A stretch of DNA of 64,000 nucleotides from Epinephelus fuscoguttatus. Lineage: Eukaryota > Chordata > Actinopteri > Perciformes > Serranidae. The stretch is from assembly GCF_011397635.1 (NCBI RefSeq), contig NC_064767.1, positions 6,519,501 through 6,583,500 of the forward strand. Direction: 5' to 3'. Both the position numbers and the translations under genes were made by a program. Positions 1 through 64,000 of this stretch are shown here, one piece after another. The notes under the pieces are model-generated. The model saw only the letters and a list, made by a program, of their open reading frames with translations, searched no databases and was not told the DNA's origin. Every line of letters begins with the position of its first letter. Position 1 is the first letter of the stretch.

Positions 1-23
1 CTCTCTCTCTCGTTTTCTCTCAG

Positions 24-635
24 TAACCTGACTGTGTCCAGTGAAGGTCCCAGCTGGAGGCTGATGACGGCTCTCAGATTGTTGTCACTGCCACAAACAC
101 TTTAGTAAGTGCACACACACAGACACACATACATATTCATGTGTATATCTGTATAAAACTACTTTTGTGTCCTTCTGAATTGGTCAGTTTGTCGGTGTAT
201 ATGGACAAAAGTGTTTTCTTTGATGTGTGTGTTTTTCATAGTCACCACTGGAAGGCAGTGTTGCTTGGGCAGACGGTGTCTGAAGAAACAGAGGCATGGA
301 GCATCCAGGCAGCTAAGACTCTCTGTCAGCGACTACTACAAGACACACACACAGCTCTGGATAAGGTGTGTATATCAACACACACACACTCCATCCAGTG
401 TCAAACTACTGACCTGCAACACATGACCTGATTATTTTTATCTGCTGTGTGTGTTTAGATCTCTCACCTCCTCCAGCAGTGTGACCAGTCAGTCAGGGAG
501 CAGCTAGATGTGGTCAAGTCACTGCGACAGGAGGAGAGGTGCATCCTGGGAAGCTGTCTTGAGGCACTGGGAAGCATGTCGGGACAGCCAGATGAACTGT
601 TGTCATGCCAACCTGATGATGACGCAGTGAGCTGA
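24..635 (+). CDS. C-terminal exons of an unrecognised gene (5' partial)
   Basis: Three consecutive coding exons can be joined in one frame: 24-104, 242-365 and 459-635. Each is bordered by AG acceptors and GT donors (GTAAGT at 105, GTGTGT at 366). The predicted C-terminus is helical and leucine/glutamine-rich, with stretches such as KTLCQRLLQDTHTALDK and HLLQQCDQSVREQLDVVKSL, so it looks like a coiled-coil or alpha-helical tail. It ends at TGA 633-635. I do not recognise the family; human DONSON lies beyond CRYZL1, but this does not look like DONSON and the orientation differs. The gene is convergent with cryzl1, whose stop lies about 1 kb away. The same frame stays open after the stop to 747 (see findings), so the true end may differ in other alleles. 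The exon chain is well supported; identity is not. Confidence 0.6.
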
Positions 636-1670
636 CATCCGATTGGTACCCTGGCCTGCCAGTTGCTACAAGAAGCAAGTTTACTGGCTGAGCTGGTGAT
701 GCTGGACAACCTCCATGTCCCTGCTCTGCTTGTCAGTGAGTACAGCTGACAAAAGCTGCAGGATTGCCTAATGTCCGTAACCAGAGGGTCAAAAGTCTGA
801 TTCCAGGTATGCTGAAAGAGCCTGCACTGTTAAAACAGCCCAGAGAAGGACAGAGAGGATCTCATCACCACCATTTGTTAAGCCAAGGAAAGGTTAAATA
901 CACAGTGCGCTAATATGACTGTAAAACTATCCTTGTAACCTTTTGGACTCTTGTGAGACAGAAAATGGTGACAATGTTTTTATTGTAATTTTAGGAAATA
1001 AGTTATATTCTAATTAGAACTAACAGTACAGCTCCATTCAGGAGTTTTGTTTGAGATTCAAGTAATTACAAAGTCCAGAGCACAAAACTGCAACATTTTT
1101 TATGACAGCAACTTAAATTGATTGTTTAAATTGTGATATATATTATGATGTTATACGCAAAACATAAAACTTTGCTGTATTTACCTCAAAAGCAAGAATT
1201 GCAGCCATCTTTTTTGCGTATTTATTGAGTCAAATGAAGCCTTTTGTGGATTCTCAAAGAAATATGACGCGACAATGACCAGACAGGCTTTAATGTGGGT
1301 TGTAGTCCCGTGGAATGAAAGCCACATACAAATCTTACATATTCAGAAGTCGATCAAAGGTTTCTGTGTTTGGAGGAAACACAGTGGCTCGTTGGTTCAA
1401 ACTGTTATCTCAGAACCAGAAGGAAATTGATTCTTCCTGCAGCTTTAGGTCAAGCAGGTCAAATTAACTGGAGACTCTGACCACAGGTGTTAATATGAGT
1501 GTCTATTTCTCAGTGTTAGCTCAGACGTGATGTCCCCCTACATGATGCATGCTTCAGTTTTCCCAGTTTCAGCCCCCTGGAAACAATTTGCACGTAAAAA
1601 CAACCACTTGTTATAATAAACAGTTAAAATGCACGAAGAAGTGATTTCTGTGAATCTCAGATGAATGTGG
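636..1670. other. Convergent 3' region between the left gene and cryzl1
   Basis: Bases 636-749 remain open in the left gene's frame after its stop. The rest is AT-rich and holds the probable 3' UTRs of both convergent genes. For cryzl1 a minus-strand AATAAA (plus-strand tttatt) is present near 1221-1226, and for the + gene an AATAAA occurs further on near 1953. No other coding potential is apparent. Confidence 0.4.
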
Positions 1671-4600
1671 TCAGAGTTGAACAACAGCCTTTTTCTTCTG
1701 ATGACGCTGGACAGTCTCCATGGCAACCGTGGCTTCATAAAGGGGGACCGCCTCCTCAGGCTGAGGTCTGGAGAGACAGATTGAAAATTAAATTTGATTT
1801 AAGTTATACAGCAGTCTGTACATCTTTAAAACGGCAGGCTGTAACTCCTTATTTTGTGCATGTATTTGTGGTCTTAATAGTCTTAAATCTATAAACTCAA
1901 TTATGAAACATATCTGGTCTTGCAGACAGATTTTGAGAATTGGGGGCATTTAAATAAAACCAGGGAGTGCTTCTTTAATTTGATAACTTGCAGAGAAAAG
2001 ACAAAACAGATGTGACACACAAAATGCAGTTTCTTATGCCTTCTATATTTAGAGCAGCACTAGGGCTCTTTGCAATCTGACGGCCCGATATAATGTGACA
2101 TGCCCATGTTTGCCAGCGTGCATTTAAAATACACAAAAGAGATGACAAAAATAGCTTGTTTGTGATTCAGCCTGACATTTATACATAGGCGCATTTCTGC
2201 CCAGAAATACTGAATTTAAAAGTTGTATGTCATGTTTGATATCGCACTTGATACAATTTAATTTCCACATATTCACCCAAAGCTGTAAACGGCTCATTCT
2301 GTAGTCATTGTATTTCTCAGCATTATGATTTTGTCTGACCCAGCTTTAACCCTACCAGGGGTTAGTTGTGTGATAAGTTACCTGAGTACTCCAGCTGACA
2401 TCTTCTCCACAATGTCCTTCAGAGTATCTGGCACAAGGCTGTTAAGGAGGGCATGGATGTACCTGATCATGTGCATATGTTTTAGATTACACACTGTGAG
2501 CAAAGGATACGGAGGTATCTTCCTTGCTGAGCTGATGAAGCCGTCCACACTTCATCGTTGAGGAAAGAAATGGAGGCTGACTTTAGGTGCAAATATCTGC
2601 AATCTGGAGGATCCAACTGTGAAAATACAAAAACACAGAACAGTGATAAATAAGACTTAATCTGTACTTTTGAATTGAGCTGTACAGAATTATGATAATA
2701 ATAAATATTTGTTTTGTAAAATAGTTCTTATTTAGTTTATTAGGAACAGATTTAAGCTGTATTATGTGTTCTGTCATTGTAACTGGAGATTCTAAAATAA
2801 CAGATATGAAGTAATGATACAGCTCTGACTCGCCTGCAGGTCTTTGTGGGATGTGACCCAGTGCCCACCAACTCCCAGCACACTGATGATGTCATGCTTG
2901 TGTGGGAGGAGCTTCGTCTCCTCTGGCCCTTCCTCCTGCAGACGCACTACAAACACACAAAGCGAAATGTTATGTTGCTGTTGAATTGAAGGTTGTGTTG
3001 TTGATCTGCAGGACCATTTATAAGCCTGAGGGCACGCTGACAGTTCATCACTGTGAATAAGACAGAGAAACTGACACAGAAAAATGTGTTTACCTCCAGA
3101 GTCTATGACTATATCCAATCCCAGTCCTCCCGTCTCCTCCAAAACCACTGCCAGCAGGTCTGATGAGTCGTTATAAACTGGAATAACCTTGGCTTTACAC
3201 ACAAAGACACAACAACATGGTTTCATAAGTCAGTTTGACATGTAATACATTTACATTTTTTAAAAGCTGCTGACTGAACACCAGTCTCAAGGCCAGTTAG
3301 CAATTCTGCTCCTGTCTGCACAAAACATCTCATTGGAAGCTCATTCAAGTTGCAGTAGTTGCAATTCCGATTTGATCCACATGATGGCAGCAGGTTTTAA
3401 ATTGAGATTTATTTTAATTTCAGTCTCCCAATGAGAAATTAACAAAGTCTTATCTTGGGGTAATATGACTTAATTAAAACGCTTCAGACAGACTTAAGAT
3501 ACACAAACCAAAAACCTACAGCTCATTGAGTTGAGCAGACGGGTATGTACTGCAAGAATGAGAAGGCAAGCATTAAGCCAGAAAGACAGAAAGAAAAGAT
3601 CTCACCTACTAAAGGATCCTGAACACCTGATGAAAATATGAAGGGGAGGAGAGAAGAACAGAGGAAGATGAGAAAAGGAAGCAAAGGTTTTAAATAGGGT
3701 GAAAGAGGAGCAAAAAAGCATGAAATTATCCAAAAGGAGAAGTGGTCTATACTTTGATTTTGTAGAGAATACATTTAAAATCATTTTACAGACACTGCAT
3801 GAAGATTGGGTTTAAAATTTTACATTACTGTTAAGAACACAGAAAGAAAGTGTGAACTACGGACATCACGTATTGGCCTGTGCGTACCTACGCTGGGCCG
3901 AAGCTGCTCCAGGAATGTGTGTTGTTGCGGCGAGTGTGATGTGGTTAAAACCTTCACTCCGTGGTAACAAGCCAACTGGATGCACATAAGGCCAAAAGAC
4001 TGAGAAGGGAGAGGAGATATGAACATCACTGCATGTAGACAGAGATTCACTGGAATTCAACACATCTTTTCTTCATTAGAGAGTTTAAATGCAGAGTATG
4101 ATAGAAAACATGGGGAGAAAAACTACTACTGCATTTTACATACACTGGCTCCGTCCATGACCAGGAGTGTGTGTCCTGCTGCCATGCGAGCGTGTGTGTG
4201 CAGAGCAGTGTAAGCACAGAGGCCATCACGCAGTGCTCCTGCCACACATACCGAGCTGAGCTTCTCTGGCTTCTGAACTGGAGAACATAAACAGAAACAC
4301 ACACATGTATTGGATCAGTTGGATCAGTTTACAAATCTCATCATGCCTTAATGATGTCAGAATTTCTAGCTTTGAAGAAAGCTGATTGATATGTGTATAA
4401 AATCAGAGTAAGTAATCAGTTTTAAGTGCTGAACTCCAGCATATTCATGTCCTCTCTCTCTTCTTGTACAGGGCTTCAAAATGAAGTCAGACAAACTACA
4501 GGTGGAAGCAGGTCTGGCGGTCTGTGCACTAAAAGTGCTTCTACACAGTTCTGCTTCTTTCAATCTACCGGTAGCATTTCTAAGTACATGCAGTGCAGAT

Positions 4601-4837
4601 GAAAGGCTGACAGAAACAGCCACATCAGAAAACCACAGTGCCTGTTGTCTTTTACAGCAGAGTGAGAACAGTTTGACCTTTTAGATGAAGGGGGGTGTGA
4701 CCTGGACTGCCTTTTATGTGAGCTGACTGGTCACAAGATGAAAATAGAAAAGGTGCTGACTTTAATCAGAAAAAAAAGTCAGTCAGTGCTGGTTGACTGT
4801 GTTGTGAGAATTTCTATGTTATGCTGGTTGCACAAGC

Positions 4838-4878
<41 letters not shown>

Positions 4879-7652
4879 CATATGCTACCTAATAAGTGTT
4901 CATCTATGTCAATGACATCACAGAGGCCAGAGAAGGGAGAGTCCAGGGGCAAAATACCTAGAGAGGGAAGTTGAGTGAGTGAGTGATGAGTGACAGAAGG
5001 ATACAATAATAACATAAAATAATAAAATACAATCCGCTTAAAGCAAGGACAAGAAGCTTTCATTTTGTCTTGATTGTGGCAGCCTATGTTGATAAAAGCA
5101 GTAGAGTTTCCATGAGCACCACTTCCTCGTGTCGTAAAGATCTTGTTCTGGCAGAGCATGCACATCCCGCAGTACATTTTATAAATAAAACAGACATATT
5201 AAACATGTCTATGAGGAAGAAAGCCACTTTAGGATCATTTTGAATCCTTTTAAATCCAGCAATTCTCTCCATCTGTTGAATGAGCGACCGAGGTTAACTT
5301 ATAGCTTCTTCCATATAGCTTCTTTTTTTTTTTGCTCTTGAAAATCCTTCCCTAGTTACAGCCATAATCACGAAATATTACGTAAAAAACAAAATTATCT
5401 TGAGAAAAATGCCGTCCTGCTTCCTTATAAGTGGCTAACATACTACTCACTGCCAAACTTTGCTTCGGAAAATTAAAACATAAACTCTTCCAGTCTGCGT
5501 GCCGTAAGTCATTTGCTTTTGTAGGTCATACAGAAGCATCAGTATTAAATTGAGACTTTTTCAAACCAGTTAAAAACTCACTGTAGCTGCTTTAAGATAT
5601 ACAGTGCATGTTATCAGTGAGGGGGATATGGACATTAAGAAGGCTGCATATCCACAAATATTACAATATTAAACATTAAAAAAAGTTAAAGTGGTATTTT
5701 ATTGAGTCAAGAAAGCTTTTTGTTTCACGTGAATAAGATCTAAAAATGTTACAGATTTTAGTAAAATCCTTTTATTTGACGGGAGCTGGAAATCACAATA
5801 TCTGGAATCAAAAATGTTTTACACAATGCAATAATATGAAGAGGAAATACATGATAACATCAGCTCTAATCGTTGTTGTTGAGTAGTTATCAGACATTAG
5901 AAATATATCTGACAACAAAAAACAACCTTATTTCCTGTCATGCTCTCCATTGTCCGCACAGTTATCATCATGCTCTATCTTTTACCCACAACCACTGTCA
6001 GAGTCAGAAGGCAGCTTGTAGATCAGATAAATAACACAACCCTACCTACAACCTCGTCCTCTGGCTGGAAGAAAGAGACCTTATCGCCCACTGCAGGAAA
6101 AAACAGAAATGAATTTAAGTGATGCTGACAAAAGGTCTATGGAGGCACTCAGTGCTAATCACATGTATTCATTTTCAGCAATCATGTAGCTGTTTGTGTG
6201 TTTGCAACCTTGCAGGACGACCCCGGCCACCTCTCTGCCAACAGGAATTAATTCTCTCTGGATCCCCACGTCATCGAGCAGCTGGAGGGAACACAGGATG
6301 GATGAGCAGAGAGAGGAGGAATAATCAGTTATCACTATGAAACAATACCACAGTTTCAAACAGCCTGTGAGCTGTACACTATAGGTAAGGGTGTAACATG
6401 TAAGTTACAACAGATCAGTGTCGGCTGGAAGCTGGACGTATAAGGACACATGCTGCATGTGGACTACACAAGATGAAGATTTTGATTTGAATTGATTTGA
6501 ACCATTACAATATTTAATCATGCACTTAAAGTTGCATCTGGATCATCTTCATTTTTGGTTTATTTTAAAAGAAGAAGAAGAAGAAAAGATACTTTATTGA
6601 TACCTGAAGGATTTTTTTTCTCTCTCTGTTGTCATATACACACGGGACCAAAATACACACGTATGGGCAAACAGGACCTACACATGCATGAGAGATGTCA
6701 GAGCGAGGCTGCTTTGGACAGGCGCCCCACGCAGCTGGGGGTACAGAGCTGTGCTAAAGGGTGCCTCAGTGATGCCCAGGAGGTGACCTGGCACCTTTCC
6801 ACCTACCAGTCCACACTGCATGCTTGGACCGTACAGGGAGTTGAGCCGGCAACCCTCCAGTTCCCAAGCCAAGTCCCTATAGATTGAGCTACTGCCCCAA
6901 AATATGAATCAGTCTTCTATTAAACTATTTATTGCTGGTTTGATGGCTCTCTTTGTGACTGCTGAATGCTTTATTGTAAATAAGGCTTTGTATGAAATTT
7001 CATGATTGCAAGAAGTATATAAAGTGATCAATTCATAAGTGAGTTAAGTTTCCATTTGGTCTTGAATTGAAGCTCTCAGTTCTGCTATCTGATCAGTTTC
7101 TAACCAGGCAGCAGTCACATCTTTGATTGAAGTACCTTGAGGTCCAGCGGGCTGAGTCCACACGCCTTCACCTGAACTCTGACCAGATGGTTACCTAAAA
7201 CCTCTGGAAGACTCTGGAGGGAAACAAATAGACACAAATGCAAACAGACACAGAGAAACAGTGCTTTAAACCATTGTACATTATAATCACGTGAGGTGCA
7301 CACAAAGTCTCTATAGTTTAGATGCAGAGAAAGACAGATTGTAAGGCAGACATAATGGATGCATTTGATGGCTGTCAGTATGCGGGACAAATGTCATCTC
7401 AGCAGCACAGTGATGTCTGCAGGTGGAGCAACAGTTTCACACATGCAAAGTAGTTTCCTTTGCTTCTCCTGATCTGAGGCTTTAGTGTATAATGCCGTTG
7501 AATATGACTCCTAATTTCAGACTTCAGACAGCATCATCAGCATCCACCTGCACAATCAAACCCCCAAAAATGAAACACAAACTCACCGTTTCCTGAATAA
7601 CGAACTTGGGCTCAGCATCACTCACTCCAGCTCGGCAGTATAAACCTTTCAT
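1671..7652 (-). CDS. cryzl1: Quinone oxidoreductase-like protein 1 (CRYZL1), complete
   Basis: Twelve coding exons join without frame error on the - strand: 7587-7652, 7136-7213, 6209-6281, 6046-6090, 4889-4957, 4144-4277, 3888-3999, 3094-3192, 2834-2946, 2511-2616, 2382-2427 and 1671-1767. Total is 1038 bp, 345 codons plus stop, against 349 residues in human. It starts MKGLY like the human protein. Diagnostic stretches are [29 protein letters not shown] (the nucleotide-binding turn), [16 protein letters not shown] and [20 protein letters not shown], and it ends KKKAVVQL. It belongs to the zinc-free MDR quinone-reductase-like family; mammalian CRYZL1 is a FERRY-complex subunit on early endosomes. 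Whether it is enzymatically active is not shown here. Intron 9 uses a GC donor and intron 10 has U12-type signals. It is head-to-head with itsn1, as in human. Confidence 0.95.
2428..2510 (-). other. cryzl1: Candidate U12-type (minor spliceosome) intron 10 of cryzl1, 83 bp
   Basis: On the - strand the intron begins GTATCCTTT, the canonical U12-type 5' splice site. It has TCCTTAAC, the U12 branch-point consensus, a short distance before the terminal CAG. Splicing these ends gives the frame [13 protein letters not shown], which aligns with human KYLCILKDVMEKL. Alternative U2-type choices in the same interval break the frame or add unrelated residues. Confidence 0.8.
2828..2833 (-). other. cryzl1: Non-canonical GC 5' splice site (cryzl1 intron 9)
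   Basis: The exon ends ...CTGCAG and is followed on the - strand by GCGAGT rather than GT. The flanking exons join in phase 0 across this site (…HKDLQ then LDPPD…), matching the human protein. GC-AG donors with a strong CAG/GCRAGT context are a known minor class. Confidence 0.7.
4841..4876. repeat. (GT)18 microsatellite in cryzl1 intron 5
   Basis: Uninterrupted GT dinucleotides on the + strand. In the cryzl1 transcript it reads as a CA repeat starting 12 nt inside the intron that follows exon 4889-4957. Confidence 0.95.
6570..6897 (-). mobile_element. tRNA-derived SINE in cryzl1 intron 2
   Basis: Read on the - strand from 6897, it starts GGGGCAGTAGCTCAATC, a tRNA-like A box, followed by a B-box-like GGTTGCCGGCTCAA. 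It ends with a LINE-like tail, CAATAAAGTATCTTTTC, and a run of TTC repeats (6570-6590). This is the typical head-body-tail plan of teleost tRNA SINEs. Open frames over this stretch are therefore not genes. Confidence 0.75.
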
Positions 7653-8933
7653 ACTGTTACACCTTTAACTTATGCAGCTGCAGGGTCGCAAAATATTAAA
7701 ACCTGCTCGACAATAATCTTTTCACATAGGAGTTGTTTATTTCCTCCTGTAGAATATGCTGTAGCTTTCCAGTTAAGACAAAACTGACAAGCTCCAGTCA
7801 GCTGACCTCTTCTTCTTCGTTGTTTACAATGTTTGTTTGAAGAATTAAAACTCCTCACAACAGCGCCCTCTACTGGACGTTATGTTCTACCAAATCTTAA
7901 AAGTACTCTCAAAGTACTAGTACATACACTAAAAATCACTTGCCTCGGAAAAACTAAAGGTAGATTCGAGTGAAAATGTAACCATCATTTATCAACATTT
8001 CTTTCAGTCACACTTAGAAATCAGCTCAGCTTTGTATGCAGCTATAATATTTGGAATAATGTGCAATCTATCATGTCACTCACAGTTTCTATATCATGTC
8101 CACCATGGCCCACTGTGATCCTTCACATGGATCACGCAAAAGGTCTGCAAAAGCCTTAATGTCTGCATATAGGCCTATTTTGTTTTAATCTTTATCTTTT
8201 TCCTGTATTTTTTTTTAAATTATATTATCAGTAGGCTAAAATCTTGAAGTAGTTGTATATCCTATTTGAACACTTTTCATTTGTTTATCTATTTATAACA
8301 AGGGCAGGCCATTTTAGACTTATATGTTCCAGACTCTGGATGCATGACATTCTTCTAGGCTTACCTTTAAAATTTACATGATGTAGGCTATATTGGCCAA
8401 ACTGCATACAGGAGTTTCTACTCTTAATCCTGATTCTATTTGGTTTCAGTTAAGATAAAGGTTATTTCTTAAATATAAATATATAACTGGGGATTTTACC
8501 TATTCTTTCCCTTGTTAAATTGTGATATTTTATTTCATTTTATTTTATTTTATTTTTATTTATTTATTTATTATTCATTTTCTTATTTACTTTTGTGTTT
8601 TAGAAGCAAGCAGCATCAGGCTGAACCTTGGATGGCTTTACTGTATTTTTCCTAGCTTCAAGATTTTACCATTCTGATAGACGTGCATGTTTTTTTTTTT
8701 ATTTCTAAGTGAGTAAACCACACCCAGTGGTGCAAATTTTCAACTCTGTTTACATTTATCTTATTTTATTTCATTTTTTTTATTTCATTCTATTTTTTTT
8801 TTCATTATTTGTATGAATATATTCACAGAAAAAATGTGATATTTTTCTAATCAACAGCAGCTGGCAGGAGCGCAACTAATCCCTTTACTTCACCGCGTCC
8901 CTGAGGCTAGGGGCAAGCCAACGGCTCGCAAAG
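7653..8933. other. Intergenic region between cryzl1 and itsn1
   Basis: The two genes diverge from here. Bases 7653-7860 probably include the cryzl1 5' UTR and promoter. The rest is very AT-rich, with an ATTTT/ATTT-type tandem stretch at about 8528-8580 and T-runs near 8690 and 8790. No coding exon is visible. Confidence 0.5.
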
Positions 8934-8942
8934 TCTCGCGAG
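8934..8942. promoter_or_regulatory. TCTCGCGAG promoter motif
   Basis: The near-palindromic TCTCGCGAG element, bound by BANP at CpG-island promoters in vertebrates, lies in a locally CpG-rich patch just upstream of the putative itsn1 first exon. Its position fits a core-promoter element; the exact transcription start cannot be read from sequence. Confidence 0.5.
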
Positions 8943-9166
8943 GTTAGGTCGAGATCCTTATGTTAACTATCACGTATCGCGATATGTCAGAAGCGTTACC
9001 CCATTTTCCAGCTGTCCCTCAGTCGGTCGGAACCACGGGAGAATCACCGGAAAGGGTTTTGGTGATAAAACAGCATATTTTGGAAGGAGATACCACATTA
9101 TATGGTTACATAAACACGCAACGAGCTACTTTATCCGGTATTTCACGATGGAAACTGAACTATGAG
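8943..9166 (+). other. itsn1: Putative itsn1 5' UTR exon 1 with upstream ORF
   Basis: A CpG-containing exon-like stretch ends at a strong donor, GAG/GTAAGG at 9167. An ATG at 8960 opens a frame through the whole exon (69 codons). If spliced to the next exon at 15941 it continues 7 codons and stops at 15962-15964, seven bases before the itsn1 start codon. It cannot be an N-terminal extension of intersectin because of that stop. The 5' boundary is a guess. The encoded 76-residue peptide is not one I recognise. Confidence 0.5.
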
Positions 9167-12100
9167 GTAAGGGCAGAGTGTAGTATGTGTGGTGTGGAAG
9201 AATGTCCCTGAGCGGGCTGACGTTAGCTTCTCACTGGTTAGCTTACTTGCTAGCTGCAGTGATACTGTATAGACGTTAGCGCGGCTAGTTGGTCTTTTTT
9301 ACCCGGTGTAGCTTTCTAATGTCAACCTTCAGCTGTGATATTAACCTGTTTAGAAGGTGTCTGATATTGGGTTGTAAAACAAGACCAGAGCGACAAAAAT
9401 TAGAAGACGATGCCATCCAGCTGCTACTAACAGTTAGCCAGTTTGCTAACGTTAAATCACTGCATCTTAACTGGCAGCCTGTGACCTAACGTTAACATTA
9501 ACGGGTGTTACTTGAGGTTAACCTTAGCTTTGCTAGTAGCCGGGTCAGTTGAGAGAAAAATGATGAATCAACAAGGTTGCCGACAGTGCTGGGGCAGGCA
9601 GTGACTTTCATGGGTGGAGGTTTTCTCTGTTAGCCTAGCATTTGCTAACGTTAAACCTGATGTTGGTCACAGCTGGCCATCTGGCTAACTGTCCAGTCAT
9701 AACAGCCCTCTGTGTATTTTGTTACTGTATCTGCTAAGCATGCTTTGGGTCGTTGGGCGAAGCACGTTAACATAGACGAGTCCGCGGAAATAATGCAAGA
9801 AGTGAAGATAAACTAAAAAACAGCCCTTTCCTGTTACAATAAACGCTGTTTCCAGAGAAGTAAACACAGTCATTCTTCATTAATTGATATGTAACATCAG
9901 CGTTTTATTGACCTTGATTGGCTTACCAAGCTGGAGCAGCTAGAACTAGTTTCCATGGTAACGCGGATGCTGACAGATCCTCCTAAAGGTGGGAGACTTG
10001 CAGATAAAGGCACCATGTCCAAAATTTTGACTACCATGTGGATTAAAATACTCAATGATGCTTTGATCCAGCACCATTATTGATTCCTATCTGTGTCTTA
10101 TGTACTTTGAAAACTTGGTTGTAAAGGGCAAAGACACATTTGCCTGCAGTGTCCGTTTGCTGTTTGTCATGAGCACCTCCTGTGGATTACACACCCACCC
10201 CTGCTAACAATAGCAGGTGTTCTGCAGGAGACTGGCAAAATGCAGCGTTGCTGACCCGCCCTTCATTCTGCAAAGGGTTTGCCTAGATTAGAGCTGAAAC
10301 AATTCACTGATTAATCAGTTAGTCAGTGGAGGGGAAATTAATTTGCGTCAGTTTCATTAGGGATTAATGGCTTCAGTTGTTTAATCGAGCAAAAGTTGCA
10401 ACCATTCTGTGACTGAACAATCTTAAATGTCAACATTAAGTGCTTTTGTTCTCTATAATTTTGAAAATAATTTCTTGGTATCTACGGGCATTTTTTACAT
10501 TTATATCAGTTTGATTTTTTCAACAGACCAATACCAGTCAGAAGTTTGCAGGGGAGTCTAAAGTTTCATCAAAAGTTGTGGTTATAAATTATCATTACCA
10601 CATAATTACCAGTGACAATAATTTGCACCCTCTCTGTAATACTGACTAAAGGAGATAGAATAGGTCATAATGTTTATGTGTGGGGTGCATTACCATGATT
10701 TTGGATATAGGTAGGAGCTGGGCAGTGTGTGCGATCTGTGATTTGTACGTGGTCTTCTCTATGTGCCTTGCAGCCTCGTCAACTTTTATTGCTTCACAGA
10801 TCTACTTAATTTATATGAAGAGTTGTATAGGTGGAAGAACTTATGAAGTTTGCAATGTAAGTGTGTGACAAATCTCATACATCATCTTATGTTCATATAG
10901 CTCAGTTAGAGGTACACATCTGGCACTGTTTGTATATTTCATGCTTACAGGAAAACACACCAGTTTCATTAATTAAGCTTTTAATTTCTCTTATGAGTGA
11001 TGTTTTATATCTCAGAGTTCCTGGTTTGCTGAAAAATCCACATTTCTAACATTATCACCCACAGTCGTATTTAGAAAGTTCAAAAGTTTACCTGTGAGCA
11101 CTAAACTTTTCAGCAGAGTTCAGCTGTGTTCAGGATGGTGCCTTTGTGTTCTAGCTTCAAACAACGTATAAATCACAACCACATAATACAATTCATTATC
11201 CCAGGACTGTATTCAGCATAGTTTTTCTTTCATTTAAGTCCAACAGCTTCAAAGGGCAGAATTCATAATAATTTCCATCAGCAATGAAAAAGCAGTGAAA
11301 CATTTTAAATGGGGATAAATTAGCCAGATGGGTCAGGCAGCCACCTATTTTTAAATCGATATTACACTCTAATATCCCTCTAATATAAAGCCAGTCATGC
11401 CATCTGACAAGGAATACCATTTGGTAACCTAATGTAAGGGGCACATGGCCTTAACGCTCCTGCACAGACATACTCACAGGTGTTTTCACATTTTGCTTTA
11501 GTAGAGCAACTCACAGCTAATCTGATGTTAACAGTGTATTTGTAAAGGCGGTGCAGTATTCTTCCATCATTTAATTTTACATTGTGCTGACTGTTAAAGG
11601 ATGTTTCTTTTTCCCAAGAATCAGGGGTCAGCAGCACTTAATATAATCTTTTGGGATAATGAAGTGACCTGCCCTGACTGTTCAGTTTAAGAGTCTTTTT
11701 GTTTTTATACCATGATTACATCATTTTACTACAAAGTTAAACAAGAAGTGACATGGTGAATTTATGTTGTATTGACATTTTCCTTGTAGTATAAGCAAGA
11801 ACACTAAAACATCGCAGTGTTGTACTTCAGTTAAACCTGTTACCATCCAAGGCATTTTGGTCCTGCTGTCAGTTTTTACATTTTGATAGTGTTAATGTTA
11901 GCCAGCTGGGAAGGCTGGAGAGAGCCATGAGGGAAGGATGGAGTGATACAAGAGGGAGGAGCTGGGTGAGTGTCCTGTCACCTCTCATGCCTCACCACTT
12001 GACAACAGAGCGATAAGAATGTGTTTCGAGAGAGAGACACAGGGCTTATCGTCAGTGTCCGGGGGTGTGCTGAGACTCAGTGTTTCTTTAGAGTGTAGAT

Positions 12101-15100
12101 GAGACAGAGGGGGACTGTGGGGTGTGTGTGGTTGTGTGTTGTGTGTCAGTGCTGATATAAAGAGGCTGCGGTTAGCCAAACCATTATTAACCATCTACCG
12201 AAGATGAAGTCAGCAAATTCTTGAAGGTAGGGCTTAATTTAATTCTCAATCAAACCTCTGATGTTTTTTCCATTTAATCCATTGATAGTTGAGTCAAAAA
12301 AAAGGGTAAGAATAATGGAGAACGTCACTCAGAATTGTTGGCAATCAGAAGGGAAATTTTCAACATCTTTACATTTTTAAAAGTCTAATTTGCAGTGATA
12401 TTAAATGGTGGAACCAACAAGAAAATCTTCGCATTTTACTGTAAATCAGTAAGTCATTCATTTTCTATTAAACAACAAATTGATTATTATTTCTGCTCTA
12501 CTTTGGACTAAAACGATGGGGAATCATGTGACTGAAGACTGAGGACTTTAGTCAGCACAGTGAACTAAATTAACAGTTGTGATGTGTCCTGCATTTCTGG
12601 GCCCATTTTGATGTTTGCTATTGCCTTTTTCTTATTCCTGTAGACAACAGGCCTAACGCATGATGTCATGTTGATATGTACAGTAATGCCACAGTGGGTG
12701 TGGCAGAAATGCTTTTCTCTGTCAAGGCAGTGGATGAAGAGATTTTGAATTAAGGCCATAAGAGTTGTAATTGTCGTTAATATTGCTGTTTGGGCCAAGT
12801 GCCTCTCTAATAGTATGTTGCTTGTTTTGCTTGAGGATTGTCTGTTTGGCATCAACAAGTTGTTTTGCCTTCAACTCCAGCTGAAAATGTGCAAATTGAG
12901 TTTCGTATATCGATGCTAAATCTTTCAAGAGCGACTCACACTGGACCTAAGAATCATTCTTGCCATTGTCTTACTATGAACGTCCCATGTTGTAGTATTT
13001 TTTCCTAGTATTTTCAGACTACTCTGACTTAGAGGAACTTGTTCACAGATACACGGAGAGAAATCACTAGAAGCAGACAAGACCACTTGGCTAAAATAGG
13101 AATCACCAAAAACGTGAATTGAAATACAATACCACTTTTTTCTGTAATGCACAGTACAACTCAGAGTAAGTAATGAAAGCATTTAAGAATAATGTGTATT
13201 TTGTTAATGTATGTAGCATTACAGCATCCGTTGTACAGAGCATCACTTGGTATGCAGTTGTCCTGAATTCATTCATGAAAGAAGGGAAAGGGGGAATGCT
13301 AGTGGGGGTCAGCAGAAAAATAAGGGGGAGGGACAAAGAGAGAAGAGAGTCTGAACCCTAATCTGTATCATGTTCTGAAGCAGCCTTTAATGTGAGTGTG
13401 TGCGAGGGGAGGCTTAAATGGGCATCTGCCGCAAGCCTTGATAACAGACCAACACTCCAGTTACATCCCAATGCTCTAATTATACAGACTAATCCTACAA
13501 ATACAATACATGTACACAAGGAGAACAGAGCATAAAGCCCTCCAACATGCACTGATGACAAAGGAAACAGATGCACGATGGCTGCAACTAAAACATTCAA
13601 ATCTATAAGCAGTTGACTTTTATTGATTAAGGTTTTAAATGAGTTTGTTGCTGGATTTATAATTTCTGCCAACTTTCAGTCTGATCAAAGACAGATATTT
13701 GCATAATTAAAACAGAATACTTGGAAAAGATCAGCAAATTAAATGAATTGCCGTGTGGTGGACACGATCCAGTGAATTCTGTTTGCAGCATGATTTCATA
13801 TCTTTTTTTGCTCAGATTTTCCTGGCTACTTCTACAGTTTTACTCGTGTCCCAAAGGGTGTGATCATTCTTGCCACGAGTTAGCTTTGAGGTATTGTGGT
13901 AACTGGTGCTCGTAAACAGAAGTCACTTTGATTTACAAGCTTTGCTGGTCAGAGTTTTGGCATCCTGATATCTCACTAGATTTTGGCAGCATAATACATA
14001 AGCATCATTCTTGTTTCAATGCCTCTAACTTTACCAAAGGATAACAGTGTTTTATGCGGCTATTTAAAAAAGAAATAGCTGAGCCTTGTAATGCCATAAA
14101 CTCTTAAGTTTCAGGGTAATTTTTCAGTTGTCAGTTCAGATCATATTCTCACTAAATTGACATGCTTTTTTTGGTGCCTCTGGAGTTTCACTATCTCTTG
14201 TGTGAAATGAAAAGAATTGATTTAGATACTTCAGAATTTGACAAAATAAAACAAAAAGAAAAGTTTAACCAGCAGTTTGATTGTTCCCGTCTCCAGTAAA
14301 AGCAGAAGAAAAATCTACTGTAGTTGCTCAACTGCTTCAATATTTTCTCAGTGGCAGCCGTGAAAGTGTGTGTGTGTGTCTGTGTGTGTGTTTGTGTAGG
14401 GTGGGCTTTGTTCGTCTGACCTAGTTAAGCTGGTTACTTTGTCCTCCCACTCTGATGATAATGGGACACACACACACACACACCACTACACCCTTCAATA
14501 GGCCAAGCCAAGAAATAGTCCCAGTGAAAATGTCCACAGCAATGTCTGAGTGACTGACGCTGCAAAGAGACGTTGCAGTTGAGTTTTGTGATTGCTGTGA
14601 ACTAAATTCCACCCACCTCCATTATAATATGGGGGTGGCAAAAGTCTCAGAAGTGGATTTCTTAGAACCTCATTAAACTGACCCTTTAACTGGGTTTCTC
14701 TGTATCTCCTGGTAGGAAAACCAGATTTTTTTATTTACATCACACCAGGGGGAAGAAGTCAGCAACCCACACATCCACTCACACACTCTCACTAAGTCCT
14801 TGCCTGTTGCAATGTGTGTCAGATTATTATTATGGGTTGTCTGCTGGCCACAGGGATACAGGGGAGGGAGGCAGGTCTGGATCTGATTAACATACCTCGA
14901 CTAGGGCAGAGGTATGTTATATACAGACACACATATATGGTGTGTTATTGTACGGGTGTAAGGCACTGTTTTATATATAAACATTAAAATGTTTTTCAAA
15001 GATAAGCCTTGAAAAATAGAAAAAAAAAATTTCTCAGGTGGGGGGTTGTTCTGTCTATATAGATGATTGTTCCAGTAAACACCACCCTCCATCACAAATT

Positions 15101-15940
15101 TCTTGTTTTATCATGTCTTTTAGTTGTCAGTTTCCAGTTTGTATTGCCTGAAAGAAACACTGACTTTAAAAATAATCCAGTGGGGCTTTTTTACGGACCA
15201 GCTGTAGAAAACTGGTGTTCACTGTGGTCAGCTCCCAAGTGAGAATGTGTGTAAATGAGTGAGTGTGAAGCAGAGTGGTTTTGAAAACAAGCAAGTATGC
15301 TCAGGCAGCCTGCCCTGCATAAATAAAGGTTCGCTGCCCTGTTGACTTGCACCAGCACGGCAGACACAGTCCAGTCCCCTGTGGATTGGGACTAGCCTGA
15401 ATACCAGATGACAACAGCAGACTGATGCAGAGGTCTTCTAGCATTTTTTCGTGGAGACTAATCTAAAACATGCTATTTTCCTTATTGAGAAATACTGTTT
15501 TTATTTGCTTTGTGATCCGTCATTGCATCAGAACAGTGCTTTAAGGCACAGGAAATATAATGGCTCACTGAGCAACTGGAAATCACTACTTCAGCATCAA
15601 AGGACAGCAAAGTGGGAAATTAACTCCAGACTCACGCTGGAAAATCGTTTCCTCTCACTGAGTTTGTCTACTGTATCAGCACCTCTGGCAGGTGACCAGA
15701 CATTATTTGGTCTTTTTAAGATGCTGTTAAGCATCTAGTTGGATTCCTGCTGACACTGGTGACTGAAGCTACTCCCTTCACCATGAAAGCTTCTCTTCGG
15801 TTCACCAGTGAAATGTTTTTAATGTGACGTGGTTATATTACTAAATTATTTGTTATATTGCTGCATTATTGAGCAGTTAAATATTCAGTGACATAGATCA
15901 GATAAACACTTCATCTCTGTTTCTTCATGTGTTGTTTCAG
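9167..15940 (+). other. itsn1: itsn1 intron 1
   Basis: About 6.8 kb between the 5' UTR exon and the exon with the start codon. It has short CA/GT runs near 14367 and 14468 and an antisense coding-like block at 12565-13182 (listed separately). I see no other exon. Confidence 0.5.
12565..13182 (-). pseudogene. Antisense coding-like block with frame shifts, probable processed pseudogene
   Basis: On the - strand three overlapping frames read one after another like one protein. 13182-12940 contains CEQVPLSQSSLKILGK and WDVHSKTMARMILR. About 12943-12722 contains QCESLLKDLASIYETQ and FAHFQLELKAKQLVDAK. About 12735-12565 contains CVRPVVYRNKKKAIANIKMG. The first junction needs a one-base shift near 12943, the second a shift near 12735. 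Composition is helical and lysine/glutamine-rich. I do not recognise the parent gene. It could instead be exons of an unrecognised nested gene, or chance. Confidence 0.3.
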
Positions 15941-15999
15941 GTGTTGTGTACTGCAGAAGACTGAGTGAACCATGGCACAGTTCCCCACCACATTCACAG
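15941..15999 (+). CDS. itsn1: itsn1 exon 2: start codon
   Basis: Acceptor gtttcag precedes 15941. The first 31 bases are 5' UTR, including the upstream ORF stop. The ATG at 15972-15974 begins [10 protein letters not shown], matching the family start MAQFPTPFGG. The exon ends in phase 1 at GTCAGT. Confidence 0.9.
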
Positions 16000-18900
16000 G
16001 TCAGTATGTGTGTGTGTGTGTGTGTGTAACTGGCATGAAATGTGGAAAGTCGATGTTTATATTTTCCTCTCAGAGTTGACAGCTAAGAGTCAAGTGTAAG
16101 ATGGCAGCACATTGCTCCATTAATCCACCACAGTATTCCATCAGTGCATTAGAAGACGAGACACACCTTCTCACGACTCCACTTTCCATTTCCATAACCA
16201 GTCCTAGAATCCCCCCAAGATCATTTATCAATCTAATTGTAAAGCACAATGAGTTACTTCAGGGGAGAGGCAGAATAAAGTCACGTGACAACAGGACGTA
16301 GCTGCAACATTGCAACATAAAAAGTATAGTGCCACCAAACCAGTAGTCTTAAAAAAAGGCATACACAGGGACATATTAGGAGATAAGACAGCTATCAAAA
16401 TAACCTCAGAGTGAAATCTGTGGTCAGTTCTGTCAGTGAGAGACTGGAGGCAGACAGACAGACGGAACAAAGGCCGACTGACTCCAAATGCTTAAAAACC
16501 ACACATTGTGAGATTTGTCAGACAATAGGCAGATTTGTAACTGTTAGATGGAGCATATTGCACACTTGACTCTGTGCTGAATGAGGACTAGCCACTCAAA
16601 CCATTGTTAAGCAGTGGTACTCAAAGGGAGACATTCATCTAGAAACAACTGAGGCTGAATGATGGCGTAACTGCATATGTGTCATATCAAAAATATAGAT
16701 ACTTCCAATGTGAAGTATTGGACAGGTGTAGACAGAATTTACGTTGATGGGATTTTTCTGCATTTTTTATTTAAAACGTTGTGGCAGAAAAATCCAGGCT
16801 ACATATGGAAAGAATAAGCATCCTTCTCAACAACAGCTAACAAAGGGAGTTGAGACTGAATCATCCCTGTCAGCAAGTGATGCGTCTGTTAGATTAACAT
16901 TACTGACTCATGGACGAACTTGCCATGTATTCAGTTTTCTAAGGAAAGACAGTGGCCTCTGACTCTCAGTCCCTCATCCATTCATCCGTTTTTCTTTCCT
17001 CATCAGTGTCTGAGTTGACAGTCTTTCTTAAGTGTCACTTAACGGGAATCCTCTAACAGGAACTGAAACTCATGACTAACACATTCTTCTCATGCTTCTC
17101 TTTTCTCCCTCTTTCTCTGTGTGTGTGTGTGTGTTTGTTTCTTTTGTGGGTTAGGTCCAGATGTGTTTCTGATCTCGGTGGATGAGAGAGCCAAACATGA
17201 TCAGCAGTTTCTCAGCCTCTCTCCAACTGCCGGGGGTTACATCACAGGTAACAGTCTCCCTCCCCCTGTCTCTGTATCTCGCCCACACTCCGCACACACT
17301 TTTACAGGGTAAGGGTGAGATGAGATGAGGACATGAACAAAGGCAGTGTCATTTCAGGTCCTCAGTGCTTGGATGTGTGCTGTAGAAAGCAGAAACTGGA
17401 TCAAGAAAACTACATTTGAATGACAAAAAAACATTTGAAAGTAGAACCAAAAGTTATATTTTATGTTACAGAGTGATCTCAAATTATAATGTGCCTCATG
17501 GGTTAAATTGTTTTCTATCAATCATTTAACAAATCCATTATTGGTATACAATGCAGGATTGTCGGATGCTGTTTGTAAAAATCCTCATCAGTGAAAGTGA
17601 AAATAAAAGCTAACCAATTATTCTTTTGTTAATGATTGTTCAATCTACCAACTATTTTCTCGAATAATTGTTTGGTCTATAGAATCTAACCCCAATTTTC
17701 CAGAGTACAAGTACATGTTACATATCTTCCAATTGCTTGTTTTGTATAACCGACAGTATCGAACCTAAACAAACCTAGGAATTGTTTGTTGTTGTGTCGC
17801 CTCAGAGAAAGTGCAATATTTTATACATTTTGTATTTCTGTCAGTGTCCTAAGAGTTAAAAATGAGATCCAATATTTATCTGTTTTGAAATGGGCTTTGG
17901 CTTTCTCCATGTGGTCAAAAGTGGCCTTTCTTTTTGGATTTGTCCTGTGATCTCACATCCTGCTTCTCTTTGTCTGTCAAGGCGACCAAGCCAGGAACTT
18001 CTTCCTTCAATCAGGGCTGCCCCCTCCCATCCTAGCCCAAATCTGGTGAGTCACATAGCCAGGAATTTTTTTAATAACTCACAGACTATCAATCATTGTA
18101 TTAATTTGAAACTCACACGATAATGACATTATGTTTAGTATTAAAGTCTATTCACACAATTTACAACTACAGTTTTTTGTGTAGCAATACATCAGTCTTT
18201 TAACTTTTATCTCTGTGTACCTTTTAAGGGCTCTGGCTGATATGAACAGCGATGGTCGTATGGACATTCACGAGTTCTCCATCGCCATGAAACTCATCAA
18301 ATTGAAACTCCAGGGTCACCCTCTGCCCCCCGCGCTCCCTCCCAGTATGAAACAACCCCCACTGACTTTACCCCCACAGGGTGGCTTTGGTAAGACAGAC
18401 AGAATCACACAATAGACTGTGTATGTGATATAACTGTTAAATATTTATGGCAGCTGGCTCTGTGTCAACCTGCTTTGTTTTGTTTCATAAAATCACACTT
18501 CTAAAAACATCTGCCTCACTACCAAGTTTAGGCGGTGATTGATTGTAAGACTAAATAATAACAGTGATAATTTTAATCTAATTTTTATTCTGAACTGGGT
18601 TAATACAGAACAAACACTGCACACAGTCTAAAGTAATTACAGAGATGTAATCTTTTGCTATCAGTTCATGTCACAGCTGCAAGGTTTTTTGATGTCATGT
18701 TCTTCCCTGAAAAAGGGGTGGTGGTAAAACACTGCAGATGTATTTGATAAGGATTATGTCACTTTTTTGTTTTCCAAAGGTCATTCAGGAAATGCTTGCT
18801 CACTCTCATTCAGTCTGCTGCACCTCTGAGGCTGATCAATAAAGTTATAATGCAAACACAGTAAACAGTCATAATGTTCCTCTCCTTCAGCTTACACTGA

Positions 18901-21900
18901 GGCTCTCACGCCCCATTTACTAGTATGAATAAAATCTCTAATTCATCACTAGAAACTCATCTCTTATGCATCTTTTGAAAAATACTCTGTGTGTCTAATA
19001 ACAAAATCTGTCCTGCACATCTGTTTTTCTCCAGGCATGCCCCCCATGCCCCCCATCGCAGCTCCTCTGCCAGGCGTGCCTCCGCTCCCCCTGCCACCTC
19101 TCCCTGTCGGAGTGTCTCCTCCACTCGTCTCATCCGCCCCTCCTCCTCTACCCCCGCCCATCGCCAACGGAGCTCCCCCCACAGGCATAATGCAGCCCAT
19201 CTCAGGCTTCTCCCACCCAGGTTAGGCACTGTAACAACACGGCAAGGCGGTGTGTCGAAATGTTTGCTTTGCTTCTGTAGCAACTGTAGTTGTGGACAAA
19301 GGTCTCAGCCCTAAGCTTCTGTTTACACATCAATTACACATTTATATTTACAGTAGCAAGTAGCAGGTCACTGTTTTATAGTGAAGTTAGAACCAGGTAT
19401 AGCAGCTTTGCATTTGTTGCTGACTGACTGAATTTAATATCACACCATAAAGGAATGAAATAAGATGACATGAAATTAAACGCTGCTGTGTATATGCTAT
19501 TTGATATTAGGTTAAAATGCTCAGTGTCTGACCACAGCCTCAAACTAAAATGTACTCTTCTCTGTCTCTGCCAGCTCCCTCTGTCAACAAGTCCTCTTCA
19601 TTTAATCGTTCCAGTGCAAAGTTGCAGAAGGGGTCGTCCTTGGACGCTGCTAGGTAGGTCACATAATCAGAAATTAAAACCATTTTGCCTGGTAATAATC
19701 TGCGAGAACATTTCAGCTGAATTATTGTCACATCTTTATTGTAGTTTCTGCCAATATCTTTACAAGCTGTTAGTTACTTATTTTGCTTTTGTCCTTTTTG
19801 CATCAAGTTGATATAAACGTAGGCATACACACTTAAACCACTCAAGGTGCTTGGCAGTATATTTGATAGTGGATCTTACATTTTATGTGCTTATTTTTGC
19901 TTTCGGTCTGCTGTATGGTAAAGTCACTTAACTTACCTTCTGTTCTTTGTATTCCTTTACTCATCCAAGTGCTCAGCCCCCCCCTGATTGGGCCGTTCCT
20001 CAGTCCTCCAGGCTGAAGTACAGACAGCTTTTTAACTCCCATGACAAGATGATGAGTGGACACCTCACAGGTACTCACACGCAGACTGATATGTTATGAT
20101 TTATGATGATATTTCTGTCATGTTTGTCACAGCATTAAATGTATTTGGGGACTTTTCTTTCTCTCAGGTCCCCAGGCTCGCACTATCCTGATGCAGTCCA
20201 GTCTTCCTCAGGGCCAGCTGGCCACAATATGGTCAGTAAATTGAAATTCAACAGTTTAATCAAAATCAGAATATTTAGAGGACATTGGTCCTTGAAATGC
20301 TTAATTTGTTTCATCATTTTTTCCTACAGGAGTTTATCAGATATTGACCAGGATGGAAAGCTGACCGCCGAGGAGTTTATCTTAGCCATGCACCTCATAG
20401 ATATGGCTATGTCAGGGTTACCGCTACCCCCTGTGTTACCACCAGATTACCTCCCGCCCACATTCAGGTAAGTACTGTGATTTAAATACCACATTAACTG
20501 ACAGCAGTATATTATGCTGTAGTTTAAAGCAGATGTTTGCGATAAAGTTTCAGGTCAGATTGAAGTGAAATGCATTTATTAGTTGCTACAAAATGTGTTT
20601 TATCCATCGTTGCATTAACAGAAGTAATAAAATGTGTCTCCCAGATGTGTCTACTGACAATACTGACCGTGTGTATTGATAATTTGTATTGTTTTGGCGA
20701 TGTGTGTGTCTTAAAGGCGTGTGCGAAGTGACAGTGTTCAGTCGGACCAGAAGAGCGTGCAGGAGGAGGCAGAGGAGGAGGCGGAGTGCAGCCAGGACAA
20801 GAAACTACCAGGTGATTGGTCCTGCACATTACATCATAGTAGACCCTATTGTGTTTTTGATAAACAAGGGTGCTTCACCATCTGCACGCAGCATTTAGGT
20901 TCTTTAAAACACTTGTCAGTAATTTTGTCAGTGTTTCTGTGATCTGTCAGCTGCCTGCGTACCACAAAACTCTTCTGCCTCTTTTAATCAGTCCCTCCAG
21001 GATTACACTGGCTGTTTTGGGATTTCTTTGCAGCCTGAAATGCCTGATTTCACAGCAGCTTTTTAAAAATAGTGCAGTAGATGTTGCAGTGTTTTTAGGT
21101 GTTCTTTTGTAGTGATATTGTGGCAGCAAGTGAAAATTGCAAAAAATAATTAATTCATGAAAAATCAAAGGCAACTTGTTCCAGTGAGAATAAAATTGCA
21201 CTATTCTGAGTTTGTGATTCATACTACATCAACATAGCTAGTAACCATGCCTGTTTAATCTAACTCACCTTAATTTTTCAGCACATGCAATAGATCTGGA
21301 TACAGCCTCTGTCATGGTGATTTATCTTGTCTGTTTTCCATGCGTTTGTGCCAGTTTCTGGGTGTGTTTAATGGAAGAAAAGAATTTGTCAATGTCAGTT
21401 GTGTTTCACCACAACATTGCACACGGTGCAGAACTGTTTACCCTTGCTTTCGTACACAACATCACAGAATTGCCTTGCTTGGTCTTTAGCAGTGATTTGG
21501 GTTGGTACATGTGAGACTTTGTCACACATGTCTGCATCTTCTCAACCAGATACAAGGTGGAATGATTAGTAAAACTCATGGGAAACTGCAAAGTTGCAGT
21601 GATTGGACAAAATTGCAAGGTTTTGCAGAATTTACAAGGATTGGTTGAAGTTGTATTAATTGTTGCCAGGGTTGGAAATGTACTTTTTTGTCCACCTGCC
21701 ACTGTGGCTGGTGGATTCAGAAATCTCCCAGCCACTCAGTAGCTTACCATAGATTTTTTTGGCTGGTGAGTAAATCAAATCTAGCAGCCAAATGTGGGCA
21801 TATTTTACCAGCAGTTGGCCGGTGGCTAGTGCTAACTTCCAACCCTGATTGTTGCAGTTGTGACATTGCAACCTCCTGGAGGGCCTGTGTGATCTAGTGC

Positions 21901-24900
21901 CTCACAAACAGCGGTCCACTTTGCTTTTTAATTTCAGTCTGTTGTAGCCACTCTTCATTAACATTCATGTGAAAGATTGACAGTTTGGAATAAAGCAGAA
22001 CAGTGTAAATGTGCACTTCGAAGTGCTTTAGTGAGGGCAGAAACATGGCATCATATATCCCATCTGTAAAAATATAAAATCATAGCTACTGCATGTTGTT
22101 TATATTTACTCCCTTTGTATCACCACAGTGACATTTGAGGATAAGAAAAGGGAGAACTTTGAGCGAGGAAACCTGGAGTTGGAGAAGAGACGTCAGGCTC
22201 TGCAGGAGCAGCAGAGGAAAGAGCAGGAGAGACTGGCTGCGCTGGAAAGAGAGGAACAGGAGAGAAAGGTATACTCTTATGAATTTCTCATGTGCACACT
22301 GTGAGCCCTCATAATTTGAATTGGTCATGGCTAATGGCTTGTGTGTAAGGCTCTAAAATATCTGCATTTATAATAGCCTCAGTGTTTTCATTGTGGCAGC
22401 CACAATACCCCATGTCTTTGAAATAAATCAGTGAATTATTTACTTTTATGACAAGTGTTGAAACTAGGAGGAAATGAAAATGCATTGGGGTGACCTGTAA
22501 CAAATAATAGAGCTGTTTGCTCTGCTGGCTCACTTTTGTGTGTTTGTTTTTCAGGAGCGTGAGCGTCTGGAGCAGGAGAGGAGACGACAACACGAACTAG
22601 AAAAACAACTGGAGAGACAGAGAGAGCTGGAGAGGCAGAGGGAAGAGGAAAGGCGCAAAGAGATAGAGAGGAGAGAGGTATGAAGAAGACAGGAAGGGGG
22701 GAGGAGGCAAAAATGATTACCAGGTATCTGCATTTTAATTGAAGAGTTATGGTTGAGTCGACATTTAACTGCTGTAGGCTTGTAATTACATCTGCTCCAG
22801 ACAACTTAGAGGCCTTTTACTGCCCTCTTTAAATCTCAGCTTCTACAGTAAAGAACCTAATTCACACTCCTACACCAGATGGCTTGTTGTGTATAATGAA
22901 GTGTTATATATGAATATAATTTGATGCAACATAATATCCAATCTTCTGTAGTCTTGTTCTATGAGCTGTAATATTTAGTTGGGAAAATAAACTTTTTGCT
23001 TTGTGTGTCTTTGTCTGTCCAGGCTGCTAAGCGAGAATTAGAGCGTCAGCGTCAGCTGGAGTGGGAGCGTCAACGTCGCCAGGAGCTTCTGACTCAAAGA
23101 AACAGAGAGCAGGAGAGTATAGTGCTGCTCAAAGCCAGGAAGAAGACCCTGGAGTTTGAACTGGAGGCTTTGGTAATCAAACAAATGCACCCACACCTAG
23201 TCACATAATCAAACATACAGTACACACAGAGTAGACAAGAGAGGATACTGCTTGTCAATCAAAGGAAGTCACATTTTGGAGAGCTGACAACGTGCTGTAC
23301 TGCATGGCAATTATTAACACTCAAAGTCTCTTTGTACAGTCTGTACAATATAGACAGGACCACAGTGATCTAACTGAGCTGACAGATGGTACTAGTTGCA
23401 GAGAGTTACTCTTTGGACTGCCAGATCAGTCAGTGTCTGTTTGTGTGACAATGGCAGACTTAAACTTTTCTTTAAAGACAAGCCAAAAGCAACTACTAAA
23501 ACCAACAGGAAAAACAGAACAGTTATCAAAAGTTCTTTCTGTAACCTAATTTATTTGATTTATATTATACCACATAGAAAAACACTAACAAAACAATATA
23601 AATAATAACAGAATACTCAAGGGAGGCCAGAAGTCTGAAAGGCTTATCACAGGTCTCCCCCAGCTGTGATGAAGACATTCAAATAAAATAAACTTTAAGT
23701 CCCCTTTCAGACACGTTTTAGATATGTACTACTTATACTGAGACAAATATTTGTTTAACGTGGTTTTCCCACATAATAGCAAGGAAAAAACTGGAAGCAA
23801 ATCTATTCTTTCTCCATCACTTTCTCTTTGGCGTCTCTAGCGCTGCTAGTGTAAGGTTGAACAGTGAAAGAGTAGCGTGTATCAAGATGGCTGCCGTTAG
23901 AGGAAACATTGGAGATTATTCATTTGTTTGAGCCTCAGTCAGAGCCAGACTCAGGTAAGGGCGACCAGTAGATTCATCCAAATGGTTAGTATAGTTAGTC
24001 TTTTGATGTTTATTAGCTTGTTAGCTTGTAGGCTAGCTGGCAGTGGCTCACATTGTTAGTTTTTTGTGAAATGTACAATAGTATCTGCTACAATGGGTTT
24101 GGGTAGATAGTGAAAGGAAGCTCAAGGGTCCAGTTTACGTCCATCTATTCCTTTATCAAAATGTGTTTCCCATAAAAGACAGCAATTAGCTCTCCTACTT
24201 TGACTGTAACAAATATATCAAACAGATAAGAAGTAACTAAATGCCAGTTCAAGGTTTATCTAAAAAGTTGTTTTTTTAGATGTTTTTTAACACGATGACT
24301 GACTGGGGGAGCTGATTAACATTGTTCCACATTATATGATCTTTACATATATTTTATGAAAAATTGAGTGAGGTGGGTTTTAACAAGGGGAATGTGAAGG
24401 TGACTGGACTGTATGATCTGTTAAAAGTAAAGGTCTGGGTTCAACTGACAATATTGTCAGAAACATGTAGGCAAGCTTTTAATCTTGTGGATGGCCTTTT
24501 AAAAACAAATTTGCATTCTGCTGATGGTCAATACAGATAAAATTTTCAGTTTACGAAACAATGACGCAGATGGCTGCCTGAAGCCAGAAAACGTAGCAAC
24601 TCTAACACCTTTTCTGAGGAAGAAAGAGTACTTTGCGTATCAGCAGAAAATTAATAGTGCATTCCTTTCTATCTCTATTTTCCCATCCTGTAGAATGATA
24701 AGAAGACACAGTTGGAGGGCAAACTGAAGGATGTTCGGTTTCGTCTGTCAGCTCAGCGGAGAGAAGTGGAGCAGACCAACCAGACGAGAGAAACACGCAT
24801 TGCTGAAATCACCCTGCTACAACAGCAGCTGCAGGTACGCAAAATGAATGTTAACCATCAGCACAAAAAAAGAAAAACAAACACAAAATGCTTCCATTCA

Positions 24901-27900
24901 TTAAGTCACAGGAGCCATTGATAAAACAAATTTTTAGAAACTGTAGAATTTGTTCATGTAGTACAATGCTGATCTGGGTTTTTTAATAAACTTGTATGCA
25001 GTGAAAAATGTTTTAAATAACTTATGTAATAACTATTTTTCTATTGTTTTTTCTTGCTGTGACTTCATATTTGTGTGCAGGACTCGCAGCAGTGGTTGGG
25101 GAGGCTAATTCCTGATAAACAAAGTCTCAATGACCAGCTGAAACAGGTTCAACAGAACAGTCTACATCGTGAGTACATTAACTAAACACTCATTTAAATA
25201 TGTATATGTTATATTTGCATATTCTTGCCATGATGTTAGAGAGTGTTCTTGATTGGATGTATGGATACAGTTGAGTTACATCATCTTTTAGGTTGTGCAA
25301 GTTTGACCCTTGTTTCCACAACAACAATGCTGAGTTTCATGTAAAGTGGGAAAGTTTCTTGATGTACCTTCTATCTGACAGGTTGTTGGAACAATGTAAA
25401 AGTGGTAATGTTTCTCTTAGCCCTTTATAAGTTCAGAATTTTGAGATACACCTGTGACGTATACTGGACACTCGTGGCATTCTGATTACCACAATGTACT
25501 TGAGCTTATAAATAAATGTGAGTTTGTCTGTGACTAATTAACCAAACCTCTCTGTGTGTATTTAGGTGACAGCCTGTCGTCCCTGCAGAAGGCTGTGGAG
25601 CAAAAGGAGACCAGCAGACAGCAGCTCAGAGAACAGCTAGATGCTGTGGAGAGAGAGACGAGGGCCAAACTTCTGGAAATAGACGCTTTCAACACCCAGC
25701 TGAAGGTACACAGCTTCTTAATTAACACATTAAAACAGCACACACAGGAATGGTATTGGAATATAAAGGTAAATACTTTGTCAACTACCGGTAACTAAAT
25801 TATTGCCCTCATTAAAATGTCAACACACTAACTTAACAGAGAACAGCTTCATGCTGTTGACTGATGTTAGCTACTAGGGACAAATACAAGCTGTCGTGAC
25901 ACAGCACTCTAAGTGTTTAAATAAATTAAAAAAAAGGGCAGGAAAAACTTGAATTTAATAGTATATATTATAATAATATATATTTAGAACAAGGTTAAGA
26001 TTAGGTTTAAGAGTAAAAAATGTGCCTACTCTTTCTTTTTCGCTCTCTTACTTGTACTGATTCTTTTTATCTGAAGGAAAGCTCAAAGTAAAACGTGGTC
26101 TGACCAGGCATTCTTTGCAAGTGCGCTCCTGGTATTTTCATTAAAGTGTGTTTCATCCAAGTCTTGTGAAAATAGATCCCAATGCCGATTTCCACTGCAT
26201 GGTACGACACAGCTCTACTCAACTAGACTCCCTTTTTTTTCGTTTTCCATTTGCAAAAGTTGATGAGCGTACCTTTTCTTTTTTTGTGTGTGTGTCACCC
26301 CGGTCAAGGTGCCAAACAAGCTGAGCCGACTAGAAGGTGGAGTTAAAACACTGTAGACCACTGATTGGTCAGAGAGAATAGTCACTCGTCATAAAGGACA
26401 TCCTGCTCAAACCCACCATTTTTAAATAGCCACCATAATAGTGACTGCAAGTTTTTCATTTATTTGACCCAGATTTTAAAAAGTGGCCACCGCTAACACT
26501 ACGCTGTATACTGCATACACTATAAACCCTACACTGTACAACAGAGAGTGCAGACATCCCTCTGTTTGCTGGTGAAAGGATCCAGCAAGTGTTGCATTAA
26601 AGGTAATGTCGCAGCAGTTTCATGCAGCGTCACTTTGGCAGCCTGCTGAGACTTGAAAACAAAATAAAGAGTTTGGAGCGGATTGCACCAACTGGTCTTT
26701 ACTGAGCCTGATTTTAACTGCCAAGTAGGTCTGTGTTCAGACCAGTCTTCAGAATTGACTTCACCAAACTTCAGCCTAGTCTTAACTACACCCAGTCTTA
26801 GCGATGCATGCTCATATGAATGTCTATGCCTCTATGGCTGTTGGCTAGCAGGGCATGTGTTGCTGGGATACATTGTTAACAATTTCTCGCTGTCTTGCTA
26901 ATGTGCAGTTCATCATTTATCATTTCCAGCAACATAATGATGGAGTATTAGAGAAAGATAAAATAAAATTTCAAGGATGTCAATATGCAGTGATGAATAA
27001 AGCTCCACAGGACAGGCATGTCTGTGTTTGACTCACAGCACCTGGTGGGTGGAGCTCCACAGATCATATGAAAGGAGAGAAAAAGTACATAAACTTGGCT
27101 GTAGCTTATAACTCATGGACTGACAGTGTGTTGTTACCAGTGGTAATAAAGAGTAAGGACCAAACCAGCATCTGAACAGACCAAAGTGGCATTTGCAGGT
27201 AATTTTAAATGCTGCTTAATGTGCTGCAGCTGACCAACTAATCACCTAGGTATATAGCTTGATAACTGACATTTGCAGTACACTTTTCTATTAGGTCCGA
27301 CTTAGGATGGCAAGTTACGGCTGACTTGGCCTAAGACTGCCCTGTTGGTGCAACTGGCTCCCGATACCAAAAATGAGTCGAGTCGTGCAGTGGAAATGAG
27401 GCATAAGTGAAGGACACATGGAAGTGTCATGTTTTTATTCTCTCTGGAATCTGTTGTAGGGCCTTGACTTACATTTTCAAATGAACACAACGTACAAAAA
27501 ATCCAGTGTACCACAATATCCAACACACTGTGCCTCAGTTTGATGCACACATGCAGAGTTTTTAGTTTGTTCTTAGGCATGAAAATGAAGTTGTGGCATG
27601 TGCTAATCATTTTCATAATACTGATTTGCTGTTATGTCTGATGCATTGCTGTATCTTTTATTAATTAAAATAAAGCTATTCAATTTAACAGCCAATTAAT
27701 AAATTAACTAGCTTGCTAACCCAGTAATTGCTCTGCTAAATGAAACATTGGATTGGTGTTATGACTGTAGCTTTAAACCATGTCCTGTCCCGTCCCTCAT
27801 AACCCCATTTTCACGCGAGTTTAAAATAATCACAATGTTCATGTTTACTGAAGTGTTTTCATGTTTATATCTGACTACAGTATCTGTGTTTGTATGCAGT

Positions 27901-30900
27901 TTTATTGTGTGTATTAATGTGGATTGCCGTGTTTTTGGAGAGAGCTAGCTGTGCACAGGAACACTGAGCGGTTTCCCAGACAGCTGCTTCTTGTAGCTTT
28001 CACCAAAAATCTACTACTGAGAGAGGGAGATGGAAGGATTTTATTCCTTTAAGGGTTGGGGCACTGCAGTCTGTTTATGTTTCCTAGACCACCTTTTGTC
28101 CCTGTTCTTTCCCCAGAATACTGAGTCTGGTCAGAGAGAGGAGAATTAGTCCTGTGGTCTGTTCCAGCAAGGAGGAGAGTGCGAAGGAAGAGGGGGAAGG
28201 GAGGAAAGCAGAGACAACACAGACCACAATAAATAGATTTTCTATTAGCTAATCTAATGAAGTTGGTTCTCAGTCTTATTCAGTTTAGTCAACATAACAC
28301 AGTGATTAGAGAATGTGGCGAAAAGCCTTTTGAGCAACAAACAAAACCAGCAGTGTTGGATACCAGTTTTCTCCAGATGCAGTCATGTCTCAGTGGTGTG
28401 ATTCTTTGAAAAACACAGCCTACGACCACTGAGATGTGAACAATGTTTGACTATACTGCCATCCACCTTCCTTTCTACACCACTTCCTCTCCCCAAAATC
28501 TTTTCTCGTCACACTGCTGTGCCTCCTCTGTCCTCTATACCCGCTGGCGCTCTTCATCTCCAATACTTGCTGTCCTCCTCATCTGTGTCTCCCTCCTGCT
28601 TCTTCATCCTGTATTTCTTGACCTTTTGCCTTCATTTTCATCTTATCATATTCTTTGTTCAATCCACATAATAAACCCTTCCTTGTATATTTTCTACTCC
28701 TTTATTTATCTCCTACACTGGCCTTTTGCTCCCTTGCCCATGCCAGTCTCTGTGTGAGTTCTATGCCAACCACTGTGCCAGGATAGAAGCCCTGCGACGC
28801 CAGCTTCAGGAGGAACAGAGAGGGAGACAGGTAGAGCACACTGCCGCTGCTGGACTGGGGTGGTACTGCAGCGGGGATATACTCTAATACAAAATGATAC
28901 CAAATCATATGATGAACACACTGCCTCTTATGGCAGACCTGAAGCATAGGCTAATTTGGCAGACTATTTGAGAAACAAGTAAAAGGTAGTACAGCCTCAC
29001 TAACTTGCAAGCTTCAGGAATTCTAGTTACTGTAGAAGGCTTTGCCATTTTTAACACCTGCAAACCAGACGTTTAAAATGCCTGGTTTGTGCAGACATTT
29101 CCTGTTTGTGTACTGTGATGCCCCCGCCAGGCAGCTGGATGTATTTCAGCCAGTTGAAGCTTGACTGTAAATCATCGAGCTACGAATGGTTTGACTACTG
29201 AAAAGCACTCACATACTCATGTACTGATTCTGGTGTGCTGTTTTTTTTTCTAACCTCACAAGTCAGAGTCTTAAACACCTGACAAGGATGCACTCAATAA
29301 AATCCACAAATCCAGAGCAAATCAATGCGCTGTTGGCAAAACTCAGCATTTGTGACTCAGTGAAAACAGAACAGAAGGAAATATTAATGGTAAAGCGGAA
29401 AATACTTTTTTGATTTTTTTAATGGCAGAGATATTTATCTTCCAGATTGTTTTTTTTTTTTTTACAGATTTAAAGTTATTATATTTTTCTTTTATTTATG
29501 TAGTACAGGCAAATACTATACATAATACACACAGCATTATGATTACATGACAATACAACCTCACTAAAATATATGATAGAAAAACTGGACAAAAAAGTTA
29601 ATACAAATAAAAAAAGACAAAATAAAATTAAGGAAAGATATATTGATATATTAATTTTGTTAGTGTGGAGTAAATTCAGTCATGTCAGCCTCATTACTAA
29701 CCAGAAAATTTAGTAAACATCTAAAAACACTAACTCAATAATTGTTTACTACCCAGTTCAGATGGGTGAGTGAAAGAATCTGCTCAGGCATATTGCACAG
29801 GACACTAAATACGATGACAGCTGTGCTATTTCCAACTTCAGCCTGTTTTCATAACACCAGCTACACTTAACAGTTGCAACAGCATATTGCTCATCACAGT
29901 GACTCACAAGAGCCTCTCCTTGCATGAGTCAAAGCCTCATTGTGCTCTGTCTTTTTTGTGTAATCTCTACTGGGAGTTAATCACCAGACTAACATCAGGG
30001 ATTAAAACGTATATTCAGGTAATTGGAAAGCAGTTTGAAAGGAACTGAGATACTGAAAGCGTTTACCAAATGTCCACGTAGGAGCTATGGTCTTCGATAT
30101 TTTTAGAGATGTTGAATTGACCTGGAAAAAAATTAAATTGCAGCTGAATGCCAAGAACAACATTTTACAAGTAGACTTACCCAGCATAACCTAACTGCTG
30201 TTATGTCTGTGCTGTCACTTCCAACAATCAGTACCTTGACTGGACAGAGTGTGTAAACATTAACTGTCTGTGAGTGTGTGTCTGTGTCTACAGAATGGTT
30301 GACGCTCTGTGTGAGTATGTATATATGTATATGTGTGTTTCAGTGCCAGCAGCAGGGACAGCTACAGGAGTGTGTGTCAGCCGTCAGGGTGTGTCTGGCT
30401 CGGCTAGACTACGTTATAAAGGTCCACACAACAACCCAGCTTCCCTTCCCTTTCCCACCCTACCCCTCTTTCTTTGTCTCTCCCAACTTTTTCTCTTTTC
30501 TTTTTCTTTCTCCCCATCTCTCTTCATCCTTTTTTAATCTCTTTCTTCAATCACCTTCTTATTCTCTTTTACCCCCTGCTCCTTATCCCTCTCTCATCTC
30601 CTCGTCCAAGCTGGTGTTAGCTCACTACTTTGCTCCCATAGTTAACTCTCTACGCAGTTGTGATGCTAAGCTAGCAGTCGTGCTAGGTTAGCAGGTGTAC
30701 TAGATTGGGTGACTTAATGCTGTTGCTATGCTAGGCTACTTTACTAGATTACTACACTCACTGTACTGCTACAGCCTCTGTGCTACCAGATGATGTTTCA
30801 GCCAGACAAGTAGAAGCTAGTAAACATTTATCAGCGAATATGCTAGAATCTAAGTATGGTAGGCCTGTCTGGACTTGTGTGAATGTGTGTGGGTGTGTGT

Positions 30901-33900
30901 AGTCTGTGTGTAGGCATGTTCTGTTGTCTCTTGTCCCCCACTTCCTGTTTCAGATTGAGTTGGTGTCCCCTCTCTCTCTTTTCTGCAGAGTTGTAGTTTT
31001 ACTCCTCCGTCAGTCTCTTCTTTCTGGTTGCTTGTTTCTGAAGGTTTCCTCACGTTGGTTGTTTGGCTGAAACATGACAGCTGCCTTGTGTTGTTATAGT
31101 AACAGAGTGTGTTCTAATGGCACAGCTGGTTGTCATGACTACACAGAGCTGCCCCACCGCATCCCCTGACTCCCCGCCACTCCTCCCCCCCTTTTTTTGT
31201 TTATACCTAACACCACCCAAAAACATTCTGTGCCTTGTGCAAGCTCCGCCCCGCCGCCATGACCGAAGCCCTGTGTTTTTGGCCGGGTCAGAGCCAACCC
31301 TCCAGTAGTGACAAAGCCCCTTCCCAGTGACATCCCCTGGTCTCCCACTTGACATTAAGAAATCTTTCCATAAGTTTTATATATGATTCGATCTCCACAA
31401 ATTCCCCAAAGCCATATTGGGTTTACTTTGGTCTGTTAAACATGCTATAATGAATTTACAATTACATCTCTTACCCATAAGACACGATTAGTACATGCAT
31501 ACAACAAATCATTGTTGCCAAGTAGTTGCTGCGGTCATTGGGATGTTTGTCTTCTGTCCACACCAGCTTGAGCAGCTCAAGAGTCATATTGGGGAAATCC
31601 TGTTTAGACAGAAAAACACATGCTGCACTGACCACACAAGAGAAAGACAGGAAAGAGGAGCAGCGAATGATTGCAGTGAGACAGTAAATGGGAATAAAGA
31701 TTATTTTTTCCTTGATTCCTTGTCACTCATTGCCCGGACGCTGCAGTCTAACAGGTGATAGACAGTGTGTCTTCTCAAATGTTTTACCTCACAATCACAA
31801 AATGCAGAAGCACTGATATACACCACCCCACTCAAACGATTCTCCTGGGCTGTGATGTTGTGATGAAGATGTAAGCAGAAAAAAAGGGAGCTGCTTGTTG
31901 AACTAGAAGTCCATTCATACCACAGCTAGCAATTTGGTTGACCAACTGCAGGCAATGGTATATAGGGTGGCAGTGAGGTGGGATGTTGCATTCAAAGCAT
32001 TACAGTGACAAACCTGTCGATGAGACAATTTGGTCTTCTTTTTGGCTAACTCAATTCCTTCCTGTGTGACCCAAATTCAGTAAGGAAAGGTGAGTCTAGT
32101 ACTTTATCTCCTTAACATAAAAAAAACTTGATATGCCACTTCCTAGCTGCTTTGCTGTTTAAGGGTAAGTTTCGTATTTGTCAACTTGGACCCTATTTTT
32201 CCACGCTTTTTGTGTCTAAGTGACTAATCAGAACAATAAATTCTGAAAGTGGTCCAGCATTGAGTGAGACTGTTGCAGCTGGCAGTGGCAAAACAGGCCG
32301 CAGTGTAATCACTTGGGGCATGTGTCTGCCGTCAATTTACTTCCACTAAAAGTGATCCTGTTTTTGCCACTGACAGGCAGGCTCAGATTATTATTCCAAG
32401 TGTCTGACAAGTTATGGAAAGGATTCTTACACAAGTTGACCTTTTTGTCAAAGAGTGTGATTTTTTTTTTTCTTTTTTTAGCAAGAAATAGACCCAGTAT
32501 CACCATTGGCAGACACACCAGACTCCATTTAAATAAACAGTAATTTTAGCGTGTATTTTCACATCAAACTGGATGAATTAAGGGTTTACTTAAACTGAAC
32601 TGTAGTTGGTGATTGTTAGGACAATGGAAAGATGACCTAAGACAGTTTTTTTTTTAGTTTTATTTTTGTAGACTTCTAATAAAGTGTGTTTTATGATAAT
32701 AAGATTACTGTTTATCTTTATCTTTATCTCTTTAAGATAAAGGCCTATCTCTGTAGGGATCCTTAATCTTTTCCATAATGTTTTGAGACATTAAAAATAA
32801 CAATCAGAGGCTGTCAGTGGCAAAATCAGGCACTTTTAATGGACGCATTTTGATGGTGCAAACATGCCCCGAGTAGTTACATTGCAGCCTGTGACACTGC
32901 TGCCATCTGCAGCACAGTTTCAAAAATTGTTGTTCCCATTAGTCACTTAGATACAAAAGTATGAGAAGAAAGGATCCAGGTTAATAAATACCAAACTTAA
33001 CGTTTAAATCATGACCATTTTCGATCATAGCAAAATCGCAATTTTGCCTTAAAAAAATCTTTACAGTCTGAAGAGAGCAAAACACTCTCTTTCTTTAGAC
33101 TGTCAAATGGGATAAAGAAAACATCTTTCAAAACAAAAAACAACAGCAACCCTGTAACAAGGAAAAAGAAATAGATATCAATATCAAAACCCTCTTCCAG
33201 GATGGACAGGCATGCATTACATGTCAAATGTTTCCTGTCTCAGTCTGCTGTTGATCTCTTGCACTGGTCAGTGCACTCCTGGAGAGATTGTAAGGATGTT
33301 AAGCAGCAGCTACGAGTCCTAGTTCAAGTTTAAAAACAACAAGCTGCTCGTCATTGTTAATTCTCAAAAGAGTTCAGGTTCAGTTAATTGCCATGGTTAC
33401 CAGCAGGGATGTTTCCTCACCTCAGTGACACAGTTGAAGGGGCGGAGCTTGCCTTGATCACCTGACTAATACATACTGCTGCTGCTGCTGCTGCTGCCGT
33501 TGTCGTTCTTGTTTGTTGTCGATGGTAACCCGTAGCAACCAGCCCTCTGATCCCACTTCCTCCTCACCGCTGTTCCTTCCTGTATCCAATGATGCCTTGC
33601 AGGAACTGAGGGAGATCCACAGTCGGCAGCAGAGGCAGAAACAGAAGGAGCTGGAAGGAGACATACAGACACTGACACACACACACCCTCACATACACAC
33701 CCCGATTGAGAGGAAGTCTGCTGAACTGCAGGACAGCAGGTAAGAAAGAAGAGTTATGTCCATGTTATTACATTAGTTAATGACTCATTTTTTGTATTAT
33801 ATGATAAAGTGTTGTTGGTACTTTACAATGTAAAAATAAAGTTTGGTTAATCATTCAATCCATATGCCTCTCTCCCTCTCATCAGGTTGTCATCAGAGGA

Positions 33901-36900
33901 GGGCGTGGCCTGGAAGGATGAAGCAGTGAGCTCTGCCCCCAACGCTCCCAGCCCCCCCTCCATCTCTGCACCCCATGCCTGGCTAAACAGAGTGACTCAG
34001 GAAGAGGAGGACAGGAAGAGGAGAGGGCTGGAGGATGAGGAGGAAGAGGGCAAGAAGGGAGCAGGAATAGCAGAAGAGAAGGAGGATGAGGGGAGAGGCA
34101 AGAAGGACATGCAGGAGAAACTGAACAAGCTGTTCAGCCAGCCGACCGACCCCTGGGCCTCAACGGGTGGGTTATAGCTGTAAGAATGTATGCATGCGTA
34201 AAAGAGAACACAAGTGACAACATGAGATCCCAAAAGCAGTGATGTGTATTGTGGTAGGTCAGTTTGGTGTTATTAGCGGCCAGTTTTACGTGGAGCTAAA
34301 TTACTGAACCAAGTAGCATCTTCACTTCGTCCTGGAGTTTCTAGCAGAGTTCAAGCTGGAATTTAGGGTCTGTGGGACACATTAAATGGCAAGGGATGGA
34401 TTTCAGTGTTCTTACTGTCACACCAACTTATTCAACATAAAGCACAGGCCTTCTCCTTTTTTTCTTCTTTTCTGTCAGATTGATATGTAGAAAAAGACTC
34501 ACCTGGTTTAATGACACTGAAGAGGAATCTAGCGTTTAGCTAAGTTTTGGTGAAACAAAGGACATTTCAGCGTCTAATATCCTGTTGGAAAGTGATGCGG
34601 GCACAGAGGTTATCCAGCTGATGTTTAATTCCTCCACTCTCCAGTGTAGAGACGGATGCAGAGATGGTCTTGCTTGTCGGTGTGGTCAATATTTGGCTCT
34701 GACATGTGGGGAAGTATAAGTATACAGTATATCGATATCGTAATGTAACACTGTTATTTTAGATATTGTCTTAGATTTTGGATATCATAATATTGTAAGT
34801 GTTGTCTGTTTCTGGGTTTAAAGGCTGCAGTACAGTGAAGTGAGGTACTTTTCTGAACTTAATAGACTGTTTAAGCTGTTCTATAGTTTGCCACATTGTA
34901 TCTACATTACGGACGATTATTTAAAAAAAATCTCATTGTGTAAATATTTTGTGAAAGCACTGAGAGTCAAGCCTCTCAATGTCGTTGCAATATCAATATT
35001 GAGGTATTTGTTTAAAGATAAAAGTATTCTTATGTTTGATTTTCTCCACAATCGTGGATACAGGTGGCTGAAATGAGTTTCCTCCAAAGAAGTGTGGCTC
35101 GGCTCTGCCTTAGAGACAGGGTAAGGAGCTCAGACATCGGGATAGAGCTCAGAGTAGAGCCACTGCTACTTCACTTCGAAAGGGGTCTGTTGAGGTGGTT
35201 CAGTCATCAGATCAGGATGCATCCTGGGCGCCTCCTATTAGAGATGTTCCAGGCATGTCCAACTGGTAGGAGGCCTGGGGATCCCAGAACACAGGAGGAG
35301 GATGGATGGATGGTTTTCTCCATATTGCCCAGCCCCGCCACTGAGAATATGTTGTGTTGGAGTTTGACCAATAGCTGACATGTGATGGTGGATTCTCTCT
35401 TTTGATTTACAGTAGAGAAGGCTCCAGTCCCCAGTCTGTTTGACCAGAAAGCACCAGTCAGCAGCTTCGACCAGCAGCAGCAGCAGCCAGTGAAGGTGGT
35501 CTACTACAGGGCTCTATATCCATTTGATGCTCGCAGCCATGATGAGATCAGTATCGCCCCCGGAGACGTAATCATGGTATGCATATGCACACAAACGAAG
35601 CACACATACACTTGCATCCTTCAGCCATTCACCGTGCTGCAAAAACGCGGGAACACAGAAGGACGGTGGTGCAGACTGAGGTCATGTGAGAGTCTTAAGT
35701 TTCCACTGTGGCAGTTTAACAAAAGGAAATTTGTGTACAGCAAGTTTACCTAAAATAAGTTGGAATACGAAACACATCAACCTGAGAATTTACACACATA
35801 CACTAATATATGTGTATACGTGTTGTACGAGCAGATATATTACTTTGTGTGTGAGTGTGTGTTTCTCTTCGACTGTCCCTTCTCTGAAGTTTGTTTTTGT
35901 GATCTGTGAGGTGTGTGTGTGTGAGAGAGAGACTGTGTGGTGTGTGTGTATTAACTGTTTGTTCTCTCCTCTGCTGTGCGAACTGAAGGTGAAGGGGGAA
36001 TGGGTAAGTTCTTGCCCCCGCCCAGTGTTGTGCCTCCACCAATCACAAGCCAGCTTTCATTTGAGGTCTTGCTGTCATTGGTTCATCTCATGTCGTTCCA
36101 TTGATCATTCATTTGCCAGTGGATGAATGTTGTTGGCTTATTTTAATTTGTATTTTTTAACCAAATCATTCTAATCAGGTCCGTAAATGTTGTTATGCTT
36201 GATTTGTTTTCATGGTTAATGTGAAGAGTTCTGAATGTGCTTAACTGAGTGTAAAGCTACGCAGCGTTGCACTTTATAGTTAGACCTCTCTGAGTAAATA
36301 AAAGCTACTTAAAATGTAGTCTTTATAACTGTCAGTGTCTCCATAATTAAACTTCACATGAATAAGATGAGCAGGGTTTACATACAAATCACACTGGATG
36401 TAAACCCGCCAAGTTTTACAACAAATAATGTAATTGAAAGCAACATCATGGACTTCAAATGTAAATAAAGTAAAAATACTTTCTGATTTGTAATGAAGAG
36501 GACAACCACAGGTTTTATCATGAGGTTATTTAGAATTATTGAGTGAGACAGATAATTAAGGAAGGTCCTTAACTTGGTTGTTATGATAGAAACAAAAACC
36601 AGAACACAAAGTAAACCGTGAACAAAAGTTTCCAAGTTTATGTGTCACTTGTCTCACTTGATTGTTCACTAATTTGGTCACTATACTTCCTGGAAATCAA
36701 CAGTTGATGCTGCCGCTGCTGTTGTTGTGGCCATTGCTGTCTTTTACACCATCGCTCTGTTGTTATGAATCTGAACACACACACACATCCCTACTGATTA
36801 GTGTGCCCGGGTCTGGATGAAATTGCATACTGACATACTATTCATATTAAGTATGGGGCTAAATTGAGTATGCAGAGCTGACCGCAGTGCTTGTGAATTT

Positions 36901-39900
36901 TTATGTATGTGTGAAATGCCCAGATGTGTTCTGGATTGGCAAAAATTTATGAGTGTATTGGTCATACTCAACCGCCTCACAATGCACTGTGGTTCTTTTG
37001 ATTGTCTGATGGCGGACATGATGCTTACAGTTTAAATGATAAAGCACTGGATAAAATAATTAGGACTGGTGGCAAGTGGTCTTAAGTTACAGTTAGGAGT
37101 GCAGGAGTTTAAAAAACACCAAAATCGCCTTACTGTAATGCTGAAAAATATTGAATTAAATGGAAGAGGTCAAGTTGATTTACATTTGTCATGTACATTT
37201 TAATTAAACAGTAGCTTGGACAGGTAACGTCGTGAATGACACAGTCCTGTGATGCTGAGAAGACATAGCGCTTGAGTATATGGTAGTGTAAATAGTCTAC
37301 TGGTAATAGCATATGTAATCAATAATTTAGTGTGTAGTATGCAGTATGTTGGTATGCGATTTCGAACACAGCCCCTGTGTGTGCTTGCACGTTTCAGCGT
37401 TATCTTAATCCCGCCCCTCTGCTTTCACAGGTGGATGAGTCCCAAACAGGTGAACCCGGCTGGCTGGGAGGAGAGCTCAGGGGTCGCACTGGTTGGTTTC
37501 CAGCCAATTACGCAGAACGGATACCCGACAGCGAAGCACCGATCAGCCTGCGCGCAACAGCCTCAGCCACACCCACCTCAGCCCAGCAGCCAATGACCAC
37601 GCCTCCCCCAGCACCTGGACACACCTCCTCCTCCACGTCCTCCGCCAACAGTAACTGGGCTGACTTCAGCACTAAGTGAGTCCTGCTGGTGTCAATGTTA
37701 TCAAAACCAGACACAGTTTTGCTTCACTGGTGCGTCTAAGCATAGAAAATTAGAGTCTCCCACTACATATTTAATGATTTGAAAAATCTGTTGATTGATT
37801 TATTAGCAGCTCTCTTTCAGTGTCACCATTTAGAGTCTCAGTGTGTCCATTTAAAACACAATCTTCGCCCACATGCCTGTAGTGCTCCTCTAATATTTGG
37901 GTTGTCTGTGGGCGTATATTTCCAGTTGGCCCTCCAACACAGCCAGTCAGTCAGACAGCGAAGGATGGGACGCATGGCCAACCTCTTCAACCAGTCAAAA
38001 TCCTTCACTCAGTGTTCCCTCAGCACAGCTACGACAACGCTCTGCCTTCACACCTGCGACCATGACGACGGGGTCCTCTCCTTCTCCCGTGCTAGGACAG
38101 GTACGAACATAATGAAACTCTGTGAGACGTTGAGTCCTGGACCTTAACTGGATAAATGTCTCTCAAACAACTGGGCCCACCAGAGCAGGTTTACTTGCTG
38201 ACGACGTACTTTAAGATTATTGAGTTGCTACTGTGTTTGTACATGAACCTTTGAACTGACTGAATGTTGTTCTGTTTGTCAGGGGGAGAAGGTCGAGGGT
38301 CTGCAGGCTCAGGCCTTGTATCCATGGAGAGCGAAGAAGGACAACCACCTCAACTTTAACAAAAATGAGGTAGATGAGGAATTTCCTATATGAATACTGT
38401 ACATTGCACTCTCAGGCTGCAGCTTCCTTGTGGGTGGGATCATTAATTTTTAAATATAATAGAACTAATAGTACTGTTGTCGTTATCAATACAGATAATA
38501 ACAGTGTTGGAGCAGCAGGACATGTGGTGGTTAGGTGAACTGCAGACCGGACAGAGAGGCTGGTTCCCCAAAAGTTACGTCAAGCTCATCTCTGCCACCA
38601 TGACACCCCCACCTGGTGCCACAGCACGCAGCAAAAACACTAGGTAGGTCAAAAGGTTGCATCAAGTCAAAAAGACTCAATGAATTCTGCTGAGACTGAG
38701 ATTATTTACAAAACTAAAAAACACAGGATCTTGTTTCTTCTCCTTCAGCCTTGACATGCTGGTTGGCTTTTGAAGTCAGGACTTCTAATGCTGGTCCGAC
38801 ACTAGAGGATGATTGGAAGGATTTTAGATGTGATTCACCCCCCTGACAATCGTGGGGGTATTCCTAATTAGAGGCAGATTATCTGCCCAAATGATCGTGT
38901 AGTGTAAGGGTTTACACATATAATCTCAATGTTACTGTTTGCGACTTGTTTGAAGAGAGAAACTCACACATTCAACTGTCTCAGATGCAGGTGCGTTGGA
39001 AAACATCACCTGAGTCTTTAGAGACAAAATCCTGTACACTGCTCTTGCTCAGCTTCACAATTTATTAGTTACACTAACGTTTTGGTCCTACTGGACTTAC
39101 TGGACTTGACTCGAGTCAAGTCATGTTTGATTGCCTGTTTATGACCTACTTTTTTAAATTAGATATAATTCAGTAAAAACACTGAGGGTGTGGTCCTGTG
39201 TCTTGACCGAATTCTCTGGTGTATGCATGGTCTTATGATTAAAATATTCAAAATCAGTTAAATCTGTCGTTATGTTTGTGGTGTTTTATGTAAGAGCATT
39301 GCAAAGAAAGATTTTTTCCTTGTCTCTTCTAGTGAATCTGGAGTATCAGAAAGTCCACCCAATGGAAAACGTCCCTCCCCTTCCCCAACAAAACCCTCTG
39401 AGTCTGGAGAAGGTAACACACACAAGCATGTAAATATACATTATTTGAAAAGTAAGGTGGATAACTGTCATTGACTCCTCGTGTCTACATGCATGTACAC
39501 AGAGTACGTGGCCATGTACACCTACGAGAGCAGTGAACAGGGTGACCTGAGTTTCCAGCAAGGAGATATCGTCATGGTGACCAGGAAAGAAGGGGACTGG
39601 TGGACGGGCATGGTCGGAGGCAAGACTGGAGTCTTCCCTTCCAATTATGTCAAACCACGAGACTCAGCCTCAGAGGTGAGATTTGGCTCAGAAATACGAG
39701 GACAAACCAGAACTGTCAGTGTGTCAACAAGGGAAATATTTGTAATGGTTGTTATTTAAACTCTGTCTCCAGTCTTTGGGACCAGCGGGGAAGACGGGCA
39801 GTCTGGGAAAGAAACCAGGTGAGCTTTTAGTTGCCCTTTTTGCAGATGTTACCAACTTGATTCTGTCAAATATACATTTTTAGGGGAAGTCAGTAGTTGA

Positions 39901-41208
39901 AATGTGATGTCAACACTCACATTACAAAGTTAAAGCAATCAGACACTGAACCTGGCTGACTGAATAACAACATCTTCTTCTGTCTCTCTGTGCATCAGAG
40001 ATCGCTCAGGTGATCGCCCCCTACAGTGCCACAGGAGCAGAGCAGCTGACGTTAGCTCCAGGACAGCTCATCCTCATTAGAAAAAAGAATCCCGGGGGCT
40101 GGTGGGAGGGTGAGCTCCAGGTACTCAAGCTTAAACTCTAACATATGCAAAGAAATGTTCATCATGTTGACCTTACATTAAATCCAGTAACCTTGTGCCT
40201 ATTGCCAGATCCAGTTTAATTACACTACACATTTTGGGGGTAGTCAGTTCTCCTTTAAATGACTAGCTAAGTGAATTTTATATCTGGATTTTGTTAATAC
40301 CTAATAATTAAATTGTGGTTGACCTTGGATTATATGGCATATGTTTTCCTTTATATTGTAAGTCATATTTACTTCCAGGAATCCAAATTCTGTTTGCATT
40401 TTATGACTGATAATATGCTGTGTTCCGATTGGTTCAGGCCCGGGGGAAAAAGCGCCAGATAGGTTGGTTTCCAGCCAACTATGTGAAGCTGCTCAGTCCC
40501 AGCACCAGCAAGACAACGCCCACAGAGCCCACCCCTCCCAAACTGGCTCCTGCCAGCACAGGTACACTCACAAATGAATACACTCACAATTCATTTAAAG
40601 TCCTGTTTTCCATAATATGCTGGGAAACTAAATGAGGGATTAATAAGTGACAAAACTTAAATACAACATAGCTGAACTTAGCAATGTTAATAACACCTCA
40701 AGCTTCTTTTAAAATACAGATGCACTCCATCTGTAGCAGCATCTGGTTCCACCACAGAGATGAGATCGACAGCTTTATTAGCTAAAAAGACATTGTCTCT
40801 GTAACTGTCACTGTGACCTTGAAGCTGAAATGGTTACATACATAATGTACATCCTATCTGTCTCTGTTCCTTAAGCTGTGTGTCAGGTGATTGGCATGTA
40901 CGACTATGTGGCCCAGAACGACGACGAGCTGGCCTTCCTGAAGGGTCAGGTGATCACGGTGCTCAACAAGGACGACTGTGATTGGTGGAAGGGAGAGCTC
41001 AATGGGAGAGAGGGTCTGTTTCCCAGCAACTACGTCAAACTCACCACGGATACAGACCCGAGCACGCAGTGTGAGTACACGCAAACATACGCATCATCAT
41101 ACACAACATACACAGTATACTAAAACAACATATTAACATTATCTCAGTGGGAATACAAAATACTTTAACACTCACACACAGTCACACTTACTCACACTCT
41201 CTCTCCCT

Positions 41209-41249
<41 letters not shown>

Positions 41250-41552
41250 CAGAGCCAGGTGTGGAGATGCTGTCCCTCTCTCAGTGTTTGACCCCGGATT
41301 GGTTTGACCTCTTGACCTTTCACCTTGACACTCCTTTGGGCCTCTTTGATAACCTCCCAGTCATGCAACACCTCTGGGTGGTGTTTGTGTGTGTTTGTGT
41401 GGTGTGTATGTGCATGCATGTGTGTGTATATTTGCGCGCATCAGTGTAAAAGTGTTTCCCCTCTCCCTGCATGTGTCCCTTCAGCACGATCCACCATAGA
41501 CTTAGAGTTTCCAGAGCTGAGCAAAGACACGCTGGCAGTCAACCTTGACTGA
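15972..41552 (+). CDS. itsn1: Intersectin-1, short isoform (EH-EH-coiled coil-SH3x5)
   Basis: Exons 15972-41070 are shared with the long form. The SH3E exon ends in phase 1, and the exon at 41485-41552 joins it in frame, adding a short acidic tail ending DTLAVNLD before TGA 41550-41552. This gives 1278 residues without the microexon (human short form 1220). Vertebrate ITSN1 is known to produce a ubiquitous short form lacking DH-PH-C2. The terminal exon has a good acceptor (cccttcag) and is followed by AT-rich sequence suited to a 3' UTR. Its tail sequence is not confirmed against other species. Confidence 0.75.
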
Positions 41553-43065
41553 ACTCAACGTTTTGACTAATTGAAGTTGTGGGTATTTTTAGCACTACTG
41601 AGCCAAAATGAGCCTTTGTACAATATTAAAAATGATGAATCAATAGAGAGTAGGTGTTAAGAAGAAGGCTTCAGATTTGCAAATACTGTTACTATCGTCG
41701 TTAAGTTACTTTCATTCGAATCATGTCACGATAACAAGATGTTATCATGTCATTGTTTTAACAAATTAACTATTAAAAGCTTTTTATAATGGAAAAATGA
41801 CCAAAGAAAGTTCGAGCAGTTCTTGTTTAAAATTGTATGAAGAGTTTGGTGTAAGGCTTGTGTCACGCCCCAGTCCAGGCATGTGAGAGTGCAACTTAAG
41901 GATTAAATCAGAGAGCAAAAGTAAATAGAAATAGCCAGCAGTTTATTGCTAAACACAATAAATATTTATGTTACCTACAAAGTATGAAGCTTTGTGTTCA
42001 GGGTGAACCAAAGTCCAAAATATTAAACAGAAATATGTCTCTTACAAACAAACAAGGGAAACAAAAAGACAGTACTAAGCCTGAGTCCCTGAACTAAATA
42101 TAAACAGGAGAAAATGGTGTTTAATGAAAATATATACAAGACATTAGCACTAAAGCTGTGGCTAAAGATGTGTTAACACACAGAGAATTTCTAATGTTAA
42201 GCAACTGTACAGGAACAACTAGCATTTAAAAACACATCTCTAAAGGAAAAATATTGTGATATTCATTTAAGTCACATCACCCAGTCCCAACAAACCATCT
42301 CAGGTTGGATGACTGAAACTAACCTACAAATTAAAAATTAATAAATAGAAACATCATGTAAATAGTGGAGAGCATTTGATGCTAAAAGTTTGATTTCCTT
42401 TGCTGCCATGGGCCACATCAGTGACCAATAATCAATCAGTCATAAAATATTTAATATTATTAATCTGGTTTGATGTTAAAGCAAACACTTGAGCAGACCA
42501 GCATACCGACGTGAAGCGTGAAGCTGTCAGCCCAGCTAAGTGATGTAGGCTTTATTTTAACTTTGCTAGAACTTGTCATAAGAAACATAACAATTCAGCT
42601 GGTTTGCATAAAATCAAACCAGTTTGCCAGTATGCCGTAGCTTTGCAGACTGCCATTTTTAAAATCTGGGTCGAGTGCTAGCTCGATGCTAGCTCAGCTA
42701 TTTAAAAGTGGCAGGTCTCTGCAGGATGTCGCGCAAGTGATTTGGGTTTTTTCGGCTCAGCTCATCTGGAACCTCAACCAAGTTGGTGCCAAAAGAAATA
42801 CCAGGTTCCAGGCAGTATCTACAACATCTAATAATGGAAAGCCAAAAAAGAGCTAGTTAACCTCAGTAGAGTTGTGCTGTATGACGCAGTGAAAATGCTG
42901 CATCAGTGATGGCGCCGTAAACAGTCTGGTCACTATGAATTCTTCGCAACTCACGCTGCTTGCTGCTGTGTTGCTTGCTCTAGATCCTCTACTTCTATGC
43001 TAGGTTAGAGCACACCTCCACACTCTCTGTCTTGCTGCACGCTCCACCCACCTAGCACCCGACTG

Positions 43066-43096
<31 letters not shown>

Positions 43097-43285
43097 TGTT
43101 TTGTTGTTTTTGTTGATGTTGTTGTTGTCGTCCTCTCTCTAGGATCATATCATTACCCAGAACCCCCCTCTCCTCAAAGCCCTCAAAGAGACCCACTAGG
43201 CCACGCCCACTAGGCCACTCAACCAATGGGACAGCAGCAAGAGGTCACATGACCCGGAAATGGCGACTCTCCACCAATAGAAGCC

Positions 43286-43317
<32 letters not shown>

Positions 43318-44368
43318 TAACGTTAAAACGCCCAGTGGTGGCAAGAACTCTGTCTATGCATGGCTCTGACTGGACTTGGCCAAACTCTGTTTATCTAAGG
43401 CTCTGGCTCCAAACAGCAGTGTTCAGCAGGAGGGAGATCAATAGTCACTCTCCTCTCCAACTTTCTTCTTCTCTTCTTCTCCATCTTTTCTTCTTCTTCT
43501 TCTTCTTCTCTTTCACTTGGGAGGTGTTTAGCTGAAAAGGAGAGGAGATGAGACTATTGAGCTCCTTTCTCCCAGATTGGACTGATGAACATGTTTTTGA
43601 CTGGGTCACAGTGACTGTACACACATACACACACACGCACACACACGCATATCCACACACACATTAACATATATCCATGCATACAGCCCTGTCATAGCGT
43701 GGTACAGTGGATAGTGGGTCATTTTGTGGCTTTATGGGAGATTCTGTCATTAGAATCTGTAGCTCAGCTCATCCCGCTCCTTCCTGATTTTTCTTTTTTT
43801 TTATTAAACTTCGCTCCCATTGGTTCAGCAGCTTCATTCACCTGTCAGTCAAAAGCGCTGGCTCCACCCCAACCCCCTCACTAACCCCTCCCTTCCCACA
43901 GCTTCACAGAAAGACCCACTATCTGCTGGAGGACAAGTCTCATTGTCAAAGTCTCCTCTCTTCACCTCTCCTCTCCTCAATGCCAAAGACTCCTCCTTCT
44001 TCTCTCCTTCTTTTTTCCCCACTTCTTAAAAAAAGGAGATGAAGGAATGGGAGAGGAGAGGAAACAAGGCAGTTTTTGAGACACGTCCCACAGTAGCTGA
44101 GTGCTAAGTTTCAACCCAGAATGCAGCTCCCTTCTGTGGCTTATCCAGTTAGCCTTTCCTTTCTGCTCTCTTTCTCTGCTAGGGAAGGAGGCATAGAAGG
44201 GAGTGAGCAGCTGGAATGGGACTCAGCCCGTAGAGCTCAGGGCTATAAATGGAAAGCCATGCTTGTAACTGCTTAGCATACTAGCTAACCAAATTACACT
44301 CACACACCAAATGCAACATGGTACAGAGAGTTTGGGGTATGCACATGACCTGAAACAGTATGAAAAGA

Positions 44369-44429
<61 letters not shown>

Positions 44430-47179
44430 GATAATGTTTTTATCCGTTGTAGTTTAACATTCTGAAAATGTATTAACTTTAACTGATCCATTTTATGTTC
44501 TGTTGTTGTTTTTGTTTACATGTTTATTGTTTTGTCTGTTGCTATGATGATGATGAGATGCTGTCACACTGTCGAGGGTTAGACCAGAATGATGGACACA
44601 GACAGATTTGGTACTAAATATGTAGGGGTGGAACGATTTGTCAGAAAAGATAACTCGATCATGTCCGTCGTCAGATCTTTGAATCATTCCAGTTAAAGGA
44701 ATATATTTACATTTTGGGAAACGCTCATATACTTTCTTTATGCGTGCTGAATGAGAAAATCAAGACTGTTCATATTTACATAATCGTATAATCTTCCCAT
44801 TATTTTCCAGATTAATCATTTTGTCAGTAAAATGTGAAATAACAGTGAAACAGGCAACGTTTTCAAATGGTGTGTTTTATCCGACCAACAGTCTATATCT
44901 CCAAAATTCAGTTTATTATAACGTATGACAAAGAAAAGCATCAAATTCTCATGTTTAAGATTTTAAAAAACAGCAAATGTTAAAAAATTACTGAAACAAT
45001 TATTCGATTATCAAAATAGTTTCTGTCATTCGACTAATCGATTCATCAACTAATTGTTGCAGCTCTGCTCTCATATCTGTCTGTTAAATATAAGGCTAGA
45101 GCCAGCCCGCAATTAGCTTAGCTTAGCATACAAGCAGAAGCACTTAGAAACGGCCAACTTGCATCAAATTGTGCTTAAACCACCTCTAACCTTTTTTTGC
45201 ATTTCTGTTTGTGCCTGGATGAAACCACCAAAATCCAATGTGTTCACTTGTGTATTTTTTGTAAGACGTCATTTTAACGCACAGATGTGAGAGTGCTATT
45301 GATCTTCTCATCTCTCACTCAGTGAGAAAGCAATTAGTCATATTTCCCAAAATGGCAAACTGTTCCTTTAGATAGCTCAGCTGTTTTTAGTTGTGGCTCA
45401 GTTTCACAAACTCATTTGAGCTTTACCTCTTTGAATTTCCCACACTGTGATGCACCTTTTAAAGTCTTTTAGCTCACTGTCACCAAACTTCATGCACAAC
45501 AAAAAGCTGTTTTTAAGTTTGCTTCCCCCTGCACTGCAAAACCTACTGTATCGCACCATGCACAATCATTTCACCCCTACGAGGTGTTTGGTAAGGGACA
45601 GTGAAACCTGTGAAATCTTAAACTCGCACTAGAAACATCTACACTGAGGCACAGGAGTTTTTTCCACAGCCAGCTCCATCACTTTCACTACATAGCTCTG
45701 CTTCTGTAGCCACAGCTTCCTGTGCCACCAATCAAACATTCAGCACTGTTTGTTCCCACTAAATGTCATTAGCTTTACAGCGCTGCTCTGATTCCTGAAA
45801 ACATCATATATCATATTTTATCTGCATCATATCACTGATTTAACAAGAATGTGTTGAGGGACAGTGACAGAAAAACTGACAGACAGCATAGCCTCACTTT
45901 AAAGTACTGTACATCACCTGTTACCATGGTAATGTACACCCCCGGTGTGTCTTTTGCATCTCCCCCAGCACTATATCCGCCCCTGTGTTTGTTCCCATAG
46001 CAACAGACTAGTGTTATAGTGGTTGCCATATCAGATTTGTATTGTTTTGTTTTTGTTTATCCAGATGACAGTATTGTGATTTTTAATGTTTACCCTCAGA
46101 AACACAAACGACAAATGAAATGATTATTGAACTACGCAACTTTTTATACAACAAGCAATAGAGTTGTTATTATTATTATATTATTAACCTGCTTGGATCC
46201 CATTGGCTTCTCGGTGTGTCAGTATTGGAGGTGAAGGTCTCTGATTGGATGATGAGTTAAAGACCATCGGTTAAATAGAACTGAGGCCCAATTTTCGGTT
46301 TGTTTTGGGTCCTCAGGAGACAGAAATATGAGCAGGTTTTTAACAGATCCTGTTTTTTGTCAATTTGGTAACCGATGCTCGAGACTTCTCACAGTCAGAG
46401 AAAGTATTTTAGGTTAGAACAAAGACCCACCTCGACCAGAGCTGTGCTCCACACCCGCTGGGTCAATATTATCATAACAATGCCTGTTACTTTGTGCTAA
46501 CACCCATCTGCAGTCAGTTTTTGTCCCTATTAGCATTAAGTTCAAATCAAGTTTGGGACTCGCAGAGCTGCAGGTGGAAGCGACACTTACTCTGCATTTA
46601 TAGAGTGAATTTATGGTGCAGCCTAAGCTACAAACTGGGATTTTAGCATTTATGTCTTTTACCATTTTTAACCGAACGCACACTTTGCTCAACTCTGCTC
46701 TGGAGCACTGCTCTGGTCCGGTTGGGCTTGTTTAAAAAATGAATCAATAAAAGCTCTGTATGATCTATAGTTAATCTATTGAATGGTAATGGTTGATGCT
46801 TCATATGGATTATAAATAGAAACTCTGATGAATGGACAAATGGATTAACAGCCAAATGTAATTAGACTGCACTCAAGTGTCAGTGAGTGAGCGAGTGAGT
46901 GAATGAGTGAGTCAGTGAGTGAGTGAGTGAGTGAGTGAAAATAAAGCATGACTGAGCAGTGTTATGGACACGAATGGTCAGGCGGATACACAAAGGAAAG
47001 TAAAGGATACTTGAATGAATGAATGACATGTACAGAATGTTAGCATAGCATTGAGAGTAAAAATGTCCTGAGGTTTTATTGGTGGAGATTTTGATGAAGC
47101 GGTTAATCTGACTGGTCCTGATGATTAAATGCTCTGAGACAGACTGGAGTCAACTGGCCTCGTTACTCTGTCACACACA

Positions 47180-47234
<55 letters not shown>

Positions 47235-50200
47235 ACTCAGACCTGTAATGTACATGATATCTGTATTAAACCAAAGTAAGCATCCTTTTAAACTGACCTC
47301 TGAAGCATTTAATCATGTTTTTTATTTAATTATGTCCCTGTTGTGACATTTTTTTAAATACAATACAATTCAATTAAATTTTTATATATTGAGTTCGTTA
47401 TTTTTGAGTCATTTTACCTGAAGCTGCATTAATCAATAACTCTGGAGTATCTCTGCAGTTATTTGTGGCTGAAATATATCAAATATAAATAGGCAGATTT
47501 ATGAGGTGACATATATTATGGCTGTACAAAAGCAAAATGCCCCCAAAAAATGAATCTGCCCTTTTTCTGAATTCATGACACAGTAATCCTGTTTATTCAG
47601 GGATACAATAATTAATGAGATAACCACATTAATTCAGAAAAATTGCAAATAGTATTTTCTTAACTGAATGCATTACCCTTCTGTGCTGCTGTGTGTCTGT
47701 CAGCTTGTTAAGAAGTAAACGGATAAAAGCATCATTAAAGCTGAAGTATGGAACTTGTGGTTCTCCCAGTCTGGCAGTGAGAGTAATTACAACACTATCG
47801 ATCTGCTCCGCCCTCAGGAGGGCTCTCCTGAAGTCTTTTTGACTTCATCCTTTCTCAGAATGCCAAGTTTCAATGCACGTGCACAGGAAAGTCGCCAAGG
47901 TGACCACAATCAGCGTACTGTGAAATACAGAGAGCTTCCCTGGTGCCATAGGCTCTATCAGTGGTGTGAACTTGTTTGGCAAGTGCATGGACTTGTATAT
48001 GCAAAAGTCAAAATAGTCAAAATATAAATATTGCAAAAGCTAAATATTGCAAGTTACTTATTAATGTAACTGCAGCAGAGCCTGATCACATCTTAGTTTG
48101 TTCGTGATGAGAAATTAACTGATTCCACAGCAGCTCTTGAGTTTATAGCAAATTTTAAAAAGCCAGGAGCAATCTTTATTTCTCCTTTTTTGCACTCAGC
48201 TTCAAACAATTTCAGGTAACAGAAGTCATAAACCATCATAAATATCTTCCTAATTAGTAAGCTGTTTGTGAGTGACATGTTTTACCATTCATAAGAGAAG
48301 CCCAAATGCCAAGCTTCCCTATTTAGGTAAACGTTAAAACAACCAGTCTTCTGAAAGATAAAGAATTTCTGTCACATAAACTTTTAATAGACATTGTCTT
48401 TAATTTCTACACACATACACACACTTTAGACATGTGAATCACAGAAATAAACACACAGTTTCCTGGAGCACAACATAGACTCACATGACAGACTTTTGAC
48501 TTGATCTCAGGTATGTATTTTGTTGGTAATGTTGTTGCTATCATGTGTTTTTTCTCTTTTGTTTTTGCCCCTTCCATGTGTCAGGATGTTTGATTGACAG
48601 CTGTGTGTGTGCTGTTTGTATTTCAGGGTGCGCTGACCTCCACCTGCTGGACATGCTGAGTCCCATGGAGAGGAAGAGGCAGGGATACATCCACGAGCTG
48701 ATCGTCACCGAGGAGAACTACGTCAACGATCTGCAGCTCGTCACAGAGGTAAACACAAAGATACATAAGTGTTCATAAATATTATATACTGTATATAGCA
48801 CAGAATATTTACCAGTTGGGTAGTCTGGAAAGAAATTTACCTCTGAATATTTGCATCCCAGATTGTTCTGTCAGCCTTTCCTCTGCCACACATCACTGAC
48901 ATTTTTCTCTAGTAACTCTTGTGCATGTGTGTTTAGATCTTCCACAAACCTCTGTTGGAGTGCGAGCTGCTGACGGAGAAAGAGGTGGCCATGATCTTTG
49001 TCAACTGGAAGGAGCTCATCATGTGCAACATCAAGCTGCTCAAGTAAAGAGAAACAACACCTATCACTGTTACACGCTCATGCACACAGTGCGCTTTGTT
49101 TCATGTGGCAGACATTTGCATCTGACACGTTTTGCAAAGCACAAGTCAGACGTCATCGGCTTTGAAGTTATTGTAATTCTAAAAATAATATTTGCCTTGC
49201 AAAGTTTAGCTGCTTGGAACGATGCTGGAAAATAAACCTGTGCGCTGTTTTTGTTCCCTGACAGTCCAACCTGACACAGAATGGCGTATTGTTTTTAAGA
49301 TTTGCATAAAAGTCAATGAGGGTTGGTTCCAAAATGTAAAGTAATATTTATAACTCCCGTATAAACAAGTTAAATACTTTTATTATACTTCTGTTTAAAC
49401 CAAACTTTATCTCGAGGTGTGTTTATCACAGCCATACAGTTGAATACATCAGACCAAACCTCTCATCATGCCCCCTTCTCTTCTCCCCCTGCAGGGCTCT
49501 GAGGGTGAGGAAGAAGATGTCAGGCGATCGGATGCCGGTGAAGATGATTGGTGACATCCTGACCAACCAGCTGCCTCACATGCAGCCATACATCAGGTAC
49601 TGTCTGCTTTGAAACCCCACCTTTAATCGATCAGGAAGTCAGTTCTACCTTTAAACAGCTCGAGCTTGGAGAGGATAACTTATTTTCTAAGGTTTAATGT
49701 TCTAAGGTCTAGGGCCCATTTACCCAACTGGGTGAACGTTGATGTGTCAGATATGCCACGAAGTGATGACGATGGGAATGCATGAGAGATCTGGTTAACA
49801 GTTGGAGGGCGGCACACAATCACTGATTTGCACTTTACTTTACCAAATATGGCATATATGTCTAGTTATGTCTCCATGCCGGCAACAGCGATGGCCAGAG
49901 GCATTATGTTTCCGGGTTGTCCATCCAACCAAAATGAGAAATCTCGAGAACACCTTGAAATTTGGCACAAACGTCCACTTGGACTCATGGATGACCTGAT
50001 TAGAATTTGGTGGTCAAAGTTCACTGTGATCTTGTGTCCATCTCATTCTCAAGAACGCGATATCTCAAGAAGGCCTTGAGGGAGTGTCCACTTGGACTCA
50101 AGAGTGTACAGATTACAATTTGCTGGTCCAAGGTCAAAGGTCAATGTCACTGTGACCTCACAAAACATGTTTGTGGCAATAACTCAAGATTTATGTCAAT

Positions 50201-53200
50201 TATCAACACTAATGTCCAATAGAATACAATAATGAAGTGATGACATTTTATATCTCAAAGGTCAACTTCATTATGATATTATAATATTCTGCAAAAACAC
50301 TTTCTTTTTACTCAACGTCTCAGGCACAGAAGGGGAGACATTTGGTCAGATACTGAACTGGTGACACTAATCTTGATGCCCACCAAACTGTGCTGATTGT
50401 GTAGATCTTCTATGCTGATGATGTGTGTGAAGCAGCCATGTTTCCATAGACATGGATGTAAACTTTATGTACAACTTAATGGGTTCACATCATGTTCAGT
50501 TTTTTAATCTGAGGATAAATACATGAACAGCATTGAGCCATTTTTCCAGTGACCGTCTCTGTGCTGCTTTAAAGTACCTCTTAAACGGGGCGACCTCTAG
50601 CTCACCTGGTAGGGTGTGTGCCCCATATAGGGTGAATCCTTTTAAGCGGCTCTGGGTTCAGTTCTGACCCGCAGCCTTATGCTGCGTGCCATCGCTCCTC
50701 TCTCTCCCATATGTCCTGACAACACAAAGATCACATAAGTGTTCATAAATATTATATACTGTATATACCTCAGAATATTTACTGTTGGGTAACTATCTGA
50801 AAGAAATTTCTAGAATAATGTTGCATCCCAGATTGTTCTGTCAGCCTTTCCTCTGCCACACATCACTGACATTTTTCTCTAGTAAGTCTGTGCATGTGTG
50901 TCTTAGACTTACAACTATGATGATCAACTTTTGTGTTCAGATTCTGTTCGTGTCAGCTGAACGGAGCCACGCTGATTCAGCAGAAAACTGACGACAACCC
51001 TGAGATCAAAGACTTCCTGAAGGTACAAAATACACACACACACACACTGTACTTTCTGACTGAGAAACAGAGGTTAATGTTTATTTTATTACAAGACTTA
51101 TTTCACAGCAGCTCCATTAGGGACTGAGGTTAATCTCCATAAGCACCAAATTATAAACTAATATTATTATAACGGTCTATTAATTAAACATTCAGAGGTG
51201 TGTTTATCACAGCAGTTGAATACATCTCTCTCTCATCATCTCTCTCTCTTCTCTCTCTCTGCAGGGCTCTGAGGGTGAGGAAGAAGATGTCAGGCGATCG
51301 GATGCCGGTGAAGATGATTGGTGACATCCTGACCAACCAGCTGCCTCACATGCAGCCATACATCAGGTACTGTCTGCTTTGAAACCCCACCTTTAATCGA
51401 TCAGGAAGTCAGTTCTACCTTTAAACAGCTCGAGCTTGGAGAGGATAACTTATTTTCTAAGGTTTAATGTTCTAAGGTCTGGGGCCCATTTACCCAACTG
51501 GGTGAACGTTGATGTGTCGGATATGCTACGAAGTGATGACGATGGGAATCCATGAGAGATCTGGTTAACAGTTGGAGGGCGGCACACAATCACTGATTTG
51601 CACTTTACTTTACAAACACAAACATAGAATCTTTCAGATAAGATAAGATAGAACTTTATTTATTCCAAGGTAAATTGTAGAGCATCAGTTGCCGTAAAAA
51701 GTAGGAAGGAGTGCAAAGATGAATACAAAGCATTATTATAGTGCAAATCCAAAATGAAACAAAAGTGTTCCCAGGATGATGAACACAGTGAAAAACCTCT
51801 ACAATGTACATTCAACTGAGCTACAAACAAACAGTAAATTAGAGTAATTTATGAAAAGAGTGGGGAAAAATGAGAGAAACTGTCACTGTCTGGCTGATGC
51901 TTGTGCAGCTATAGAACTGATTGTTGCAAAAAATTGGTCATTCCCTACTTTAAATTAAGTTTAAGGCAGTTACAGCCATACAACTTCTACCTGTGCCCTC
52001 TTCCTTTATCTTTCTATGTTAACTAATATGTAGGAAAATCCCAAAATATTTTAAAATTAAGAGTATAAGTGTATATTTGGTTAGTAATTTACATTAAATA
52101 CTAGAAAACAAAGCTTTGGATTTATGCATGTCTGAGATTATAAAGGTAAAAGTCTGTTTTTACAGTATGTAAATGCCTTATCTTCTATAATAATTGTATT
52201 TTTTAATGTGCAAACAAATGCGTAGGTAAAATGAACACCCACACAGCCAACTAGAAAATAACTGAATGTGCCTGTGTATGATTTTCTGTTTTAGGTGAAC
52301 GAGGGCGTCAGAGAGAAGGAGAACTCAGATCGTCTGGAGTGGATTCAGGCTCACGTCCAGTGTGAAGGATTGTCTGAGGTAACTGCAGCACATACACGCA
52401 CGACCAAGAAGCTTTCCAGACATTGTTTGCGTTGTGTACTACTCACCAGCTACACATTTACAACACAGATATTAAACTACATGTCTGTGGTTGTCCATAC
52501 ACTTCAATGATAAACAAAGACCTGCAGAGCGATTAAGGGATCACCGTGGGTCAAACGATCTCACCTGACCAACTTCAACACAGTAACACATGCAATTATT
52601 ACGTTACTTATTATTATTAGTATTATTATTTATGTTTAGCCTTAATCTGTACAGCAATGGTTGGGTGTATTCACATGCTCTTGGGCCTGCTCTTAACACC
52701 TAGTTTAATAGAACAATAACAACAAAATAATCAATAGAATAATAATAATAATAATAATACATTTTATTTAAGGGCGCCTTTCATGGCACTCAAGGTCACC
52801 TTACAAAAGTACAGAAGTGCATAAAAACAGGGATAAAAACAAACAATAAAATACAATGGACAGTGCAAGGATCAGACGGAGTATGAGAGTTTGAACAGAT
52901 GGGTTTTCAGTCTGGTTTTAAAGAGGGGTAAGGAGTCCGTGTTGCGGAGGTCAGGGGGGAGGGAGTTCCAAAACTGGGGAGCCGAGCGGCTGAATGCTCG
53001 GCCCCCCATGGTGACAAGGCGAGCAGAGGGGACAGAGAGATGGATGGAGGAAGAGGATCGGAGGGTACGGGTAGGTACAGAGATATTAATGAGATCAGAG
53101 AGGTATGGAGGGGCAAGACTGTGGATGGCTCTGTATGTATGGAGTAGGATTTTGTATTGAATGCGGTATGTGATGGGGAGCCAGTGGAGCTGCTGCAGGA

Positions 53201-56200
53201 TGGGTGTGATGTGGTGAGTGGATGGTGTTCTTGAAATGATGCAGAGCTGCTGAATTCTGTACCAGTTGAAGTTTATGGAGGGTTTTCTGGGAGGCCAAAC
53301 AGAAGGGAATTACAATAGTCAAGTCTGGAGGTACACTAAACTGTGAACCAGAATGGCAGTGGTGTGAGGGGTGAGAGAGGGGCGGAGGCGGTTGATGTTT
53401 CGAAGGTGGAAGTAGGCAGACCGGGTTATGTTGTTAATGTGTGCTGTGAAGGAGAGTGTGCTGTCGAGGATGACACCCAGACTCTTTACCTGAGGGGAAG
53501 GGGAGATGGAGGAGTGGTCGAATGGAATGGTGAAGTTATTGGATTTATTGAGAGTGGATTTAGAGCCAATTATTAACATTTCTGTTTTGTCACTGTTTAA
53601 TTTGAGGAAATTGAATGTGAACCAGGACTTTATTTCAAGGAGACAGTTGGTGAGGGAGGAAGGTGGGAGGATGGAGTCCGGTTTGGAGGAGATGTAGAGC
53701 TGGGTGTCATCCGTAGCAGTGGAACTGTATATTGTGCTTACGGAGGATGTGACCAAGTGGGAGGATGTAAATGATGAAGAGCAGGGGCCCCAGGACTGAG
53801 CCCTGGGCACACCTGTGGTGACTGGGAGGGTGTGTGAATGATTTGAGCTGAATGAACTTAAATACTAGGCCAGAGAGGTATGATTTAAACCAGGTGAGGG
53901 GGGTGTGGGTGATGCCAATAGTGCAAAGTCTGTCCAGGAGGATGGTGTGGGAGATGGTGTCAAAGGCCACACTCAGATCAAGCAGGATGAGTATAGATAA
54001 AAGACCAGAATCAGCAGCAAGGAGATCATTGGTGTTTTTATGATTTTGGGCTGTTTTAGTGGAGGAGAGGGGACGGAAACCAGATTGAAATTGTTCGTAT
54101 AGATCGTTGTGGAGCAGATGAGAGTGAAGTTGATTGGCAACAGTTTTTTCAAGGATTTTGGAAAGAAAAGGAAGATTAGAGATAGGACGGAGGTTATTGA
54201 GGTTGTTGGGGTCAGCACCAGGTTTTTTGAGTGTGGGAGTGACAGCAGCTGTTTTAAGGGGTGAGGGGACAATACCAGTGGTGAGGGAAGAGTGGGTTAT
54301 GTGTGTGATGAGAGGGGCCAGAGAAGAAGCAGCAGCTTTAACAAGAGCCGTTGGAAGGGGGTCCAGTTGACAGGTGGAGGTTTTGGATTTTTTGATGAGA
54401 TCAGCAATTTCAGAGACAGAGGGCAGGGTGAATACTGAGTGACTGAGAAGGGGGAACAGCAGGTAGAAAGGAGGGAATGGTAGCGGGAATGGCGGGAAGA
54501 AGTTGCTGATGGATGTTTGTCAATGTGTCACTCTTGATTCTGGTATCATCATGTTTGACATTTTATGAACCAAATGATTCATATAAAATAAATAAATAAA
54601 TAAATAACCAACTTGTCCCTCTTTGTCCTTCAGCAACTGGTGTTTAACTCCGTCACCAACTGTCTGGGTCCCAGGAAGTTCCTCCACAGTGGGAAGTTGT
54701 TTAAAGCCAAGAGCAGCAAGGAGCTCTACGGCTTCTTGTTCAATGACTTCCTGCTGCTGACACAGGTGATTTCATGCTGCTTCATACACACACTTCACCA
54801 TATTTCAGAGGGAATATTGTAGTTTTTACTCCACTACATTTATGTTACAGCTTACTTTCTAGATAAAGAATTTTAAAAGATTTTAGAAGTCTGATTTTTC
54901 TCTGTCATCATGTGAATGGGGCCATACCAAAAGTTTGAAGTACAGAAGTACTTCACTGTACGTAATATATAGTAGAAACTATAAAACTATTTTTAGATTG
55001 TTGAATGGAATATTTCTTCCACCCCTGGTGACTGTTTTCTAAGCACAGTCTAATCGTCACTGAAACCTTTTACCTCTCTCTAAACCCATCTTTCTCTTTG
55101 TCCCCTCTCACAGGTGACCAAACCTCTGGGCTCGTCAGGCTCGGACAAAGTCTTCTCCTCGAAAACACACCTGCAGTACCGCATGTACAAGACGGTAAGA
55201 CGACAAGCACACTCATTCACAGATGTATGTTCACGCGCTCTGCTTCTGTTTGATCAGGCTCATCAACAGGTCCTTAACTCCTGAAGTAAATATGTTGATT
55301 TTTTTTATCTGTTGTGGTAAATTGCTGAAACTTTGGATACCTGCAGATATTTGTACCATGTTTAAAGTGAAGTATAATTTATTTAGAGTTGACGAACCTG
55401 CCTTAAATGTATCTGTACACTTACTCACGATAACTGAACTTTTCTTGTCTCTTTCAGCCAATCTTTCTAAATGAAGTGTTAGTGAAGCTGCCAACAGACC
55501 CGTCAGGAGATGAACCTCTGTTCCACATCTCTCACATAGACAGAGTTTACACACTCAGAGCCGAGAGTATCAATGAAAGGTAATATGTACGCATGAACAG
55601 ACACGTGCAGTACATGAGGGATGCAATTGGGGTTTTTTACAACCTGTCTTATTTTGTTGTTTTTGCTGTCATTCCTGTCATTTGTGATGATATTTTACAC
55701 ACTGCTGCTGAGGTCTTGAATTTATCTGCTTTATTTAAAATGTCTGCAGTCACTTTAAAAAGCATGTATCTTTGTTTGTGTGTGTTTATGCAGGACGGCG
55801 TGGGTTCAGAAAATCAAGGCAGCTTCAGAGCTCTTCATTGAGACAGAGAAGAAGAAGAGAGAGAAGGCGTATTTAGGTATCTCTCCTTATTATTTTACTC
55901 CATCCTGAATGTTTTGTTTGTATAAAACATTTAAATAGTCAAACTGAAATGAATTTCTCTTTGTCTCAGTGCGTTCTCAGAGGGCTACAGGTATCGGTAG
56001 ACTGATGGTCAACATTGTGGAAGGCATTGAGCTAAAACCCTGTCGCTCCCATGGTACGTTCACACTCCTTTTACTGAAGTTTGAAAGAGAGAAAAGGCTC
56101 ATGTTTCTCCTGCTAAACCAAAAAATGCTTATTAATGCTGTGAGCACCCAGTAAAACCCTTTACTTAGCCTGGGGCCAGTGATGCTCATTATTATTATAA

Positions 56201-57454
56201 TGTTGGATGTAAAATGCTACATTTACCATAAATATACAGTCAATATACCCAAATGTCACCCATAATATAACATACAGTAAATTCTGTTGAGGAAACAAGA
56301 GTGTCTTAACCTGAGACTTCCTATTTAAATCATTTAACTTGTCTGTTTGTGGTTGACTGGTAAAAGAAACAGAGATGTTATACATGTACATACACTATAT
56401 ATAAATATCTTCTTGTCTTTATTTGCAGGAAAAAGTAACCCATACTGTGAGGTAACCATGGGTTCACAGTGCCATATCACAAAAACATTACAGGTATGAC
56501 TGTCGTTACAACATTTACCATCCATTTATCATTTCTGTTTTTATTTTGTGTTGTTATTGTTTGTATATAGTGCTCATAATATTCTCTCATGTCATTTCAT
56601 TCCTTTTTCTCACACATTTGTGCAGCACTGATACATTTGTCACTTACTTTTAGACACAATCCTCATTTTAATAAATGTATGAAGTGCTATATTTTTCTTA
56701 TATCATATATTATATATATTATTATATTCTTATATATTCTTCTTTAAGCCTATTTCATCTTTATTATTAGCTATTTTATTTTGATTTTTATCCATTTATC
56801 CTTATATTTATATTTTTTATCCATTTTATTGTTAGCTATTTTATTTATATTTTTATCCATTTATCTTTATCTTTATATTTATTTATATTTATCCATATTA
56901 TTTTCATTTTCTCTTATTTTATCTTTTTTGCCTATTTCATCTTTATTTTGTATCTAGTCTTTATTTAATGTTTTTATTTTTATATTTTATCTCATTTTAT
57001 TCCTGTTGCAACTTTATAATTTGAAAATATCTTAAGTATTTGTATCAGATCATTCATTTTGCTGCTGTTCTCTCTCTCTCGGCGTAGGACACATTAAATC
57101 CGAAGTGGAACTCCAATTGTCAGTTTTTTATAAAGGACCTGGAACAGGACGTCCTCTGTGTCACTGTGTTTGAACGAGACCAGTTCTCGCCTGACGGTCA
57201 GTCATAATCACACACTGCCTTTTAAAAGATGTTCTCCAGGAGAGATAAATGGCTTTATTTTACAATTCCATCACACACTCTGTCTTCAACTTTCTCCCCC
57301 TCCAGACTTCCTGGGCAGGACAGAGATCCGGTTGGCTGAAATAAAGAAGGACCAGGGCTCTAAAGGACCAATCACGAAGCGGTTGCTACTCCATGAGGTT
57401 CCCACGGGAGAGATCGTTGTCAGGCTGGACCTCCAGCTGTTTGAGGAACCGTAA
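15972..57454 (+). CDS. itsn1: Intersectin-1, long isoform (EH-EH-coiled coil-SH3x5-DH-PH-C2)
   Basis: The protein aligns with vertebrate ITSN1 from MAQFPT to the C2-domain end DLQLFEEP. Forty-one coding exons (without the microexon and candidate cassette exons) join with matching phases; they are given by domain below. The start ATG follows an in-frame stop and matches the family N-terminus. As assembled the frame is 5091 bp (1696 residues). About 61 residues of the DH domain are missing between 51022 and 52295, so an intact protein would be near 1757. It is a cytosolic scaffold of clathrin-mediated endocytosis and a Cdc42 exchange factor. Choosing between the terminal exon at 41485 and the exon at 48627 separates short and long forms. 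Adjacent cryzl1 supports itsn1 rather than itsn2. Confidence 0.93.
17155..18389 (+). CDS. itsn1: itsn1 exons 3-5: EH1 domain
   Basis: Exons are 17155-17247, 17982-18045 and 18229-18389 (about residues 10-115). They encode [25 protein letters not shown] and the EF-hand loop [21 protein letters not shown] domains bind NPF motifs in partners such as epsin and stonin. The calcium-loop acidic residues D, N, D and E are present. Exon 5 continues into a proline-rich segment ([15 protein letters not shown]). Phases 1-1-2-1 join cleanly. Confidence 0.93.
19035..19653 (+). CDS. itsn1: itsn1 exons 6-7: proline-rich inter-EH linker
   Basis: Exons are 19035-19220 and 19575-19653. Exon 6 is extremely proline-rich ([26 protein letters not shown]) and ends [12 protein letters not shown], the counterpart of human VIQPLPAFAHP. 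Exon 7 encodes [15 protein letters not shown], matching the serine-rich KSSSFSRS segment. The linker is more proline-rich than in human and probably disordered. Confidence 0.9.
19970..20467 (+). CDS. itsn1: itsn1 exons 8-10: EH2 domain
   Basis: Exons are 19970-20070, 20168-20231 and 20330-20467 (about residues 204-304). They encode [37 protein letters not shown] and the EF-hand [21 protein letters not shown], all nearly identical to mammalian ITSN1. Exon ends in phases 1, 2 and 2 join without gaps. Confidence 0.95.
20717..25705 (+). CDS. itsn1: itsn1 exons 11-17: KLERQ coiled-coil region
   Basis: Exons are 20717-20811, 22129-22268, 22555-22677, 23023-23172, 24694-24834, 25081-25168 and 25566-25705 (about residues 305-597). 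Charged heptad sequence includes [46 protein letters not shown] and [11 protein letters not shown], and ends DAFNTQLK. In intersectins this region mediates homo- and hetero-oligomerisation, including with Eps15. Exon 11 is an acidic insert (EEAEEEAE) more variable than the rest. The last exon ends in phase 0, where candidate extra exons could enter. Confidence 0.93.
21667..21847. mobile_element. hAT-type MITE with intact 8-bp target duplication
   Basis: A 181-bp element in itsn1 intron 11 is bounded by perfect 11-bp terminal inverted repeats, CAGGGTTGGAA and its complement. It is flanked on both sides by the same 8 bases, ATTGTTGC (21659-21666 and 21848-21855). Length of target duplication and CAGGG ends fit the hAT superfamily. 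It has no coding capacity. Confidence 0.85.
26185..27400. mobile_element. Degenerate inverted-repeat element in itsn1 intron 17
   Basis: The left end has TTTCCACTGCATGGTACGAC and the right end, near 27376-27397, carries the complement GTCGTGCAGTGGAAA. A second related copy lies in opposite orientation at about 42650-42905. Such TTTCCACTGCA-ended repeats look like a nonautonomous DNA transposon family; the boundaries and the continuity of this 1.2-kb unit are uncertain. Confidence 0.4.
28747..28830 (+). CDS. itsn1: Candidate itsn1 cassette exon 17a (84 bp, coiled coil)
   Basis: A long pyrimidine tract and CCAG precede an 84-bp open exon with donor CAG/GTAGAG. It encodes [19 protein letters not shown] after a short cysteine-containing start. 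It is phase 0 at both ends, so it fits exactly between exon 17 (phase 0 end) and exon 18 (phase 0 start). The sequence is a credible coiled coil. Mammalian ITSN1 as I know it has no such segment, so this may be a teleost-specific or alternatively used exon. Confidence 0.5.
30344..30421 (+). CDS. itsn1: Candidate itsn1 cassette exon 17b (78 bp)
   Basis: It follows a TTTCAG acceptor and is open in phase 0 for 26 codons ([21 protein letters not shown] at its end region), with donor AAG/GTCCAC, which is weak. Hydrophobic residues fall in heptad spacing and carry on into candidate exon 17c. Usage needs transcript data. Confidence 0.4.
31567..31683 (+). CDS. itsn1: Candidate itsn1 cassette exon 17c (117 bp)
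   Basis: Acceptor cacaccag is followed by 39 open codons beginning [15 protein letters not shown], and a donor ACA/GTAAAT. It is phase 0 at both ends. The start continues the heptad pattern of candidate exon 17b; the second half is less coiled-coil-like, so an earlier end cannot be excluded. Confidence 0.38.
33603..34166 (+). CDS. itsn1: itsn1 exons 18-19: end of coiled coil and acidic linker
   Basis: Exons are 33603-33739 and 33886-34166 (about residues 598-736). Exon 18 starts [19 protein letters not shown], matching human ELREIHNKQQLQKQK, then has a [12 protein letters not shown] stretch encoded by an AC-rich simple repeat. Exon 19 is rich in E and K and ends [16 protein letters not shown], the counterpart of human KLGRLFHQ. 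Compared with mammals the long ELEKQKEEAQRR-type helix is absent here. The exon joins in phases 2 and 1 are good. Confidence 0.85.
35062..35310 (+). mobile_element. Fragment of non-LTR retrotransposon 3' coding region
   Basis: In itsn1 intron 19 this interval matches the pattern of a very common fish LINE C-terminus: [36 protein letters not shown] and [13 protein letters not shown]. It is degenerate and truncated. Assignment to a particular family (Rex1-like) is a guess. Confidence 0.5.
35413..37675 (+). CDS. itsn1: itsn1 exons 20-22: SH3A domain and microexon
   Basis: Exons are 35413-35576, optional 35989-36003, and 37431-37675 (about residues 737-872). The domain reads [17 protein letters not shown], then GDVIM, then [16 protein letters not shown] and [15 protein letters not shown], carrying the ALYPF, tryptophan and proline positions needed for ligand binding. 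SH3A binds dynamin, CIN85 and SOS1 in mammals. Exon 20 begins with a glutamine run from five CAG codons. Exon 22 ends with the AP2-binding WADF motif in a disordered tail. Confidence 0.93.
35989..36003 (+). CDS. itsn1: 15-nt neuronal-type microexon (VKGEW) in SH3A
   Basis: GTGAAGGGGGAATGG encodes VKGEW and is flanked by an AAG acceptor and a GTAAGT donor. It inserts between VIM and VDESQ exactly where mammalian ITSN1 has its neuron-specific five-residue insertion in the SH3A n-Src loop. Upstream is CTCTCCTCTGCTGTGC, a pyrimidine/UGC context expected for SRRM4-dependent microexons. In mammals the insert changes SH3A partner choice. Confidence 0.88.
37926..38100 (+). CDS. itsn1: itsn1 exon 23: SH3A-SH3B linker
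   Basis: It encodes a disordered linker with [11 protein letters not shown], matching human DNWDAW, and [12 protein letters not shown] then [10 protein letters not shown], nearly identical to human. With WADF in the previous exon this is the AP2-binding region. It runs phase 2 to phase 0. Confidence 0.92.
38283..38643 (+). CDS. itsn1: itsn1 exons 24-25: SH3B domain
   Basis: Exons are 38283-38369 and 38495-38643 (about residues 932-1009). They encode [38 protein letters not shown] and [11 protein letters not shown]. All SH3 signature positions are present; the ALYPW variant is shared with mammals. The following tail, [13 protein letters not shown], is species-variable linker. Confidence 0.93.
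39333..39818 (+). CDS. itsn1: itsn1 exons 26-28: linker and SH3C domain
   Basis: Exons are 39333-39412, 39503-39675 and 39773-39818 (about residues 1009-1109). Exon 26 is a serine/proline linker. Exon 27 is the SH3C domain: [38 protein letters not shown]. Exon 28 encodes [10 protein letters not shown], matching human. In mammals SH3C recruits dynamin and N-WASP. Confidence 0.93.
39999..40561 (+). CDS. itsn1: itsn1 exons 29-30: SH3D domain
   Basis: Exons are 39999-40120 and 40438-40561 (about residues 1109-1191). They encode [54 protein letters not shown] and a threonine/proline linker. Near identity to human over the domain, with the same intron inside the SH3 fold. Confidence 0.94.
40876..41070 (+). 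CDS. itsn1: itsn1 exon 31: SH3E domain and isoform branch point
   Basis: A single exon encodes [39 protein letters not shown] and [11 protein letters not shown]. It ends in phase 1 at GTGAGT. From here splicing goes either to the terminal exon 41485 (short form) or to 48627 (long form). In mammals SH3E can also contact the DH domain and inhibit it. Confidence 0.94.
41211..41248. repeat. (CA)n microsatellite downstream of the SH3E exon
   Basis: About 19 CA units lie 140 bases after the SH3E donor, within the intron spliced to make the short isoform. Confidence 0.95.
41485..41552 (+). CDS. itsn1: itsn1 short-isoform terminal coding exon
   Basis: Acceptor cccttcag precedes 41485. In phase 1 it encodes a 22-residue acidic tail, [16 protein letters not shown] then NLD, and TGA at 41550-41552. 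The downstream sequence is AT-rich with possible poly(A) signals (for example AATAAA near 41958). Confidence 0.7.
42650..42905. mobile_element. Copy of the TTTCCACTGCA-type inverted-repeat element
   Basis: Its reverse complement begins TTTTCACTGCGTCATACAGC and runs through GGCTTTCCATT to GACCCAGATTTTAAAAA order, matching the copy at 26185-26490 in composition and order. It lies in opposite orientation to that copy. Confidence 0.45.
43065..43133. repeat. GTT trinucleotide tract
   Basis: Imperfect GTT repeats with a GTTTT interruption, in the itsn1 intron after the short-form exon. Confidence 0.9.
44374..44428. repeat. (CA)n microsatellite
   Basis: Uninterrupted CA dinucleotides of about 27 units in the same intron. 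Confidence 0.95.
46886..46937. repeat. GAGT tetranucleotide repeat
   Basis: About thirteen near-perfect GAGT/GAGC units on the + strand. Confidence 0.9.
47172..47231. repeat. (CA)n microsatellite
   Basis: About 30 CA units with one CATA interruption. Confidence 0.95.
48627..52378 (+). CDS. itsn1: itsn1 DH (RhoGEF) exons, incomplete
   Basis: Exons are 48627-48748 ([17 protein letters not shown]), 48937-49043 ([18 protein letters not shown]), 49495-49596 ([18 protein letters not shown]), 50941-51022 ([17 protein letters not shown]) and 52295-52378 ([16 protein letters not shown]). Conserved region 1 and the central helices are present. The two exons that should follow FLK, covering the conserved LSSFILKPMQRVTRYPL helix and the segment up to EELCSQ, are not found between 51022 and 52295. 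In that place there is a second copy of the 102-bp exon at 51265-51366. The DH domain catalyses GDP release from Cdc42, and the absent helix is essential to it. Confidence 0.85.
48752..48936. repeat. Duplicated intron segment A (first copy)
   Basis: The segment with CATAAGTGTTCATAAATATT and TTGCATCCCAGATTGTTCTG recurs with small differences at about 50722-50915. Together with segment B it forms two copies of an ordered A-B pair. Confidence 0.85.
49400..49833. repeat. Duplicated exon-containing segment B (first copy)
   Basis: It contains the exon 49495-49596 plus about 237 bases of following intron. It recurs almost identically at about 51190-51613. Similarity stops abruptly at CACTTTACTTTAC in both. 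Confidence 0.9.
49834..50290. repeat. Unclassified fish interspersed repeat with a DR1 motif
   Basis: It begins exactly where copy B ends. It contains short internal similarities (CACTTGGACTCA twice, TCAAGAAGGCCTTGAG) and AGGTCAAAGGTCA. Such segments look like a dispersed nonautonomous element; I cannot name the family. Confidence 0.4.
50588..50721 (+). mobile_element. tRNA-derived SINE
   Basis: It has an A-box-like TAGCTCACCTGGTAGGGTG and a B-box-like GGGTTCAGTTCTGACC at tRNA spacing, followed by CTGCGTGCCATCGCTCC and a CTCTCTCCC tract. This is the usual layout of a teleost tRNA SINE. It abuts duplicated segment A'. Confidence 0.7.
50722..50915. repeat. Duplicated intron segment A' (second copy)
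   Basis: Near-identical to 48752-48936 but followed by the QLNGATL exon instead of the EKEVAMIF exon. Confidence 0.85.
51190..51613. repeat. Duplicated segment B' with second copy of the 102-bp exon
   Basis: The exon copy 51265-51366 is identical in sequence to 49495-49596, with intact AG and GT sites. It is in phase 2. Spliced after the phase-0 exon 50941-51022 it would read GGG CTC TGA, an immediate stop, so it cannot be used in that order. Confidence 0.9.
51637..51700 (-). mobile_element. 3' end of a LINE/SINE-type retroelement
   Basis: On the - strand the segment ends AATAAATAAAGTTCTATC followed by TTATCTTATCT, a typical 3' tail of fish RTE/Rex3-like elements. Only the tail is recognisable. 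Confidence 0.4.
52739..54500 (-). mobile_element. 5'-truncated L2/Maui-like LINE with degraded reverse transcriptase
   Basis: Antisense to itsn1, in the intron between DH and PH exons. The 3' end reads GGCGCCCTTAAATAAAATG then (TAT/ATT)n, as in fish L2 elements with a microsatellite tail. - strand frames carry RT landmarks: [35 protein letters not shown] and [15 protein letters not shown] (53319-53970). The frame shifts just before DDTQLY, so it is dead. The 5' limit is approximate. Confidence 0.85.
54634..55876 (+). CDS. itsn1: itsn1 PH domain exons
   Basis: Exons are 54634-54765, 55114-55194, 55458-55579 and 55794-55876. They encode [85 protein letters not shown] and [19 protein letters not shown]. 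This is the PH domain that follows the RhoGEF module, supporting membrane phosphoinositide binding and DH function. All phases join. Confidence 0.94.
55970..57454 (+). CDS. itsn1: itsn1 C2 domain exons and stop
   Basis: Exons are 55970-56053, 56429-56493, 57088-57196 and 57306-57454. They encode [62 protein letters not shown] and [17 protein letters not shown], ending at TAA 57452-57454. This is the C-terminal C2 domain of the long isoform. Length and end match human ITSN1-L. Confidence 0.95.
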
Positions 57455-59869
57455 AATACCTGGACAGGATCATACTGGACTGGACTGGACCGGACAGGAA
57501 CCAAAAGATATGATGTGGACCTCACAGCTGGGCTGGATTAGACTGGACTGGAAGACTGGATTCTCTTAGTTTGGTCTGGTTCAATTTCTTCCAGGCTGTG
57601 TATGTTTAAGGAGATTGGCACATTTAGCTGAGGGAAAGTATCAGTGTACACACTTTACTTTTTAAATTGAAAGGAAAAACACTGAATATTTAGTTAATTA
57701 GAAACAGCAAGGCCCCGAATCCCAGACCTCTAGGGACCCCAGATTCACATTTGCTTTTTGGTAATTTGATTAATCTCTTCATCTATTATACAATATACAC
57801 TGGGTCCTGCTTTATTTCACCAACTTGGAGCACTGTTCTGTGTCACAATTGAGTTGTAACTCTTGATTGCTTTAGTGTATATTGTGCAATTTACCACAAA
57901 TTTACTGATAAACAGATAATCTTGGCTGGTTGGTCTCTCTGGGACCCCCAACAGGTTGATCCAGCCTTTAGAGTGCGTCACAATAATTTGTGAAAAGAAC
58001 AAAACATTGCAGCTAGCCTCGCTGCTGCGTTTGATTATTTAATTAGACTGGTTTTGTAGAAATCTTAATCATCTTATTTGCAAAGTATCACAGGCATTTA
58101 AAACAATGCTGCAGTCTGAATGCAGACAGCATGGGGCGATGGGACAAATTGTCCATTTTAAGTACAAAACTATTAAAAAATCCTTGCAGCTTTAGTGGTT
58201 TTGCACCACATTTGTTTGAGTCGAGACAGTAAGTAAAGAGCTTATTATCTCAATTTCAGACTACATATCAGCTTTCTGAAATCAGTATTGTACCTAGAAC
58301 TGGAGGTCTGCAGTTTCTTCACATCTTAAATGTCTTAAGTACATCTGCCCGTCCTAAATTTAGTCAAACTGGTCTTAAAAATGTAGCTGTTTTCTAGTTA
58401 GAAATTGTACCAGTTAAGCACTGTACTGTGACAGAAGAACAAGCTGTTCTCATAATGGACTCCACGGAAAATCCAAGTGTCTGTTTTTATTCCAGTCCAG
58501 TCCAGTCTCCGTCTGTCCTCCTTCAGTCTGGTCCAGTCCAGTATTTAGTCCAATCTGGTTCACTTTGATTTTAATCCAGTCCAGTCCTCTTGGAGATCGG
58601 CCGGGTCTTTACAGTTTTCTCTTCCACTGCTTCATCAGACAGTCTGACAGACGCTCCAGTGACAATCCCAGCCCTCCTTCTGAGTCCCAACAAACCCCTG
58701 TGTGTGTTTGTGTGTGCGAGCGTGTGTCCATGAGTGAGTGTGTGAGCGACAGACGGCTGGTGTGAATGACTGTGTGAGTGTCAAGGTGGACAGGCTAATT
58801 AAAGGTACGGCTCATTGTACATTTTTATTTTGTTATTTTTTATGTCAAGTCTTACATCTCTGTCAGAGTGTTTTGATCATCTCTTCAGACTCTCAGCTGC
58901 GAGGGGACTGCATGTAAAGGGACCTTGCTATTTTGAATTCTAGTGTGTTTTGACCTTCACTGAACACTTGCCACGATATCACAGAAAAAGCTAAATATGT
59001 ACAGGTTTAATGAGAAATGCTAATGATGCTAATAAGCTGAAATTTATAGAAAGATTTTACCCCATTATATGACAAGTGTCCAGTGTAAATTATATCAAGA
59101 TGTCCCTTTCACATGTATCAGTTATGACGATGCTGATGATGATATGGCTGAATGAGAGGCACACGGGGAACAGGTGCGACAGCTAATTTAAGCTGAGGTA
59201 CTGTAAAGAAGAATGTCTTAATTTCCTTGTTTCTGTGATGCACACGGGGGTCGTAGTTTTAGGTGATTCTTGTCAAACCTCTGTTGTTATGTTGCTGCTG
59301 TGTGGAGCTGTCACAGTGGCCGTCACTATGCAGGGGAGGACAAACCCTGAAAGAGTCGCGGGGCCCAGAGCTGGATAGGGGCCCCAAGAACATGCTAGGT
59401 ACTACAGACACGTATTTTATAGGTACAGCCTTTTAGACCATTTCCACACTCTAACCCTGAGGAAGCTCAGTGTAAAACAAAATAATTTTACTGTGCGTCG
59501 GCACTCCCAGCACTTTTAAAACACAAACACTGTTGCGGATATTAGAGCAGAGCAGGATACGACTGACCAGTGTTACACAGTGGCCATTTTGAATAGTCAA
59601 AGAAGGAAACTAGATAAAACTTAACATATAAAATTGTTCATGAATATACTGTATGTTTCTTTTATTTAATGGTTCAGTAGTCTAAGCACTGTACTTGTAA
59701 GCAAACATTACGCAAATAAAGGGAAGTAGTGTATTTGTTGGGGACTATTTTCAGCAGCAGATTGATTCACATTTGGTGTTCTAGTGAGTATTTGGGGCAG
59801 GCGGTGTATGACTGTTTACACTTGGTTTTAAAATGTGTCTTGGGCAGTCAGATCACAAATGCACAGTGC

Positions 59870-60110
59870 GGGATGCAACTGTAAACCGCAGACTAAAAAT
59901 TTTGGACGTAGCTACTATTATGTCATCCATTGGTTTATGGACTCCCGATTTGAAGCTTCAAGTTCGGCATTACGGATGTCACCATTTTGTTTTTTTGGAG
60001 CCAGAAGTGACCACATTTAGGCAAGAAGCTGGGGCAGTGGTGGAGCGAGGGATGGCGCCCTGAGCAGCTGCTCAGTTTGCTTATGCGCCAGGCCGGCTCT
60101 GTCGGCAGGA
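59870..60110. repeat. Interspersed-repeat fragment
   Basis: Sequence of the type TTGGTTTATGGACTCCCGAT, then GGAGCCAGAAGTGACCA, recalls a widely dispersed fish repeat. Family unknown. Confidence 0.35.
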
Positions 60111-61310
60111 TTGAAATCTCCACACAAGTGGAGATGCTTGAAAAAGACACAGATGTGAACAGCGATGTGTGACAGCTGTCCAGGTGTGTTCAGATAATAG
60201 ACACACATTTTAAAACCGAGTGTAAACAGGGTCTATGCTGAATTGAGTCAAAATAAACCACAGTATGTGTTCATGGTAATGAAGGAGTATGTCACAGAGT
60301 GGTCATCGAGTTTCTGGACAACAGTGGATAGAAATAAGATATATACACAGACATATTAGTAGAATCAAGGAAAAATAGCACATCATCAGCCTCATCCTTT
60401 AAAGCTTTTTTATTTTTGCTTTAGTACATTAAACTTAAGGTAACCAATTATGAGAATAGAAGCTATAATGGCTGCTTAAAAGCAGCAAGGACATTGGCTA
60501 GCTAGAGAGCTATTTAAAAAAAACTTCTGGTGCCTTTACATGGGGCTGTGTCAGCTTGTTCATGAGAAGGTGCCAAATAAAAGGCTGCACAAGTTGTGAT
60601 AAAAGCTGACATGTCTTTAAAAAATAGTGTAGTGGAATTGTCACCTGTCATGTTCTTGTTCTTTTACAAAAGGGCAGCAAAGATGAGGCATCAACAAATT
60701 TAACCTCTTAATTTTGAAGCATATCATTCACTTGATTTCCTTTGATGAAAACACAACTCAGGAGTTACTTTGAAGGCAGCGTTAATCTTTCCCACCATGA
60801 GTATTCAAAATGGCCGCTGCATTAGATAACATTGCCAGTGCATTTGTTAAGCAGAGCTGTAATTCGTTAGTTAGCTAGCTACTTGGCCAGTTAGTGAACT
60901 TAGTTAGTCATTTCAATTGTATGCCAAGGTTACTGAATTACCACTGAGACAACCAATAGTTACCTTAGTGACCAGCCACTGTCCAATCAGAAGTCAGCGA
61001 GGCTCAGCCAGTGGCAGCAGCTCGACTGTGGAGGAAGAATGTTTGTGTTTCCCCAGACTGATGATGATGATGATTAGGAATGATGATGAATTTGTCTTAC
61101 ATCCCTGTCAACCCCCTCCCCTTCCTCCTCTCCACACTGTACTGAAACTAATCCAGTTTGAACCCGTTCTTACTGTCGACCTTCCAGGTTGTGTATAATA
61201 CTACTGCTATCTGAGAGTTAATATATGAGTGCTACGGGGGGCGATAGAGACAGCCTGCTGTTAATTATCACTGTAGAAGATGATGTACGTTGTTGTCTTT
61301 CAATGTTCAG

Positions 61311-61316
61311 AATAAA
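61311..61316 (+). terminator. itsn1: AATAAA, candidate distal poly(A) signal of itsn1
   Basis: The hexamer AATAAA sits in CAATGTTCAGAATAAACTTC after the long stretch without exons and before the fold-back repeat. It is a candidate only, as AATAAA also occurs elsewhere in this AT-rich DNA. Confidence 0.4.
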
Positions 61317-61950
61317 CTTCAGTTGGACCAAGACTGCAGCGTTTGATATTGTCCTTCATATGAAACATATTTAAGAAGGAGACTTCTCTTATTCTCAGGT
61401 TGAATTTCATGAAATCTTGTCCACATGCCAAACAAGTTGCAAACCACTGGGCCACACATGAAAAAGCATTCAAGCTTTCTAAAGCTTTTTATTGTTTTTC
61501 TTCACATGATAACATATTTATGAGTGATTGGGTTTGCATATATTTTTGCACAACTTAAAATCAAGCAACAGGCATCCAAATAAAAAAAAAGATCAACATA
61601 TCAAAAATATTTTTAAGAAAAACAATTAACAGAAGTGGTTTTTTGACATGTTCTGCAAGACTTTGAGCAAGATGAAAGTAGAACTGAATGATTCAAAAGA
61701 GATCTTTACCTTGGCTATGACATGTTTGTTAATATGAAGATCAGCTGACCTGACTGTCTGACTGATTAGAGGGTGGGAATGATTATGATAAAGAAAGATT
61801 TAAAGCAAACATTTTCTCATTGCAGGACATGCTCAGCCCCTCATCATTTCACTTCAGCCTGATGACATTTAAGTTATTCAGCAGTTCAGCTCTGCTTGTT
61901 TTGCTTTGTTGTGACTTTGTATGTTTTAACATTGCAAAAGCAACAAATGA

Positions 61951-62240
61951 CCCATTCAACATTTGTATGTAGGGCCCATCAGGGTGGTAAATGGGCTGAA
62001 AAAATGGGCCCCCAATGGGACTGTTCACGGGTTCCACATAACCCCATGCCAAATGTCCACATGGGTGAGTCATGCTCGTGCTGCGTGGGCACCAACAGGA
62101 TATGGATCCAAAATAGGCATCTTATCTAGGGCGCACTTGGATAACCCACCCATGTGGGCAATTGGCATGGGGCCAATATGGAACCCATGGACAATCCCAC
62201 TGGGGGCCCACATGGGACACACATACAAATGTTGGCTGGG
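61951..62240. mobile_element. Fold-back (large inverted-repeat) element
   Basis: CAACATTTGTATGT (61957-61970) is exactly complementary to ACATACAAATGTTG (62221-62234). The similarity extends inward through GGGCCCAT-type words and outward over CCCA. The interior repeats GGGCCC, CCATGTGGGC and CAATGGGA/TCCCACTGG words in both orientations. This is a nonautonomous fold-back element with no coding content. Confidence 0.7.
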
Positions 62241-63869
62241 AGGCAGGGAGAAGTGAGAGATGTGAAGCCTGTGGGCCACATGGCTTAAAAAGGAGACTCA
62301 CAAAGTTTGCATTAAGCTACAGCAGCTTGGGTTTGCACTGTGAACTGAGAAAGTGCCACGCAATAAGTATTAGGCCTGTAACATAGCCTACTCCTGTTCC
62401 AAACCTCTCAGTTCAGTTTGGGAACAGTCCTTCCTATCAGCATGGACTCAAATGTGAGGAAGTGTAACTGCTCTGGCTCTGTGGTGCTGGCACATGCAGT
62501 GAAAGGGGGGGCGTTGTCTTTATTGTAGCAAATGTGCATCAAGTCAGACAGTTTTAGGCATTAAAAAAACCGGAATGAGGCCAATGTGTCCTTCAAAATA
62601 AAAGCGGCTTCACTGGCGTCACTATATTGACAACGTACTGATCTACAGTTGTGGAGAGTTAGTAAGTGCTTTTGCTCCAGTATTAAACTTTAGTACCATT
62701 TTGAGGTACTTCTACTTTATTTGAGTATTTCCATTCTATGTTGCAGTTAGATGTTCAAAGTGTCTTTATTAGTTGGCCCACCCAGTGGGTAATTTGTTGT
62801 GCACGGAAAATTCAGCATTCCAAAACAGGACGTTGCAACATTTCAGATTTAAAGGGCACTAAAACAAAATACATTAAAACAAGTATCATCTACTATCAAA
62901 ATAGTATCAAAGTATAAGAACTCCTACAAGTAGCTATCATAGAAGGTCTTAGCTCAGTATTTCAGAAAGAAATACTTTTCACTTCAATACATTTATTTTA
63001 GTAAGTAAAATATTTACTTAACTAAACTACCAAATCTATATAAAGTACTTAAAATTGGCTCTTAAAATAGTCTACTAATATTAATACCTATCCATTAAAC
63101 AGAATTTCCCATTTCAGAATAATGTGTATCATACAACCCTAATTGAAATTATAAGATTATCATTGATGCATTAATGTTTACATCACTTTAATGTTGTATC
63201 TTGTAAAAGTAGGGTTAATTTCAATGTATTTATATAGGCTACTGGTGCTAGGTTTATACATTTCTCCACTGAGGATAATAAGGGCATATCTTAAGTAAGC
63301 CTGTAATAATAAAATGAGTTTAATTGTTGATTAAATTTTGTAAAATTAATATAAATCGCAAAGTAACTGTCTGAAGTAATCAATTCAAATGGAGGATAAA
63401 AGTACAATAACCTACTTCCTCTCGTAGCAAAGTAGGCTATTTATCATGTTCAAGAAATGCGATGGAGTAGTAATGGAAAAGAATTAAGAAAATACAGTTT
63501 TACAGTTTATAGTCATCACAAGCTTCTTGTTTTCACATTACTAGCCCACTTTAAATTATTCAATAGATGTTACCAATCACTGATATTTATATGATTTATG
63601 CTATAGACAAAAAAAAATTTTTTCTTTTTGGTACAGTCACAATTTAGTCTTGAATAATTCCTGTAAAGTCCTGTGCGAATGATAATCACAATATTTTCTG
63701 TCAATCTAAAGGGAAATTACACATCAGTTAAACAGAGAAATATAACAAGATGACCATAATGGAGAGATTGAAATATCAATATAACATAAAATGAATATAT
63801 GAATTAAGAGAATTGGGCCAATAAAATAAAAATTAATTGAGGAAATGAGCAAGGGGCAAAAACATGTTG
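62241..63869. other. AT-rich intergenic DNA
   Basis: Very AT-rich sequence with no exon-like open frames or recognisable repeats beyond short A/T runs. ATP5PO, the next human neighbour, is not visible here. Confidence 0.5.
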
Positions 63870-64000
63870 TCGTTGAGGCTTTTATTTTGATAATCGGGAC
63901 CGGAAATGTGGTCGTCTTCTTCTGTGGTTGTTGACACCAGTCTGTGGAGGCTTTACATCGAGAGCTTTATGTAACCGCGCTGCTATAAAAACACAGGACG
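63870..64000. promoter_or_regulatory. Possible promoter at the right edge
   Basis: After AT-rich DNA the composition changes. ACCGGAAATGTGG contains an ETS/GABP-type CCGGAA core, followed by ATCGAGAG, CCGCGCTG and TATAAAA within the last 120 bases. This may be the start of the next gene, but the window ends before any coding exon. Confidence 0.3.

Follow-up and report, generated by a model that had tools for sequence, protein, structure and literature searches.

Among the described systems closest to the locus studied here is the human ITSN1-L isoform that lacks exon 35, which, in the portion of the source available, loses 31 residues of the DH domain and 25 more between the DH and PH domains (PMC3645719). 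Human exon 35 (56 residues) probably corresponds to the two exons that we call F and G. The fish locus likewise loses part of the DH domain; however, as far as the available text goes, the human exon remains in the gene and is alternatively spliced, whereas in the fish exons E and F are missing from the assembled DNA and G is kept. A second system is the mouse Itsn1-L knockout, in which, according to the accessible sections of the report, the deletion of exon 32 abolishes the long isoform and keeps the short one in viable animals (PMC7052523). The fish locus, when read as a real loss, is similar to that part of the mouse work in that the long isoform would be lost and the short one kept, but the mouse allele is an engineered frameshift and the fish locus would be a natural mosaic.

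Complex deletions of the MMBIR/FoSTeS type carry short direct copies of nearby DNA. Such copies are also found beside the gap in the fish locus, but the partner sequences of its joins are gone and the joins may be an assembly fault. Draft genomes in turn contain false duplications and lose exons, and the fish locus resembles them in an imperfect local duplication beside missing conserved exons, although the order of its pieces is more complex than that of a plain haplotype switch. One targeted literature search for the deletion of the DH core from a fish itsn1 gene returned no title on DH exon loss.

The itsn1 locus and the absence of exons E and F

The window, by which we mean the whole stretch of 64,000 bases that was analysed, comprises positions 6519501-6583500 of C16, one of the 26 contigs of a ray-finned fish assembly that totals 1,046,998,120 bases. 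By tblastn with a human ITSN1 sequence as query, residues from about 13 to 1721, the last one, were matched by exons in the right order, the final match ending at 57451; residues 1-12 and the poorly conserved stretches of about 176-202, 310-347 and 629-659 were unmatched with this query, and the stops found within the matches are places where these overrun into introns. Outside the gap both EH domains, the coiled coil, the five SH3 domains, the rest of the DH domain, the PH and the C2 domain were all recovered. This order of EH, coiled coil, SH3, DH, PH and C2, together with a closest similarity to ITSN1, points to intersectin 1 as the predicted product, and among solved structures the best matches of the DH-PH exons are those of intersectin-1.

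The exons of the DH region, all on the forward strand, were placed by tblastn and splice sites. Exon A (48627..48748) opens the region and is followed by B (48937..49043), by the first copy of C (49495..49596) and by D (50941..51022), for which a sole itsn1-type copy was reported. Exon G (52295..52378) encodes the end of the DH domain and the DH-PH linker, and H (54634..54765) the start of the PH domain. Exon G is identical to the solved human intersectin-1 chain at 28 of 28 residues, indicating that the constraint on the DH-PH region held at least until recently. The lowest human identity among the DH exons is that of D (71% over 28 residues against the human query), which could be read as a mild relaxation.

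Between D and G, the forward stretch 51023..52294 is expected to hold exons E and F, coding for 61 residues of the DH core, the expected order A, B, C+D, E, F, G being taken from the itsn2-type paralog on contig C2. Chain alignment and tblastn find both exons absent. Once joined, the fish exons match residues 1-130 of the human intersectin-1 DH-PH chain 3qbv and then continue from 192 on, which leaves 61 residues missing (the printed alignment resumes at 191, including one borrowed residue). A small-word tblastn of the 64,000-base window gave no credible match to the E-F segment; the best one (E 0.21) sits at 54109-54201, within a retrotransposon, and a diverged E or F hidden within 51023-52294 was rejected for want of a match. 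The original prediction that two DH exons of about 61 residues are absent from this interval is thus upheld by the 3qbv alignment and by the window search. In the in-frame exon chain the Pfam RhoGEF profile covers positions 2-120 of 180, as against 2-180 in the C11 paralog, so that on profile matching the itsn1 locus as assembled is predicted to lack a full DH domain with its C-terminal third.

The same prediction had called for the missing segment to be sought throughout the assembly. Among the best candidates scored (64 of 64) in the 1.047 Gb and 26 contigs, no itsn1-type E or F was present on any contig; with the complete segment as query the matches on C16 correspond to the D, G and H parts only, and the E-F segment was found in both itsn2-type loci (C11 and C2) and, more weakly, in more distant RhoGEF sequences. 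In the paralogs this query recovered E and F with identities of 55-73%, F on C2 giving the weakest match (E 0.0015), a result that demonstrates the sensitivity of the search among the best candidates scored. The intersectin-like DH loci found were those on C16, C11 and C2; no second itsn1 locus was seen, and the placement of E and F on another contig was rejected. It is hardly credible that the two exons are encoded at another genomic site and enter the transcript in some other way, or that they are too diverged to be seen: no support for this was found, the best candidates scored in the assembly are itsn2-type and more distant matches only, and moderately diverged itsn1 exons should have appeared with a query that recovers those of the paralogs. 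The absence of E and F from the assembled itsn1 locus is confirmed.

The division of the missing segment into two exons, as originally predicted, agrees with the C2 paralog, where E and F are separate, but not with the C11 paralog, where F and G are one exon (about 4123-4308 of locus L029, compared with two exons at about 4829-5126 of L030 on C2). The C2 paralog also has an additional intron inside its H part (L030, about 2959-3635). Exons C and D are a single exon in both itsn2-type paralogs, and mammals probably have them joined as well, to judge from the exon numbers in the available parts of two reports (PMC3645719, PMC7052523). Three itsn1 introns, C|D (49597-50940), H|I (54766-55113) and M|N (56494-57087), are missing from both the C11 and C2 paralogs; with H|I and M|N among them, the extra introns of this itsn1 also occur away from the damaged spot. 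At both of its ends the H|I intron has the near-repeat CACAGGTGA, as could follow intron gain. The G-H intron carries a reverse-strand retrotransposon remnant (52760-54519, outer limits by eye), in which an open stretch of 270 residues on the minus strand (53710-54519) matches Pfam RVT_1 with an E of 6.2e-22.

A mosaic of local copies between exons A and G

Two repeats, both in direct orientation on the forward strand, occupy the region of the loss. Repeat S1 (48752..48937), which makes up most of the A-B intron, recurs at 89.6% identity just before exon D as S1' (50721..50907). Repeat S2 (49414..49846), formed by the end of the B-C intron, exon C and 250 bases of the C-D intron, recurs at 93.5% as S2' (51195..51616), within the stretch expected to hold E and F. 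The latter copy contains C' (51265..51366, forward strand), a duplicate of exon C identical at 102 of 102 bases and, in the frame test, out of frame after D. Exon C and its flanks therefore recur downstream of D, out of order, and the locus reads A-B-C, a piece of the A-B intron, D, C', G. This second full copy of exon C went unmentioned in the original prediction, and the neighbouring duplication that it reported is present, although as a mosaic in changed order and not as a plain tandem repeat. A plain tandem duplication was rejected, as it would not yield the observed order of pieces.

When low-complexity sequence is filtered and pairs must measure 100 bases or more, be 80% identical or better and lie no more than 5 kb apart, the S1 and S2 pairs are the only two direct duplications in the window, and the loss of E and F coincides exactly with them, which counts for an assembly fault. 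Two such pairs (L008, L041) were found in 40 control loci (33 from searches, 4 at set places on C16 and 3 others, with nine window-overlapping loci left out), which span 174,565 bases, 142,527 of them distinct as the loci overlap. Local duplications alone are hence not rare in this genome, a point against a fault; those at this locus stand out by being linked to exons and to a loss.

The divergence between the copies is uneven, and this also speaks for a fault. A clean block of 352 bases in S2 has 5 mismatches and no gap; its first 216 bases are identical and the mismatches lie at 49711, 49749, 49757, 49780 and 49844, the last one at the edge. The intronic part of the block thus differs at 5 of 250 bases, which indicates that this is not one sequence assembled twice. 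Given 5 mismatches in 352 bases, the chance of none falling in C' is 0.18, an unremarkable value from which no constraint on C' can be claimed. Ahead of exon C and in the central part of S1 the copies are separated by many small gaps, and the blocks beside the clean one have 1.4-1.8 gap events per mismatch versus 0.3-0.4 in one control duplication, a weak contrast. Judged by eye, the tract before C' has changed in a way that resembles (CT)n drift more than typical long-read error, which again counts against a fault.

Elsewhere in the assembly, 50700-51650 has no matches other than to coding sequence of the C11 paralog and, at two places, over 43-46 bases of its own CT-rich tract. S1' and S2' match this locus over their length, as insertions copied directly from nearby unique DNA would, and a repeat family as their source is not supported by these assembly-wide matches. 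Comparison within the window found no S2 homology past 49846 and 51616. The B and D pieces were rejected as diverged copies of each other, the above-chance match being of 28 bases near the ends only (E 0.001). Soon after the first S2 copy there begins a dispersed repeat (49866-50489, with its start at about 49866-49960), for which 40 of 5478 first-look candidates were scored, and another short dispersed repeat starts just past the second copy (51630-51755).

No third copy of S1 or S2 was reported in the assembly. This argues against a real multi-copy form, in which tandem units, some of them with E and F, would have been collapsed by the assembler and the gene would be partly duplicated but functional; the local duplication and the unequal divergence along the copies are consistent with such a form, which we consider very unlikely.

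The mosaic also bears on the main rival explanation, a real and young complex deletion with locally templated insertions, either fixed or present on one allele, which we regard as possible but somewhat improbable. Replication-based repair would have copied a piece of the A-B intron, one with exon D and one with exon C, each directly oriented and taken from no more than about 2 kb away, and would have rejoined before G, omitting E and F. Repair of this kind is expected to leave a mosaic of short direct local copies together with a net loss, and the locus has copies of 187 and 422 bases as well as the D piece. The scarcity of matches to the copied stretch outside the locus points the same way, as does the order of the pieces, which template switching would produce and a simple assembly slip would not. 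The 5 differences in 250 intronic bases would be compatible with an age of at most a few million years, on rough rates. Against such a deletion stand the single assembly that records it and the state of the remaining DH-PH-C2 exons, in which no plain decay is seen.

Splicing and reading frame of the locus as assembled

The end of exon D and the start of exon G are both in phase 0. When exons B, C, D and C' are included or skipped between A and G, 16 chains result, three of which are in frame: A-G, A-B-D-G and A-B-C-D-G. Only the last holds A to D in frame, and it loses positions 121-180 of the RhoGEF profile. The original prediction that direct joining of the two phase 0 exons would keep the frame and remove the catalytic core is borne out by this analysis. 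The chains containing C' are all broken (8 of 8); when C' is spliced after D, the frameshift leads to a stop at residue 157 of the resulting translation. C' is preceded by a pyrimidine-rich tract with an AG acceptor and followed by a GT donor, and by simple count its acceptor has the pyrimidines of that of C (20 of 21 bases, versus 12 of 21 for D). Its inclusion in the transcript is plausible from these signals.

The stop after C' implies that a real allele could yield no long isoform at all, and not just a GEF-dead one. Taken at face value, the locus would give a predicted long isoform that is GEF-dead or missing, and a real deletion would act through either the A-B-C-D-G chain or the C' stop with the short isoform kept. 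The short isoform, which ends with the SH3 domains, lies upstream and should be unaffected, as suggested by the domain order and by the isoform facts in the available part of one report (PMC3645719). The survival of two paralogs with E and F is favourable to a real deletion, and so is the finding, in the accessible text of the mouse study, that mice without ITSN1-L live, with learning and memory deficits (PMC7052523).

An assembly fault as the preferred explanation

We propose, with a probability of about 0.6 (given, like our grading of the other explanations, by judgement and not by computation), that a locally duplicated region is wrongly represented in the assembly, from which exons E and F have been lost. 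The absence of these exons and the scrambled duplication occur at the same spot. A local duplication around exons B to D, either real or arising from the mixing of two haplotypes, may have been wrongly joined, and the piece bearing E and F would have dropped out. Draft assemblies lack small exons far more often than a constrained synaptic gene loses its catalytic core. The other domains of itsn1 are present with matching exons, and in the animal itself the DH domain of itsn1 is most likely intact. Against a fault, the window contains no N, which also counts for a real deletion, and B is missing from the second copy with D in its place, so that the order is not that of a plain haplotype switch. 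Of the two outcomes originally predicted, loss by the assembly is the likelier, and the other, a GEF-dead isoform, should be reworded as a GEF-dead or no long isoform in view of the C' stop.

If the assembly is at fault, gene models of this fish will contain an incorrect itsn1, and comparative work could describe a loss of GEF activity that never took place. We consider it unlikely that the catalytic core of the DH domain of ITSN1 disappeared from this fish lineage in one step, through a locally templated rearrangement that also planted a poison-exon duplicate; brain ITSN1-L would then be GEF-dead or absent, and intersectin-driven activation of Cdc42 would rest on the two itsn2-type genes. If real, the locus would be a natural knockout of the long-isoform GEF in a vertebrate retaining the scaffold isoform, and would offer a direct test of the need of intersectin-1 for its Cdc42 GEF activity.
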